The translations under genes were made by a program, and so were the position numbers. Shown here piece by piece: positions 1-37,708 of a DNA stretch of 37,708 nucleotides (position 1 is its first letter; each line of letters starts with the position of its first letter). The stretch covers positions 1 through 37,708 of the forward strand of contig CALITO010000035.1 in assembly GCA_938041455.1 (NCBI GenBank), in the 5' to 3' direction. Origin of the DNA: an uncultured bacterium (GTDB taxonomy: Bacteria; Armatimonadota; JACIXR01). The notes under the pieces were generated by a model that was not told the origin of the DNA, made no database searches, and saw only the letters and a list, made by a program, of their open reading frames with translations.

Positions 1-575
1 TGGGCTGAGCCTCAACTGTGAGGTTCTGGAAGTTGACGGTTATGCTCAGGTTGCCATCCACTCTTGAGGGTGGCCGAAAGGGACCCCCCATTATCATATA
101 GTGATAGTTGACTGATACGAGATAAGGTGTGTTGTGATAGGGGAAGGTGGAGAAGGGGGGATTAAGCGGGCAGACTACCAAACCTGATAACCTGTGGGGG
201 GAGAGGAACAAACATCATAGGGAGGTGAACTGTAAGTTGTCGTGCTCAATGGACCATCGGAGTGATAATGCTGGGGCTCGTGGACATTTGTCTGCTCCGT
301 TATGTCAACTGAGTCAACTGTGAAGCCCGTTACGGGGGAACTGAAATTGGCGATGATATGGAACTCTACCCCTCCCGCAACTGTTCCACTTTTGACGCAC
401 TGCCACTGTTGGGGAGAAGCAGTTAAGTCGGGACACCAGCGAGCGTGCAAATCCACCAGGATGGGGTCCGCCCACGAAAGAGAGACGCTCACTGCCAAGC
501 TCAATAGGAGGCTACAATACTCCCTCCGAGAGAGAGAAGCCTCTCCAACGACACAGATAACCACTTCCTTAGCAT
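1..575 (-). pseudogene. Secreted protein of unknown function, frameshifted, runs off the left edge
   Basis: I do not recognise the family. The longest open stretch (564 to 175) begins at a GTG with no ribosome site at a usable distance. It encodes a hydrophobic segment ending in SLSWA before DPILVDLHARW, which reads as a signal peptide, and then a beta-rich, Ser/Thr/Pro-rich secreted domain. It stops at 175-177 just after a run of six G (195-200 on the plus strand). In another frame the code continues to the window edge (VVCPLNPPFSTFPYHN, later SITVNFQNLTVEAQP). One extra C in the run on the coding strand would join the two parts. A good ribosome site (GAGGAGGG) sits before an ATG at 575-573, but that frame only joins the main one through a TC-repeat around 535-545. 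It is therefore either a decayed gene, a slippage-prone gene or a sequence error. It has its own promoter. Confidence 0.5.
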
Positions 576-630
576 ATTAATCCCTCCTCTTTATTTTTAA
601 CCCACCCAAGAAGGGAGGTTTCCAATCATA

Positions 631-659
631 ATAATAACATAATATTTAAAATTGTGCAA
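631..659 (-). promoter_or_regulatory. Sigma70-type promoter for the left-edge secreted protein
   Basis: On the minus strand TTGCAC (659-654) and TATTAT (636-631) are 17 bp apart. The predicted transcript starts near 624, leaving a leader of about 50 nt before the ATG at 575 and its GAGGAGGG ribosome site. The AT-rich setting supports the call. Confidence 0.5.
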
Positions 660-737
660 GTATTTTTGTAGCGTTGGTTTAAGGAAGGAGAGAAACCGCA
701 TAAGAGGGGGATATCTTTCCCTTTTTCAACAAAACCG

Positions 738-766
738 TTGACACCGTTTTTCTCTTTTATTAAATC
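738..766 (+). promoter_or_regulatory. Possible promoter of the GH3 gene
   Basis: A perfect TTGACA (738-743) is followed 17 bp later by a weak -10, TAAATC (761-766). The -35 is embedded in an imperfect palindrome, AAAACCG-TTGACA-CCGTTTT (731-750), which could be an operator. The ribosome site AAGGAG (783-788) lies nine bases before the ATG at 798. Confidence 0.35.
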
Positions 767-797
767 TAAATAAATTCTCAAAAAGGAGTGTTAAGAA

Positions 798-2915
798 ATG
801 GAGGAAAAAATCAAAGAATTGCTGGCAAGGATGACAGCGGAGGAAAAGGTCGCCCAACTTTGTTCAGTGGGCGGTGAGCATCTACTGGAGTATGAAAGAT
901 TAGCCGATGAGAAAGTGAAGGAGATACTCAAGAATGGTATGGGGCAAATCAGCTACATCCTTCGCCACCTTGACCCCGATAAAGGTGTGGAGATAGCGAA
1001 CGAAATCCAGAGGTTTGCTCTTGAGAAGACGAAATGGAAGATCCCTGTAATCATCCACGACGAGTGTCTCCACGGCTGTATGGCGAAGGGGTCCACCAGT
1101 TTCCCCCAGTCCATAGCCCTCGCCAGCAGTTGGGACCCTGATATGCTCTTTGAGGTAGCGAAAGTCATAGGTAAGGAGACAAGGGCAAGGGCGATTCATC
1201 AAGCTTTATCGCCCACAATAAACATCGCCAGAGACGCAAGGCATGGGCGAGTAGAGGAGACCTATGGTGAAGACCCCTATCTTACCTCCCTTATGGCAGT
1301 CGCATTCGTCAAGGGGCTGCAAAGCGAGGGGGTCATCGCCACTCCCAAGCATTTCGCCGCCGATTTCGCTGGCGATGGGGGAAGGGATAGCAGTGCCACC
1401 TATTTCTCCGAAAGAACCCTGAGAGAGGTATTCTTCCCCGCCTTCAAAGCCAGCGTTCAGGAGGGGGGAGCTTGGTCTATAATGGCCGCTTATAACTCCA
1501 TAAGTGGGGTGCCCTCCTCCTCAAACAAGTGGCTTCTCACCGATGTATTGAGAGGCGAGTGGGGATTTAAGGGCTTCGTGGTCTCGGATTACGGTTCTGT
1601 TTGGGGGCTCCATGGAGCTCACAGAGTTGCGGAAACCCTTGGAGAAGCAGGCAAATTGGCGCTTGAGGCGGGTTTGGATGTGGAGTTGCCCCACGCGGTA
1701 TGCTTCCCCGAGCTCGTCAAGATGCTGAAAGAGGGCAAGCTGTCGGAGGAAGCATTGAATAAGGCGGTTGAGAGAGTATTAAGAGGGAAATTCTGGCTGG
1801 GATTGTTTGACAATCCCTTCGCCGATCCCCATACAGCAAGAAAAATTTGTGATTCCGATGAACATAGGGAGCTCGCTTTAAGAGTGGCGGAGAGGTGTAT
1901 CGTCCTCCTCAAGAACAAGGGGATTTTGCCCCTCCCTAAGGACATAAGTTCCCTTGCGGTGATAGGTCCCAATGCGGACGAGGCGAGGCTCGGTGGCTAT
2001 AGTGGATATGGTATGAGAGTTGTCACCCCCCTGGAGGGAATTGCTAATAAGGTTGGCAAAGGAACCAAGGTCTATTTTGCCCAGGGTTGTAAGGTCAGAG
2101 ATTCCTCCAAAGAGGGCTTCCCCAAGGCTATAGCAGCAGCAAGTAGGGCGGATGTGGCTATCCTATTTATGGGTAACTCCGATGAGACGGAAGGGGAGGG
2201 AAGAGACAGATGTAACTTGGATTTGCCGGGTGTGCAAGAGGAGTTGATAAAGGCTATTGTGGATACAGGAACGCCTGTGGTAGTGGTGCTGATAAATGGA
2301 AGCGCTATAACGATGAGCAATTGGATAGACCTCGTTGATGCGGTCGTTGAGGCTTGGTATCCTGGGGAAGAGGGGGGGAACGCAATAGCCAATGTCATCT
2401 TCGGCGATTACAACCCCGGGGGCAAATTGCCAATTACCTTCCCCAGATACACAGGACAACTACCCCTCTATTACAACTATCGCCCCTCTATAAGGAGCCT
2501 GGATTATGTGGAGGTGAGAGGGAGACAGCCTCTCTTTCCCTTCGCATACGGTCTGAGCTATACAACCTTCCAATATAGCAACTTGAGGGTTGTCCCCCAA
2601 AAACTCTCAGCGGGGGGTGAGATAAAAGTATCAGTGGAGGTGGAAAACACAGGGAAATACGAAGGGGATGAGGTAGTCCAACTTTACATAAAGGATATGT
2701 TCAGCAAATTCGTTAGGCCCCTTTGTGAGCTTAAGAGGTTCAAGAGGATACACCTGGGAGTGGGTGAGAAAAGGGAGGTAGAGTTCGTCTTGAGAGAAGA
2801 AGATCTCTCCTTCCTTGATGAGAACTTAGAGCCAATAGTTGAACCAGGGAAGTTTGAAGTGCTCGTGGGAGGGAACTCGGAGGTAGGTTTAAGAGAAAGT
2901 TTTGAGGTTAAATAG
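798..2915 (+). CDS. Glycoside hydrolase family 3 beta-glycosidase (beta-glucosidase/xylosidase type)
   Basis: This hydrolyses terminal beta-linked sugars from oligosaccharides, most likely in the cytoplasm since no signal peptide is visible. The 705 residues show the standard GH3 layout: a TIM barrel (about 1-335), an alpha/beta sandwich (about 375-575) and a C-terminal fibronectin-III-like domain (about 610-695). The nucleophile motif is VVSDYG with Asp264. The acid/base Glu is expected in TEGEGRDR (Glu465 or Glu467). KHFAADFAG and the GRVEETYGEDPYL motif are also typical of the family. The ATG at 798 follows AAGGAG at a good distance. Sugar specificity (glucoside, xyloside, arabinoside) cannot be read from sequence. 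The gene is monocistronic and ends at a hairpin shared with the convergent gene. Confidence 0.93.
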   Translation: MEEKIKELLARMTAEEKVAQLCSVGGEHLLEYERLADEKVKEILKNGMGQISYILRHLDPDKGVEIANEIQRFALEKTKWKIPVIIHDECLHGCMAKGSTSFPQSIALASSWDPDMLFEVAKVIGKETRARAIHQALSPTINIARDARHGRVEETYGEDPYLTSLMAVAFVKGLQSEGVIATPKHFAADFAGDGGRDSSATYFSERTLREVFFPAFKASVQEGGAWSIMAAYNSISGVPSSSNKWLLTDVLRGEWGFKGFVVSDYGSVWGLHGAHRVAETLGEAGKLALEAGLDVELPHAVCFPELVKMLKEGKLSEEALNKAVERVLRGKFWLGLFDNPFADPHTARKICDSDEHRELALRVAERCIVLLKNKGILPLPKDISSLAVIGPNADEARLGGYSGYGMRVVTPLEGIANKVGKGTKVYFAQGCKVRDSSKEGFPKAIAAASRADVAILFMGNSDETEGEGRDRCNLDLPGVQEELIKAIVDTGTPVVVVLINGSAITMSNWIDLVDAVVEAWYPGEEGGNAIANVIFGDYNPGGKLPITFPRYTGQLPLYYNYRPSIRSLDYVEVRGRQPLFPFAYGLSYTTFQYSNLRVVPQKLSAGGEIKVSVEVENTGKYEGDEVVQLYIKDMFSKFVRPLCELKRFKRIHLGVGEKREVEFVLREEDLSFLDENLEPIVEPGKFEVLVGGNSEVGLRESFEVK

Positions 2916-2922
2916 CCTTTGA

Positions 2923-2955
2923 GGGTTAGGCGGGGCGGAAGGCCCCGCCTAACCC
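2923..2955. terminator. Bidirectional hairpin between convergent genes
   Basis: A perfect 14-bp stem (2923-2936 with 2942-2955, GGGTTAGGCGGGGC and its complement) closes a 5-nt loop. It sits just after the GH3 stop codon and just after the stop of the GH42-like gene on the other strand. There is no long T tract, so it may act as a Rho-independent pause or an mRNA 3'-end protector. Confidence 0.65.
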
Positions 2956-2956
2956 C

Positions 2957-5239
2957 CTACCTTATCCTCTCTATCTCCACTTTCTCCCCCTGAAAATCCC
3001 CTCTTATCTCGAGGTAATCCCCCTTCGCCCTCACTAAGAAGCTCCTCTTCTCCCCATTCAGCAAGTTGGTTGTGGTGACCTTATGGGATGAACCATTCTC
3101 TATCTTATACTCTCCATCTGAAATGATTATAACTCCGGGGGTGGTGAACATCGGCACAACATCAACTTGGCTATCTCCAGCTGCCACCCGGCCTCCTCTA
3201 CCCCATATCTTGAGCTCTATTTTGTCTGGGGAATACCTTCCCACTTGCACTAATAGATAACCTGGTTGAACTGACAGGGGCAAGGGAGGAGATAAAACCC
3301 GCAATTCCCCTTCCTCCATAGGCACAAATAGTTCAAAACTTCCATCTTCCCCCGGCGCCGTTATACAACCCTCGTAGAAGATTTGTTTCGGTATCCTCAA
3401 TATCAAAGTTGTCTTCAGGGGGGTTAAATTAGCAAGGGCTAAACCACTCCTTAAAAGCACGAACCTGCCCACTGAAGGGAAGAGGGTATCCATAAGCCAA
3501 AAGTCTGCTCCCCAAGCGAAAACGGATCCGTGGAACTCGTTGAATAATTTATTGTAAGGAAGCCAGTTCCGCCAAAGAGGGAAGGTAGCATATATTGCAT
3601 AACCAAGCCCTACTTTCTTTAACATTATCCCAGCCACTGCCATCCTCCCTCCCGCCCCCACTAACGAACCCAATGTAGCAAGTATATCCGTCTTTGCCCC
3701 CACATATATATAGCCTATGCATCCATCCACTGCGAATCCTTTAGCGTTTCCCTCGCTTTCCTGTTTCTTCTTAAGAAAGGGGAAAAGGGGATGTTCTATG
3801 TTCACACGAAAGTTGCCCGCTCCCTTAGTTATCGTGCACACTCCCTCTACTCCGAAATTCTGCTTCACAAAGTCGCTCACAATGGCTAAGAGCCCACCTT
3901 CATAACAGCCCAACCCCATATCCGCAACGAGCATCCCTCCGAAGAGTATGAATCCTTGAAGGAGCTCCTTAGCAGGTGGAGGAAGATAGAAAACTGAGGG
4001 GGCAAGGATGACTTTATAGCGATAAAGATTAACTTTGTCTAAATCCTCAACGCCCAGAAAATCTATTCCACCATATTTACAACCTAGTCTAAGGGCAAAG
4101 AATAGATCGCTTGGCTGATTGAGAAGAAGTGTTTTTAAGAAGCCATATAATCCCCTCCCTTGGAGGTTATAGCCTTCTAAAAATGGCTCGTATAAAACCG
4201 CTATTTGGTTATTGGGCTCCAGCGGTTGTTTTAAAAACCCTTTGCTTACAACTTCTTTCAAATGGGGAAGTTCTTTTAAAGTTGCCCAACTATCCACACC
4301 GATGCCCACTGCTCCTTGAAGATGGGCACTATTCAACCATTGCTGAAGTATAAAAGGGGTGGTCCTCCACTCCCCTTCTTTAAAAAGGCGGAAAATCACC
4401 ACGGGACTGAATAACCCTCCCCTGCGAGCTATGGCTATACCGTGGGCATTATGGGTTTGAAAATCGTTCTCCAACTCATCCGGATAAAGGGCTATAGTTA
4501 TCCCATCATATCCGTGAGGAACGGACATTATAGATTTGTAATCCTTGAGCATTCCCGTTATTACCCAGTGCTCCCTTTCATTGTCTATGCCTTTGATCTC
4601 GCCGAGCCACAAATTCAGCAAATCCCTCAGACCCCACCATTGGTAAATTGCTAAATCCAAAGAGGCACGAGTTATCCCATAACGGGGGATTTCCCTTTCC
4701 TTATCAGCCGATAGTTTCTCCACCAGGCTGAGGGTAACATCGGAGGGGAGATTCAACTCGGTTCCCCAAGCTTGGGAAAGAGCAGGAAAGGAACCATACC
4801 AGGAAAGGAGATAAGAGAGGAAATCTTCCTCTGTGTATGCTATAGCTCCAGCGGGGTCGTAGCCCAGAGCCCACACCAACTTGGGAATATCCTTGAACTT
4901 CCTCCCCATTTCCCTAACCCATATAGCGGTCCTTTCCCCGTATTCCTTATTCAAAGGACTGGGTGAACCGAAGTCCTTTTGCTCTATATGAAGGCAGAGG
5001 ATGGGAATGAGTTCTTGTTTAACTGCTTCCCTTATCAGTGCTTCCTTCTTTTCCAGTTGGGGGTCTTGATAGACTATATCCACCCAGAGGGAATTAAATC
5101 CCCACTTTTTATATTCGCTTATCTCGCTCGCTTCCTCTAAGCCGAGGGCGAAATAAAGAGGGGGAAGGGCATAGGAGAAAGAAGTCCAGAGAAGAAAGAG
5201 GGAAAATGATATCTTGCTTACAACCTCTTTAAGCATCAT
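2957..5239 (-). CDS. Secreted GH42/beta-galactosidase-like protein with degenerate active site
   Basis: The 760-residue protein has a signal peptide (about 1-24, ending SFSYA). A TIM-barrel part (about 25-340) has the GH42 landmark WYGSFPALSQAWGT (147-160), matching the family's 'RYG..ALN.AWGT'. A region resembling the beta-galactosidase trimerisation or glutamine-amidotransferase-like domain follows (about 343-445, KVILAPSVFYLPPPAKELL), then a beta-rich C-terminus. In GH42 enzymes the acid/base Glu lies in an Asn-Glu pair about 20 residues before this landmark. Here the place reads WALGYDPAG (123-131), with no Glu. The expected nucleophile position (family 'fwvmEqq') reads PVVIFRLF (279-286), also without Glu. 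It is probably not a normal retaining glycosidase and may bind rather than cut glycans. Its ATG overlaps the stop of the upstream gene (ATGA). Confidence 0.7.
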   Translation of the reverse strand: MMLKEVVSKISFSLFLLWTSFSYALPPLYFALGLEEASEISEYKKWGFNSLWVDIVYQDPQLEKKEALIREAVKQELIPILCLHIEQKDFGSPSPLNKEYGERTAIWVREMGRKFKDIPKLVWALGYDPAGAIAYTEEDFLSYLLSWYGSFPALSQAWGTELNLPSDVTLSLVEKLSADKEREIPRYGITRASLDLAIYQWWGLRDLLNLWLGEIKGIDNEREHWVITGMLKDYKSIMSVPHGYDGITIALYPDELENDFQTHNAHGIAIARRGGLFSPVVIFRLFKEGEWRTTPFILQQWLNSAHLQGAVGIGVDSWATLKELPHLKEVVSKGFLKQPLEPNNQIAVLYEPFLEGYNLQGRGLYGFLKTLLLNQPSDLFFALRLGCKYGGIDFLGVEDLDKVNLYRYKVILAPSVFYLPPPAKELLQGFILFGGMLVADMGLGCYEGGLLAIVSDFVKQNFGVEGVCTITKGAGNFRVNIEHPLFPFLKKKQESEGNAKGFAVDGCIGYIYVGAKTDILATLGSLVGAGGRMAVAGIMLKKVGLGYAIYATFPLWRNWLPYNKLFNEFHGSVFAWGADFWLMDTLFPSVGRFVLLRSGLALANLTPLKTTLILRIPKQIFYEGCITAPGEDGSFELFVPMEEGELRVLSPPLPLSVQPGYLLVQVGRYSPDKIELKIWGRGGRVAAGDSQVDVVPMFTTPGVIIISDGEYKIENGSSHKVTTTNLLNGEKRSFLVRAKGDYLEIRGDFQGEKVEIERIR

Positions 5240-5838
5240 ATTTTGAAACCCAGACTCCTTATTTCTTTTTCAATCAAATTAGGAAATCTATTCGTTGCTA
5301 TTTCCATATATTTTTCAATCCATTTCTCCTCTTTCCCCCTCATCCATCTAAGGGGTTCATATCTACAAATCATGCTCAGGAGGAAGGATATGGCTATATG
5401 TGCAGTTGGCTCTTCCAGTTCAAAGAGCTTGGGGAAATCCATTCCCTCCACACAACCAAGCAAAGACTTCAGGCTCAAGCGTGTGCCTGATTTTATAGGA
5501 AAATTTGAAAAGCAAAGGTGAAGACTTTGAAACAATCCCTTTTCCTTCACGATGACCTCCCTCTCGATGAGGTTTTCCCCTTCCCTCGTTCCCCTATTGG
5601 TCAAGCCGTGGGTGGGTTCGTCCTTGGGGTAGCCAGCCTTAGCCGATATCAAAGCCTTTGCGAAAAGTGAAAAGGAACAAAATAGAAGATGAGGTTTGCT
5701 CAACAGGGAAGCAGAGTGGGCAAGGCGCAGGTATTCTCTTGCTTGGGCAAGGCAGAAGGAAACATAAGGGAGGAGTTCATTTCTCCCGTTTGAAGCGGTT
5801 AGCGTATTCCCTTGTGAGTTGCAGATAGAAGCGTCCAT
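5236..5838 (-). CDS. YaaC-like protein (function unknown)
   Basis: The 200-residue protein resembles the YaaC family. QAREYLRLAHSASLLSKP (32-49), a hydrophobic stretch with FAKALI, and then a THGLTNRG segment follow the YaaC pattern of a helical 'Ala..Tyr' repeat, a 'KPLLLYY...KAL' core and a conserved His-Gly. It is shorter than the usual YaaC, and no catalytic role is known for the family. No signal peptide is visible, so it is likely cytoplasmic, which is odd between two secreted neighbours. The ATG at 5838 lies 62 bp inside the upstream gene and has no clear ribosome site. No alternative ATG, GTG or TTG occurs before the family-like region, so translational coupling is likely. Its TGA overlaps the next gene's ATG. 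Confidence 0.55.
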   Translation of the reverse strand: MDASICNSQGNTLTASNGRNELLPYVSFCLAQAREYLRLAHSASLLSKPHLLFCSFSLFAKALISAKAGYPKDEPTHGLTNRGTREGENLIEREVIVKEKGLFQSLHLCFSNFPIKSGTRLSLKSLLGCVEGMDFPKLFELEEPTAHIAISFLLSMICRYEPLRWMRGKEEKWIEKYMEIATNRFPNLIEKEIRSLGFKI

Positions 5839-6775
5839 ATTCCAGGCTCGGCTCTATCTCCGTGCCCTCGTGCCACTCGTTAAAGGTGCAGATTAAAACC
5901 CAGTCCACATCAGCTTTTATCGCATCTTCCCAAAGTTTTTTATAGAGTTTGCCCTCGTCTCGGAGGCGAATTATGGGGTTCTTTGGCCGGACATTAGAGT
6001 CATCATAACCAGGGATGACCGTGGCACAGGAGATTTTGCCTCTTTTTTCGCAGACATCCTTGGTTGTTTTATATCTCATAAACATATCCACCTTCGCCAG
6101 AACCGCCCCCACAGGGTTATATTCGTGCAAACCGTCAAAGGTATCCAGCCAGCGAGAATGGAGGGAATCACAGATGAAAATCGCCCCGCCCCTCTTCAAC
6201 CTTTTAACTTCCTTCACCACATCCCTCCATTTATCCCCCAATTGAGAGAGCGCCCTCCCATAAATGAAAATTACTGGCTTACCATCCACTTTTAAGAAAG
6301 CAGGACTGCCCCCATATTCGTCGAGGATATAAATTATATCCTTTACCGCTGCTTCCACCTTATCCACCGCTACCTGTGAAACCCTCTCATAATATATCGT
6401 TAATTTCAGGGGAAGCCCTTTCTCCTTTTCCACTATCTCCAACATCTTTCGGAAAGCCCTGTCAGTGAAATCGTCTATGCCCCACCAACTGCAGATAAAC
6501 CCATCTATCCCCGCCCATTTAGCCAGGGATAAGTGTTCTTTGATGACCTCGGGGTCATTGGAATCATAGAGTTTTAAGGGGTGGTTAGTTGTGGCACTAT
6601 CGGGTAGATTGTTGGCGAGAAGTAGCTCGGGGTCGTGCCCTGCCTCATTCCAGTGTATCCAACTACCCGATACCTCTGGCGTTCCATACCAGGGATAATA
6701 GAAGGCGAGCACCCTTTTCTGCGGTGCCGCAAGAGCAGCACAGACTATAAATAGCAAGGGCAATTTCTTGAACAT
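5777..6775 (-). CDS. Secreted glycoside hydrolase family 99-like protein (endo-alpha-mannosidase fold)
   Basis: The protein has 332 residues with a signal peptide (MFKKLPLLFIVCAALAA) and a GH99/GH71-type barrel. VLAFYYPWYGTPE opens the domain, GIDGFICSWWGIDD follows, and TFNEWHEGTEIEP holds two glutamates (Glu300 and Glu303) spaced like the catalytic pair of bacterial GH99 endo-mannosidases. Characterised members cut internal alpha-mannoside bonds, but many bacterial relatives have unknown substrates, so mannan or a mannose-containing exopolysaccharide is only a plausible target. It is the first gene of an overlapping three-gene cassette with the YaaC-like and GH42-like genes. The AAGGAG ribosome site touches the ATG, so initiation may be inefficient, or a TTG at codon 5 may be used. 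Confidence 0.82.
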   Translation of the reverse strand: MFKKLPLLFIVCAALAAPQKRVLAFYYPWYGTPEVSGSWIHWNEAGHDPELLLANNLPDSATTNHPLKLYDSNDPEVIKEHLSLAKWAGIDGFICSWWGIDDFTDRAFRKMLEIVEKEKGLPLKLTIYYERVSQVAVDKVEAAVKDIIYILDEYGGSPAFLKVDGKPVIFIYGRALSQLGDKWRDVVKEVKRLKRGGAIFICDSLHSRWLDTFDGLHEYNPVGAVLAKVDMFMRYKTTKDVCEKRGKISCATVIPGYDDSNVRPKNPIIRLRDEGKLYKKLWEDAIKADVDWVLICTFNEWHEGTEIEPSLEYGRFYLQLTREYANRFKREK

Positions 6776-6788
6776 CTCCTTTTTCTAA

Positions 6789-6821
6789 ATTATATATGAA
6801 CTCTTTTACCCTCACCGTCAA
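6789..6821 (-). promoter_or_regulatory. Promoter region of the GH99 cassette
   Basis: On the minus strand TTGACG (6821-6816) is followed by an AT-rich block reading CATATATAAT (6798-6789). The -10 could be CATATA (17-bp spacing) or TATATA (19-bp spacing). It is arranged divergently to the ceramidase-like promoter. Confidence 0.45.
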
Positions 6822-6846
6822 GCAAAACAGACCATTTTAAAAAGCA

Positions 6847-6875
6847 TTGAGGGTCTCCCTAATGGAACTTATAAT
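6847..6875 (+). promoter_or_regulatory. Promoter of the ceramidase-like gene
   Basis: TTGAGG (6847-6852) and a perfect TATAAT (6870-6875) are 17 bp apart. The predicted start is near 6882, giving a leader of about 20 nt that includes the GAAGG ribosome site (6891-6895). Confidence 0.6.
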
Positions 6876-6902
6876 GATAAGGAGGAGAGTGAAGGTAACC
6901 CA

Positions 6903-8123
6903 ATGAAATATTTGTTGGCTTCCCTGCTCCTGATAACTCTATCCTTGCGAGCTGGCTTTCTTGCTGGAGCGAGCAGGGTGAGGATAACCCCTTTATATAG
7001 CGTCTATCTGGCGGGTTTGGGAAACAACAGGAAGAGCGAAGGGATTCACGACGATATCTACGCCAGCGCTCTTTATCTAAACGATGGCAAAACACAGTTG
7101 GTCATCGTTTCCCTTGACCTGATAGGGCTTTTTTACGATGATGTAGAGACCTTTAGAAAGAAACCCGCAGAAAGACATCACTTAAAGCCCACCGACATAA
7201 TCATCGCTTCAACCCACCTTCATTCAGGTCCCGATACACTGGGGCTGTGGGGTCCTGATGAATTCACATCAGGAGTTGACGAGGGTTATCTAAGTTTCCT
7301 CAAGGAGAGAATAGGGCAAGCGATTGATGAGGCAATAAAATCCGCCCAGCCGGCGAGATTAAGGGTAGGGGAGGGCAAAGAGGTAGAAGCAGCCTACAAT
7401 GCCCGGATGGAGGGTCTGCTTGACCCCACCGTCACTACCCTCTTCGTAGAGGATAAGGATGGCAAATGCATCGCAACCCTCGTCAACTACGCCTGTCATC
7501 CCGAGGTCCTATGGAGCGATAATAAGCTGATAACCTCGGATTATGTCCATTATCTGAGGGAATTATGCGAGAAGGAAATAGGGGGCATAACGGTTTTTCT
7601 CAATGGAGCATTGGGAGGAATGGTCACCCCCCTGGTGAAGGAACACAGCTTTGAAGAAGCACGCCGGATAGGTGAGGCTATAGGGAAGAGGATCTTGGAA
7701 GCGAGAAATAAAGGGGAAAGGATAAACAACCTCACTTTGAGGCATCGGGTCGTCCAATTCAAACTGCCAGTTGACAACCCTCGCTTTTTACTCGCCTCCC
7801 AAGTGGGGGTGTTAAGGAGGAGCGCGAAACAGGGAGTGGTAGATTCGGAGATGCATTTTTTAGATATCGGGGGGAAACTTCACATTTTAACAAATCCTGG
7901 CGAAGCCTTGCCCCAAGTCGGTTTCGCTCTTAAGGAATTGCTTTCCGCAAAATATAAGATGATAGTGGGCCTAGCCTGCGATGAGATAGGCTACATCCTA
8001 CCTAAGGAGGAGTTCGGAACCCAGCTTTACTCCTATGAGAGTTCTATGTCCCTGGGACCAAAAACGGCGGATATACTGCTTTGGATAAGCAAGAAGTTAG
8101 TGGGTGGGACGCCCCCCAAGTAA
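6903..8123 (+). CDS. Secreted neutral/alkaline ceramidase-family N-terminal domain protein
   Basis: The protein has 406 residues. A signal peptide (1 to about 20) leads into the neutral ceramidase N-terminal fold (amidohydrolase type). The zinc-site motif THLHSGPD (His105, His107) and a second histidine in VNYACHPEV (His199) are present. In true neutral ceramidases the nucleophile serine lies in a Gly-Asp-x-Ser-Pro motif. Here the equivalent reads GGMVTP (238-243), so Thr242 or nothing takes the serine's role. The family is common in bacteria without sphingolipids, so ceramide cleavage should not be assumed; amide hydrolysis of an envelope lipid or sugar derivative is possible. The last 27 bp overlap the convergent antiporter gene. 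Confidence 0.78.
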   Translation: MKYLLASLLLITLSLRAGFLAGASRVRITPLYSVYLAGLGNNRKSEGIHDDIYASALYLNDGKTQLVIVSLDLIGLFYDDVETFRKKPAERHHLKPTDIIIASTHLHSGPDTLGLWGPDEFTSGVDEGYLSFLKERIGQAIDEAIKSAQPARLRVGEGKEVEAAYNARMEGLLDPTVTTLFVEDKDGKCIATLVNYACHPEVLWSDNKLITSDYVHYLRELCEKEIGGITVFLNGALGGMVTPLVKEHSFEEARRIGEAIGKRILEARNKGERINNLTLRHRVVQFKLPVDNPRFLLASQVGVLRRSAKQGVVDSEMHFLDIGGKLHILTNPGEALPQVGFALKELLSAKYKMIVGLACDEIGYILPKEEFGTQLYSYESSMSLGPKTADILLWISKKLVGGTPPK

Positions 8124-9245
8124 AAAATTGAGGATAAGGGGGGCTAAAAGGGTGGTGAACATAATCACGAGCACGAGGAGAGAGTAATCGGGGGCGGATA
8201 ATATTTTGTGGCTAAGTGAGTAAGAAGCCAAGACCAGCCCAACTTCTCCCCGGGGGACCATACCAACCCCTACTATCCATTTATTGAAAGCCTTTCCCGG
8301 AGCTAATAAACCCGGCAAAAGCTTTCCCAAGAAGGCGATGGCGAGGATGAGGGAAGCGAAGATGAAGGATTGAGCGGGGATAGAACCTATATTCATTTGA
8401 GCTCCCATAATGACGAAGAAGAAAGGGGTCAGGAAATCCGCGAGGGGGGTGATGCCTCTTTCTATGTGTAGTTTATGCTCGGGGCGGGAAAGGATGAGCC
8501 CGCAGGCGAAAGCACCCACTATTGGGGCCAAGCCAGCGAGTTGAGAAAAAAGGGAAAAGAGCATAAACAGAACGATTATTCCAGCGTAAAGCGCTCCCCT
8601 TGTGCGAAGATTCACTAATACATTCACAAGGAAGGGGGTTACCCGCAACCCCACCCCTATGGCCAAGCCGAGAAAAACAAGCGCCACTATAAAGGAGCGG
8701 ATAATCAGGCCAGCGGATACATTTCCGTGCTCTATACTTGTTAGAATGGATAAGACCAAGAGCGCCAGGATATCATCCAACACCGCCGCACCTAAAATCA
8801 CATTGGCTTCCCTGCTTTTCAGCCAACCTCTTTCCTGTAGGACCCTTGCGGTTATCCCCACGCTGGTTGCAGTGAGGACACCACCGATGAACAAGGCTTC
8901 TAAAGATTTATAGCCGAAGGCAAGGGAGATAAACCATCCGAGAAAGAAGGGAAGGATAACACCCATTGTTCCCACCCACGCGGAGGCAACCCCCGCCTTT
9001 CTTAGTTCATCTATGTCCATCTCCAAACCGATTTCGAACAAAAGGAGAATTGCCCCAAGTTCCGCGAGGATGTGGAAAGTCTCATCCCCCGGGTCAATGA
9101 TGTTCAGGAAACTATACCCTAACAAAATGCCCCCTATTAGCTCCCCTACCACACCAGGCATCCTCAGTCTGCCCATCAGTTCCCCCAAACCCTTGGCAAA
9201 GATGAGTAGGAGGACGGATTTAAGGAGAAACTCGTTAAATGTCAT
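8097..9245 (-). CDS. Cation:proton antiporter, CPA2 type
   Basis: The 382-residue integral membrane protein has about 11-13 hydrophobic segments and belongs to the sodium/proton exchanger superfamily (KefB/NapA-like membrane domain). The paired aspartates of the ion-binding site are visible in AAVLDDILALLV (Asp157 and Asp158). GVVGELIGGILLG near the N-terminus is a typical CPA2 motif. There is no C-terminal TrkA/RCK domain, so it resembles NapA-like transporters more than full KefB or KefC. It should exchange Na+ or K+ for protons at the inner membrane. It lies 3 bp downstream of the DUF362 gene as the last gene of the guaA run. Its 3' end overlaps the convergent ceramidase-like gene. Confidence 0.9.
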   Translation of the reverse strand: MTFNEFLLKSVLLLIFAKGLGELMGRLRMPGVVGELIGGILLGYSFLNIIDPGDETFHILAELGAILLLFEIGLEMDIDELRKAGVASAWVGTMGVILPFFLGWFISLAFGYKSLEALFIGGVLTATSVGITARVLQERGWLKSREANVILGAAVLDDILALLVLSILTSIEHGNVSAGLIIRSFIVALVFLGLAIGVGLRVTPFLVNVLVNLRTRGALYAGIIVLFMLFSLFSQLAGLAPIVGAFACGLILSRPEHKLHIERGITPLADFLTPFFFVIMGAQMNIGSIPAQSFIFASLILAIAFLGKLLPGLLAPGKAFNKWIVGVGMVPRGEVGLVLASYSLSHKILSAPDYSLLVLVIMFTTLLAPLILNFLLGGRPTH

Positions 9246-9248
9246 TCA

Positions 9249-10358
9249 TCAGATTTTTATCAACTGGTAATCAGTCGTGCCCAGTCCCAATTCTTCCCCA
9301 TGTTTCAGTTGTAGCATCCAGTCCACACTGGGGAAAAGCGCTCTGAACTTGTCCTCTTTACTTTCCAACCTTCTTCCCAAAGCGGAGTGCTCTATTCCCA
9401 CTGCCTCGTTAACGAGGTCGGCAGATGCCTTATCTATTGCCACAGGGTCATAGGAGGCGAGGATACCTATATCGGGAACGATGGGAACATCTCCCCAACC
9501 AACGCAGTCGCAGAGGGGTGTTATATCCATAAGAAAATTGAAAAAGCAGAGTTTCCCCTTCTTGTCCTCAAGTATAGCATAGGCATATTCCGCGAGGCGC
9601 TCCTGCTCCCCGATAGTCTCATCTCCCCAGCGGATGGCTACCGCACCCTGAGGACAGGAGACGGTGCACTCCCCACAACCGATGCATTTCTTCAAGTCTA
9701 TGACTGCCTTCCCTCTCACTATCTTTATCGCCTTAACGGGACACCATTTGGCGCATATACCACAACCCACGCACTTCTCCTCATCTACCTGAGGAGCTAA
9801 TTGGGAATGGATAGCCTGTTTCCCCCCCCTGCTGGCACATCCCATAGCGACATTCTTCAGAGCTCCCCCAAAGCCGAATTGGATATGACCTTTGAAGTGA
9901 GAAAGGACAACAAGGGCGTCCGCATGATATACCTCCCCCGCTATCTTAACCTGCTTAAAACGGGGGAGATTGACCCTTTTGGTGACGAAATTTTTCCCTT
10001 TGATACCATCCGCTATAACGATCGGTGCTCCCACAACTGCGTAGTCAAAACCGTTTAGAATGGCGGTCTCTATATGGTCAACGCTATTTGCTCTTGCCCC
10101 TCTATAGAGGGTATTAGAGTCGGTTAGGAAAGGTTTAGCGCCGAGGGACTTCAACTCCTCCACTATGGGACGCACGAAAATGGGGCGTAGATAGCGAGTA
10201 TTCCCTCGCTCTCCGAAATGGAGCTTCACCCCCACTAAATCGTTGGGAGCGATGAAGGTGGAGAAATCGCATCTCTTAATCAGTTGCTTCAACTTGACTA
10301 TAAGGCCTTCTTCATGGGAAGTAGAACGAGCATCTACAAAGAAGACCTCCGCACTCAT
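9249..10358 (-). CDS. DUF362 protein with two 4Fe-4S ferredoxin clusters
   Basis: The protein has 369 residues: a DUF362 region (about 1-185, with VGVKLHFGERGNTRYLRP and VVLSHFKGHIQFGFGGALKN) and a ferredoxin module with two C-x2-C-x2-C-x3-C-P motifs (Cys196-Cys206 and Cys225-Cys235). A DUF362 tail follows. It is soluble, without a signal peptide. The family is widespread in anaerobes and thermophiles; an electron-transfer role is likely but the substrate is unknown. The ribosome site AGGAGG lies six bases before the ATG. The small gaps on both sides place it in the run with rho and the DUF151 nuclease. Confidence 0.88.
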   Translation of the reverse strand: MSAEVFFVDARSTSHEEGLIVKLKQLIKRCDFSTFIAPNDLVGVKLHFGERGNTRYLRPIFVRPIVEELKSLGAKPFLTDSNTLYRGARANSVDHIETAILNGFDYAVVGAPIVIADGIKGKNFVTKRVNLPRFKQVKIAGEVYHADALVVLSHFKGHIQFGFGGALKNVAMGCASRGGKQAIHSQLAPQVDEEKCVGCGICAKWCPVKAIKIVRGKAVIDLKKCIGCGECTVSCPQGAVAIRWGDETIGEQERLAEYAYAILEDKKGKLCFFNFLMDITPLCDCVGWGDVPIVPDIGILASYDPVAIDKASADLVNEAVGIEHSALGRRLESKEDKFRALFPSVDWMLQLKHGEELGLGTTDYQLIKI

Positions 10359-10387
10359 CTTTCTCCTCCTTAATAGGAACTCTATTT

Positions 10388-10849
10388 CTACTGGTATTCT
10401 CCTTTGGCCGCTTCAAGGAATACCCGCTCCAAAACATAGATTGGAGCAGATACTCTAAGTGCAAGGGCAATAGCGTCACTCGGGCGGGAGTCAACAAAGA
10501 TCACCCTATCATCAATCGCCAGGTATATCTTGGCGTAATAGGTGTCGTGGAAAAGGTCGTCTACAACTATCTTCTCTACCTGCACTTGGAGTTTCTCTAT
10601 GATGTTTTTCAACAGGTCATGGGTAAGTGGGCGAGGGAGCAGAACTCTATCGGGATAAAGGGCGAAAGTAATCGCCAAGGCTTCAAAGGGACCTATCCAA
10701 ATGGGGAGGTGTCTGCCCGATGCATCTCGAAGGACGACGAAAGTCTTCCCCTCCTTGTCTTCATAAACACCCTCTACTTTCACTAAGACTTCCTCGTTAC
10801 CCTCGCTATAATCTTGGAAACTTTCTTCGGATTCCTCAAAATAGGGCAA
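10388..10849 (-). CDS. Bifunctional nuclease family protein (DUF151)
   Basis: The 153-residue protein has the DUF151 core: LRDASGRHLPIWIGPFEA, then RPLTHDLL, then the strongly conserved VDSRPSDAIALALR (about 123-136), and it ends with the family's 'APIYV' segment. Members are described as nucleases acting on RNA and DNA, and some Thermotoga and plant relatives have been studied, but the physiological role is unclear. It starts at TTG (10849), preceded by AAAGGAGG nine bases away. It lies directly downstream of rho. Confidence 0.88.
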   Translation of the reverse strand: MPYFEESEESFQDYSEGNEEVLVKVEGVYEDKEGKTFVVLRDASGRHLPIWIGPFEALAITFALYPDRVLLPRPLTHDLLKNIIEKLQVQVEKIVVDDLFHDTYYAKIYLAIDDRVIFVDSRPSDAIALALRVSAPIYVLERVFLEAAKGEYQ

Positions 10850-10872
10850 ATGCTTTCGCCTCCTTTTTAAAT

Positions 10873-12186
10873 TTATTCAAATTCCATAGGTCCTTCTTCT
10901 ATCATAACCAACTCTTCAGGCGAGAGAGTGCTCCTCAAGCGTTCCACAACGGTGGAGAAGAACTCGTCATTATCCCTCGTGCGCCTCAACCATTTTATCA
11001 ACTCCTCCGTTGCCTCGGCGGTATCCAGGGAAGCGTATGCTCTCCTCAGAATCCAAACACTCTTCAGCTCTTTTTCGCTGTAGAGGAGTTCCTCGTGCCT
11101 GGTGCCACTGCGCTTTATGTCTATGGCGGGGAATATCCTTCGCTCCGCTAAACTCCTGTCCAAAATCAACTCCATATTACCTGTCCCCTTAAACTCCTCA
11201 AATATCACCTCGTCCATCCTACTACCGGTTTCCACTAAAGTAGTAGCGATTATTGTGAGGCTCCCCCCATTCTCTATTTTTCTTGCTGCGCCGAAGAAAT
11301 GCTTCGGTTTATAAAGCGCAGCTGGGTCAAGCCCTCCCGATAAGGTCCTGCCCGAGGGAGTGCAGGTGAGGTTTGAGGCACGGGAAAGGCGAGTAAGACT
11401 GTCTAACAAGATGACCACATCCTTTCCCGCCTCCACAAGACGCTTTGCCTTCTCCAAAGTTAAATCCGCTACCCTCATATGATTCTCCGGCATCTCGTCA
11501 AATGTGGAAGATATTACCTCCCCTTTTACTGACCTTTTTATATCCGTTACCTCCTCGGGGCGTTCATCTATAAGTAAGACGATGAGGTAAACCTCCGGAT
11601 GGTTTGCGGTAATGCTATTAGCTATGGTCTTGAGGAGCGTGGTTTTACCCGCCTTGGGAGGAGCAACTATCAACCCCCTTTGCCCTTTACCTATGGGGGC
11701 GATGACATCTATCACTCGAGCGGATATGTTATCTGGTGTGGTCTCCAACCTCAGTCTCTCATAGGGGTAGACGGGAACAAGCTCGTCAAAATCAACCCGC
11801 TTGCGGAGTGAGCCAAGCTTCACACCGTTTATCGTTTCCACTCGGAGTAGCCCGTAGAAGCGCTCCATTTCCTTGGGCGGGCGGGCAAAGCCAGTTATCA
11901 CATCCCCCATCTTGAGCCCCAACTTCCTTATCTGGGAGGCGGACACATATACATCCTCGTTTGAGGGGCGGAAACCGTTCGTCCTTATTAATCCATAACC
12001 CTCAGGCAAAATCTCCAATACCCCCTCTATATACCTTAGCCCCGCTTTCCCGGCGTAGTTCTGGATTATCTGCTTGATCAATTCATCCCTACTCAACTCC
12101 TCCGCTCCCTCCACGCCCAGCTCTTGGGCAATGGATGTTAACTCCTTCTCGTTCATAACCTCCAATTGGGCGAGGTCTATCTCCAT
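10873..12186 (-). CDS. rho: Transcription termination factor Rho
   Basis: A hexameric RNA-dependent ATPase that releases RNA from RNA polymerase. The 437 residues hold an N-terminal Rho helical region (about 1-45), the cold-shock-like RNA-binding domain (GYGLIRT, about 50-125) and the ATPase core. The Walker A motif is APPKAGKTT (175-183, Lys181), DERPEEVTD follows, and LTRLSRASN and RSGTRHEELL are typical. There is no long insertion of the kind seen in some high-GC lineages. The gene lies 16 bp after hpt and 23 bp before the DUF151 gene in a single run led by guaA. Given Rho and the short, T-poor hairpins in this window, Rho-dependent termination may be important here. Confidence 0.97.
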   Translation of the reverse strand: MEIDLAQLEVMNEKELTSIAQELGVEGAEELSRDELIKQIIQNYAGKAGLRYIEGVLEILPEGYGLIRTNGFRPSNEDVYVSASQIRKLGLKMGDVITGFARPPKEMERFYGLLRVETINGVKLGSLRKRVDFDELVPVYPYERLRLETTPDNISARVIDVIAPIGKGQRGLIVAPPKAGKTTLLKTIANSITANHPEVYLIVLLIDERPEEVTDIKRSVKGEVISSTFDEMPENHMRVADLTLEKAKRLVEAGKDVVILLDSLTRLSRASNLTCTPSGRTLSGGLDPAALYKPKHFFGAARKIENGGSLTIIATTLVETGSRMDEVIFEEFKGTGNMELILDRSLAERRIFPAIDIKRSGTRHEELLYSEKELKSVWILRRAYASLDTAEATEELIKWLRRTRDNDEFFSTVVERLRSTLSPEELVMIEEGPMEFE

Positions 12187-12202
12187 AATTTATCATACCT
12201 CC

Positions 12203-12757
12203 TTACTTTCCCGCATATACATCGGGCTTCAAAACTCCCACGAAGGGCAAGTTCCTGTATCTCTGATTGAAGTCTAATCCATAGCCTACGACGAATTTGT
12301 CAGGTATCTCAAATCCCTTGTAATGAATATCCACCTCCACTTGCCTTCTCGTAGGTTTATCTAATAGAGCACATACTTTAACACTCGCAGGTTTTCTCGC
12401 CCTTATTATTCTTAAAAGATAATCCAAAGTTAACCCCGTGTCAACTATGTCCTCCACGATTAATATATGGCGTCCCTCAATGCTTTCGTCCAAGTCTTTA
12501 ACTATTTTAACAACTCCTGAGCTTTCCGTATAGCCCCCATAGCTGGATATTGCCACGAAGTCCACAGAGATTGGCACCTTTATATGTCTTATTAAATCGC
12601 TAAGGAAAAGGAAAGCCCCCCTTAATACCCCCACAATGACCAATTCTCTATCTTGATAATCCTCGCTTATTCTTTCCCCTAACTCCTTAACTTTTGCCTC
12701 TATTTCCTCCTCGCTGAGCAGGATCTCTTGAATATCACTCTCTAACCTGGTCAACAT
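12203..12757 (-). CDS. hpt: Hypoxanthine phosphoribosyltransferase
   Basis: Converts hypoxanthine or guanine plus PRPP to IMP or GMP in purine salvage. The 184 residues include the PRPP-binding loop ILIVEDIVDTGLT (98-110) and the flexible-loop region SSYGG. LVIVGVLRGAFLFLSDL near the N-terminus and VVGYGLDFNQRYRNLP near the C-terminus are family hallmarks. The start follows GGAG at nine bases. It lies 6 bp downstream of guaA, a sensible pairing because both make GMP. Confidence 0.96.
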   Translation of the reverse strand: MLTRLESDIQEILLSEEEIEAKVKELGERISEDYQDRELVIVGVLRGAFLFLSDLIRHIKVPISVDFVAISSYGGYTESSGVVKIVKDLDESIEGRHILIVEDIVDTGLTLDYLLRIIRARKPASVKVCALLDKPTRRQVEVDIHYKGFEIPDKFVVGYGLDFNQRYRNLPFVGVLKPDVYAGK

Positions 12758-12763
12758 TTGGCA

Positions 12764-14347
12764 TCACTCCCATTCTATTGTAGCAGGTGGTTTGGAAGAT
12801 ATATCATAAACTACCCTATTTACTCCCTCCACTTCCCTTGTTATGCGATTTGAGATATTCTCTAACACCTCGTAGGGCAATTTCACCCAGTCAGCGGTCA
12901 TAGCATCCTCGCTGGAGACAACCCTAACTCCTATAGTGTAATCGTAGGTTCGGCGGTCCCCCATCACCCCCACTGTCCTCACGGGAAGAAGCACGGCAAA
13001 AGATTGCCACACGCTCCTATAAAGCCCGGCCTTCTTGATTTCCTCCACTACAATCGCATCCACCTCTCGGAGCAGTTGGACTTTTTGAGGCGTCACCTCT
13101 CCAATAATCCTGATAGCGAGCCCCGGCCCAGGAAAGGGATGCCGCCAGATGATGTCCGAGCTCAGTCCCAATTCTTCCCCTATTTGTCTAACCTCGTCCT
13201 TGAATAGGTAGCGCAGGGGCTCCACTAACTTCAACTTCATTTTTAGAGGTAATCCACCTACATTATGATGTGTCTTTATGCGGGCTGCTCTTTCCGTCCC
13301 GCTTTCTATTACATCCGGATACAAAGTGCCCTGGGCGAGGTATCTGACATTCTCCAATTTGCTCGCCTCTTCCTCAAAAACTTTGACGAATTCCTCACCG
13401 ATAACCCGCCTTTTCTCCTCCGGGTCTACTACCCCCTTCAATCTTTGGAAAAACCTTTCCTCCCCATCTACATATATCAAGTTCATCCTGAAATTTTCCC
13501 TGAATGTGCGCAGGACATCCTCCACCTCGCCTTTCCTCAACAATCCGTGATTGACGAAAATACATATTAGGTCATCCCCCACAACCTTGTGGACGAGAAC
13601 AGAGGTAACCGCTGAATCCACACCCCCACTTAAGGCACAGATAACCTTTCCCCCTTCCTTCACCATCTCCCTTATGTAATCCAAGGCGCCTTGGATATAG
13701 GAGGTGGTCGTCCAAAGGGGTTGGCAACCAGCCTGATTATAGAGGAAATTGCGGATTACCTCTATCCCCCAAGGGGTGTGGACCACCTCGGGGTGAAATT
13801 GAACGCCGAAAATCCCCTTTTCAGGAGAGGACATAGCCGCTACAGGGGTGGAACGGGTATAGGCTGTGACTTTGAAGCCGGGTGGTGGTTTCACTACTAT
13901 ATCGGAGTGGCTCATCCAGGCTATGAGGTTGGGGTTCAAGCCAGAGAATATATCCGAATCATCCGTCACGAATAGCTCAGTTTTTCCATATTCCCCCTTC
14001 TCCCCTCTCCTCACCTCCCCCTTCAGCATATAACCTATCAGTTGATGCCCATAGCAGATCCCAAGTATGGGTATGCCCAGAGCGAATATCTGGGGGTCGC
14101 ACCTCGGACTATCTTTTTCAAAAACACTACGGGGACCACCCGAGAAAATCAGGGCCTTTGGCCCTATTTTCTTTATCTCCTCAGCGGTTATGGTGTGAGG
14201 AACTATCTCGGAATAAACATGGCACTCCCTCACCCTTCGGGCGATGAGCTGGCTATACTGCGCTCCGAAGTCCAAGACCAAAACTATTTGGTTTTGTGGC
14301 GGTGTGGGTTTCCTTTCGTCTGTAATTTTAGACTCCCCTTTCTTCAC
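12764..14347 (-). CDS. guaA: GMP synthase (glutamine-hydrolysing)
   Basis: Converts XMP to GMP with glutamine and ATP. The 527 residues are of usual length. The glutaminase domain has GICYGHQ (Cys98) and GVQFHPEV. The ATP pyrophosphatase domain has the P-loop SGGVDS (240-245). The C-terminal dimerisation domain ends in [11 protein letters not shown], the expected GuaA terminus. It starts at GTG (14347) with GAGGT six bases upstream. A strong promoter lies inside the end of rdgB, so guaA heads its own run: guaA, hpt, rho, DUF151, DUF362, antiporter. Confidence 0.97.
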
Positions 14348-14415
14348 AAATTTACCTCAATTTACCCCGGGGGTTAATGACGGGGGATTACCTGGGGAAA
14401 TTTCCTGATAAATAT

Positions 14416-14444
14416 ATTATACTATACTTCGTCAAATTTTCCAA
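14416..14444 (-). promoter_or_regulatory. Promoter of the guaA run, inside the rdgB 3' end
   Basis: On the minus strand TTGGAA (14444-14439) and a perfect TATAAT (14421-14416) are exactly 17 bp apart. The predicted start near 14409 leaves a leader of about 60 nt that is C-rich in its middle. The -35 overlaps the last codons of rdgB. Confidence 0.7.
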
Positions 14445-15040
14445 GAAGTTCTTACCTCCTTTCCCAATATCTCCCTCGCCTTTCTCAAGGCTATCCCTCT
14501 ATGGCTTATCTCGTTCTTCTCCTCCACGCTTAGTTCCGCCATCGTTTTCCCTTTAGCGGGTATGAAGAAGATGGGGTCGTAGCCGAAACCTCCCTTACCC
14601 CGGGGCTCATAAGTTATGTATCCCCTCACGATTCCTTCCGCTCTCTCTAACCTTCCCTCCGGCATAGCTATGGCTATCACGCAGCGGAACAATGCTTTCC
14701 TTTCCTCCCATTTTCTACCCTCCAACATCCTCAAAATAATCCTTATTCTCTCCTCGTCCGTTTCCCCTACCCGTTTTGACCTCACACCGGGAAACCCCCC
14801 AAGGCTCTCCACCTCAAGCCCAGAGTCATCGGCCAGAGCCATCTCACCCCAGCGGAGAGCAGCCTCCACCGCCTTGCGGGAAGCATTATCCCAATAGCTC
14901 TCTTCTTTCTCCTCTACATTCAAGGGAGAAGGTAAAGGGACAATCTCCAAAGGTAATCCCTCCAGGATTTTGGCAATTTCCCTGAATTTCCCTATGTTAT
15001 CCGTGGCTATTATCAGTTTTTTCTTATCCCGACTTCCCAA
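14432..15040 (-). CDS. rdgB: XTP/dITP pyrophosphatase (Ham1/RdgB family)
   Basis: Removes non-canonical purine nucleotides (XTP, dITP, ITP) from the pool, giving the monophosphate and pyrophosphate. The 202 residues contain IIATDNIGKFREI (N-terminal substrate loop), ALADDSGLEVESLGGFPGV (metal and base site) and KGGFGYDPIF; SHRG lies in the C-terminal part. The usual GVYSARYAG segment reads GVRSKRVGE here, a mild divergence. It overlaps the upstream phosphoglucomutase gene by 17 bp, so the two are coupled. Confidence 0.94.
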   Translation of the reverse strand: MGSRDKKKLIIATDNIGKFREIAKILEGLPLEIVPLPSPLNVEEKEESYWDNASRKAVEAALRWGEMALADDSGLEVESLGGFPGVRSKRVGETDEERIRIILRMLEGRKWEERKALFRCVIAIAMPEGRLERAEGIVRGYITYEPRGKGGFGYDPIFFIPAKGKTMAELSVEEKNEISHRGIALRKAREILGKEVRTSWKI

Positions 15041-16427
15041 GGATAGAACAAACCTCTTCTTCTAATCGGCGTAACTTCTCCTCCGAATGGGTCTCTATGT
15101 AGCACCTTATTAAAGGTTCCGTTCCCGAGGGGCGCAGGAGAAGCCAAGAGCGATCTTCAAGTTTAAACTTCATCCCGTCAATAGTGATGAGGTCTATCAC
15201 TCGCAATCCAGCCAAGGAGGAGAGATTTTTCAGTTTAGAAAGGAAAATTTCTCTCTTCTCCGAGGGAATATCTATGCGTTGGAAGAAAAAGGGACCAATT
15301 TGGCGGTAAATTCCCTCCAGAATATCCTTAAAGGTAAGCCCCCACCTCGCTCTTACCTCACACATTAAAAGGCAGGCTAAAATGCCATCCTTCTCCGGTA
15401 TATGACCCTTTATCGTCATCCCTCCCGACTCCTCACCCCCCAAGAGCCCTTCCTCATCCTTCATCGCCTTCCCCACGAACTTGAAACCTACAGGCACCTC
15501 TACCAAGGGTAGCTGATAAAACCCAGCCAAGGCATCCAGCATATTCGTCGTCGCTATGCTCCTTATCACGGCTCCCTTTTCCTTCCTTCCCTCAACTAAA
15601 TATTTCAAAATTATGGCGAGCACCTCATTTGGTGTTATGAACCCACCACCCACATCCACTATTCCAAATCTGTCCCCGTCTCCGTCCGTGGAAAGCCCTA
15701 TGTCCGCCCCCTTCTTCAATCTCTCTTGCAGTTCTCTCAGGTTTCCTTCCGATGGGTCGGGCAACATCTCCCCGAAGAGGGGATTCCTCTCCTCGTGCAA
15801 AACCTCTACCTTCCACCCAAGTTCCTCCAATATCCCGTCAACGAAGCCCCTCCCACTCGCATAAAGGGGATCATAGATTGCGCAAAGGGGTTTTGCTTTA
15901 AGGAGGGGAAAATCTATAACTCGGGAAAGTTGCTCCTTATAGGCGGGAAGGGGGTCAAAACGCTTTACCTCTCCCTTGATACTGCTCGTCCTTCCTCCCC
16001 CTTTCAGAACCACCTGGATAAGTTGCTCTATGCGTTCCGTAACATCGGGGAGGGCGGGATGTATATATTCGGGTATGAACTTTATACCCGAATATATAGG
16101 TGGATTATGGCTTGCGGTTATCATCACTGCTCCCCCTGCGCCAAGGTGCTTTATTGAGAAGGCAACGACAGGGGTAGGGACATCTCTATGGGGCAAATGA
16201 ACATTTATACCGTAGTGGGAGAGAACATTCGCTACCTCTTGGGCGAACTCGGGGGAAAGAAAGCGGGCATCGTAGCCCACTACCGCTCCCTTTTCCGCTG
16301 TGCCTCGCTCTTTCATAAAGAGCGCTATCGCCTCCGCCACGATACGCACATTGGCGAAAGTGAACTCCTCAGCGATCACCGCTCGCCATCCATCTGTTCC
16401 AAAGTTAAACCTTGCCTTTCTCCTCAT
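15024..16427 (-). CDS. Phosphoglucomutase/phosphomannomutase family protein
   Basis: Interconverts hexose 1- and 6-phosphates through a phosphoserine. The 467 residues have the four-domain layout: FGTDGWRA at the N-terminus, the phosphoserine loop ITASHNPP (Ser106), the metal loop STDGDGDRFG, the sugar-binding loop GGEESGG and the phosphate-binding loop RPSGTEPLIR. Which sugar it prefers cannot be decided from sequence. It sits 10 bp downstream of mfd and overlaps rdgB. Confidence 0.94.
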   Translation of the reverse strand: MRRKARFNFGTDGWRAVIAEEFTFANVRIVAEAIALFMKERGTAEKGAVVGYDARFLSPEFAQEVANVLSHYGINVHLPHRDVPTPVVAFSIKHLGAGGAVMITASHNPPIYSGIKFIPEYIHPALPDVTERIEQLIQVVLKGGGRTSSIKGEVKRFDPLPAYKEQLSRVIDFPLLKAKPLCAIYDPLYASGRGFVDGILEELGWKVEVLHEERNPLFGEMLPDPSEGNLRELQERLKKGADIGLSTDGDGDRFGIVDVGGGFITPNEVLAIILKYLVEGRKEKGAVIRSIATTNMLDALAGFYQLPLVEVPVGFKFVGKAMKDEEGLLGGEESGGMTIKGHIPEKDGILACLLMCEVRARWGLTFKDILEGIYRQIGPFFFQRIDIPSEKREIFLSKLKNLSSLAGLRVIDLITIDGMKFKLEDRSWLLLRPSGTEPLIRCYIETHSEEKLRRLEEEVCSILGKSG

Positions 16428-16437
16428 AGAAACCGCA

Positions 16438-19400
16438 TCAACTCAATTTTAATAGGATTTCCTCAAGATAGTTGAGAAGCTTCTGCTCCCCTAAGCCCTT
16501 CATATCCAAAATTACCCTCCCATCCGCTATTCGTCCACCACCAATTCTCCTCAACTTCTTTCTATCAAATTCCCCTGAAATATTCATAAAGAGCTTTCCT
16601 CCCCTCCAATGAATAGAAGAGAGTCTCGCCCGCTTAGCGAGCAGGCGCAAACGCATAATAGTGAAGAGATTCCTCGTTTCCTGTGGTGGCTCCCCAAACC
16701 TATCCCTCATCTCCTCTTCCAGCTCCTTTATCTCTTCTTCCTTTTTACAGCTTGCTATCCGCTTGTAGAAATCCAACCTTATGGAAGAACTCAGAATATA
16801 CTCAGGAGGTATATAAGCGGTTACGGGGAGGTCCACACTGGGGAGGAAAAGCTCCTCCTCTTCGCCCTTCCTCCCCCTCAGTTCAGCAATCGCCTCTTGC
16901 AAGAGAGCGAGATACATATCAAAACCCACAGTCTGGATATGTCCGTGCTGTTGAGGACCAAGGATATTGCCCGCGCCCCTTATCTCCAAATCCCTAATTG
17001 CGAGGCGTAACCCCGAACCGAGGTGGGAGAATTCCTCAATAGCTTGTAGTCTTTCCTTAGCTTCCCTTGTCCTCATCGTTTTGGGGTCGTAAAGAAGATA
17101 GGCATAGGCTTGTCTGTAGGAGCGTCCCACCCTACCTCGTAATTGGTAGAGTTGCCCTAAGCCGAAGGAGGGAGCATCATCCACTATAATTGTATTCGCA
17201 TTGGGCACATCGAGTCCATTTTCTATTATGGTCGTAGCCACGAGAACATCCACCTTACCCTCGTAGAAATCCATCATCGTTTTCTCCAGTTCCCTCTCCG
17301 GCATTCCCCCATGTGCTACCCTTACCACCGCTTGAGGACAGAGCCCCTTTATCCTCTGAGCCTCTTCATATATGTCCTCTATCCTGTTATGGACATAAAA
17401 ACATTGCCCACCCCTTGCCAATTCCCTGTTAATTGCGTCCGCAATTAACTTGTCTTCTCTTTTAGCAACTATCGTCTTTATGGGCAACCTCCCCTCAGGT
17501 GGCTCGCTTATGATGCTTATATCCTTTATATTGCTCAAAGCCATATTCAGTGTGCGCGGTATGGGCGTTGCGGTGAGAACGAGGACATCTACCTTTGTCT
17601 TGGTTTTCTTCAAAGCCTCCTTTTGCAATACCCCGAACCTCTGTTCCTCATCTATTATCAACAAGCCGAGATTCTTGAACTTTATATCGTTAGATAATAA
17701 CCTATGTGTCCCTATCACTATGTCCACTGTCCCCTTAGCAATATCCTCCACTATCGCCCTTTGGGCGGAGCGACTCAGGAACCTGCTGAGAACCTCGACT
17801 CTTAGGGGGAAGGGTGCCAATCTCTCCTTAAAGACAGCATAATGTTGCTGGGCAAGCACAGTGGTAGGCACGAGGATTGCTACCTGGTAACCATCCATAA
17901 CCGCCTTGAAAGCTGCCCTTAAAGCAACCTCCGTCTTGCCAAAACCAACATCTCCACATATTAGTCTCTCCATGGGCCTGGAGGATTCCATATCCCTTTT
18001 GACTTCTTCTATTGCCTTCCTCTGATCCTCTGTCTCCTCATAGGGGAAGTATGCCTCCAACTCCTCCTGCCAGGGAGTATCGGGAGAGAAAGATATACCC
18101 TCTTCTATTTCCCTCTTAGCGTAGAGCTCTATGAGCTCCTTCGCCAACCTCAGTGCGGATTCCTTTGCCTTCCTCCTAGCCCTTATCCACTCCCCACTTC
18201 CTAATCGACTTAAAGGTGGATTTGCTTGCCCTATATACCTCTGGAGGAGGTTGACCTCCTCCACGGGGAGATAAAGCTTTGTTCCCCCGGCATATTCCAA
18301 ACAAATGTAATCCCTCTTCACCCCCTGCACCTCTAAGGGCATAACCCCCCTAAATGCACCTATTCCGTGGCGGGGATGAACGATTAAATCGCCCACCCTC
18401 ATATCGGTTATCGCCGATATTTTCGCAACCTCTCTTGGGGGGAAGATAGGCTTCGGCCGCCAGGGCTTCCTTATACCTACTAATTCCTCGTCTGTAATAA
18501 GAACAAACCTTTCCTGAGGGAGTAGAAAACCTCCCCTTAGAGAAAGGGGAAGAAAATTAACGCTCCCTTCTTCAAGGACATCCTGGTAGCTTCGCAATTC
18601 CCTCACACTGATGCCCTCTTCCCTGAGAATATGAAGTATTCCGTAGCCCCTCCTTGTGCATATTACCTGTGTCCAGCCAAACGCCCCCCTTGTCTTTATA
18701 TCGTCTAACAAGAGATTGAACTGCCCTCTGAAGGTGGGAGAAGGTAGGACCTCCAAATTCCTCTTTGGGGAACGAGGGGAGAGGAATAGAACATTTCTTC
18801 CCGTTGTGGGCAAATCCTGAGGAACTATACCCAGAACAAGCTTGGGATAAGATCCTATCATCTCCTCTATCGCCTTCCCCTTCCCGCTCTCCCTCAGAGA
18901 GAAAATCTCCTCCTTCCCTATTCTTTGATAGGAGCGCTGGGTGGCGGGATCAAAACGCCGTATCTCCTCAACTATATCCCCAAAGAAAAGGAGGCGGAGG
19001 GGATGAGAAATTTGGGGGGGAAAAACATCCACTATCCCACCCCTGATTGCAAATTCCCCCGGACCCTCCACTATCTCCACCCTCTCATAACCGAAGTCTA
19101 TCAGTTTCCTTATCAATCCCTCAAACTGGAGTTCTTCCCCTTCCCTTACCTCTATGTATTCCTTCTCCTCTAACCTTCTACCCAGTGTTTGAAACGGTAT
19201 GACTATTTTCCCCTTTTCCTTCTTTAATGCCTCAAGAGCATTGATATGCCAATGCAGTAGTTCATCCTCAAGGAATTCTTCACTGGGGGGAGGCAAGAAA
19301 AGGACATCAATTCCCAGCTCCAGTAGTTCCTCATAAATTTTCCTCCCCTCTACGAAGTTAGGGGTGATGACGACCGCTCGCTCCATCCTTCTCAAGATGC

Positions 19401-19551
19401 CCGCTGTAAGGAGGGTATAGAAGGAACCGACATTCTCTATACCCACCCATCCTCCCCCTTCGCCTTTCAGGAAGGGGGTAGCCACCTCCTTAAGGGGAGC
19501 GAGGGAGAGAAGAATATCCCACAGATTAGAGGGGTTAAGTTTCGTCTCCAT
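16438..19551 (-). CDS. mfd: Transcription-repair coupling factor
   Basis: A DNA translocase that removes RNA polymerase stalled at lesions and recruits UvrA. The 1037 residues are slightly shorter than the usual 1100-1170, mostly at the N-terminus. Visible parts are the UvrB-like N-terminal module, the RNA-polymerase-interaction domain (DLIVHPRHGIGAFRG), and the RecG-like translocase with Walker A (GDVGFGKTEVA, Lys539) and DEEQ (Asp634). ATPIPRTLNMALS, QLRGRVGRS and a C-terminal TRCF domain follow. The ATG at 19551 has no good ribosome site and lies only about 11 bp from a -10 box, so the message may be nearly leaderless. It heads the mfd, phosphoglucomutase, rdgB run. Confidence 0.96.
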   Translation of the reverse strand: METKLNPSNLWDILLSLAPLKEVATPFLKGEGGGWVGIENVGSFYTLLTAGILRRMERAVVITPNFVEGRKIYEELLELGIDVLFLPPPSEEFLEDELLHWHINALEALKKEKGKIVIPFQTLGRRLEEKEYIEVREGEELQFEGLIRKLIDFGYERVEIVEGPGEFAIRGGIVDVFPPQISHPLRLLFFGDIVEEIRRFDPATQRSYQRIGKEEIFSLRESGKGKAIEEMIGSYPKLVLGIVPQDLPTTGRNVLFLSPRSPKRNLEVLPSPTFRGQFNLLLDDIKTRGAFGWTQVICTRRGYGILHILREEGISVRELRSYQDVLEEGSVNFLPLSLRGGFLLPQERFVLITDEELVGIRKPWRPKPIFPPREVAKISAITDMRVGDLIVHPRHGIGAFRGVMPLEVQGVKRDYICLEYAGGTKLYLPVEEVNLLQRYIGQANPPLSRLGSGEWIRARRKAKESALRLAKELIELYAKREIEEGISFSPDTPWQEELEAYFPYEETEDQRKAIEEVKRDMESSRPMERLICGDVGFGKTEVALRAAFKAVMDGYQVAILVPTTVLAQQHYAVFKERLAPFPLRVEVLSRFLSRSAQRAIVEDIAKGTVDIVIGTHRLLSNDIKFKNLGLLIIDEEQRFGVLQKEALKKTKTKVDVLVLTATPIPRTLNMALSNIKDISIISEPPEGRLPIKTIVAKREDKLIADAINRELARGGQCFYVHNRIEDIYEEAQRIKGLCPQAVVRVAHGGMPERELEKTMMDFYEGKVDVLVATTIIENGLDVPNANTIIVDDAPSFGLGQLYQLRGRVGRSYRQAYAYLLYDPKTMRTREAKERLQAIEEFSHLGSGLRLAIRDLEIRGAGNILGPQQHGHIQTVGFDMYLALLQEAIAELRGRKGEEEELFLPSVDLPVTAYIPPEYILSSSIRLDFYKRIASCKKEEEIKELEEEMRDRFGEPPQETRNLFTIMRLRLLAKRARLSSIHWRGGKLFMNISGEFDRKKLRRIGGGRIADGRVILDMKGLGEQKLLNYLEEILLKLS

Positions 19552-19562
19552 TCTCTTTATAA

Positions 19563-19591
19563 ATAATATCGGGAATTAATTGACTTTTCAA
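19563..19591 (-). promoter_or_regulatory. Promoter of mfd
   Basis: On the minus strand TTGAAA (19591-19586) and TATTAT (19568-19563) are 17 bp apart. The expected start, about 19556, is only some five bases before the mfd ATG. It diverges from the prepilin promoter. Confidence 0.55.
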
Positions 19592-19643
19592 AAATAAGTA
19601 TTGACAAAATTTTTAAAATGTTCTACACTTTTTAAAGTCAATT
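19578..19643. repeat. Paired 10-bp inverted repeat around the pilin promoter
   Basis: AATTGACTTT (19578-19587) and its exact complement AAAGTCAATT (19634-19643) are separated by 46 bp. The left arm covers part of the mfd spacer and -35; the right arm covers the predicted pilin start site. The pilin -35 and -10 lie between them. A looping regulator or two half-operators are possible. Confidence 0.4.
19601..19629 (+). promoter_or_regulatory. Promoter of the prepilin-like gene
   Basis: Perfect TTGACA (19601-19606) and TACACT (19624-19629) are 17 bp apart. The leader of about 80 nt has a short stem (CGTC 19658-19661 with GACG 19691-19694) before the ribosome site AAAGGAGGTG (19701-19710). Confidence 0.7.
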
Positions 19644-19717
19644 TTGCCCCTTCTCCTCGTCGCGGTAAGCCACAGAGCTGAGAAAGAGCAGACGGAAAAG
19701 AAAGGAGGTGAAAATGG

Positions 19718-20446
19718 ATGAGAAGGAAAGGCTTCACCTTAATAGAACTGCTCGTCGTCATAGCTATCATCGCTATTCTGGCAGCAATTCTTTTCCCGGT
19801 CTTCTCAAGGGCTCGGGAACAAGCTCGGAAAGCAGCGTGTATGTCGAACTTGAAGCAGATATCGCAGGCGATACAGATGTATACGCAGGATTGGGATGAG
19901 AAGTTCCCCTATGCCCACTGGGGAGAGCTCCATCCTGGTGGTGTGGAGAATCCCGCTGCCTCTGACTGGCTTGACGGTATCTATCCCTACCTAAAGAATG
20001 TCCAGATATTTGCCTGTCCAAGCCAGGGCTGGAGCTCTGGTCTATGCAATGTAATTAGGTGGCGCAACCCCATCTGGAATACCCCCAATATAAGGGTCAA
20101 CTACGGCTTCAGCGAACCCATAAGCCTGAACTGCGGAGGCAAGGGAAGTCTCGCAGCTATCAAATATCCAGCGGAAAGCTTCATTGTGGGAGAATCGGTA
20201 TGCCACTGGCTGGGGGGCTACTGGTTGGACCAGAAGTTCTTCTTCAGGAGAACCGCCTGGACCGATTGGCATGGCTGCGGCTGCGCTCCATCTGGTGCCA
20301 TACCACCCAATCCTGACGACCACACCTATCACAGTGGAGGCTCTAACATCGGCTTTGCGGATGGACATGTTAAGTGGATGAAATGGGACCAACTATTTTC
20401 CGTAATGCGCGGTGGAACACTTCGCTACGGTGTGTGTGAACTATAG
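19718..20446 (+). CDS. DUF1559-type prepilin-like secreted protein
   Basis: The 242-residue protein has a classic class III prepilin leader: MRRKG, then [18 protein letters not shown]. Cleavage is expected after Gly5, and the conserved Glu is residue 10. The [18 protein letters not shown] helix follows, then a globular domain. The C-terminal H-X9-DG motif ([12 protein letters not shown]) identifies the DUF1559 group, abundant in Planctomycetes and Armatimonadota. It is probably processed by the prepilin peptidase encoded convergently at 20503-21315 and displayed as a pilus or pseudopilus subunit. The start is the ATG at 19718, about 9 bases from the GGAGG; an ATG four bases upstream opens a different, shorter frame. 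Confidence 0.93.
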
Positions 20447-20464
20447 CTTAGGGCAGTGAGGATA

Positions 20465-20494
20465 GGGGGGCGAGGGCTGCAGCCATCGCCCCCC
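20465..20494. terminator. Bidirectional hairpin between the prepilin and pilD genes
   Basis: A 9-bp stem (GGGGGGCGA at 20465-20473 with TCGCCCCCC at 20486-20494) encloses a smaller stem (GGCT with AGCC). It lies between the convergent stop codons, with an AT-rich region on the pilin side. Confidence 0.6.
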
Positions 20495-20502
20495 CAAGAA
20501 AT

Positions 20503-21315
20503 CTATTTAAATCCGGCAAAAGTTAAGTAAAGGTCTATAAGCTGGGGAGCGAAGAAGATCGCCCCTATACTCCCTATCACCAAGAAGGGACCAAAAGCAA
20601 TGTAGGTTCCCCATTTCTTCTTTCGCTTTACTATTAAAATTACTCCCCAGAGGGCACCGATTAAAACGGCGAGGAAAAAAGCGACGAGGGCATTCTGCCA
20701 TCCTAAGCAAGCTCCCATCCCTCCCCCAAGCATCACATCTCCCCCACCCATACTCTCCTTCTTGAACATCTTTCTCCCTAATAAATTGATCAATATTATC
20801 AGAACTCCCATAGCCAGCGCGGAAAGGATAGCGGGTGGGATGAAACCCGCTATGAGAGGTTGCTCACCTCTCCAAATCCTTATCCCATCCACCGCGACCC
20901 CCCAACCTATGGTGAAAAGGGAGAGCTCATCGGGTATTATGTAATGCTGGAGGTCTATGAAGAAGACGGCGATAAGGGCGAATGTGAAGGGGAGGTAGAG
21001 AAGAACAAGCAGGGGTTCATAATCGTATATTAGGAATTTGTAAACGATTAGAAGAGCTAAGAGGGAGGAAGCGAGCTCTACGATGAGATAGCGCGGCTCT
21101 ATTTTCTCTCCGCAGTATCTACAGCGTCCCCTCAAAAATATGTAACTGAGGATGGGAATGAGGTCCAATGTATGAAGGCGGGCGTTACATTTGGGGCAGT
21201 GGGAAGGGGGAAATAGGATAGATTCATCCCGTGGGAGGCGCCAAATTAACATATTAAGGAAGCTACCCACTACTGCCCCCCCTATGAAGGCGCCTACCAG
21301 TAGAGGGATCTCCAT
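20503..21315 (-). CDS. pilD: Prepilin peptidase
   Basis: An inner-membrane aspartic protease that cuts type IV prepilin leaders and methylates the new N-terminus. The 270 residues have an N-terminal domain with two CxxC pairs (Cys40/43 and Cys65/68) and about eight membrane segments. The two catalytic aspartates are in FFIDLQHYIIPDE (Asp121) and GGGDVMLGG (Asp193). It is the last gene of the pilB, pilT, pilC, pilD operon and converges with its likely substrate gene, the DUF1559 prepilin. Confidence 0.95.
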   Translation of the reverse strand: MEIPLLVGAFIGGAVVGSFLNMLIWRLPRDESILFPPSHCPKCNARLHTLDLIPILSYIFLRGRCRYCGEKIEPRYLIVELASSLLALLIVYKFLIYDYEPLLVLLYLPFTFALIAVFFIDLQHYIIPDELSLFTIGWGVAVDGIRIWRGEQPLIAGFIPPAILSALAMGVLIILINLLGRKMFKKESMGGGDVMLGGGMGACLGWQNALVAFFLAVLIGALWGVILIVKRKKKWGTYIAFGPFLVIGSIGAIFFAPQLIDLYLTFAGFK

Positions 21316-21334
21316 CTATTCTTCTTTGTGAGGC

Positions 21335-22579
21335 TTATCCTCCTCCGCCTTGCTCCCCTATTTTCTGGAGGACGGTTATAATGGGACCCCAGAGGGCGAG
21401 GAGAATGACGAGGACCGCTCCTCCGAGGAGGACGAGCACAACAGGCTGGATGGCATCGGAGAGGGATTGGATAGCGGTATCAACTTCCTGCTCATAGAAC
21501 TCCGCTACTTTGAGTAGCATATCATCAAGCGCTCCGGATTCCTCACCAACGCTCACCATATGCACAACCATGGGTGGGAAGTATCTGTTCTTCTCCAAAG
21601 GACCGGCTACGGGGTCGCCCTCCCTGATACGGGCTCTCGCATCCAGGATAGCATTGCCGATGATGGAGTTGCCAACCGTGCCAGCTGTGGTTTCCATAGC
21701 CTGCAGTATGGGAACACCTGCGCCCAGGAGGGTAGAGAGCGTGCGGGCGAACCTCGCTAAAGCGAGCTTATGAGCGAGCTTACCGATTACGGGTGCCCTT
21801 AGCATCAGGAAATCCCATCCCCTTCTGCCCCAGCGGGTGCTGCGAATGATGCGGAAGACGATGTAGAGCCCGACGATTATGGCGATTATCAAATACCACT
21901 TGTGAAGGAGAAACTGGCTGAAGTTCATCAGTGCCCGAGTGAGGGTAGGGAGTTCCTGTGCTGCCTCGGTCTTCTGGGTTATTTCCGCTATCATGTTGAT
22001 GAAGCGAGGCACGATGAAGGTGACGAGCCCGATGATTATCATAAGGGCGAAAGTAATTACGATGATGGGATAGGTCAAGGCACCCTTGACCTTTCTTCTG
22101 AGGGCGAGGTCGTCCTCCAAGAACTTGGCGATTCTTTGAAGGACCTCCTCCAGCGCTCCCCCTACCTCTCCCGCTCTTATCAAGCCCACATAAAGGTCGG
22201 AGAAGATACGAGGATGTTTAGCCATAGCTCGGGAGAGGCTCTCGCCTCCCTCAACATCCCTTCTCACCTGGCTTATCACTTTACGCAGGGTTCCACTTGC
22301 GGTCTGTTCCTCAAGCACGGAGAGCGCCTTCACCAGGGTAACGCCGGCGTCTATCATCGTTGAGAACTGCCTGCTGAATATGGCGAGGTCAGATAGCTTA
22401 ACCCTTCCGAAGAAGGGGAGGGCAAAGCCAGCTCCCGCTAACTTCTCCCTCCTTATGGAAACGACCTTGTAGCCTTCCCTCGCCAACCTCTGCGCCAGCA
22501 CTCTCTCATTCTCCGCTTCCGCCCTTCCTCTTATTATCTGTCCCGAGATATCCCTAGCTGCATACTCATAGTTTGGCAT
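21335..22579 (-). CDS. pilC: Type IV pilus inner-membrane platform protein
   Basis: A type II secretion F-domain protein of 414 residues. It starts with MPNYEYAARDISGQIIRG, the family's N-terminal 'Y.Y.A.d..G' motif, and has two F domains (about 70-190 and 275-400) separated by membrane segments, with a last segment near 380-405. It anchors the PilB and PilT motors to the pilus base. The ribosome site is AAGGAGG ahead of the ATG. It lies between pilT and pilD in the operon. Confidence 0.95.
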   Translation of the reverse strand: MPNYEYAARDISGQIIRGRAEAENERVLAQRLAREGYKVVSIRREKLAGAGFALPFFGRVKLSDLAIFSRQFSTMIDAGVTLVKALSVLEEQTASGTLRKVISQVRRDVEGGESLSRAMAKHPRIFSDLYVGLIRAGEVGGALEEVLQRIAKFLEDDLALRRKVKGALTYPIIVITFALMIIIGLVTFIVPRFINMIAEITQKTEAAQELPTLTRALMNFSQFLLHKWYLIIAIIVGLYIVFRIIRSTRWGRRGWDFLMLRAPVIGKLAHKLALARFARTLSTLLGAGVPILQAMETTAGTVGNSIIGNAILDARARIREGDPVAGPLEKNRYFPPMVVHMVSVGEESGALDDMLLKVAEFYEQEVDTAIQSLSDAIQPVVLVLLGGAVLVILLALWGPIITVLQKIGEQGGGG

Positions 22580-22602
22580 TATTTTTTCACCTCCTTTCTA
22601 TT

Positions 22603-23742
22603 CTATCTTGGGCGAACTGGCCCCGCACTGGCTATCAACTTCTTCAACTCCTCGGGGTTTATCGCCCGGCTCATAGCTTCCTCATAGGTTATCAGTCCCC
22701 TGATATAGAGGTCTTTAAGGGACTGGTCCATAGTCTGCATTCCTAATTCCCCGCTCGTTTGGATTATTGAGGGAATCTGGTGGAACTTCATCTCCCTTAT
22801 CAAGTTGCGTATCGCGGGAGTGCATATCATCACCTCGCAGGCTGGCACCCTTCCCGGACCATCAGCACGGGGAAGAAGTTGTTGGGATATCACAGCCACA
22901 AGAGTATTTGCTAACTGAACCCTGATCTGGTCTTGTTGTGAAGGAGGGAAAACATCTATAATCCTCTCCACTGTCTGAGCGGCGTTGTTCGTGTGAAGGG
23001 TTGCCAACACCAGGTGCCCCGTTTCCCCTGCAGTTATAGCGGTAGACATCGTCTCCAAATCCCTCATCTCTCCCACGAGGATGACATCTGGGTCCTCACG
23101 CAAAGCGCTACGCAGAGCCGCAGCGAAGCTTTTCGTATCGTGTCCCACTTCCCTCTGGTTTATTATGGATAACTTATGGGGATGAAGGTACTCTATTGGA
23201 TCTTCAATCGTTATTATGTGGCAGCTGCGCTCCGAGTTTATCACCCCTATCATCGCAGCGAGGGTAGTGGATTTGCCAGAGCCCGTTGGGCCAGTAACAA
23301 GCACCAATCCACGGGGTTTGCGAGTTATATCCTCCAAAATGAGGGGGAGATTTAGTTCCCTAATGGTGGGGATGCGGGCGGGAATGAGGCGGAAAGCACC
23401 CGCCACATTCCCCCTATCACGGTAGATGTTGCAACGAAAACGGGCTATCTTGCTCAAGGAGTAGGAGAAATCCAACTCCCACTCGCTCTCAAAACGTTGT
23501 ATCTGGTCATCCCTTAGGATGTCATAAATCAATCTCTGGGCTTGGGATGGCTTAACCCTCTCATAAGGGGTGGGGATAAGCTTTCCATCAACCCTTATTA
23601 TAGGGGGGACTCCTACGACCAAGTGGAGGTCTGATGCCCCCTTCTCCACCACTATCCTTAGAAGTTCGTCTATATGCACATCGTCCAAGGAAAGCTGGCG
23701 TCCTGTTTCTCTTTCCACTACTGGGTCGGGACGATTCTCCAT
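22603..23742 (-). CDS. pilT: Type IV pilus retraction ATPase
   Basis: A cytoplasmic hexameric ATPase powering pilus retraction and twitching motility. The 379 residues include DLHLVVGVPPIIRVDG at the N-terminus, Walker A GPTGSGKST (151-159), VGEMRDLET and the hallmark C-terminal AIRNLIRE motif of PilT. The short tail beyond that motif is normal. The gene order pilB, pilT, pilC, pilD is conserved in many bacteria. Confidence 0.96.
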   Translation of the reverse strand: MENRPDPVVERETGRQLSLDDVHIDELLRIVVEKGASDLHLVVGVPPIIRVDGKLIPTPYERVKPSQAQRLIYDILRDDQIQRFESEWELDFSYSLSKIARFRCNIYRDRGNVAGAFRLIPARIPTIRELNLPLILEDITRKPRGLVLVTGPTGSGKSTTLAAMIGVINSERSCHIITIEDPIEYLHPHKLSIINQREVGHDTKSFAAALRSALREDPDVILVGEMRDLETMSTAITAGETGHLVLATLHTNNAAQTVERIIDVFPPSQQDQIRVQLANTLVAVISQQLLPRADGPGRVPACEVMICTPAIRNLIREMKFHQIPSIIQTSGELGMQTMDQSLKDLYIRGLITYEEAMSRAINPEELKKLIASAGPVRPR

Positions 23743-23761
23743 AAAGCTCCTTTCCTCCTTT

Positions 23762-25510
23762 TTAGAATCCTATCGTCGCTGCTACGCGGAGCACTTCCTC
23801 AATTGTAGTTATGCCCGCCATTGCCTTGCGTAAGCCGTCCTCCATAAGGGTCTTCATACCCGCAGCCTTAGCTGCCTCCCTTATCTCCGAGAGAGGCGCC
23901 CTTCTCACTATAAGCTCCGCTATCTCCTCGTTGATGACCATTAATTCAAATATACCCGTTCTCCCATAGTAGCCCGTGTGTCTGCAGTATTCGCAACCCC
24001 TCCCTCTGTAGAATGTTACCCCCTCCACCTCCTCCGGGGTTAGCCCGAGGCGCCTCAAACCCTCCACCGGTGGCTTGTAGGGCTCCTTGCAGCGAGGGCA
24101 GAGAGTTCTTACCAAGCGCTGGGCGAGCACACCTATAAGGGAGGCGGAAATGAGGAAGGGCTCAACACCCATATCTATGAGACGGGTTATCGCTGTGGGA
24201 GCATCGTTTGTGTGGAGGGTGGAGAGGACAAGGTGCCCTGTGAGAGAAGCTTCTATAGCTATCTCCGCCGTTTCAAGGTCTCTGATCTCTCCCACCATCA
24301 TTATGTCGGGGTCATGGCGGAGGAAGTAGCGGAGAGCATTGGAGAAGAGTAGCCCCGCCTTGGTATTCACCTGCACTTGGTAAACACCGGCAAGCTGGTA
24401 TTCCACTGGGTCCTCAATGGTTATTATGTTCACCTCAGTAGTGTTTAAACGGCTTAGAATGGAATACTGGGTGGTCGTTTTCCCTGAACCTGTGGGTCCG
24501 GTGGATAGGATAATCCCATAAGGATGGCTTATAAGTCTTTCCAGTTGGGCGAAGGTATCGGGGAAAAAGCCCAATTTGTGCAAGCCGATAAGGGGGTTCT
24601 GTCTATCAAGTATTCGCAGAACTATCTTTTCACCTATAATGGTAGGGATACAAGAAACCCTAAGGTCGTAATCCTTCCCATCTGGTGTCCTTATGGGGAT
24701 TCTTCCATCCTGGGGGAGGCGGCGCTCGGCGATATTCATATCCGCCATAATCTTAATCCTCGAGGTAAGAGGTGGGTGGAGGAAACGAGGGAGGTTCATC
24801 ACCTCATGGAGGATTCCATCTATTCTGTATCTTATCCTAACGCTCCTTCTCTCGGGCTCCACATGGATATCTGATGCCCTCTCCCTTATGGCTTGATGAA
24901 TGATGGCGTTAACCGCCCTGATTATAGGGGCCTCCTCGGCTACTCTGAGCGCTTCTTCCTCCTCCGCCGAAATCTCCCCTCTCGCCCTAAGGGTGGAGAT
25001 TGCTTCCTGCACCGCTGTAGGTAATCCCCCACCCGCCGCAGCCTCTGTTATGACGGCGGTAGTGGGAACAGCTTCGCCTCGGTAATGCCTTGTGATGGCT
25101 TCACTTATCATCTCCGGCACAGCTACAGCTGGCTCAATGTCCAATCCCGTCACCAATCTGAGGTCGTCTATAGCTACTATGTTAGTAGGGTCAGCCATAG
25201 CTACGAGCAGTTTTCTATCCCCCACCTTCCGAACGGGGATGACATTGTAGCGCTGGGCAAAATGTTGGGGAACGAGGTTCACCGCACTGGGCTCTATCCT
25301 TTCCCTGCTGAAGTCTATGAAAGGATAGCCCAACTGCTTAGCGTAGGCGGAGTAAACCTGCTCCTCCTTGGCATAGCCAAGGTCTAAAAGGAGCTTCTTG
25401 ATGTCCGTCTTAGTAGCCTTGGCTACATCTCGCACCTCCTTGAGTTGTTCGGGAGTTATTACTCCCTCCTCCAACAGGAGGTCGCCTACATCTTTTCTCA
25501 TCATTGCCAT
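23762..25510 (-). CDS. pilB: Type IV pilus assembly ATPase (PilB/GspE family)
   Basis: A cytoplasmic ATPase driving pilus extension. The 582 residues start with an MshEN-type domain (about 1-150, LLLEEGVITPEQLKEV), whose relatives bind cyclic-di-GMP in some bacteria. The core has Walker A STGPTGSGKTT (Lys344), VGEIRDLET and a zinc-binding four-cysteine site (CPRC and CEYC in RGCEYCRHTG). A linker rich in Ala and Glu separates the domains. It is the first gene of the pil operon, with a promoter inside the end of aroE. Confidence 0.95.
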   Translation of the reverse strand: MAMMRKDVGDLLLEEGVITPEQLKEVRDVAKATKTDIKKLLLDLGYAKEEQVYSAYAKQLGYPFIDFSRERIEPSAVNLVPQHFAQRYNVIPVRKVGDRKLLVAMADPTNIVAIDDLRLVTGLDIEPAVAVPEMISEAITRHYRGEAVPTTAVITEAAAGGGLPTAVQEAISTLRARGEISAEEEEALRVAEEAPIIRAVNAIIHQAIRERASDIHVEPERRSVRIRYRIDGILHEVMNLPRFLHPPLTSRIKIMADMNIAERRLPQDGRIPIRTPDGKDYDLRVSCIPTIIGEKIVLRILDRQNPLIGLHKLGFFPDTFAQLERLISHPYGIILSTGPTGSGKTTTQYSILSRLNTTEVNIITIEDPVEYQLAGVYQVQVNTKAGLLFSNALRYFLRHDPDIMMVGEIRDLETAEIAIEASLTGHLVLSTLHTNDAPTAITRLIDMGVEPFLISASLIGVLAQRLVRTLCPRCKEPYKPPVEGLRRLGLTPEEVEGVTFYRGRGCEYCRHTGYYGRTGIFELMVINEEIAELIVRRAPLSEIREAAKAAGMKTLMEDGLRKAMAGITTIEEVLRVAATIGF

Positions 25511-25559
25511 AACTCTTCACGCCCCTTTCAGGGTTTTGAAACACTTCTAACGATTAATA

Positions 25560-25587
25560 ATTATATACCATACAATTTTTTTTGCAA
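25560..25587 (-). promoter_or_regulatory. Promoter of the pilBTCD operon
   Basis: On the minus strand TTGCAA (25587-25582) and TATAAT (25565-25560) are 16 bp apart, with an A-rich spacer. It overlaps the last codons and stop of aroE and leaves a leader of about 40 nt before pilB. Confidence 0.5.
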
Positions 25588-26436
25588 TACCTTTGCCATA
25601 ACCTCCAGAGGCGCCTTCTTACCCGTCCATATCTCAAAGGAAAAAGCCCCCTGATACAAGAGCATCTTCCAACCCTCAACTACCCTTGCCCCCCTTTCCC
25701 TTGCTAAGCGGAGAAGGGGGGTCTCCCGAGGATTATATACCAAATCCATAACTATAAGGTGCTCCCCCAATGCTCCCTCCACACCCTCTATAACCTCGCC
25801 CTTCATACCCAAGGGGGTAGCGTTAACCAATATATCAGCCTCGCTCAGCGCCTTTCTCAAATTGGAAGCATTGAATTCACCAGCACTTACATCGCCCAAT
25901 TCCTTATACCTCTGCATCAGTTCCTTCGCCTTGCCCTCCGTCCTATTCAGTATTATGCAACTTGCTCCATCGGAAACAAGGGCGTAAACGACCGCCTTAC
26001 CCGCTCCCCCCGCCCCCAGGACAACCGCTCTCTTCCCCCTTACCTCCTCCCCTAAAGCCCTCCTAAACCCCTCCACATCCGTGTTATAGCCCAGCAATTT
26101 ATCATCCACATTGTGTATGGTGTTCACCGCTCCTACCATCTCCGCTTCCTCGCTTAACTCGTCCAATAGCCTCGCTACTCTCTCCTTGTGAGGGATGGTC
26201 ACATTCAAACCCACTATTCCCAAACCCCTCACCCCTTCTATTGCCCATTCCAACTTAGAAGGCTCGACTTCCCAGGCGAGATATACATAGTTCAAGCCCA
26301 GATGAGCGAAGGCACTGTTATGCATTTGGGGGGAAAGGGAATGAGCAACAGGATAACCTATCACCCCCACTATTTTCGTGGTGGCATCTATTGACCTCGT
26401 CCTCAAATCTGTATCCATCGCTCTTTTCATCTTCAT
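25561..26436 (-). CDS. aroE: Shikimate dehydrogenase
   Basis: Reduces 3-dehydroshikimate to shikimate with NADPH in aromatic amino acid synthesis. The 291 residues include GYPVAHSLSPQMHN (shikimate site), NVTIPHKE (catalytic Lys84), GYNTDVEGF (Asp120) and the Rossmann loop GAGGAG (141-146). The N-terminus is about 15 residues longer than usual, and codons 3 and 7 offer later ATG starts. Its ATG overlaps the stop of the upstream HAD gene (ATGA). Confidence 0.95.
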   Translation of the reverse strand: MKMKRAMDTDLRTRSIDATTKIVGVIGYPVAHSLSPQMHNSAFAHLGLNYVYLAWEVEPSKLEWAIEGVRGLGIVGLNVTIPHKERVARLLDELSEEAEMVGAVNTIHNVDDKLLGYNTDVEGFRRALGEEVRGKRAVVLGAGGAGKAVVYALVSDGASCIILNRTEGKAKELMQRYKELGDVSAGEFNASNLRKALSEADILVNATPLGMKGEVIEGVEGALGEHLIVMDLVYNPRETPLLRLARERGARVVEGWKMLLYQGAFSFEIWTGKKAPLEVMAKVLQKKLYGI

Positions 26437-26969
26437 TTATTTTGACGAAGGAAACCCCTTTTTAGTTCCCTCCCAGCCAGAAGGCGCAGAAGGAAGCGCT
26501 CCAAATGCCTGAAAATCTTTGTTGCCGTGCCCTCCCCTCCCCTTAAAGGTTCCACCAGAATTGTCCACATCCCCATTCTGTTACCTCCCCATATGTCTGT
26601 CAAGAGCCTGTCACCAATCATCACGCTCTCCTCAGGTTCCACTCCCATAAAATCTAAAGCCTTCCTTAGTCCCCCCTTCCTCGGTTTGAAACTTCCCCTT
26701 ACATAATCTATCCCGGTTTCCCTGCTTATCTTCCCCAACCTTCTTATTCTTAGCGTATTGGAGAATATACACAATTTAAACCCCTTCTCCTTCGCCTCCT
26801 CTATCCAAGCTTTCACATCGGGAGGCACCTCACTCTTTGTGCCAGGCACTATTGTATTGTCCAAATCCAAAACCATTCCCTTTACTCCCAGGGATTTCAG
26901 CATATCAAGGTCGATTTCCTTAAGAGAAGAAAGATGCCAGTGGGGAATTATTCCCTTGCCCCTCGCCAA
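26433..26969 (-). CDS. YqeG-family HAD-IIIA phosphatase
   Basis: The 178 residues have the HAD motifs: VLDLDNT (Asp35, Asp37), then IFSNT, then KPRKGGL and VMIGDRLLTDIWGGNR. The family includes Bacillus YqeG, whose substrate is unsettled; relatives act on phosphatidylglycerolphosphate in yeast and plants. It overlaps mltG by 22 bp upstream and aroE by 4 bp downstream, so the three are translated as one unit. Confidence 0.9.
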   Translation of the reverse strand: MARGKGIIPHWHLSSLKEIDLDMLKSLGVKGMVLDLDNTIVPGTKSEVPPDVKAWIEEAKEKGFKLCIFSNTLRIRRLGKISRETGIDYVRGSFKPRKGGLRKALDFMGVEPEESVMIGDRLLTDIWGGNRMGMWTILVEPLRGGEGTATKIFRHLERFLLRLLAGRELKRGFLRQNK

Positions 26970-27958
26970 AGTTCTCTCGCCTTTTCTATTGCTCTAAGAT
27001 GCTCCCCGTAAGTCCGGGAGAATATATGGTAACCATCGGGGCAGGCTACATAATAGAGGAACGAAGTTCGCTCAGGGAGTAGGGCTGCCCTTATCGAGGC
27101 TAACCCAGGATTGCAAATTGGGGTAGGTGGTAGGCCCTTCACTCTGTAAGTATTATAAGGGGATTCTATGGTAAGGTCCCCGTAGGTTATCCTCTCCTTA
27201 TGCTGGGGTAAAATGTATTGGACGGTAGCATCGCATTCCAAATTCATCCCCCTTTCCAATCTATTGAGCAGAACCCCCGCTATAAGCCTCCTCTCCTCCT
27301 CATGCTTCGCCTCCCACTCCACTAAGGAAGCGAGTTTCAGTGTATCATAAAAGGGTAAGAAACCCTTTCCCCTCACCTCTTCCAAAACCTTATGGCGGAA
27401 ATTTTCCAGCATAGTTCGCAAAATCCTTTCCCTATCTATCCCTTTGGGAAAGATGTATGTATCCGGGAAGAGGAAACCCTCCAGATTTCCTGAGGGAGCC
27501 CCAACTATCATCCTCAGGCCGATGGGTGCGTTAGTAGCTAAGGAAATGAACTCCTCTGCCCTAACCAAACCGGTTTCCTCTAGTCTCTTCCCTATATCCT
27601 TTATGGTGAACCCCTCGGGTATAGTTACTCGCACCTTTATGCTTTTCCCCTCGGCGAGGATATTCAAGATTTTCAAAGGCGAGAAGGAGGGAGAAAGCTC
27701 ATACCAACCCGCTTGGAGTTTCTTCCCTTTGCCCGTGAGAATAGCAAGGAAGAGGAAGGTAATCCTGCTCCTTATCACACCCTCCTTCTTTAAATCCGTT
27801 GCGATCGAGGAGAGAGATGTTCCCTCCTTTATTTCTATCTCCTTGGTTATGTGCTTCCCCGCTGGGAGCAGGGAGAAGGTGAGAAAGGAGAGGAGGAAAC
27901 CAAGAAGGCTGAGCGCTACTATCAGATTGGTTTGTTTTGTCAGGGATTTTCTTAACAT
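26948..27958 (-). CDS. mltG: Endolytic murein transglycosylase
   Basis: Cleaves nascent peptidoglycan glycan strands at the inner membrane. The 336 residues have one N-terminal membrane anchor (about 12-32), a LysM-like region (EIKEGTSLSSIATDL) and the YceG catalytic domain, with EGFLFPDTYIFPKG and the catalytic Glu in ASLVEWEAKHEEER (Glu214). The GLPPTPICNPG motif is typical. No ribosome site precedes the ATG at 27958; a well-spaced promoter ends eight bases upstream, which suggests a leaderless message. It starts the mltG, yqeG-like, aroE operon. Confidence 0.94.
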   Translation of the reverse strand: MLRKSLTKQTNLIVALSLLGFLLSFLTFSLLPAGKHITKEIEIKEGTSLSSIATDLKKEGVIRSRITFLFLAILTGKGKKLQAGWYELSPSFSPLKILNILAEGKSIKVRVTIPEGFTIKDIGKRLEETGLVRAEEFISLATNAPIGLRMIVGAPSGNLEGFLFPDTYIFPKGIDRERILRTMLENFRHKVLEEVRGKGFLPFYDTLKLASLVEWEAKHEEERRLIAGVLLNRLERGMNLECDATVQYILPQHKERITYGDLTIESPYNTYRVKGLPPTPICNPGLASIRAALLPERTSFLYYVACPDGYHIFSRTYGEHLRAIEKARELWRGARE

Positions 27959-27966
27959 TTAAGATA

Positions 27967-27995
27967 ATTCTAATCCCTGAGATGTGGGGGGTAAA
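27967..27995 (-). promoter_or_regulatory. Promoter of mltG, possibly leaderless
   Basis: On the minus strand TTTACC (27995-27990) and TAGAAT (27972-27967) are 17 bp apart. The expected transcript start falls at about 27959-27960, one or two bases from the mltG ATG. Confidence 0.5.
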
Positions 27996-28000
27996 CATTT

Positions 28001-28021
28001 AAAAATTGATAAGTGTTTATC
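28001..28021 (-). terminator. Weak terminator-like hairpin after the TauE/SafE gene
   Basis: On the minus strand GATAA (28021-28017) pairs with TTATC (28012-28008) around a 4-nt loop and is followed by an AATTTTT tract. The stem is only 5 bp, so the call is tentative. Confidence 0.3.
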
Positions 28022-28077
28022 CTACACTAAGACGAGCTCTTATTCTATGTTAGGTGTTTTTGCCCTCGAACTCCCTC

Positions 28078-28983
28078 TCACCAAATCCTTATGCCGAAAT
28101 AGCCCAGTATAAACTTCAGGGAGACATAGAGGAAGTAGAGACCGAAAATGAATTTCAATGTAGAGGGTTTAAATCGCTTTATAATAGCAGCGCCAACCTG
28201 CGCACCGGCTATCGTGCCAAAAGCTAAGATCAACCCAGCGCCTAAACTTACGAATCCTTGCACAAGTTTGATAATCGATCCAATAGCAGCTGGGGGCATA
28301 ATACTCCCCAAGGAGGTTCCCATTGTGAGGTAAACCGGCACATTAAATAAGTAAATCAGACCTGGCACAAGAGCATAGCCTCCACCCAAGCCAACTAAAC
28401 CCACTAAAATCCCGATGATAAAACCGAAAAAGCTCAGCCCCCATTTTGGACGACGAATAGTAACTTCTTCTCGTTGAGTTTTTTTGCCTGGTAGAAGTCC
28501 TTCCCAAACCATTCGAACAGCAGGCCAGAGGAAAATCACACCAAGAATAAATCCAAGTAATGAAACATGCTTAGCGAGTATCAGGAAAAGCCATGAACCA
28601 AAGAGTACCCCAATAACCCCGAAACCGCCAACCCAAAGCACAGTTTCTTTATCTAAATTTCTACGGATTAAATGACCATAACCTCCGGAAGCAGAACCAA
28701 AAGTAGCCGCTAATAATGTAGTGGATATTGCGTTTGGAGCGGAATATCCCATCCAAAAATGAAGTATGGGTAGCATTATAGCACATCCACCAGTTCCGAT
28801 TATCCCACCAAGCAAGCCGGCTGAAAAACCAACGATTAATAACAGAACCCCCTTAGGTAGAGTTATAGTGGGCATACCTTCTTTTATTGCCTTGCCCGAG
28901 ACAAAAGCCCACACCGCTAACACCGCCACAATAAGCAGGAAAACCGCTACTGGTATTTGACTACGCAACTGAGTAGTTTTCAT
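28078..28983 (-). CDS. TauE/SafE-family (TSUP) membrane permease
   Basis: The 301-residue integral membrane protein has about eight or nine hydrophobic segments. The two-fold internal repeat of the TSUP family is visible: GLLGGIIGTGGCAIMLP (57-72) matches GILVGLVGLGGGYALVP (191-207). Members move sulfite, sulfonates or other small sulfur or organic anions; the substrate here is unknown. The gene is flanked by AT-rich spacers, is not coupled to its neighbours and shows less of the purine-rich coding strand of nearby genes, so lateral acquisition is possible. A strong promoter with Fur-like and PerR-like boxes precedes it, pointing to control by metal or peroxide. It occupies the place where pheT usually follows pheS. 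Confidence 0.88.
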   Translation of the reverse strand: MKTTQLRSQIPVAVFLLIVAVLAVWAFVSGKAIKEGMPTITLPKGVLLLIVGFSAGLLGGIIGTGGCAIMLPILHFWMGYSAPNAISTTLLAATFGSASGGYGHLIRRNLDKETVLWVGGFGVIGVLFGSWLFLILAKHVSLLGFILGVIFLWPAVRMVWEGLLPGKKTQREEVTIRRPKWGLSFFGFIIGILVGLVGLGGGYALVPGLIYLFNVPVYLTMGTSLGSIMPPAAIGSIIKLVQGFVSLGAGLILAFGTIAGAQVGAAIIKRFKPSTLKFIFGLYFLYVSLKFILGYFGIRIW

Positions 28984-28996
28984 TTTGCCCTCGTTT

Positions 28997-29015
28997 GAAA
29001 ATGATAATCATAACC
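28997..29015. promoter_or_regulatory. Fur-like 19-bp operator
   Basis: GAAAATGATAATCATAACC matches the Fur box consensus GATAATGATAATCATTATC at 16 of 19 positions. It lies between the -10 box and the start codon of the permease gene, a placement expected for repression. Confidence 0.6.
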
Positions 29016-29018
29016 ATT

Positions 29019-29033
29019 TAATAATAATTATAA
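29019..29033. promoter_or_regulatory. PerR-like 7-1-7 operator overlapping the -10
   Basis: On the minus strand TTATAATTATTATTA matches the PerR box TTATAATnATTATAA at all but one fixed position. It contains the -10 of the permease promoter. AT-richness makes a chance match more likely than for the adjacent Fur-like site. Confidence 0.4.
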
Positions 29034-29054
29034 CTACCTCACCCCTTCTGTCAA
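29027..29054 (-). promoter_or_regulatory. Promoter of the TauE/SafE permease gene
   Basis: On the minus strand a perfect TTGACA (29054-29049) and a perfect TATAAT (29032-29027) are 16 bp apart. It is one of the strongest promoter matches in the window. Confidence 0.75.
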
Positions 29055-29136
29055 CATTTTTGAAAATAAATTTTTGGTTCTGTTGAATAAAGGGAGTATG
29101 TTCTTCCTTCTTATTCGCTAGGGCCGACTATCTCGC

Positions 29137-30168
29137 TTAAAACTGCTTAAGGAAGCGGAGGTCGTTTTCCAAGAAGAGGCGGATGTCGTTTATGCCGAAT
29201 TTGAGCATTGCTATACGCTCTACTCCCATTCCGAAAGCAAAACCTTGCCATTCGGAGGGGTCGTAGCCAACATTGCGGAGAACCTGGGGATGCACCATTC
29301 CGCAGCCGAGGATCTCCAACCACCCCGTATAGGAGCAGACTCTACAACCTTTCCCCCCACAGATTATGCAGGAGATGGAGGCGTCGGCGGATGGTTCTGT
29401 GAAGGGAAAATAGTCTGGGCGGAAACGCATTCTCACATCCTTGCCGAACATCCGCTCAGAAAAGAGGGTAAGCACACCCTTCAAATCCGAAAAAGTGATG
29501 CCTTTATCCACCATCAATCCCTCAACCTGATGAAAGGTGTGAGAATGGGTGGCGTCTACTTGGTCTCTCCTGAAGACCCTGCCAGGGGCAATAATCCTAA
29601 TTGGCGGTTTCCTTGATTCCATTACCCTTATCTGAACTGCCGATGTTTCCGTGCGGAGAAGAATGTCATCGGTTATATAGAAGGAATCATGCTCATCCCG
29701 CACGGGATGCTCAGGGGGGATATTGAGAGCTATGAAGTTGTGATATTCCGTTTCTATCTCCGGACCTTCAACTACCTCAAAACCCAGCCCGATGAATATC
29801 TCCTTTATCCGGTCTATAACTTGGGTAAGTGGATGTTTTCTTCCCAGAGAAGGGCGGATACCTGGCAGAGTAACATCCACTCTTTCCTTTTCTCGAGAAA
29901 GAGCCCGGAGTAAAGAGCGACGGGTAGCCAAAGCTTGGGAAATTTTTTCCTGCGCTTCGTTGAGGAGCCTGCCTATTAGGGGGCGTTGAGCGGGTGGTAA
30001 GTGGGGAAGTTCTTTTCTAATCTGGGTGAGCTTCCCTTTTTTGCCGAGGAAGCTCACCCTTATTTTCTCTATTTCCTCCTCGTTTTTCGCTGAGGCGAGG
30101 AGCTCCTCAGCCTCATTTTGTAGTTGTCTTATATCCTCTCCTATATCCTTTAATCTCTCCATCCTCAA
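29137..30168 (-). CDS. pheS: Phenylalanyl-tRNA synthetase alpha subunit
   Basis: The catalytic subunit of the (alpha-beta)2 class II synthetase that charges tRNA-Phe. The 343 residues have the N-terminal coiled-coil arm (about 1-90), motif 2 (ATHSHTFHQVEGLMV) and motif 3 (FAFGMGVERIAMLKFG). CGGKGCRVCSYTGWLEI is a known variant in some lineages. It overlaps rplT by 4 bp. The beta-subunit gene pheT normally follows but is not in this window. Confidence 0.96.
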   Translation of the reverse strand: MRMERLKDIGEDIRQLQNEAEELLASAKNEEEIEKIRVSFLGKKGKLTQIRKELPHLPPAQRPLIGRLLNEAQEKISQALATRRSLLRALSREKERVDVTLPGIRPSLGRKHPLTQVIDRIKEIFIGLGFEVVEGPEIETEYHNFIALNIPPEHPVRDEHDSFYITDDILLRTETSAVQIRVMESRKPPIRIIAPGRVFRRDQVDATHSHTFHQVEGLMVDKGITFSDLKGVLTLFSERMFGKDVRMRFRPDYFPFTEPSADASISCIICGGKGCRVCSYTGWLEILGCGMVHPQVLRNVGYDPSEWQGFAFGMGVERIAMLKFGINDIRLFLENDLRFLKQF

Positions 30169-30527
30169 GCGGGGGAGAGCGCGGATTTGGCTTTTTCCAC
30201 TAAGGAGCGGAACACCTCGGGCTCGCCAACCGCCATATCAGCAAGGAGCTTCCTGTTCAACTTTATACCCAGTTTTGTAAGGGCTCTTATGAAGGAGGAG
30301 TAAGAAATCCCCTCCGCTCGGCAAGCGGCGTTTAGCCTCACTATCCACAACCTGCGGAAATCCCTCTTCTTTTCCCTTCTATGTCTATAGGAATGATAGA
30401 GGGCGTGAAGGACAGCTTCGTTAGCGTGAATGAAGCGTTTGCCCCTTCCTCCGCGAAAGCCTTCCGCCATCTTCAATATCTTCTTATGTCTCCTTCTATT
30501 TACTACTCCGCCTTTGACCCTCGGCAT
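30165..30527 (-). CDS. rplT: 50S ribosomal protein L20
   Basis: An early-assembly 23S rRNA-binding protein of 120 residues, the usual length. It has MPRVKGGVVNRRRHKKILK at the start, the ANEAVLHALYHSYRHRREKKRDFR helix region and the SYSSFIRALTKLGI and LNRKLLADMAV segments. In other bacteria L20 represses its own operon through the mRNA. It lies 14 bp after rpmI. Confidence 0.97.
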   Translation of the reverse strand: MPRVKGGVVNRRRHKKILKMAEGFRGGRGKRFIHANEAVLHALYHSYRHRREKKRDFRRLWIVRLNAACRAEGISYSSFIRALTKLGIKLNRKLLADMAVGEPEVFRSLVEKAKSALSPA

Positions 30528-30541
30528 TTCCTAAACCTCCT

Positions 30542-30739
30542 TCAGAGATATGGTGTAAGCCTTCTTATTCTTTTCTCCACTGCTTTATCAACCACAGCCT
30601 CGCGGCGAAGACGCCTAACCCGCGCTTCGCTTTTCTTTTTCATAAGATGGTTGAGGCGGGTATGTCCTCTTAAAATTTTGCCCTTGCCTGTTATCTTAAA
30701 CCTACTCGCTGCGGACTTCCTCGTCTTCAGCTTCGGCAT
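30542..30739 (-). CDS. rpmI: 50S ribosomal protein L35
   Basis: A small, very basic ribosomal protein of 65 residues. It starts MPKLKTRKSAASRFKITG and has HLMKKKSEARVRRLR in the middle, matching L35 along its length. It lies between infC and rplT, the conserved order in most bacteria. Confidence 0.97.
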   Translation of the reverse strand: MPKLKTRKSAASRFKITGKGKILRGHTRLNHLMKKKSEARVRRLRREAVVDKAVEKRIRRLTPYL

Positions 30740-30754
30740 TTTTAAACCTCCTTT

Positions 30755-31270
30755 TTACTTGCGTTTTGGCATAAGGAGGAGACTCATCCTCCTGTCTTCC
30801 ATTTTTATATCTCTTTCCACAACAGCGTATTCCTTTAAAGCTTCCTTTATCTTGTTGAGTAATTCCACGCCCCTATCAGCGAAGCTGACCTCCCTTCCCC
30901 TAAAGACCACCACCACCCGCACTTTATGCCTTCCTTCTAAGAACTCCCTTATCTTCCTCAATTTCACGAGATAATCGTGGTTATCTATAAAAAGCCTAAA
31001 CCTTATTTCTTTGACCTCCTGAGTCTTCTGTTTCTTCCCCTCCTCCCTTCGCTTTTTCTCCTGTTCATATTTAAATTTTGAATAATCCAGTATCCGACAC
31101 ACAGGTGGGTTTGCTTGGGGAGCCACCTCTACTAAATCTAATCCCTTTTCCCTCGCTATCCTTTGAGCCTTTTGAATGGGCACTATTCCTATCTGCGTGC
31201 CATTCTCGTCTATTAATCTTACCTCCCGCGCCCTTATTTCCTCATTCAGGCGCCAGCGTTGTTCACTTAT
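30755..31270 (-). CDS. infC: Translation initiation factor IF-3, apparently starting at AUA
   Basis: Keeps ribosomal subunits apart and checks the start codon. From a GTG at 31183 the protein would be 142 residues and lack the conserved N-terminal strand. Reading upstream in frame gives LNEEIRAREVRLIDENGTQ, the typical IF-3 start, but no ATG, GTG or TTG occurs back to an in-frame TGA at 31307-31309. The ATA at 31270-31268, eleven bases after GGAGG, would give a normal 171-residue protein starting (M)SEQRWRLNEEIRA. A CTG at 31249 is an alternative but has no ribosome site. E. coli infC starts at AUU and is thereby autoregulated; an AUA start here would fit the same logic. The C-terminal domain (VVVFRGREVSFADRG) is intact. 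Confidence 0.9.
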   Translation of the reverse strand: MSEQRWRLNEEIRAREVRLIDENGTQIGIVPIQKAQRIAREKGLDLVEVAPQANPPVCRILDYSKFKYEQEKKRREEGKKQKTQEVKEIRFRLFIDNHDYLVKLRKIREFLEGRHKVRVVVVFRGREVSFADRGVELLNKIKEALKEYAVVERDIKMEDRRMSLLLMPKRK

Positions 31271-31311
31271 GTGAGCATCGCCCTCCTTCCATTGATGATG
31301 ATAATATCAAT

Positions 31312-33081
31312 TTATCCCTCCTTCGTCAAGTGAAGGATAAAATCCTCTATTTTCATCGGGGGCAAATTCTCGCCACCCCTTTTACGAGGAGAAACAGTCC
31401 CACTTGCCTCCTCCCTGTCTCCAACCACCAGGACATAGGGCACCTTCATCAATTGGGCTTCCCTTATCCTATAATTGAGGGTCTCGTTGCGAGAATCTAC
31501 CTCTGCTCTAAAGCCCGCCCTCTCTATATGCTCCATCACCCTCTTAGCATAAGGGGTATGCCTTTCCGCTACGGGCAAGAGCAAGACCTGGGTGGGAGCA
31601 AGCCAAAAGGGAAGGGCACCAGCGTGATGCTCTATCAAAGTGCCCATAAACCTTTCCAGGCTACCCAATACTGCTCTGTGAATCATAACCGCCTTGTGTT
31701 CCTTCCCATCCGCTCCTATATAGGTTATGTTGAAGCGCTCGGGCAAGTTGAAATCCACTTGGATGGTCGGTCCCTGCCAGAGCCTTCCCAGGGAGTCCCT
31801 TAGGCTTATGTCTATCTTTGGCCCGTAAAAAACGCCTCCCCCTTCATCTACCTCATAATCTATCCCCCTCTCCTCAAGAACCTCCCTCAGTATCCCCTCC
31901 GCCATCTCCCACCGCTCAAGCGTGCCGGCGAACTTCTCCGGACGGGTGCTCAACTTATGCACATACTCCCCAAAGCCGAATTCCCCCATCATAAAATGAG
32001 CAAGTTCCAAGACCTTCTCTATCTCTTCCTTCAGCCCCTCGGGAGTGCAGAAGATGTGGGCATCGTCCTGAGTGAAACCCCTGACCCTTAGCAAACCATG
32101 AAGCACCCCCGAACGCTCATAGCGATAAACTGTCCCCAACTCGGCATATCTTAAGGGAAGCTCCCTATAACTGCGTTGCTTGTTCTTATAGATGAGGATA
32201 TGGAAAGGACAATTCATAGGTTTAAGGATATACTTAACTTCCCCAAATTGCATAGGAGGATACATATTCTCCTTATACATCTCAAGGTGTCCCGAGATAC
32301 GCCATAGCTCAGCCCGGGCGATATGGGGGGTGTAAACGAGCTGGTAGCCTCTCTTTAAATGCTCCTCTTTCCAGAAGTCCTCTATCAATTTTCGCACAAC
32401 CGCACCCTTTGGATGCCAGAAGACGAGCCCCGCCCCCGCCTCCTCTTCTATACTGAATAGTTCCAGCGTCTTACCCAAAGTTCTGTGGTCCCTCTTCTCT
32501 GCCTCCTCCAAAAAGTGAAGATAGGCGGATAACTCCTCCTCATTGGGAAATGAAGTCCCTTTTATCCTTTGAAGTGAGGGATTGCCCTCCTCTCCCCTCC
32601 AGTAGGCACTGGATATGGATAAAAGTTTGAACCCTTGGGGATTGATTAAGGATGTATTAGCCAAGTGGGGACCCCTGCAAAGGTCCAGGAAATCACCCTG
32701 CTGATATATCGTTACTTTTTCATCCTCTATTTCCTCCAATAACTCCAACTTCAGAATTTCTCCCCTCTCCTCAAAAAGTCGCCTTGCTTCTTCCTTGCTT
32801 ATCTCCCTTCGCTGGATGGGAATATTCTCCCCCACTATCTTCTTCATCTCTTCCTCTATCCTTTCTAAGTCCTCCTCCCTGAAGGGGGTATCTTTGAGGA
32901 AGTCGTAGAAGAAGCCGTCCTCAGTTGCTGGTCCCACGCCCAACTTGGCATAGGGGAAAATTCTCTTGACCGCATGAGCTAAAAGATGGGCGGTGGAGTG
33001 ACGATATACCTCCCTCCCCTCAGCATCTTCAAAGGAGAGTTCCCTTATTGAACCATCGGACATAGGAACAGGGAATTTCAA
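31312..33081 (-). CDS. thrS: Threonyl-tRNA synthetase without TGS domain
   Basis: Charges tRNA-Thr. The 589 residues start almost directly at the editing domain: HSTAHLLAHAV has the editing histidines His28 and His32, and DLCRGPHL completes that site. The N-terminal TGS domain found in the usual 640-residue form is missing. The class II catalytic core has KPMNCPFHIL (zinc Cys), QDDAHIFC and MIHRAVLGSLERF (zinc histidines), followed by the anticodon-binding domain (QVLLLPV to the end). Its ATG overlaps the URO-D gene's stop (4 bp). infC follows 41 bp downstream. Confidence 0.96.
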   Translation of the reverse strand: MKFPVPMSDGSIRELSFEDAEGREVYRHSTAHLLAHAVKRIFPYAKLGVGPATEDGFFYDFLKDTPFREEDLERIEEEMKKIVGENIPIQRREISKEEARRLFEERGEILKLELLEEIEDEKVTIYQQGDFLDLCRGPHLANTSLINPQGFKLLSISSAYWRGEEGNPSLQRIKGTSFPNEEELSAYLHFLEEAEKRDHRTLGKTLELFSIEEEAGAGLVFWHPKGAVVRKLIEDFWKEEHLKRGYQLVYTPHIARAELWRISGHLEMYKENMYPPMQFGEVKYILKPMNCPFHILIYKNKQRSYRELPLRYAELGTVYRYERSGVLHGLLRVRGFTQDDAHIFCTPEGLKEEIEKVLELAHFMMGEFGFGEYVHKLSTRPEKFAGTLERWEMAEGILREVLEERGIDYEVDEGGGVFYGPKIDISLRDSLGRLWQGPTIQVDFNLPERFNITYIGADGKEHKAVMIHRAVLGSLERFMGTLIEHHAGALPFWLAPTQVLLLPVAERHTPYAKRVMEHIERAGFRAEVDSRNETLNYRIREAQLMKVPYVLVVGDREEASGTVSPRKRGGENLPPMKIEDFILHLTKEG

Positions 33082-34106
33082 TTCCCCATCATCTCCGCTA
33101 AGGCGATGAAATTACGGGCTGCTCTTTCCCCAAATATACCGGAGGCAGTGCCTCCAAGGATAAATCCCCGAGGTTTAATATCCTTAATGCGTTCCAACGC
33201 TATATTCTTTACCATCTCCTCGTCCATTTTATTGAGGATTTCCATATCGTCAAGATTTCCCACTAAGCAGACCGCATCGCCTATCATTTTCTGCGCCTCC
33301 CCCAGTTCTACATCTCCCCAAGGTGGCGCCTCCAGTGGGTCAAGTGCGTCCATACCCAGTGCTTTTAAATCTCCGAGAAATCTTTTGACCTTTCCATGAT
33401 TGTGATAGTAGGCTATCGCCCCGTAACGGTGGATAGTTTCTATGAGGGGAATGTCATAAGGTTTAAGCAGAGAATCCACGCCTTTGGGACCGAGTTGTTG
33501 GGTCACATACTCGCCCCCTATTATTCGGAAGGCGTCAACACCCTCCCGGCAAAGTTCCTCAACCATCGCTATGACCCGCTCCGTCCCCACTTCCGTCAAT
33601 TTCCTTATAAGGGAAGGATTTAGCGCCCAATTTAGGCAAAAATCCTCCGGGGAAAAGAAACTAGCGGGCAAGCAAACGCCATTGGGAATTCCTACCAGCA
33701 CCAAACCTTCATCCCCTATCCAAGAACGAAGTTCGAAGAAATTCTTGAGGGAAAACGAGGGCCTTCTATAAGGCAAAGAGAGAAACCTCTCCGCGTCAGC
33801 GGGAGACTTAAAGGGATATTCCACTATAGCCTGCGTAATATCAGTCCTTCTTAAACGCCAGTAGAACTCCCCTGCCGGTGTGGAGAGATGAAAAAAGCCT
33901 TCCTCAACCACCTGCAGAGAATTTATATATTCGCCCCAAAAGGGGTCCGCCCCCGGGGAAGCCTCTATGAGTATATCGGTCTTCGTTATCAATTGGCGAG
34001 CTACATCGCTGTGGGGATCCAATTTCCCCAAGCCCCAGGGAGCAACAGGTATTCTATCTACTTTTTCCTTTCTAATCGCCTTTAATAGCCTTTCTCTTGA
34101 TTTCAT
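33078..34106 (-). CDS. Uroporphyrinogen decarboxylase (URO-D) superfamily protein
   Basis: The 342-residue protein has the URO-D/corrinoid-methyltransferase barrel: REKVDRIPVAPWG at the N-terminus, YYHNHGKVKRFLGDL in the middle and ALDPLEAPPWGD near the substrate site. FILGGTASGIFG lies at the end. It is not HemE proper, because the canonical HemE N-terminal 'P.W.MRQAGR' is absent. Relatives include methyltransferases such as MtaA-like proteins, but many are uncharacterised. No ribosome site precedes the ATG; a TATATT six bases ahead could be a -10 for a leaderless transcript. The gene starts only 16 bp after a tRNA and overlaps thrS, so it lies in the translation operon. Confidence 0.8.
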   Translation of the reverse strand: MKSRERLLKAIRKEKVDRIPVAPWGLGKLDPHSDVARQLITKTDILIEASPGADPFWGEYINSLQVVEEGFFHLSTPAGEFYWRLRRTDITQAIVEYPFKSPADAERFLSLPYRRPSFSLKNFFELRSWIGDEGLVLVGIPNGVCLPASFFSPEDFCLNWALNPSLIRKLTEVGTERVIAMVEELCREGVDAFRIIGGEYVTQQLGPKGVDSLLKPYDIPLIETIHRYGAIAYYHNHGKVKRFLGDLKALGMDALDPLEAPPWGDVELGEAQKMIGDAVCLVGNLDDMEILNKMDEEMVKNIALERIKDIKPRGFILGGTASGIFGERAARNFIALAEMMGN

Positions 34107-34122
34107 AAGAGAATATAAAAAA

Positions 34123-34197
34123 TGGTGGGCGGTGTTGGAGTTGAACCAACCACCTTCTCCTCGTCAAGGAGACGTTCTCCCGCTGAACTAACCGCCC
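34123..34197 (-). tRNA. tRNA-Val (anticodon GAC), CCA encoded
   Basis: The 75-nt gene has a 7-bp acceptor stem (GGGCGGT with ACCGCCC), a D arm GTTC/GAAC, an anticodon arm TCTCC-TTGACGA-GGAGA with anticodon GAC, a 5-nt variable loop and the T arm GTTGG-TTCAACT-CCAAC. The discriminator is A and the CCA is encoded (34125-34123). It reads Val GUC and GUU codons. A strong promoter lies just upstream, and the gene leads the URO-D, thrS operon. Confidence 0.97.
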
Positions 34198-34209
34198 AAC
34201 CATATTAAA

Positions 34210-34238
34210 ATTATAATAGACGATCCCAGCAAAGACAA
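34210..34238 (-). promoter_or_regulatory. Promoter of the tRNA-Val/translation operon
   Basis: On the minus strand TTGTCT (34238-34233) and a perfect TATAAT (34215-34210) are 17 bp apart. The predicted start is near 34203, a few bases before the tRNA 5' end. It lies right after the GH2 stop codon. Confidence 0.7.
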
Positions 34239-34240
34239 GG

Positions 34241-36580
34241 TTATTTCTCCTCGGAGATCTCCAGCAGGAGCCCCGCATCTATATATTGCCCGCCTACAGT
34301 TTGATGGCAGTGAATGGCGAGCAGGTTCTCCTCCCCCGGTTTGAGTGCTGAGAGCGCCTCCTTAGAGATAGTTTCCTCCTCGTAATCCGTGGTAAAACCG
34401 CTAACCTTAACCGCTAAAATACCGTTAATATAAACCTCCGCATCCTCATCATGATGGAGCCGTAATAAAAGACTTCGCAACTCTCTCTCCGATAAGGGAG
34501 GTAAAAGGAATCTGTGTCTCAGCCAGATATCAGAACTACGCCACTCCGTTCCCACAATAGCTCCCGGTGTCCCCGGTGCACCAAACCCCCCAGTTCCTTC
34601 CCGCCAGGAGGAATCGTCGAACTCGGGCTTGAACCAGTCAGCTGGGGGCTTGTCCACAGTCCATCGCCAAACTATCCTCCCGCTCTGGGCGGTAGGAACA
34701 ATAACCCTGTAAGTTGGCAACTCGAAATCCCCCTTGGAGACCGCCGGCGCTATTTTCTCTATCCGCATCTTCACCACCGAACGGTCATAGGTTAGTAAAC
34801 CATTGCACTCCGCCTCCACATCCGTCAGTTGAGTGTAAATTGCGCCCGATAAACCTTTTTCATCCTTAAGTTCCCAAGCCCTTTTCCATAATTTAAGGTA
34901 AGCATTCGTTAGAGACCTTTCATCGGCGAAGCTCCTATAGCCCCAGCCCTGTTTAACCCAGGTGTGTCCCTCAACTATGAAACCCAATCCGCCGAACTCG
35001 CCAAGAACACTCGCTCGCCTCTCTTCTGATTGTGGAGCTGCTGGCCCCGGGTAACTATGAATATCCACTATATCACCTGCATCGTAGTTGAACCAGCCAC
35101 TTGCACCGCTAACCAAGCGTGTCTTGTCAAGTTCCTTCACCATATCCCCAAGGCGAGCGGTATCATACTGTCCCCATCCCTCGTTAAATATAATCCACAT
35201 TATGATGGAAGGGTGATTATAAAGTTGCTCCACCATTGCCCGAAGTTCCCTTTCAAATTGTTGGGCTTGCTCAGGGGAAAGGGGATGTCCATCCTTTTCC
35301 GGCGTCGCCCCACTCCCAACCGCTCCGCTCGGCATATCCTGCCAGATCAAGAGCCCCAATTTATCGCACCAATAATACCAGCGGTCAGGTTCCCTTTTCA
35401 CATGCTTACGCACCGCGTTGAAGCCCAGTTTCTTCATCATCTCCACATCGAAGCGAAGCGCCTCATCAGTGGGAGCAGTGTAGATTCCATCCGGCCAAAA
35501 TCCTTGGTCAAGGGGGCCCACTTGGAAGATGAACTCCTCGTTGAGAAGAATCCGGGTTATCCCCTTCCCATCTTTCCCCAATGAGACCTTCCGCATACCG
35601 AAATAACTTTCCACACTATCTATCTTCTTGTTCTTCCTAAAAAGGTCAACGATAAGGGAATAAAGGAAGGGGTTGTCGGGTTTCCAAAGGATAGGATTCT
35701 TTATCGGTATAACCACCTTCTCCCCCGGCTTTCCCCTCCCTTCCCCGATCGTCTTTCCTTCCCCTAACACCCTTATATGAAGGGAGAGGGCGGTATCTTC
35801 ACCTATTACAGAGGTGGTTATCTCCACAGCCTGGGAATCTACATTGGGGGTTATTCTCAAGTTCCCAATATAGTTAGAAGGGACAACCTCTAACCACACT
35901 GTTTGCCAGATTCCCGAGCAAGGAGTATACCAAATTCCTCCCGGTTCGGTTATGGCGCCTCTGAACTGCTTGCCTCTCGCTTGGGTGCCGTCCTCCGTGG
36001 GGTCCCAAACTCGCACGACGAGTTCGTTCTCCCCTTTCTCTCTCACCTTATTAGTTATATCAAAGGTGAAGGAATCGTAACCTCCCCTATGGGTGCCCAG
36101 CTCCTTCCCATTTAAGAATACCTTCGCTTCCCAATCCACTGCTTGGAAGTGGAGGAGAAGTCTCCTCTCGCCTCTGAGAGAGGGAGTGGGAAATGTTCTA
36201 CGATACCAAAGGCATTGATGAGGAAGCAGAGCTTTCTTAACACCTGAAAGGGCGGATTCTATGGGAAAGGGGACGAGGATTTTCCCTTTAAATTCCTTTG
36301 GCTGGTCAGCTTCCCTATCAGTGATGGCATAATCCCAGAGCCCATTGAGGTTTATCCAACTCTTTCGCACCATTTGGGGGCGGGGGTGCTCAGGATGTGG
36401 TGCTCTGGGATTTACATCCTTTGCCCAAGGAGTCAAAAGAGGAACCTCTGCTATACGCCATTGGGGTAGATCTTCTTCCATATCGAACGCCCCTTTCTCT
36501 ATTCCTGATTCTGCTTGGGAATTTATCATAAAAAGGGTTAAAAAGAACGCTATAAAGGCCGAGCTTCTAAGCCATCTCAA
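34241..36580 (-). CDS. Secreted glycoside hydrolase family 2 protein with C-terminal extra domain
   Basis: The 779-residue protein has a signal peptide (about 1-23, ending NSQA). A GH2 jelly-roll sugar-binding domain (about 70-235, NGLWDYAITD and WEAKVFLNGKELGTHRGGYD) is followed by an Ig-like domain (about 236-345) and a TIM barrel (about 346-610). The acid/base is Glu467 in IIFNEGWGQYDT and the nucleophile Glu528 in VLGEFGG. The C-terminus (about 640-775, HHDEDAEVYINGILAV) is a second jelly-roll-like module unusual for short GH2 enzymes. Substrate class (beta-galactoside, glucuronide or mannoside) cannot be fixed. It starts at TTG (36580) six bases after the DJ-1-like gene. Confidence 0.9.
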   Translation of the reverse strand: MRWLRSSAFIAFFLTLFMINSQAESGIEKGAFDMEEDLPQWRIAEVPLLTPWAKDVNPRAPHPEHPRPQMVRKSWINLNGLWDYAITDREADQPKEFKGKILVPFPIESALSGVKKALLPHQCLWYRRTFPTPSLRGERRLLLHFQAVDWEAKVFLNGKELGTHRGGYDSFTFDITNKVREKGENELVVRVWDPTEDGTQARGKQFRGAITEPGGIWYTPCSGIWQTVWLEVVPSNYIGNLRITPNVDSQAVEITTSVIGEDTALSLHIRVLGEGKTIGEGRGKPGEKVVIPIKNPILWKPDNPFLYSLIVDLFRKNKKIDSVESYFGMRKVSLGKDGKGITRILLNEEFIFQVGPLDQGFWPDGIYTAPTDEALRFDVEMMKKLGFNAVRKHVKREPDRWYYWCDKLGLLIWQDMPSGAVGSGATPEKDGHPLSPEQAQQFERELRAMVEQLYNHPSIIMWIIFNEGWGQYDTARLGDMVKELDKTRLVSGASGWFNYDAGDIVDIHSYPGPAAPQSEERRASVLGEFGGLGFIVEGHTWVKQGWGYRSFADERSLTNAYLKLWKRAWELKDEKGLSGAIYTQLTDVEAECNGLLTYDRSVVKMRIEKIAPAVSKGDFELPTYRVIVPTAQSGRIVWRWTVDKPPADWFKPEFDDSSWREGTGGFGAPGTPGAIVGTEWRSSDIWLRHRFLLPPLSERELRSLLLRLHHDEDAEVYINGILAVKVSGFTTDYEEETISKEALSALKPGEENLLAIHCHQTVGGQYIDAGLLLEISEEK

Positions 36581-36586
36581 CTTTTT

Positions 36587-37189
36587 CTACTTTCCCTTTA
36601 GGGCTTTCACGACCTCCTCAGCGAAGGATTTAGCAGACTGGGGGTCCCTACCTGTTATTATCTTCCCCACCCTTATCACGGGCTTATCCTTGTATTTTAC
36701 TCCCTTTTCCTTGAAAATCTCCAGCGCCTCGGGAGAGGGATATACCGTTGCCTCCTTGTCCTTGAGTATCTCCGCTTGGGCGAGCAGTGCGGGAGAGAGG
36801 CAGATTGCTGATACCACTTTCTTTTTGTTATAAAATTCCTTAACCAGTTTCAAAAGGTCCTTATCTCCCCAAAGATACTTGGGGGAACCGCTACCCCCGA
36901 TGATTGATATCCCTATATAATCCTTCTCCTTTGCCTCCTTTATCGTTATATTGGGACCAACTTTCGTCTTCCTATCCATACCTATTGCTTCCTTTTTCGT
37001 ATTACTGGCAACGACAACCTCAAATTTGTTTTTCTCCAAAGCTTCTTTGACCGCCCAATACTCCACCTGCTGGAAATCCCTCTGGGCAATGACGAGGAGC
37101 ACCTTCTGCTTGGGCCTCATCACAGCCCATAATCCAGCACCAAATAGGAACACCAAGGGAAAGATAATCCCAAAAGCAAACCGCCTCAT
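36587..37189 (-). CDS. Membrane-anchored or exported DJ-1/PfpI-family protein
   Basis: The 200 residues begin with an N-terminal hydrophobic segment (RFAFGIIFPLVFLFGAGLWA, about 3-22) acting as signal or anchor. The DJ-1/PfpI fold follows: VLLVIAQRDFQQVEY, SIIGGSGSPKYLW and the nucleophile elbow VVSAICLSPALLAQ with Cys130. The family includes cysteine proteases, chaperones and glyoxalases; most are cytoplasmic, so export is unusual. It is cotranscribed with the secreted GH2. A good promoter and a GAGGTG ribosome site precede the ATG. Confidence 0.82.
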   Translation of the reverse strand: MRRFAFGIIFPLVFLFGAGLWAVMRPKQKVLLVIAQRDFQQVEYWAVKEALEKNKFEVVVASNTKKEAIGMDRKTKVGPNITIKEAKEKDYIGISIIGGSGSPKYLWGDKDLLKLVKEFYNKKKVVSAICLSPALLAQAEILKDKEATVYPSPEALEIFKEKGVKYKDKPVIRVGKIITGRDPQSAKSFAEEVVKALKGK

Positions 37190-37210
37190 AAGTTGCTCAC
37201 CTCTCTTTAG

Positions 37211-37238
37211 ATTCTACACCCGCTTTCCCTCCCGTCAA
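37211..37238 (-). promoter_or_regulatory. Promoter of the DJ-1-like/GH2 operon
   Basis: On the minus strand TTGACG (37238-37233) and TAGAAT (37216-37211) are 16 bp apart. A perfect small palindrome, CCCCAATTTGGGG (37252-37264), lies about 14 bp upstream of the -35 and could bind a regulator. Confidence 0.6.
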
Positions 37239-37405
37239 TAACTTGGCGAATCCCCAATTTGGGGTTTGGTTGAATAAATATCTTCGTTTAAAAATTATAA
37301 CCGCCTTATTACCTTTAGAGGGAATAGGAAAAATTATGCGCTCATCCCCTTGGGAGCCCATTTCATATATTAGAGGTTTGAAATAAGGAAAAAGTTCCTT
37401 TAATC

Positions 37406-37429
37406 GGGGGGCGAATTTCTTCGCCCCCC
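37406..37429. terminator. Terminator hairpin after the stalk-domain gene
   Basis: A 10-bp perfect stem (GGGGGGCGAA at 37406-37415 with TTCGCCCCCC at 37420-37429) has a 4-nt loop. It is six bases downstream of the stop codon of the minus-strand gene at 37435. A short T-rich tract lies on the plus side only, so it may not be a classic T-tract terminator for the minus strand. Confidence 0.6.
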
Positions 37430-37434
37430 TATTT

Positions 37435-37708
37435 TCAAGACAAGAGCTTCAGGAACTTCCAAATAACATAACCCAAAGCGGAGAGGGAGAGCCCTCCCCC
37501 TATAGCACCCTGCGTTTTCTCCTTCTTTTCCTCTACCTTTTTTAAATAAATCGTCCTCTCCTTGGGAACATATTTAACTGAGTAGCCCACTATCTTTGCT
37601 ACAGCGTCCAAAGATAGATAAACTTTTCCTCCCTCCTTATGAACATCCTTGGGGCTAACCTTCGCCCTGTTGTCTTTATACCGCATCCAAACACCTTCCC
37701 TATCCTCC
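37435..37708 (-). CDS. Copper-amine-oxidase-like stalk-domain protein, C-terminal part
   Basis: The frame is open to the right edge, so the start lies outside the window. The visible part holds the end of a copper amine oxidase-like N-terminal (stalk) repeat: GGKVYLSLDAVAKIVGYSV, then YVPKERTIYLKK. A Lys/Glu-rich linker (KKVEEKKEKT) and a C-terminal hydrophobic anchor (GLSLSALGYVIWKFLKLL) follow. Such stalk domains bind envelope components and are found in exported proteins. An internal ATG at 37686 could give an 83-residue protein, but the coding pattern upstream of it suggests the larger gene. Confidence 0.6.
   Translation of the reverse strand, partial: EDREGVWMRYKDNRAKVSPKDVHKEGGKVYLSLDAVAKIVGYSVKYVPKERTIYLKKVEEKKEKTQGAIGGGLSLSALGYVIWKFLKLLS

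Follow-up and report, generated by a model that had tools for sequence, protein, structure and literature searches.

The HEPN fold is common in RNA-cutting and RNA-binding proteins. In PMC3710099, HEPN domains that lack the ribonuclease motif, such as that of MtlR, are regarded as probably non-catalytic RNA-binding proteins, and mtlR is located in mannitol operons. The stretch of DNA analysed here (the window; 37,708 nucleotides of an uncultured bacterium of the Armatimonadota, contig CALITO010000035.1) contains a three-gene cassette whose middle gene encodes a short YaaC-like protein, here called mini-YaaC. Like MtlR, the HEPN mannitol repressor, in which the motif is often lost (PMC3710099), mini-YaaC is a predicted HEPN protein within a carbohydrate operon. 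RNA binding has been proposed there for MtlR (PMC3710099), and the parallel with mini-YaaC is one of gene context only: MtlR is found in mannitol-use operons, whereas mini-YaaC lies among exported glycosidase folds, and the overlap arrangement differs. No role for YaaC was found in the literature searched.

The cassette is read from the reverse (−) strand, beginning with a GH99-family gene (5777–6775; 332 aa), where a hydrophobic N-terminus was read as a Sec signal, followed by the mini-YaaC gene (5236–5838; 200 aa), without a signal-like N-terminus, and by a GH42-like gene (2957–5239; 760 aa) with a product of the secreted type. Overlaps of 62 bp and 4 bp had been claimed in a preliminary description, and the ORF coordinates bear them out: the first mini-YaaC codons lie within the 3′ terminus of GH99 (5777–5838), and the ATGA at 5236–5239 combines the stop codon of mini-YaaC with the start codon of the GH42-like gene, both on the reverse strand. 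The span given in that description, 5236–6775, covered the first two genes, but the third continues to 2957; its picture of two exported-looking sugar-enzyme folds enclosing a YaaC-like protein that does not look exported is supported by prediction. Two genes on the forward (+) strand, one divergent (6903–8123) and one convergent (798–2915), bound the cassette, and it is bounded in this manner in all three genomes of the genus.

These three genomes (G000, G001 and G002), all that were examined for the genus, each keep the cassette, with protein identities of 64–78%. Relative to the window, the YaaC and GH99 proteins of G001 and G002 are 69–78% identical (GH99 alone 78% and 77%, respectively) and the GH42-like proteins 64–67%. 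Since all three frames are kept in three genomes of one genus, the cassette is not due to chance. The synteny of the three neighbourhoods extends well beyond it, however, so that the linkage counts as one inherited locus and not as three independent observations. The 62-bp overlap is exact in all three when the ATG start is used, and is not an annotation artefact, because this first ATG is the sole ATG, GTG or TTG ahead of the Pfam-matched part of mini-YaaC, which extends from residue 27; inside the gene, a start codon does not occur again until codon 46 in the window, codon 37 in G001 and codon 79 in G002. The YaaC-like frame proved to be conserved, as had been anticipated: third codon positions account for 94–113 of the 165–203 differences in the genus comparisons. 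With dN at 0.21–0.27 and dS at least 1.3, the dN/dS over 200 codons is 0.06–0.16, a ratio that is only rough because dS is near saturation. The codon pattern is that of purifying selection.

The GH99 protein matched PF16317 in Pfam (E 1.4e-42) and the endo-alpha-mannosidase 4acy in the PDB (E 1.5e-38). The match to GH99 endo-alpha-mannosidases (4acy, 5lyr) takes in the whole domain and both NEWHEG glutamates: E300 and E303, in the NEWHEG(T)xIEP region, align with the pair of 4acy, presumably the GH99 catalytic pair, and are identical in all three genomes. In contrast to most of its closest relatives in the phylum, which have an extra C-terminal part, it is a single domain of 332 residues. The product is predicted to be an exported GH99-type endo-acting alpha-glycosidase, and it is probably active.

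The “GH42-like” label of the third gene calls for qualification. The protein in the window matched no Pfam family up to E 1, but a profile built from 29 relatives matched the GH42 beta-galactosidase 3tts (E 3.3e-18), with the barrel and a trimerisation-type domain in common; PF08532 was found in 20 and PF02449 in 15 of the 29 members, and neither in the window's protein. In the clan to which GH42 belongs, the acid/base is an Asn-Glu after barrel strand 4. This position reads Y127-D128 in all three proteins of the genus, unlike in 3tts, and is variable across the family, with the Glu column kept in only 3 of 29 aligned sequences. The nucleophile column, compared with MEQTP in 3tts, holds Glu in 4 of 29 and Ser or Thr in the genus, although the alignment is less certain here. 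The product is predicted to be an exported, GH42-derived protein without GH42 catalytic residues, which more likely binds or presents a glycan than cleaves one in the manner of GH42 enzymes.

Mini-YaaC matched PF14175 well above the cut-off (96.6 bits against 27; E 2.4e-27), in two stretches that cover profile positions 37–147 and 247–307 of 307. As full-length coverage was not reached, it was filed as a mini variant and not as a standard YaaC family member. About 100 residues from the middle third are missing, with nothing at profile positions of approximately 147–247, and in the model of a full-length YaaC this middle part (residues ~153–280) is rich in strands. Mini-YaaC and all the full-length proteins aligned nevertheless have the HG and RYxP motifs, A62 and G101 in common; A62, H77, G78, G101, R159, Y160 and P162 do not vary among the 13 YaaC proteins aligned, a diverse set. 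Its gene, unlike those of the standard family, overlaps glycosidase-type genes.

No solved relative of mini-YaaC was significant by sequence. The structure prediction that had been suggested for the 200-residue protein gave a model with pLDDT 80.9 and pTM 0.80. When the model was compared with the PDB by VIA-align, the six best rows were all HEPN entries, with Z from 12.6 to 7.5 before unrelated rows at 5.6, although Z below about 13 can come from the common arrangement in helical bundles. These were 2hsb (Z 12.6, rmsd 2.5, 118 aligned), 4nqf (Z 10.7, rmsd 3.6, 132 aligned), 3o10 (Z 9.7, rmsd 2.9, 120 aligned), 1o3u (Z 8.3, rmsd 3.3, 110 aligned), 1ufb, which is presumably a HEPN protein (Z 8.3, rmsd 3.5, 115 aligned), and the toxin 7ae8 (Z 7.5, rmsd 3.7, 123 aligned). 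A separate model of a full-length YaaC also placed 2hsb at the top (Z 10.9, rmsd 2.8, 119 aligned), followed by the toxin RnlA (Z 5.0, rmsd 3.6, 114 aligned). Foldseek gave no significant E-value for the mini-YaaC model (best 0.61) and no HEPN entry among the 50 PDB matches listed for the full-length model, and a viral fold library gave no match at E 0.001. The Pfam HEPN family PF05168 was found for one of seven YaaC sequences, at E 0.21 only; it did not appear among the matches listed for the other six, which for the protein of the window extended to E 1. MtlR structures are absent among the PDB matches listed for the mini-YaaC model, which decides nothing.

Mini-YaaC is thus predicted to have the helical bundle of the HEPN superfamily (2hsb, 4nqf, sacsin HEPN, 7ae8), with 110–132 residues superposing at 2.5–3.7 Å, but it differs in that RX4-6H is not conserved, and no Pfam HEPN match reached significance. 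This HEPN ribonuclease motif is conserved neither in the genus proteins nor in the 13-protein alignment: the histidine of the candidate R34-x6-H41 in the window is K in G001 and G in G002, and R72-x4-H77 occurs in G002, the others having K72. By motif, mini-YaaC was not filed as a HEPN ribonuclease. The cassette in this way suggests a fold for the YaaC family, the job of which is not yet proven.

A phylum-wide GH99–YaaC–GH42 locus that would give YaaC a glycan context, as the preliminary description proposed, was rejected. Of the 288 genomes that represent the phylum outside the genus, 4 yielded a YaaC in a whole-genome search with PF14175 (7 of 291 over all genomes examined), a patchy distribution, whereas a GH42-like gene is carried by 79 and GH99 by 169 of the 288. 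GH99 was present at none of 36 fetched GH42-like loci, and neither partner was found within 1.5 kb of GH99 at any of 27 loci; YaaC occurs in only two (G257 and G265) of the 79 genomes, on contigs other than those of the GH42-like matches listed. The statement on YaaC absence rests on the PF14175 search because the three-sequence YaaC profile used on the GH42-like loci is insensitive, having missed three of the four divergent YaaC genes. The expectation that the genes might be unlinked in related genomes hence holds outside the genus and fails within it, and the cassette is an invention of this genus and not the usual setting of YaaC.

The explanation favoured here, which is tentative as a whole, is that of a self-contained operon confined to one genus. 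Gene 1 would supply the exported GH99-type endo-acting alpha-glycosidase and gene 3 an exported GH42-derived protein for glycan binding or presentation, while mini-YaaC, a minimal HEPN-fold domain without RX4-6H, would stay inside the cell as an RNA-binding, non-cutting regulator that is translated together with them. It may couple the output of the exported pair, either one protein with the other or both with the supply of sugar, as has been suggested for MtlR and the mannitol operons. Alternatively, mini-YaaC could be an active, unusual HEPN ribonuclease in which His77-Gly78 and Arg159-Tyr160-x-Pro162, distant in sequence, form a split site, the RNA that is cut perhaps being the cassette's own message. 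The seven residues invariant throughout the family have the universality typical of a functional site, and a toxin (7ae8) is among the HEPN structures matched; however, the canonical motif is not conserved, and neither a nucleotidyltransferase nor another antitoxin-like partner adjoins the gene among the window ORFs and Pfam matches, and this reading is considered unlikely.

It is likewise doubtful that YaaC is a passenger, a degraded mobile gene that landed at the 3′ end of GH99 and was kept for carrying translation to the GH42-like gene. The family is patchy and has members on plasmids and on contigs of a viral collection, the mini form is some 100 residues short, and the three genes are unlinked at the loci fetched elsewhere, but the low dN/dS and the retention of the invariant residues in three genomes argue that the protein itself is under selection. 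A single glycan-use or exopolysaccharide pathway, with mini-YaaC as an enzyme of the cytosol whose substrate is the liberated sugar or the corresponding sugar nucleotide, would suit the glycan-active, exported-looking folds on either side. Three of the four YaaC genes outside the genus do lie next to a gene linked to carbohydrates (heparinase II/III, ThuA, a weak GH42), although no reliance is placed on these four cases, which have no background rate; with a linkage limited to the genus and a predicted fold that is HEPN and not that of a sugar enzyme, this reading is quite improbable. There is also a low probability that three proposals hold jointly: that the YaaC family is an unrecognised HEPN branch with rearranged active residues, RX4-6H having given way to the invariant HG that follows helix 2 and RYxP where helix 3 ends; that the full-length protein acts as a mobile effector directed at RNA, together with a deoxyribosyltransferase-like partner; and that this genus domesticated the stripped HEPN core to switch an operon of secreted glycosidases at the RNA level.

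A HEPN fold makes the function of YaaC directly testable, by RNA binding or cleavage and by mutation of the two invariant residue groups. If mini-YaaC does regulate the secreted glycosidases, then another HEPN domain besides that of MtlR would have been recruited to sugar-operon control. A defence-system reading of the cassette was rejected, as none of its three proteins had a PADLOC match; full-length YaaC and its partner were also without one, and a query with the E. coli plasmid form found no YaaC in a collection of phage records. Strict 8-residue patterns, weak evidence of absence, returned no mini-form relatives from viral contigs or plasmids and, from genome_contigs, one contig matching that of G002 in length and identity, and no others.

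At the cassette, no conserved leader RNA stood out among the genus genomes, the promoter and terminator counts were at shuffle level, and an Rfam scan for riboswitches or leaders gave nothing except a tRNA. The junctions vary slightly: mini-YaaC and the GH42-like gene share 4 bp in both G000 and G001, compared with 8 bp in G002 (20 bp from the longest start), and in G001 and G002 an extra TTG upstream of the mini-YaaC ATG would make the first overlap 68 bp.

The cassette consists of three minus-strand genes: the GH99-like gene (5777-6775) comes first, then the YaaC-like gene (5236-5838, encoding the 200-residue protein here called mini-YaaC) and last the GH42-like gene (2957-5239). It is bounded on one side by a divergent gene (6903-8123, plus strand) and on the other by a convergent GH3 gene (798-2915, plus strand). 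The overlaps reported in the preliminary description, 62 bp between the first two genes and 4 bp between the last two, were confirmed. The longer one is forced: upstream of codon 46 the window's YaaC frame offers a single ATG, GTG or TTG, its start, while the match to the YaaC family, PF14175, begins at residue 27. Judged by eye, the ribosome-binding sequence upstream of this start looks weak, as would be expected if initiation depended on coupling to GH99 translation.

In a first search of the window's own genome and 40 relatives, mini-YaaC was found in 3 of the 41 genomes, all of one genus, the two other proteins being 71 and 69% identical to that of the window. The gene order and the 62-bp overlap (with its ATG) are kept in all three, the second overlap is 4 or 8 bp, and the neighbourhoods are syntenic on both sides; the three occurrences therefore represent one inherited locus. 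Nucleotide changes in the cassette genes fall mostly at third codon positions, and the mini-YaaC frame is under selection; dN was 0.21-0.27 for YaaC, 0.13-0.14 for GH99 and 0.26-0.30 for the GH42-like gene, with dS saturated or almost so and given no value by the method for the GH99 and GH42-like pairs. The divergent gene beside the cassette, also kept in the three genomes, has a signal-like N-terminus and a neutral/alkaline ceramidase N-terminal match (PF04734, E 4.7e-13).

Mini-YaaC matches PF14175 at profile positions 37-147 and 247-307 only, and therefore lacks about 100 middle residues. Residues A62, H77, G78, G101, R159, Y160 and P162 are invariant in an alignment of 13 YaaC proteins, 10 of them from outside the genus. 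Structure prediction, which had been proposed for this protein, gave with AlphaFold2 a model (alignment of six; pLDDT 80.9, pTM 0.80) that is of low confidence over residues 1-17, the bulk of what the overlap encodes. When the Foldseek candidates (237 chains) were re-aligned, six HEPN entries ranked top with Z from 12.6 to 7.5, followed by 5.6; Foldseek's own two best were also HEPN, at E values (0.61 and 1.3) that are non-significant alone. A full-length YaaC model (pLDDT 72.3, pTM 0.63), compared with 999 chains, had the HEPN entry 2hsb as its top match (Z 10.9), followed by RnlA (Z 5.0); the model's strand-rich part before the last helices is the part missing from the mini form. The Pfam HEPN family PF05168 was matched in one of seven YaaC sequences at E 0.21, which is no proof from sequence alone. 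On these models mini-YaaC very probably has the HEPN fold, and the YaaC family as a whole is likely to share it. The RX4-6H ribonuclease motif is not conserved in YaaC, such spacing occurring in single sequences and at differing places even within the genus.

Both partners are predicted to be exported, from signal peptides judged by eye. The best solved relative of the GH99 protein is 4acy (E 1.5e-38), and both glutamates of NEWHEG, E300 and E303, which we take to be catalytic in GH99, are there. Outside the genus (27 loci), the GH99 domain mostly belongs to a longer open frame, about 550-870 aa in length, that carries additional C-terminal sequence; the genus protein stops at the domain boundary, near the YaaC start. 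Its closest relatives in the phylum (loci L099-L122) mostly have such an addition, of about 200 residues or more, and no Pfam family matched it in three of four tested. The window's GH42-like protein alone matched no Pfam family; a profile of 29 family members (26 from 36 extra-genus loci) reached GH42 beta-galactosidases at E 3.3e-18, PF08532 being found in 20 and PF02449 in 15 of the 29. The GH42 acid/base NE aligns with Y127-D128 in a column that is variable in the family, and the nucleophile column is mostly not Glu; because D245, N264 and R272 are near-invariant, the protein may use another chemistry.

Functionally the closest parallel would be MtlR: there, too, a HEPN protein is encoded within a carbohydrate operon. 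A comprehensive HEPN paper (PMC3710099) treats MtlR as a family that is found in mannitol operons and has frequently lost the motif, and proposes that it binds RNA, so repressing its own operon; YaaC is absent from the paper's main text. We favour the reading that mini-YaaC binds RNA as a regulator, its translation coupled to that of the exported GH99 and GH42-like proteins. RNA binding, the direction of regulation and the substrate are points that we infer, and the account as a whole is offered tentatively, as a possibility somewhat short of probable.

The linkage that might have extended beyond the genus was not seen in the loci covered there. PF14175 occurs in 7 of 291 phylum genomes, 4 of these being among the 288 that do not belong to the genus; the GH42-like family is in 82 and GH99, at E 0.001, in 172. 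Neither the 36 extra-genus GH42-like loci (5-19 kb, picked mainly from the best of 79) nor the surroundings of all four extra-genus YaaC genes matched the GH99 profile, those surroundings did not match the GH42-like profile, and the 27 extra-genus GH99 loci (among 30 listed) had neither partner within 1.5 kb; no joined locus was present in these 36, 4 and 27 loci. A neighbour linked to carbohydrates stands beside three of the four YaaC genes from outside the genus: a heparinase II/III gene about 120 bp upstream (L085:2378-6373), a ThuA gene about 20 bp upstream (L087:9052-11073) and a weak GH42-like gene in convergent orientation (L086:2040-4997). BLAST found the GH42-like gene in 35 extra-genus loci, and in 12 of them (L052, L059, L064, L067, L068, L071, L073, L074, L075, L076, L080 and L083) its neighbour is rnc, which encodes RNase III; fabF is often there as well, placing a GH42-type gene within a fab-rnc cluster.

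No study of YaaC protein function was found by title in the literature, most subscription journals lying outside coverage; YaaC with HEPN returned only papers unrelated by title, one title for yaaC with guaB of Bacillus subtilis concerns riboflavin production, and PF14175, YaaC family protein, and Armatimonadota with GH99 returned none. Directly after full-length YaaC comes a protein of 169-177 aa whose match to nucleoside 2-deoxyribosyltransferase is below threshold (PF05014, E 7e-5 to 5e-4 in three tested); this is so in a phylum relative (L008:919-2499, genome G179), on an IncY plasmid of E. coli and on plasmids of Bradyrhizobium and Sphingomonas (L088:3986-5532, L089:2225-3786 and L090:3992-5553). 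The pair had no PADLOC match and resembles a mobile module of two genes; 80% or more of the E. coli pair is present in 106 of 5,426 complete genomes of that species, and 108 of its 111 places are on plasmids.
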